Positions 1 through 10,356 of a DNA stretch of 10,356 nucleotides are shown here, piece by piece. Both the position numbers and the translations under genes were made by a program. Where the stretch lies: assembly GCA_008501785.1 (NCBI GenBank), contig QQUD01000702.1, positions 1 through 10,356 of the forward strand, given 5' to 3'. The number at the start of each line of letters is the position of its first letter. The stretch's first letter is position 1. The notes under the pieces are model-generated. The model did not search any database, was not told where the DNA came from, and saw only the letters and a program-made list of their open reading frames with translations. The stretch is from Chloroflexota bacterium. GTDB taxonomy: Bacteria; Chloroflexota; Anaerolineae; Promineifilales; Promineifilaceae.

Positions 1-1
1 C

Positions 2-616
<615 letters not shown>

Positions 617-643
617 TCAGTAATCTTTAATCACCGCAATACT

Positions 644-708
644 CGTCATTTCGAGCAACCTATGCCGGGAAGACCCAGCCCAGAATAGGGAAGAATCTTG
701 TCATGCAA
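644..708. repeat. Degenerate fragments of the GTCATTCCGAG repeat
   Basis: CGTCATTTCGAG at 644-655 and GAAGAATCTTGTC at about 690-702 resemble the outer end (TTGTCATTCCGAG) and inner end (GAGGAATCTTGC) of the intact copy that starts at 709. They look like remains of an older copy of the same element. No coding signal accompanies them. Confidence 0.5.
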
Positions 709-811
709 TTGTCATTCCGAGGTCTGCCGAGGAATCTTGCTTTGAGGTCGGGGAATAATGACTGACTCGAAGCAAGATTCCTCACTCCGAAGACTGCGTT
801 CGGAATGACAA
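709..811. repeat. Palindromic interspersed repeat, copy 1
   Basis: A 103-nt element with two nested inverted arms. The outer arms TTGTCATTCCGA (709-720) and TCGGAATGACAA (800-811) are perfect 12-bp complements. The inner arms GAGGAATCTTGCTTTGAG (729-746) and its counterpart at 766-783 pair with one mismatch. The transcript could form one long hairpin. The type resembles the widespread non-coding repeats whose mistranslation yields spurious proteins; the opposite strand here reads as such a false ORF (660-971). No transposase is present, so any mobilisation would have to be in trans. Confidence 0.8.
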
Positions 812-873
812 CTTTCTTAGTAGAGCCTGTGCTGAGGCCCTGCGAAGTATCCGCCGAGAAATTCCCATCCTGT

Positions 874-924
874 TTGTCATTTAAAGGGGATTTCTCACTT
901 CGAAGACTCCGTTCGAAATGACAA
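874..924. repeat. Palindromic interspersed repeat, diverged copy 2
   Basis: TTGTCATTT (874-882) and AAATGACAA (916-924) form perfect 9-bp inverted ends. The right half (889-924) aligns without gaps to the right half of copy 1 (776-811), with 4 differences in 36 positions. At the outer ends the C:G pair of copy 1 has become T:A on both sides, so pairing is kept although the sequence changed. Confidence 0.7.
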
Positions 925-981
925 GTCACATTCTCCGTATAATTTGCGTCGATACCTCGTATACCATCCAATTCCCCCGCG

Positions 982-1009
982 TTGAGTTGCAGTTCGGTAT
1001 CCGTAGTAT
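982..1009 (+). promoter_or_regulatory. Weak candidate promoter for the macroglobulin gene
   Basis: TTGAGT (982-987) and TAGTAT (1004-1009) are separated by 16 bp and resemble sigma-70 -35 and -10 boxes. If used, the transcript would carry the palindrome array at 1052-1171 in a leader of about 220 nt. The match is weak and no other evidence supports it. Confidence 0.2.
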
Positions 1010-1051
1010 TCTGGAATCAAGCAATTTAAAGCCAATTTAAAACCAAGAGAC

Positions 1052-1171
1052 GACCCAAAATGAATTTTGGGTCTAAAGCAGCCAACACACGATAAATCGT
1101 GTTTATCTGGCTCTCTTCAACCTGATTTATCAGGTTTTCGCAAACAATAGCATATGAATTCATTCGTATGC
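1052..1171. repeat. Phased array of four short palindromes
   Basis: Four near-perfect palindromes, each with a 2-nt centre, lie in a row. P1 is 1052-1073 (arm GACCCAAAAT), P2 is 1087-1102 (arm ACACGAT), P3 is 1119-1136 (arm AACCTGAT) and P4 is 1150-1171 (arm GCATATGAAT, one G:T-type mismatch). Their centres are 1062.5, 1094.5, 1127.5 and 1160.5, that is 32, 33 and 33 bp apart. P3 and the reverse strand of P2 share the core GATTTATC with different but self-complementary arms. AGCCA (1080-1084) and TGGCT (1108-1112) could extend P2. None has a T-tract, so they do not look like intrinsic terminators. The array ends 68 bp before the macroglobulin start codon. It could be a structured leader, a protein-binding array or a cluster of small repeats. 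Confidence 0.75.
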
Positions 1172-1228
1172 GAACAAGATAACAACTTCAGTTAAACAAT
1201 TAAATTCCAACAACTGCTTGTTAGTAAA

Positions 1229-1233
1229 AGAGG
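1229..1233 (+). promoter_or_regulatory. Ribosome binding site that decides the start codon
   Basis: AGAGG lies 6 nt before ATG 1240 but only 3 nt before the adjacent in-frame GTG 1237. The spacing favours ATG 1240, one codon downstream of the longest reading frame. Confidence 0.6.
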
Positions 1234-1239
1234 ATTGTG

Positions 1240-4200
1240 ATGAAACGCACACTATTTTTCCGTGTATTTATGTTGGTTGGGATGATAACGGCCGTTATCA
1301 CCCCCGCCTGCCGCCAAAACCAAACCAATTCGGCCACCACACTCGAAGCAACCCAAGCAGTCCGCTTCGAACCCGTTCTCGAACCAACTCAGCAACCAAC
1401 CGCCACGCCCGAGCCAACAATGCCAGTTGAATTTTCTGGCGACGGGCTGGAAGCGATTTTTTACAGCAGCTACGAACTCGACGACCTGCCGCCCGACACG
1501 CCCCTCACCGTTTACTTCAGCGAACCCATGAACAGCGCACACAATCGCCCTTTGTTATTCTCACCCTCGGTTGGTGGCAAATTTTCATGGAATGACGACC
1601 ACACCATGCTTACCTTTCAGCCTGAACCTGCTTTCCTAAGTGGTCGCGGCTACACAGTCTCCGTCAATGCCAGTCTGGAGAGCAGCGCAGGCGAAAAATT
1701 CTCACCCATTCAGCGTTGGCGCGTCCACATGCGCGATGTGCCAGCCGTTTCGCGCCGCCTGCCCAACGATACCCAGTTCAGCGAATACAAACCGTCTATC
1801 CTGCTCCAATTTAGTCGCACAATGAACCATGAATCAACACAATCTGCGCTTTCTGTGTCACCGCCAATTGGTTTTGAAACAACCTGGATTGTGCAAGAGT
1901 TGCAAATCACGCTCACTGAACCGATGCAGTTTGGCAAAGAGTATGAATTTACGTTGGCAAAAACGGCCGTTTCCATCAACCGCGAGCACATGATCCAACC
2001 CTACACCTGGAGCATCCGCCTCAGCGACACGATGAGAACCGCCACCTGGCCCACCCAAAGCAATCCAGACAGTCCCCTTGCCCTTGATTTCAACTATCCT
2101 ATCGACATCACGCAGCTAGAAACAATCGCCGCCATCGAACCCGCCATTGGCGGCAGTTGGACTTGGAACGAAGAGAACACGAGTGCTGTGTTTGAGCCAA
2201 ACGGCCGTTTCCCCACCGACACCGCCTACACCGTCACCTTCCCCAACCCGCTGTTCGACCAGGAGCAACACGCCCTGCCACAGCCAGAACCATTCACATT
2301 TACCACACCATCCGCTATCCTGTCCGCCAAACCAGCACACGACAGCACCATGGTCGCCTCCAAAATCGAAATCCAATTTGACCGGCCCATGAATCAAGAA
2401 GCAGCCGAAACGGCCGTTTCCATCACCCCCACCACCGACGGCACATTCGTTTGGGAAGACAACACCCTGTACTTCACACCCGAAACCGGCTACTTGCAAC
2501 CCACCACCCAATACACCGTTACCATCAACCCATCCGCCATCAGCGCAGATGGCGAAATTGTGCTGCAAGATGATTACAACTGGTCATTCCGCACCGGCTC
2601 CCTCACCACGCTGGCATCATTTGGCAGTGGGCCAAATGTGCAGGTTGTCGATGAAAACGGCCGTCGCGCCATTCAATTCCAGGCCACAACCACCAACGCC
2701 ATTCTGGTCTCATTTGAACTGTACCAATATGGACTCGATCAATTTTTGCCCGCCTACGTCACGCATTTTCGCGAATCGTGGTGGGGAGACGACCAAACCA
2801 TCATCGACACCAGCAATTTGCGGCTCGTGGCCGAGTGGCAAATGGAAACGGCTCAATCCGCAAACGAGTGGGAAAATATTCAAGAAACAATATTACCCAA
2901 TGAAGCAGACACCGGTTTATACGTCCTCAATCTCAAGGCCGGTGAACTAAACGATCAGCTGTTTGTTGTGTTGTCCGATGCAGCCATTACGGCAAAAATT
3001 GGCGATGAGCAAGTTATCGCCTGGGTGACGGACATCAACGGCGACGTGCTGCCAGATGTGCCAGTGTGGGTGTATGCCCGAAACGGCCGTATTCTCACCG
3101 AAGGCAGCACCAACAGCCTTGGCATCTTCGAAAGCAGCCTATCCAACTTCCTCGACAACGACACCACCGATGACACCCCCATGCTCGTCGTTGCCGAACA
3201 TGCAGGCAAACTGACAATAACCGGCTTGCAACACCATTGGCGAAATGGAGGCTATTGGCGTTGGGAATCAACCACTACGCATCCGAGTGACTATGCGATT
3301 TATACCTACACCGACCGTCCCATCTACCGCCCTGGGCACACTGTTTACTTCAAATCAATCATTCGCGATGACAATGATGCTGAGTTGAGCATTGTGGATG
3401 CGGGGGTTCCCGTTTCTGCTCAAATCCGCGACGCACGCAACAATCTCGTGCGCACCATCGACCTGCGCACCAACGATTTTGGCACGGTGAATGGCGAATT
3501 CACCATCGCCGATGGCGCTATGCTGGGAACCTACCACGTCGAAATCGTGGTCAACGGCGAAATGCACAAGCAGGCATTCAAAGTTGAAGATTATCGCAAG
3601 CCAGACTACGAAGTCACCGTCACCACCGACCGTGAGCACTATTTCAAATCTGAAACCATCGAAATCACCGTTGATACCCGCTACTTCTTTGATGAACCAG
3701 TCGCTAACGCCGACATCGAAATCAATCGCTTTGAACTACAAGAAAACAATCAATGGTCAGGACAACCAGGCGACTATATCTGGTACGAATCTTACGGAAC
3801 GGCATTGCGCGGCACAACGGACGAAAACGGCCGTTTCACCACCACCATGCTCATCCCCCAAGACGTTTACTTCAACGACTACAACTATTATTACGGCAGC
3901 AATCTGCGACAAATCACTTGGGGATTAGAAGCCACCGTCAACGATGGCAGCAATCAAACCGTCTCCGGCTTCGCCGTTGTTGAACTGTTCAATGTTGCTG
4001 AAAAAATCAGCATCGACCACAACGGCTACAGCCACAAACCCGGTGAGCCAGTTACGATTCAAGCCACCGTCACCGATTTAGACGGCACGCCCATTAACAA
4101 TCGCGACCTGACCGTCAAACTGCTGCGCTACAACAGCAGCAGCTACAACTACGACACAACCATCCTTACCGAATCGTTTACCACCGATGCATCAGGAACG

Positions 4201-7053
4201 GCCGTTACCCAATTCACCACCGACGAACCGGGCTACTATCGCCTATCCGTTGAAGGGTTCGACAGCCGCAACCGTCGCATCAAAAATCAAAGCTGGCTCT
4301 ACATCTTTGATGGTGAAACGCCCAGTTGGTACGGTGGCGACAACGACATCAACATTTCGGCTGAAAAAGTGACGTATGTGGCGGGAGAAACGGCCGTTTT
4401 GCTCATCGAATCGTCGTTTGCTGGCCCCGGACTGCTCACCATCGAGCGCGGCACCGTGCGCCGTGAAGAACTGGTGACGCTCACGCCGCCGATCACCCGC
4501 GTCGAGCTGCCCATCATCGCTACCGATGCGCCCAACATTTACGTCACCATCAATGGCTGGGAACCACTCGACAATTCACTCGAAAACCTCACCTACGAAA
4601 GCGTGCCAGACAGCAGGCTGCGCAAAGCCTCGGTCAACTTGTCCGTGCCCGCCACCGACAAACAGCTATCCGTCGCCATCACGCCAGACAAAGAAACCTA
4701 CGCCCCAGGCGAAGAAGCCACCTTCACCGTGCGCGTCACCAATCACGCAGGCGTACCCGTCTCCGCAGAGGTGTCGATGGCACTGGTCGATGAAGCCATT
4801 TTTGCCCTGAGCGATGAACTTTCTGGCCCCATCTATGACGGGTTTTACTTCGAACGCGCCAACGGCATCCGCACCTACCACAGCATGTCTCCGTCGCGCT
4901 ATTTGGGTGGCGGCATGGGTGGCGGCGGCGGTGACGGTCTTTCAGCCCAATCACCGCGTCAAGATTTTCAGGATACGGCCGTTTGGCAACCCACCCTCAC
5001 CACCGATTTCAACGGCGAAGCAACCCTCACCGTCACCCTGCCCGATAATCTGACGCGCTGGCGCATGACGGCCAAAGCCGCCACCGCCGACACGCAGGTT
5101 GGCGAAACTACGACCACAATTGTGACGCAGCAAGATGTGTTGATACGGCCGTTACTGCCCCGCATCCTCACCACCGGCGACAACATCCAGCTAACCGCCC
5201 TCATCCACAACAACACCAGCGCAGCACAAAACCTCGCCGTCTCCCTGCAAGAAGTTGGCGAAACGGCACGACTCGACATCCAGGCTCCCATCACCCAAAC
5301 GCTCGCGCTGGCAGCGGGTGAAGTCCGCGCCGTGGGCTGGTCCGTCAGCGGCAGCAGCGCAGGCGACACCGAACTGCTCGTATTGGCCCAATTTAGTGAA
5401 GATGGAGACGCGCCTAATCCAACAGGAACTGCCGACGCCATCAAACTGCCGCTCACCGTGCAGCCATTAGCCATTCCCAACGTTGACGTCGAAATTGGGC
5501 AGTTCACCAGTTCACACACCGCCCAAATCACGCTACCAGATGATGCAATGGAACTGTCCACCGTCAACATTCAACTCAGCCGCTCCATCGCAGGCAGCAT
5601 GTTAGATGGCCTGAACGACCTCACTGGCTACCCGTATGGCTGCGTCGAGCAAACAATGAGCAAGGCCCTGCCCAACGCCGTCGTTGGACGCGCCCTCACA
5701 CAGCTAGGCATCCCCATGCCCGATGAGCTGCCCAACCAAATTAAGGCAGGCGTGCAGCGCCTATATGGCTTCCAACACGAAGACGGCGGCTGGGGCTGGT
5801 GGCACGACGACAAAACAGACATCTATCAAACTGCCTGGGTCATTTTTGGACTCACGCAAACCGCCCAAGCCGGTTACGAAGTAGACCCACTCGTTATCGA
5901 ACGGGGTGCCATCTGGCTCAAAGAAAATCTAAGCAGCATGGACGAACGCACCCGCGCTTTTGCGCTGTACAGTCTCGCCTTGGCCGGTCACGGTGACATC
6001 GACGCCCCGCAAAAGCTCGTCGATCAACGAGACGAGCTGGACACATTTGCTCACGCCGCGCTGGCCTTGACGCTGCACGAATTGGGTGACACGGCTACGG
6101 CCTTTGAAATGGTCGAACTGCTCACGGACACAGCCATTGTCACAGAAGGACGTGCTCACTGGGATGGCGCAACTCACGATGGCAGTTACTCGCGCAAAAC
6201 AATGGCCTCTGCCACGCGCAATACCGCCATCGCCCTCAGCGCCTTATCCACCATCCAGCCGGGACACTCGCTAGAAGCCGACATTGTGCGCTGGCTAATG
6301 TCGCAGCGGCGGCAATTTGGCTGGGGCACAACCAACGAGACATCGTTTGCTGTGCTGGGGTTGACAGACCATCTACTAGCTTCTGGATACGCCGAAAATG
6401 CCAGCGAAACTGGGTTTACGGTATTGATAAACGGTGAAACCTTCAGCACTGGCACGTTAAATCGTGGCGAACCGACACTGACAGTCTCTATTCCACGTTC
6501 GGCATTGGCTGATGAGAATGAGATTGTGATCATGCAGGATGGGGAACGGCCGTTATACTTCGTCATCACCAGCCGTATCTACCAACCACAAGGCACGATT
6601 GAAGCAAACGGTGTTGTCACAATCGACCGCACCTACTTCGATTTAGAAACAGATGAGCCAACCACCAGCTTCGAAGCAGGTGAATTAGTCAAAGTCCAGC
6701 TCGCCCTTACCTTGCCAGATGCAGCCAGCTATCTGATCATCGAAGACAAGCTGCCTGCTGGCCTGGAAGCACTCAACGAAGGCCTGAACACCAGCAGCCA
6801 CATCAGCCAAGCGTATAATGAGCCACCTCGCTATTACTGGGAAGAGTACGGCTACAATCAGAAAGAGATTCGCGGCGACCGGGTGAGCTTCTTCGTCACC
6901 GAACTCAATGCAGGCAGCCGCACCTTCAGCTACATCGCCCGCGCCACGCAGTCCGGCAGCTTCACCGCCATGCCTGCCGAGGTATCCGCCATGTACGATC
7001 CAACCATATGGGGTCACTCCACCAGCGACGAAATCATCATCCGTTCAAAATAA
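1240..7053 (+). CDS. Alpha-2-macroglobulin family lipoprotein with thioester
   Basis: A 1937-residue secreted protein of the bacterial alpha-2-macroglobulin family, which traps attacking proteases on the cell surface. A basic, hydrophobic leader (MKRTLFFRVFMLVG) ends in ITPAC, so Cys24 is a likely lipid anchor, although -3 is T rather than L/V/I. A Thr/Pro/Gln-rich linker (about 25-63) follows. Four Big_5-like domains occupy about 68-162, 167-262, 268-355 and 358-453. MG domains follow, with the family hallmark YTYTDRPIYRPGHTVYFK at about 688. A Gly-rich stretch (1223-1233) precedes the A2M core block (FQDTAVWQPTL, DNLTRWRM); a bait-like exposed segment here is inferred. The thioester motif CVEQ is at 1468-1471, followed by a toroid-type thioester domain to about 1720. 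The C-terminus (about 1790-1937) resembles bacterial MG10. It is longer than E. coli YfhM (about 1650) mainly through its N-terminal domains. No neighbouring penicillin-binding protein gene is visible. Twelve of the sixteen ACGGCCGT palindromes lie in this gene. Confidence 0.95.
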   Translation: MKRTLFFRVFMLVGMITAVITPACRQNQTNSATTLEATQAVRFEPVLEPTQQPTATPEPTMPVEFSGDGLEAIFYSSYELDDLPPDTPLTVYFSEPMNSAHNRPLLFSPSVGGKFSWNDDHTMLTFQPEPAFLSGRGYTVSVNASLESSAGEKFSPIQRWRVHMRDVPAVSRRLPNDTQFSEYKPSILLQFSRTMNHESTQSALSVSPPIGFETTWIVQELQITLTEPMQFGKEYEFTLAKTAVSINREHMIQPYTWSIRLSDTMRTATWPTQSNPDSPLALDFNYPIDITQLETIAAIEPAIGGSWTWNEENTSAVFEPNGRFPTDTAYTVTFPNPLFDQEQHALPQPEPFTFTTPSAILSAKPAHDSTMVASKIEIQFDRPMNQEAAETAVSITPTTDGTFVWEDNTLYFTPETGYLQPTTQYTVTINPSAISADGEIVLQDDYNWSFRTGSLTTLASFGSGPNVQVVDENGRRAIQFQATTTNAILVSFELYQYGLDQFLPAYVTHFRESWWGDDQTIIDTSNLRLVAEWQMETAQSANEWENIQETILPNEADTGLYVLNLKAGELNDQLFVVLSDAAITAKIGDEQVIAWVTDINGDVLPDVPVWVYARNGRILTEGSTNSLGIFESSLSNFLDNDTTDDTPMLVVAEHAGKLTITGLQHHWRNGGYWRWESTTTHPSDYAIYTYTDRPIYRPGHTVYFKSIIRDDNDAELSIVDAGVPVSAQIRDARNNLVRTIDLRTNDFGTVNGEFTIADGAMLGTYHVEIVVNGEMHKQAFKVEDYRKPDYEVTVTTDREHYFKSETIEITVDTRYFFDEPVANADIEINRFELQENNQWSGQPGDYIWYESYGTALRGTTDENGRFTTTMLIPQDVYFNDYNYYYGSNLRQITWGLEATVNDGSNQTVSGFAVVELFNVAEKISIDHNGYSHKPGEPVTIQATVTDLDGTPINNRDLTVKLLRYNSSSYNYDTTILTESFTTDASGTAVTQFTTDEPGYYRLSVEGFDSRNRRIKNQSWLYIFDGETPSWYGGDNDINISAEKVTYVAGETAVLLIESSFAGPGLLTIERGTVRREELVTLTPPITRVELPIIATDAPNIYVTINGWEPLDNSLENLTYESVPDSRLRKASVNLSVPATDKQLSVAITPDKETYAPGEEATFTVRVTNHAGVPVSAEVSMALVDEAIFALSDELSGPIYDGFYFERANGIRTYHSMSPSRYLGGGMGGGGGDGLSAQSPRQDFQDTAVWQPTLTTDFNGEATLTVTLPDNLTRWRMTAKAATADTQVGETTTTIVTQQDVLIRPLLPRILTTGDNIQLTALIHNNTSAAQNLAVSLQEVGETARLDIQAPITQTLALAAGEVRAVGWSVSGSSAGDTELLVLAQFSEDGDAPNPTGTADAIKLPLTVQPLAIPNVDVEIGQFTSSHTAQITLPDDAMELSTVNIQLSRSIAGSMLDGLNDLTGYPYGCVEQTMSKALPNAVVGRALTQLGIPMPDELPNQIKAGVQRLYGFQHEDGGWGWWHDDKTDIYQTAWVIFGLTQTAQAGYEVDPLVIERGAIWLKENLSSMDERTRAFALYSLALAGHGDIDAPQKLVDQRDELDTFAHAALALTLHELGDTATAFEMVELLTDTAIVTEGRAHWDGATHDGSYSRKTMASATRNTAIALSALSTIQPGHSLEADIVRWLMSQRRQFGWGTTNETSFAVLGLTDHLLASGYAENASETGFTVLINGETFSTGTLNRGEPTLTVSIPRSALADENEIVIMQDGERPLYFVITSRIYQPQGTIEANGVVTIDRTYFDLETDEPTTSFEAGELVKVQLALTLPDAASYLIIEDKLPAGLEALNEGLNTSSHISQAYNEPPRYYWEEYGYNQKEIRGDRVSFFVTELNAGSRTFSYIARATQSGSFTAMPAEVSAMYDPTIWGHSTSDEIIIRSK

Positions 7054-7070
7054 CCACACACCTCCCGTAG

Positions 7071-7134
7071 GGGCTAGGCAGCGCGGAAAAATTGTGGCCA
7101 AAACAAATAATTTCATCTCCGCGCTGCCTCGCCC
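7071..7134. repeat. Hairpin A of the compound repeat
   Basis: GGGCTAGGCAGCGCGGA (7071-7087) pairs with the arm at 7118-7134 with a single mismatch over 17 bp. The loop is AT-rich. It starts 18 nt after the macroglobulin stop codon. A run of pyrimidines rather than pure T follows, so termination is possible but not shown. Confidence 0.75.
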
Positions 7135-7145
7135 TTCTTCTCCCA

Positions 7146-7217
7146 GTAGAGGGCGAGGCAATCGGGAGCCATCGCTATCTGCTTTGATAAAGTAATTCCC
7201 GATTGCCTCGCCCCTAC
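7146..7217. repeat. Hairpin B of the compound repeat
   Basis: GGGCGAGGCAATCGGGA (7151-7167) is a perfect 17-bp complement of 7197-7213. The pairing continues to GTAG/CTAC at the base with one bulged A at 7150. It shares GAGGCA with hairpin A, but the inner part (ATCGGGA instead of GCGCGGA) differs on both arms. Confidence 0.75.
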
Positions 7218-7228
7218 CTTTAAATTTA

Positions 7229-7245
7229 TGTTGAAAAATTCAACA
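7229..7245. promoter_or_regulatory. 17-bp dyad upstream of the MerR gene, candidate operator
   Basis: TGTTGAA-AAA-TTCAACA is a perfect inverted repeat in AT-rich DNA, 20 bp before the MerR start codon. TTGAAA (7231-7236) with AAAATA (7255-7260) at an 18-bp spacing could be promoter boxes. An autoregulatory operator is a reasonable but unproven reading. Confidence 0.35.
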
Positions 7246-7265
7246 ATTTAGCCGAAAATACCATC

Positions 7266-8039
7266 ATGAGGGAGACACCTGAACCAAACAAACCACTGCG
7301 CACCTCTGAGGTTGCCAAAGCTGCTGGCGTACACCCCAACACTGTGCGCCTGTACGAAGAATGGGGATTTTTGCCCCCTATTCCACGTAGCGCGAACGGC
7401 TACCGGCAGTTCAGTGAGTTCCACAAAGACCAAATGATTCTGGCACGAATGGCGCTGCACGGTGGCTGGCCGGGGCGCAAAATCAGGCATTCGGCATTAA
7501 TACTGGTGCGTTGTGCAGCCACAGGTGACTTGCAAGATGCGTTATCACAGGCAAAACACCATCAAACATTGGTGCTGGTAGAGAAAGAGTGTGCGGAAAC
7601 GGCCGTTTCCATCCTCGAAAATTGGATCCACAACAAAAAACTTGATAACCACACACCCCTCCTAACCATTAGCCAAACCGCCAAACGACTCGACATCTCC
7701 ATCGACATGCTGCGCGATTGGGAACGAAATGGCCTGCTCACCCCATCCCGGCATCCCAAAAACAACTATCGTCAATATGGACCTGCGGAAATGGGACGGC
7801 TACGTGTTATCCGCACCTTGCGGCTGGCAGGCTACAGCCTCCTATCCATTTTGCGCATGTTGTTAGAACTCGACCACGATCATTCTGCAGATGTCCGTCA
7901 CCTGCTAGACACACCTGATCCTGAAGATGACATTCAATATGCAACAAACCAATGGCTGTCCACCCTCGCCCATCACGAAAAACGGGCCGCAAACCTCGTT
8001 ACACAATTAACAACAATGGTGCACAAATACCACGCCTAA
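7266..8039 (+). CDS. Transcriptional regulator with two MerR-type DNA-binding domains
   Basis: A 257-residue cytoplasmic DNA-binding protein. Residues about 11-79 form a MerR winged helix (RTSEVAKAAGVHPNTVRLYE, then GFLPPIPRSANGYRQF). Residues about 133-200 form a second one (LTISQTAKRLDISIDMLRDW, then NGLLTPSRHPKNNYRQY). Classical MerR proteins have one such domain followed by a dimerisation helix and an effector site, so two in one chain is unusual. The C-terminal 55 residues look helical. No Cys cluster of the SoxR type and no obvious metal-binding Cys/His set is seen, so the effector is unknown. The start at 7266 has no clear Shine-Dalgarno sequence; translation of a leaderless or weakly initiated message is possible. 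A GGAAACGGCCGTTTCC palindrome sits in the linker between the domains. The flavodoxin-ferredoxin gene 94 bp downstream is the most obvious candidate target. Confidence 0.9.
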   Translation: MRETPEPNKPLRTSEVAKAAGVHPNTVRLYEEWGFLPPIPRSANGYRQFSEFHKDQMILARMALHGGWPGRKIRHSALILVRCAATGDLQDALSQAKHHQTLVLVEKECAETAVSILENWIHNKKLDNHTPLLTISQTAKRLDISIDMLRDWERNGLLTPSRHPKNNYRQYGPAEMGRLRVIRTLRLAGYSLLSILRMLLELDHDHSADVRHLLDTPDPEDDIQYATNQWLSTLAHHEKRAANLVTQLTTMVHKYHA

Positions 8040-8071
8040 TCCCCAAACCCTCCACTATTCCCCCAGGGTTG

Positions 8072-8091
8072 TAGACTGAAAGTATTGTCTA
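8072..8091. promoter_or_regulatory. Dyad TAGAC-N10-GTCTA, candidate regulator site
   Basis: A 20-bp interrupted inverted repeat lies between the MerR stop codon and the next start. TAAAAT (8090-8095) overlaps its right arm and could be a -10 box, with TTGTAG (8069-8074) as a poor -35 only 15 bp away. The site could bind the upstream MerR-type protein. The promoter spacing does not fit the long 19-20 bp spacer typical of MerR targets, so confidence is low. Confidence 0.3.
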
Positions 8092-8097
8092 AAATCC

Positions 8098-8112
8098 AGG
8101 TGCGTCGCACCT
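8098..8112. repeat. Short palindrome AGGTGCGTCGCACCT
   Basis: A perfect 7-bp inverted repeat around one central T, 21 bp before the flavodoxin-ferredoxin start codon. It could be an operator, a small hairpin in the leader, or one more member of the interspersed repeats. No T-tract follows. Confidence 0.45.
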
Positions 8113-8124
8113 AAACACCCAAAC

Positions 8125-8130
8125 GAGGGA
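8125..8130 (+). promoter_or_regulatory. Ribosome binding site
   Basis: GAGGGA lies 3 nt before ATG 8134, with its GAGG core 5 nt away. This supports that start codon. Confidence 0.6.
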
Positions 8131-8133
8131 AAA

Positions 8134-8940
8134 ATGAAAGGGATACTTTTTTACCACTCCAACTCAGGCAACACACAATTAGTTTGCAACACCCTGCAAC
8201 ACCAACTACAAGCAGTTAAGTTAACCCTGCACGATGTGGCAGACAAACCGCTGCCGGATATGAACCAGTTTGATATTGTTGGCTTTGCGACATGGACATA
8301 TTTCTTGGGGCTGCCCCCGTTCTTTCAAACCTTTTTAGATGATCTGCCACAGCAAACGGGCAAACCAGCCTTTGCTATGAACACATTCGGCATGATGTCT
8401 GGACAAGCCATAAAACGGTTGACCGACCAACTGAACGCAAAAGGATTCGTGGTTATAGCTGCTCATTCGTTGCACACGCCAGAGAGTTATCCTCCCTACA
8501 TTATCAAGGGTTGGGACAACATAGATGCACCAGACACGAAATTGCTTAAGGCATTCCACAATTTTATTGGGGAATTGGATAAAAAACTGACTCAGCTTAT
8601 TCAAGACACACCTGTAACAAAAACGAACGTTAAGATTGGGCTGTTTAATCATTTAATACGGCCGTATTCCCTCACAAAAGCCCGCAAGCAAATGGGCACG
8701 CTGTTTGTCGACACCAATTTATGTACCGAATGCGGCCTCTGCGCAGAAAAATGCCTCTACAATGCCATCACCATGAATCCAAACCCCATGTTCGATGCGG
8801 AAAAATGTCACGTGTGCTGGGCTTGTTTTAATCACTGCCCTGAAAAAGCCATCTTCACCGAAAAAATCAAAAGTGTAGGGCATTACTCGGAACCCAATCC
8901 TCATTTTACCGAAAAAATGAGCGTTGAAAAAGTCTATTAA
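8134..8940 (+). CDS. EFR1-type flavodoxin plus 2[4Fe-4S] ferredoxin fusion protein
   Basis: A 268-residue cytoplasmic electron-transfer protein. The N-terminal part (about 1-160) is flavodoxin-like: it starts with GILFYHSNSGNTQ, where SNSGNT is the expected FMN phosphate loop, and has the family segment FATWTYFLGLPPFFQTFLDD. The C-terminal part has two complete CxxCxxCxxxC cluster motifs, at Cys197/200/203/207 (CTECGLCAEKC) and Cys225/228/231/235 (CHVCWACFNHCP). All eight ligands are present, so two [4Fe-4S] clusters are expected. This layout matches the EFR1 family of ferredoxins. Its redox partners are not known from the sequence. The start has a good Shine-Dalgarno sequence. The gene follows the tandem MerR gene by 94 bp on the same strand, with two dyads between them, so control by that regulator is plausible. 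Confidence 0.92.
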   Translation: MKGILFYHSNSGNTQLVCNTLQHQLQAVKLTLHDVADKPLPDMNQFDIVGFATWTYFLGLPPFFQTFLDDLPQQTGKPAFAMNTFGMMSGQAIKRLTDQLNAKGFVVIAAHSLHTPESYPPYIIKGWDNIDAPDTKLLKAFHNFIGELDKKLTQLIQDTPVTKTNVKIGLFNHLIRPYSLTKARKQMGTLFVDTNLCTECGLCAEKCLYNAITMNPNPMFDAEKCHVCWACFNHCPEKAIFTEKIKSVGHYSEPNPHFTEKMSVEKVY

Positions 8941-8972
8941 ATAATTATGGCTCACTAGGATTTCGGAAGTTC

Positions 8973-9031
8973 GGAGTGGAGGCTTTAGCCGGTTCTCACG
9001 GGACCGTTCCGGCAAAGCCTCCACTCCTTTT
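8973..9031 (+). terminator. Hairpin repeat with T tail, possible terminator
   Basis: GGAGTGGAGGCTTTAGCC (from 8973) pairs with the arm ending at 9027. The stem is 19 bp with one bulged A, and TTTT (9028-9031) follows. A 16-nt loop separates the arms. It begins 32 nt after the flavodoxin-ferredoxin stop codon and could end that transcript. The T run is short, and the arm sequence looks like an interspersed repeat family, so a dedicated terminator is not certain. Confidence 0.5.
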
Positions 9032-9068
9032 GAACTACAAACTCCTATTTACCCCAAAAAGGTCAATC

Positions 9069-10356
9069 ATGAAAAACGAAATCATCATTAAAAATGCACG
9101 ATTACATAATTTAAAAAACGTCTCTTTGACGATTCCTAAAAACCAACTAGTCGTTATCACTGGTGTGTCTGGCTCTGGGAAGTCTTCACTGGCATTTGAT
9201 ACCCTACACAAAGAAGGTCAGCGGCAATATTTGGAATCAATGGGCATGATCACAGATTATCTAAACAAGCCAGAAGTGGATTCCATTCAAGGGTTGTCGC
9301 CATCGATTAGCATCGACCAACACTTAACCAATCGCAGCCCCCGTTCAACAGTGGGAACGGCAACGGAAGTGTACACATATCTGCGACTATTGTTTGCGCG
9401 AATGGGACATCGTCCGTGCCCGCATTGTGGCAAAATTCTCCCGCCATCTTACAACAATGATACAAATGGGGCGTGGGATGATGAACCGGATGTGTTGCAG
9501 GAAGGACTGCCGTGTCTGCATTGTAAAACGGCCGTTTCCGACCTCAGCATGTCCCATTTCTCCTTCAACAAGCCAATGGGAGCCTGCCCCTCCTGCACCG
9601 GCCTCGGCGTTACCAATGAAGCCAACCTCAATTTACTGCTTGACGAATCATTAAGCATCCTGGATGGCGGTGTAGTGCGCTGGGACAAACACGAAATCGC
9701 CCGCTACCAAAAAGCATTGAAAATTGGTGCTAAACATTTTGGCTTTACATTTGACCCAGCACAGCCAATTGGAACATTGAACAATGTGCAGCGCGACTTT
9801 TTAATTTATGGCGTTACCAGTCCACGTTTTTGTCGCCACTTTCCAGATATTTCGCCGCCGGAGACTGCGGGAAACGGCCGTTTTGAAGGCGTTGCCACTA
9901 ATTTACTACGCCGCTACTCCGAAAACGCTAGCAAAGCTACCTATCGCGAAAAAATTGAAAAGCTGCTAATCACCCAAACCTGCCCCGACTGTGCCGGAAC
10001 CCGACTGCGCCCCGAAAGTCGCGCCGTTACCATTGCCGGGAAAAGCATCGTAGACATTGCCGAAATGTCTTTGAGTGATGTGGCAACCTGGATTGAACAA
10101 TTGCCAAACATGGTTGGGTCAGAAGGCATGGCCATCATCGACCCCATCCTCATCGACTTGCGCGAACGGTTGCGCAGGTTAATTGATGTTGGCGTCGGGT
10201 ATTTGACATTGGCGAGGTCTTCTCCATCTTTGTCGGCGGGTGAGGCGCAGCGGCTGCGGTTGGCGGCGCTGCTTGGATCAGGGCTTACCGGCATCTTATA
10301 CGTGCTAGATGAACCAACCACGGGGCTTCATCCACGCGACACGGCAAAATTGCAAA
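9069..10356 (+). CDS. UvrA paralogue without UvrB-binding domain (UvrA2/DrrC-like), N-terminal part
   Basis: The frame is open to the window end and gives 429 residues. It is a tandem-ABC DNA-damage-recognition ATPase of the UvrA family. Visible are Walker A GVSGSGKSS (32-40), the UvrA block LSPSISIDQ (76-84), PRSTVGT (91-97), CPHCG (117-121), the first zinc module Cys149/152 and Cys173/176 (FSFNKPMGACPSCTGLG), the ABC signature LSAGEAQRLRLA (388-399, with Ala at the third position instead of Gly) and Walker B with ILYVLDEPTTGLHPRD (409-424). Only 28 residues separate Cys120 from Cys149. In true UvrA the UvrB-binding domain of more than 100 residues sits there, so it is missing. Such short UvrAs are associated with UvrA2 of Deinococcus and drug-resistance proteins of Streptomyces. 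The start is supported by AAAAAGG 6 nt upstream. The second ATPase half lies beyond the window. Confidence 0.93.
   Translation, partial: MKNEIIIKNARLHNLKNVSLTIPKNQLVVITGVSGSGKSSLAFDTLHKEGQRQYLESMGMITDYLNKPEVDSIQGLSPSISIDQHLTNRSPRSTVGTATEVYTYLRLLFARMGHRPCPHCGKILPPSYNNDTNGAWDDEPDVLQEGLPCLHCKTAVSDLSMSHFSFNKPMGACPSCTGLGVTNEANLNLLLDESLSILDGGVVRWDKHEIARYQKALKIGAKHFGFTFDPAQPIGTLNNVQRDFLIYGVTSPRFCRHFPDISPPETAGNGRFEGVATNLLRRYSENASKATYREKIEKLLITQTCPDCAGTRLRPESRAVTIAGKSIVDIAEMSLSDVATWIEQLPNMVGSEGMAIIDPILIDLRERLRRLIDVGVGYLTLARSSPSLSAGEAQRLRLAALLGSGLTGILYVLDEPTTGLHPRDTAKLQ

Follow-up and report, generated by a model that had tools for sequence, protein, structure and literature searches.

The window analysed here, a stretch of 10,356 nucleotides of Chloroflexota DNA, is dotted with copies of a single palindromic octamer, ACGGCCGT, and raises the question of why one word should recur so often in unrelated genes.

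An iterated octamer in the window

Sixteen exact copies of ACGGCCGT, spanning positions 1288 to 9881, were recounted in the window. The initial annotation had reported the same number against about 0.16 expected; 200 dinucleotide shuffles give an expectation of 0.17, with 2 as the largest count (0/200 reach 16). No octamer of any kind is more common in the window. As had been claimed, A and T flank every CGGCCG (16/16), and half of the copies (8/16) extend to AAACGGCCGTTT. The three unrelated tripeptides described earlier are also found, since phases 8/5/3 correspond to Thr-Ala-Val, x-Gly-Arg, and x-Arg-Pro-x, respectively. None of the 16 copies lies in non-coding DNA, as noted before, and inter-ORF DNA amounts to just 1,057 bases. 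A search of the window against Rfam returned no matches. Sites and host genes are listed in Table 1.

Table 1. Octamer sites and host genes in the window
Feature	Position	Strand	Remarks
ACGGCCGT site	1288..1295	.	Thr-Ala-Val, phase 0
ACGGCCGT site	1963..1970	.	Thr-Ala-Val; octamer shared by 5 HIP+ orthologues
ACGGCCGT site	2201..2208	.	Asn-Gly-Arg; octamer shared by 3 HIP+ orthologues
ACGGCCGT site	2410..2417	.	Thr-Ala-Val
ACGGCCGT site	2657..2664	.	Asn-Gly-Arg
ACGGCCGT site	3083..3090	.	Asn-Gly-Arg; octamer shared by 2 HIP+ orthologues
ACGGCCGT site	3827..3834	.	Asn-Gly-Arg; octamer in 8/8 HIP+ orthologues compared, 0/5 others
ACGGCCGT site	4198..4205	.	Thr-Ala-Val; sole window site without halo (skew 0.00)
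ACGGCCGT site	4390..4397	.	Thr-Ala-Val
ACGGCCGT site	4975..4982	.	Thr-Ala-Val; octamer shared by 2 HIP+ orthologues
ACGGCCGT site	5145..5152	.	Ile-Arg-Pro-Leu; octamer shared by 1 HIP+ orthologue
ACGGCCGT site	6546..6553	.	Glu-Arg-Pro-Leu; octamer shared by 4 HIP+ orthologues
ACGGCCGT site	7599..7606	.	inside MerR-like gene
ACGGCCGT site	8658..8665	.	inside flavodoxin/4Fe-4S gene
ACGGCCGT site	9528..9535	.	inside UvrA-like gene
ACGGCCGT site	9874..9881	.	inside UvrA-like gene
Host gene, alpha-2-macroglobulin-like protein, 1938 aa	1237..7053	+	contains 12/16 window sites
Host gene, MerR-like regulator	7266..8039	+	two MerR matches
Host gene, flavodoxin plus 4Fe-4S domains	8134..8940	+	–
Host gene, UvrA-like	9069..10355	+	leaves window; ORF listed from 8976, start 9069 is a reading

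Abundance and variants in related genomes

Confinement to this locus and comparison with a Markov model, both named earlier as checks, were addressed in relatives. Twelve related genomes, from a little-studied group of Chloroflexota, carry 5,641–15,031 ACGGCCGT each, at 1.15–2.1 per kb (approximately one per 500 to 900 letters), and copies are thus not restricted to this locus. The reversed octamer, counted as a control in the same 12 genomes, is found in just 96–255 copies. In 779 kb from four genomes, 1,594 ACGGCCGT were counted, against 23.4 expected from an order-3 model. Neither of the two outcomes refutes the initial claim, and in relatives the element is a palindromic octamer over-represented genome-wide, as highly iterated palindromes (HIPs) are. 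Distances between neighbouring sites vary randomly (CV 1.09) and are distributed almost exponentially.

Sister genomes feature TCGGCCGA, GCGGCCGC, or loose CGGCCG in place of ACGGCCGT, the flanks of the palindrome switching among relatives (A..T, T..A, G..C). Flanks are not fixed in the loose CGGCCG of two branches, G164 and G216/G292/G009, and the octamer is absent from G050, G081, and G128, which lie within the clade. One-off variants of ACGGCCGT are enriched at the outer position only (TCGGCCGT 5.0, GCGGCCGT 2.6 times the expected number), inner variants measuring 0.3–1.6 times expectation.

Sites mark DNA rather than protein

Coding sites of the relatives occupy all phases (747/479/192), and ACGGCCGT is limited neither to one reading frame nor to coding DNA, as expected of a HIP. 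In the best-sampled group, 1,417 coding sites occur at 2.06 per kb, and 164 non-coding sites at 1.80 per kb; in a second sample of relatives, densities are 1.80 per kb in coding and 1.03 per kb in non-coding DNA. The DNA word reshapes proteins: nearly all Thr-Ala-Val tripeptides of the relatives (747/771, 97%) are written by the octamer, and the tripeptide is 6.8 times as frequent as amino-acid independence predicts. The corresponding figures for xGR are 82% and 3.8 times. In low-copy genomes, TAV and xGR measure 0.7–0.9 and 1.0–1.2 times amino-acid independence, respectively.

The uneven phases could be taken as a sign of codon or peptide preference. Such a preference, or chance, is refuted by the nearly equal density in non-coding DNA, the three unrelated tripeptides, the excess over the Markov expectation, and the low-copy genomes, which lack a tripeptide excess; the probability left to it is negligible. 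Occurrence in all phases and in non-coding DNA and abundance in relatives, together with the place-by-place retention described below, support both parts of the initial interpretation, namely that the palindrome is HIP1-like and that DNA, not protein, is acted on.

Retention and origin of sites

The comparison of orthologues, also proposed earlier, reveals that sites are kept place by place, even where this alters proteins. Three genome pairs retained 66/77, 74/94, and 43/53 sites; the corresponding figures for octamers in general were 39%, 39%, and 29%, and the last pair is 81% identical. In the long gene of the window, the octamer is present at 25/76 aligned places, against 4.4% of octamers. 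At position 3827, 8 HIP+ orthologues carry the octamer, and the codons there read NGR; in 5 others, which lack it, the same codons read NGQ, DGQ, or DGR. Hence ACGGCCGT arises, as HIPs do, by substitution in place, and not by insertion of a repeat.

Two explanations of this persistence may be considered here. Known DNA uptake words are directional and non-palindromic. An uptake signal spread through biased transformation would account for the copy number, the presence in genes and spacers, and the retention among relatives, all of which fit molecular drive, but ACGGCCGT is a perfect palindrome without direction, and the compositional halo described below would be unexpected; we regard this origin as very unlikely. 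Restoration of sites from mismatches by a Vsr-like nuclease, through very-short-patch repair, agrees with their persistence but is more improbable still: transition neighbours, the precursors of such repair, are not depleted (ATGGCCGT 1.39, ACGACCGT 1.63 times expected), and Vsr was found in 4/12 high-copy genomes, and in none of the TCGGCCGA or GCGGCCGC genomes.

A GC-skew halo around exact octamers

The flanks of ACGGCCGT feature a halo of GC skew, G-rich on the 5' and C-rich on the 3' side, which fades over about 100 nt. At exact octamers of the relatives the halo measures +0.189 (z 31.6, n=1,593); the mean at the 16 window sites is +0.384, a value matched in 0/20,000 random draws. The halo at the exact octamer is new here, and is absent from the observations of the initial annotation. 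It is strongest at synonymous positions, and measures at four-fold sites 0.57 (3–10 nt), 0.40 (11–20 nt), 0.28 (21–30 nt), 0.13 (31–60 nt), and 0.07 (61–120 nt). A prevails over T at four-fold sites (+0.19, +0.18 at 3–20 nt), and GG is over-represented at positions -4 and -3 of either flank of the octamer.

In the same genomes, no halo was detected at CGGCCG with neither flank matching (z -0.2, n=564), or with one flank off (z 0.9, 0.9, and 1.8 at 215, 236, and 127 sites). The unit is therefore the exact octamer, and not CGGCCG alone. Halos are likewise found in TCGGCCGA and GCGGCCGC genomes, and weak ones surround loose CGGCCG in G164 (+0.062) and G292 (+0.089), and GCCGGC in G250 (+0.070).

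The halo seems to accumulate with the age of the site. Counting distinct sites, it measures +0.240 where the site is shared with a distant genome (n=37), +0.128 where it is unshared (n=44), and -0.028 at empty orthologous places (n=88; permutation p 0.007). Because old sites have the larger halo and empty places have none, the site probably came first. In close pairs, a halo is still seen in the genome lacking the site (+0.117 over 95 ordered pairs), denoting either recent loss of the site or a halo preceding it. Polarised by an outgroup, the sample comprised just 4 losses (+0.154); a further 8 empty places (+0.017) belonged to gains. In the flanks of conserved sites, substitution rates do not clearly differ from controls in either direction, except for a rise 1–2 nt away, so that the halo is not assignable to mutation or selection on that ground.

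Several sources of the halo were discarded. Divergence of the flanks is normal beyond 1–2 nt, which excludes a mutation hot spot. Mirrored positions pair about as composition predicts, giving no sign of an extended hairpin. Deamination in a single-stranded gap would leave an excess of T over A alongside that of G over C, but four-fold sites show A over T. A Chi-like flank motif was not recognized, just general G and purine runs.

A nucleoid protein, or one of segregation or replication, might instead bind the octamer, which direct selection would keep so that the chromosome is evenly occupied; the halo would then be the preferred flank composition. Retention per place, the bending of proteins, and the GG on both sides are in keeping with this reading, which nonetheless appears unlikely. 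Spacing is random, and a reach of about 100 nt is long for binding contacts. The periodicity of the halo is that of codons, with none at the helical 10–11 nt, which also sets aside gyrase-like wrapping. Absence at empty places and larger values at old sites further argue that the halo is no precondition for a site.

Methyltransferases and other candidate proteins

A search for a cognate methyltransferase, advised in the initial annotation, yielded a candidate, though not a sufficient one. Family A3, an orphan N6/N4 DNA methyltransferase of about 660 aa with a large central insert, is present in 11/12 high-copy genomes, and in 12/66 of the other genomes searched. It was not found in the high-copy genome G008. 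The family is present in G050, G081, and G128, where the octamer is absent, and just 2 of 19 further A3 genomes sampled have a CGGCCG-type palindrome; A3 is therefore not sufficient. Its association with the palindrome is confounded with descent. On the question of a restriction-modification system, no gene is conserved beside A3 across ten genomes, though pairs of genomes share some neighbours. Two other families were rejected on their distribution, C5 methyltransferases being absent from 5/12 high-copy genomes, and family A2 present in 8/78 genomes, including 5/12 high-copy ones.

These data bear on an origin of the type proposed by Elhai, in which the mark set by a methyltransferase at CGGCCG (or GGCC) guides mismatch repair, so that mutations completing the palindrome are kept. 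Sites would then be a by-product, with no need for a function. The distribution of A3 among high-copy genomes agrees with this scheme, as does the loose CGGCCG, without fixed flanks, of the two branches lacking A3 (G164 and G216/G292/G009). The restriction of enriched one-off variants to the outer position matches what is reported for HIP1 in PMC4390886. We find the scheme rather unlikely all the same, because the C5 methylase is missing from five high-copy genomes, A3 is not sufficient, and the halo follows the octamer and not the six-letter core.

Proposed action at the octamer

The base composition around conserved sites suggests that something acts on DNA there. The best explanation, to which we give an even chance, is that ACGGCCGT is a highly iterated palindrome of one Chloroflexota clade, acted on by a sequence-specific DNA-acting protein or complex. 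Sites would be kept because the work done at them is useful, or because it restores them. The work may be strand-polar in both directions, in which case flanking synonymous positions would drift towards G on the strand running 5' to 3' into the site. A3 is the strongest candidate reader of the core, probably with a second, putative partner acting at the site.

It is possible, if on balance doubtful, that a bidirectional, strand-polar transaction enters the DNA at each ACGGCCGT, for instance through a fork barrier, the initiation of recombination, or a programmed nick or gap, and leaves a lasting footprint in flank composition, and that flank switching reflects changes of the reader protein. 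If this is true, the halo growing with age would be the first trace from which the activity of a highly iterated palindrome can be read. As a measurable, age-ordered trace of activity at each site, the halo is predicted differently by repair, replication barrier, recombination, and binding hypotheses. Comparisons of gene content are made possible by close relatives in which flanks have switched, the core has become loose, or the octamer has disappeared.

Comparison with known systems

A literature search, covering mostly titles and the openings of abstracts, returned no description of such a palindrome in Chloroflexota. ACGGCCGT behaves like cyanobacterial HIP1 with a different core, and the same behaviour in a second, separate phylum makes the phenomenon general. 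What leads cyanobacteria to maintain HIP1 in thousands of copies has been an open question since 1995, the year given in the reference list of PMC6604393.

HIP1 (GCGATCGC) is described in PMC4390886 as an octameric palindrome found genome-wide at hundreds to thousands of copies per Mb; both this distribution and the outer-position one-off variants are shared by ACGGCCGT. HIP1 likewise bends tripeptides, AIA being found 113 times against 19.7 expected in three plasmid stretches, with 110 instances encoded by HIP1. The window element is not HIP1 itself, having CGGCCG and not CGATCG as core, and resides in another phylum. Moreover, HIP1 nearly lacks a halo (+0.029, z 2.3, n=307, in plasmid DNA only, from six partly homologous stretches of five plasmids), in contrast to the value given above for ACGGCCGT.

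In some cyanobacteria HIP1 is replaced by another GC-rich palindrome, such as GGCGCC, rCCGGy, or GGGATCCC, according to Elhai 2015 (PMC4390886). Replacement is a shared trait, since core and flanks switch between relatives here; the cyanobacterial alternates are sporadic in that account, and accompanied by a sequence-specific methyltransferase, whereas the Chloroflexota core is clade-wide, with switching flanks and a candidate methyltransferase only. M.Ssp6803II of Synechocystis marks GGCC by N4-cytosine methylation, as stated in PMC6604393, and this target is the centre of ACGGCCGT, a likeness by target only. The nearest models of A3 are DUF1156, PglX, and CcrM-type N6/N4 methyltransferases, matched at scores that reach only a small fraction of the curated cut-off, 1000 bits (NF042963 DUF1156_antiphage, 75 bits; PglXI model, 80 bits).

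The palindrome in the window and in related genomes

The octamer ACGGCCGT is a real, clade-wide highly iterated palindrome (HIP) residing outside cyanobacteria. As stated in the initial annotation, sixteen copies in the window lie far above expectation (0.17; none of 200 shuffles reached 16). All 16 CGGCCG hexamers of the window carry the A and T flanks, 8 of the 16 copies extend to AAACGGCCGTTT, and the partial peptidase gene is indeed devoid of copies.

Features of the window and their ACGGCCGT copies
Feature	Position	Strand	ACGGCCGT copies	Remarks
Partial peptidase M3 gene	left end		0	
103-aa frame, intergenic	660-971	minus		resembles a translated dispersed intergenic repeat (impression only); no Rfam match
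Alpha-2-macroglobulin-like (long) gene			12	
MerR-like gene			1	
Flavodoxin/4Fe-4S gene			1	
UvrA-like gene			2	

The long protein is nearest to Chloroflexota (named matches: Anaerolineales, Anaerolineae, Candidatus Leptofilum). Scanning genome contigs identified 80 loci, the top one at ~52% identity; ACGGCCGT is the top palindromic octamer in 8 of them, 68 to 177 times over base composition. Among the 15 genomes from which 16 of these loci derive, 8 hold 6,316–15,031 copies. More than 1,000 copies per Mb mark 8 of 298 genomes sampled from the class of the relative G005 (class sample). Four of these were already among the locus-derived genomes, and copies are thus not confined to the locus but fill 12 distinct high-copy relatives. 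Next below ranks G292 (2,982 copies in 5.8 Mb); in the class sample, G164 has 1,727 in 4.1 Mb and G216 1,189 in 7.4 Mb. The reversed octamer TGCCGGCA, used as control, occurs 96–255 times per genome in the 12 high-copy relatives. Counting against a Markov model, as the initial annotation had proposed, gave 1,594 copies versus 23.4 expected in relatives (779 kb of G001, G246, G002 and G004; order-3 model of the rest).

TGCCGGCA itself is found 3,665 times in the 4.0 Mb of G011 (5 in the 4.7 kb of its locus L016). GCCGGC is hugely abundant in five class-sample genomes (G043, G076, G104, G113, G250; 18,163–25,403 copies in 2.9–3.9 Mb), and other palindromes may therefore be iterated in this class. 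In G250 a Vsr gene adjoins a C5 methyltransferase gene. No ACGGCCGT lies in G001:C12:1-4587, read as an rRNA operon, and gaps of 7.4 kb and 6.5 kb surround the same long sensor-kinase-like gene in G001 and G002.

Among one-off variants, excess is restricted to the outer position (TCGGCCGT 5.0, GCGGCCGT 2.6, CCGGCCGT 1.3 times expectation); inner variants measure 0.3 to 1.6. The octamer's place is taken by TCGGCCGA in G010 (87 in 78.6 kb); TCGGCCGA occurs also in G108 (28 in 20 kb) and GCGGCCGC in G194 (35 in 23.6 kb), both genomes sampled because they carry methyltransferase A3 (see below). CGGCCG with loose flanks is at 3.9 to 8.3 times expectation in G164, G292, G009 and G216. A quick RpoB tree, built from 30 hand-picked genomes and containing one long-branch row (G211) that may be misread, puts all these genomes within one 22-genome clade (SH-aLRT 100), which also includes G050, G081 and G128, yet without octamer. 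The sampling excludes some genomes with raised CGGCCG ratio, such as G242.

Retention of sites and effects on proteins

ACGGCCGT sites are kept above the background of all octamers, as comparison of orthologues, also suggested initially, revealed: 66/77 between G001 and G246 (86.1% identity) and 74/94 between G001 and G002, versus 39% in both; 43/53 between G001 and G004 (81.3% identity) versus 29%. At 66–73% identity counts are small (G001 versus G005 4/11, versus G006 4/14, versus G007 1/8; all octamers 9–10%). In the window's long gene, ACGGCCGT is found at 25/76 aligned places of 8 HIP+ orthologues, versus 4.4% of all octamers. Site 3827 is an octamer in all 8; the same codons read NGQ, DGQ or DGR in 5 HIP-less orthologues.

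The view that the palindrome is a matter of DNA and not protein is borne out in relatives by the use of all three codon phases (747/479/192), non-coding copies, and an octamer-driven excess of tripeptides. Per kb, the G001, G246, G002 and G004 group has 2.06 copies in coding and 1.80 in non-coding DNA; another sample has 1.80 and 1.03, respectively. Spacing is near random. Thr-Ala-Val is 6.8 times, and Asn/Asp/His/Tyr-Gly-Arg 3.8 times, the amino-acid-frequency expectation, being written by the octamer in 747/771 and 479/581 cases, respectively; in low genomes the ratios are only 0.7–0.9 and 1.0–1.2.

A skew halo around octamer sites

On each strand, the octamer's 5' side is G-rich over C. The skew decays with distance (+0.47 at 3–4 nt, +0.31 at 7–10, +0.19 at 11–20, +0.13 at 21–30, +0.05 at 41–60, +0.02 at 101–150), and is seen in both coding and non-coding DNA. 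Measured per site at 5–30 nt, this halo is +0.189 in G001, G246, G002 and G004 (z 31.6, n=1,593); further high-copy genomes give +0.162 (n=296) and the window +0.384 (n=16), while TCGGCCGA sites feature +0.224 and +0.146, GCGGCCGC sites +0.210. Across G001, G246, G002 and G004, CGGCCG lacking both flanks has no halo (z -0.2, n=564), CGGCCG with a single mismatched flank has hardly any (z 0.9, 0.9, 1.8), and nine other palindromes do not exceed z 2 in either direction. Loose CGGCCG has a weak halo in G164 (+0.062) and G292 (+0.089), nil in G009 (+0.007); GCCGGC in G250 has a weak one (+0.070). At four-fold degenerate sites, where A exceeds T, the halo is about twice or more that at codon positions 1 and 2 (0.57, 0.40, 0.28, 0.13, 0.07 over successive distance bins). 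The halo has no helical period and contains no discrete motif, and bases on opposite sides of the octamer pair no more often than composition alone would give.

The octamer site probably precedes its halo. Distinct sites common to a distant genome have larger halos (+0.240, n=37) than unshared ones (+0.128, n=44; old versus young, permutation p 0.007), and skew is -0.028 at orthologous places without octamer (n=88). In close genome pairs such places still show +0.117, read as recent loss. Outgroup polarisation gave +0.154 at losses (n=4) and +0.017 at empty places of gains (n=8), too few to be firm. Divergence beside conserved sites is normal, being raised solely at 1–2 nt, and halo composition thus arose through a shift in the direction of substitution and not in its rate, for which either selection or mutation could account.

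Candidate methyltransferases

PF00145 is absent from 5 of the 12 high-copy genomes (G003, G004, G005, G180, G226). Searching PF01555 identified two families. A2 proteins (316–345 aa, M.RsrI-like) reside in 8/78 genomes, including 5/12 high-copy ones. A3 proteins (~660 aa), related to DUF1156/PglX methyltransferases, reside in 11/12 high-copy genomes and 12/66 others; in five of those 12 the matches reach no more than 1e-43 to 1e-137. With an E cut-off of 1e-60, A3 marks 52/298 genomes of the class sample, 7 of the 8 high-copy ones (Fisher p 2e-5) and 8 of 13 having CGGCCG >3x GCCGGC (p 3e-4), kinship being ignored in both tests. Besides A3, PF01555 yielded almost nothing in G004 (2 matches, best 4.6e-4) and G005 (3, best 4.3e-8).

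A3 as cognate enzyme is weakened by its not being found in high-copy G008, and by 17 of 19 further A3 genomes sampled lacking a CGGCCG-type octamer (the exceptions are G194 and G108). In the A3 tree, CGGCCG-type genomes fall within one part of the family, interspersed with octamer-less genomes. No conserved gene adjoins A3 across ten genomes; some neighbours are common to G005/G180, G180/G081 and G050/G081/G128. Clade genomes without A3, other than G008, are G164, G216, G292 and G009, which lie on two separate branches and have CGGCCG without fixed flanks. A3 appears to place a motif-I-like stretch before DPPY, and would presumably have to be a cytosine methyltransferase, because GCGGCCGC has no adenine.

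Comparison with HIP1

The new feature is a skew halo that ages with its site, and points to a strand-polar activity at every octamer site; for the acting protein there are candidates only, A3 among them. The halo sets the octamer apart from HIP1 (core CGATCG), around which skew is only +0.029 in cyanobacterial plasmids (z 2.3, n=307). The HIP1-like nature proposed initially holds in other respects: copies are numerous genome-wide, occupy all phases and are retained, and proteins are bent likewise, Ala-Ile-Ala being HIP1-written in 110/113 cases and at 5.7 times expectation in cyanobacterial plasmids (L286, L289, L291).
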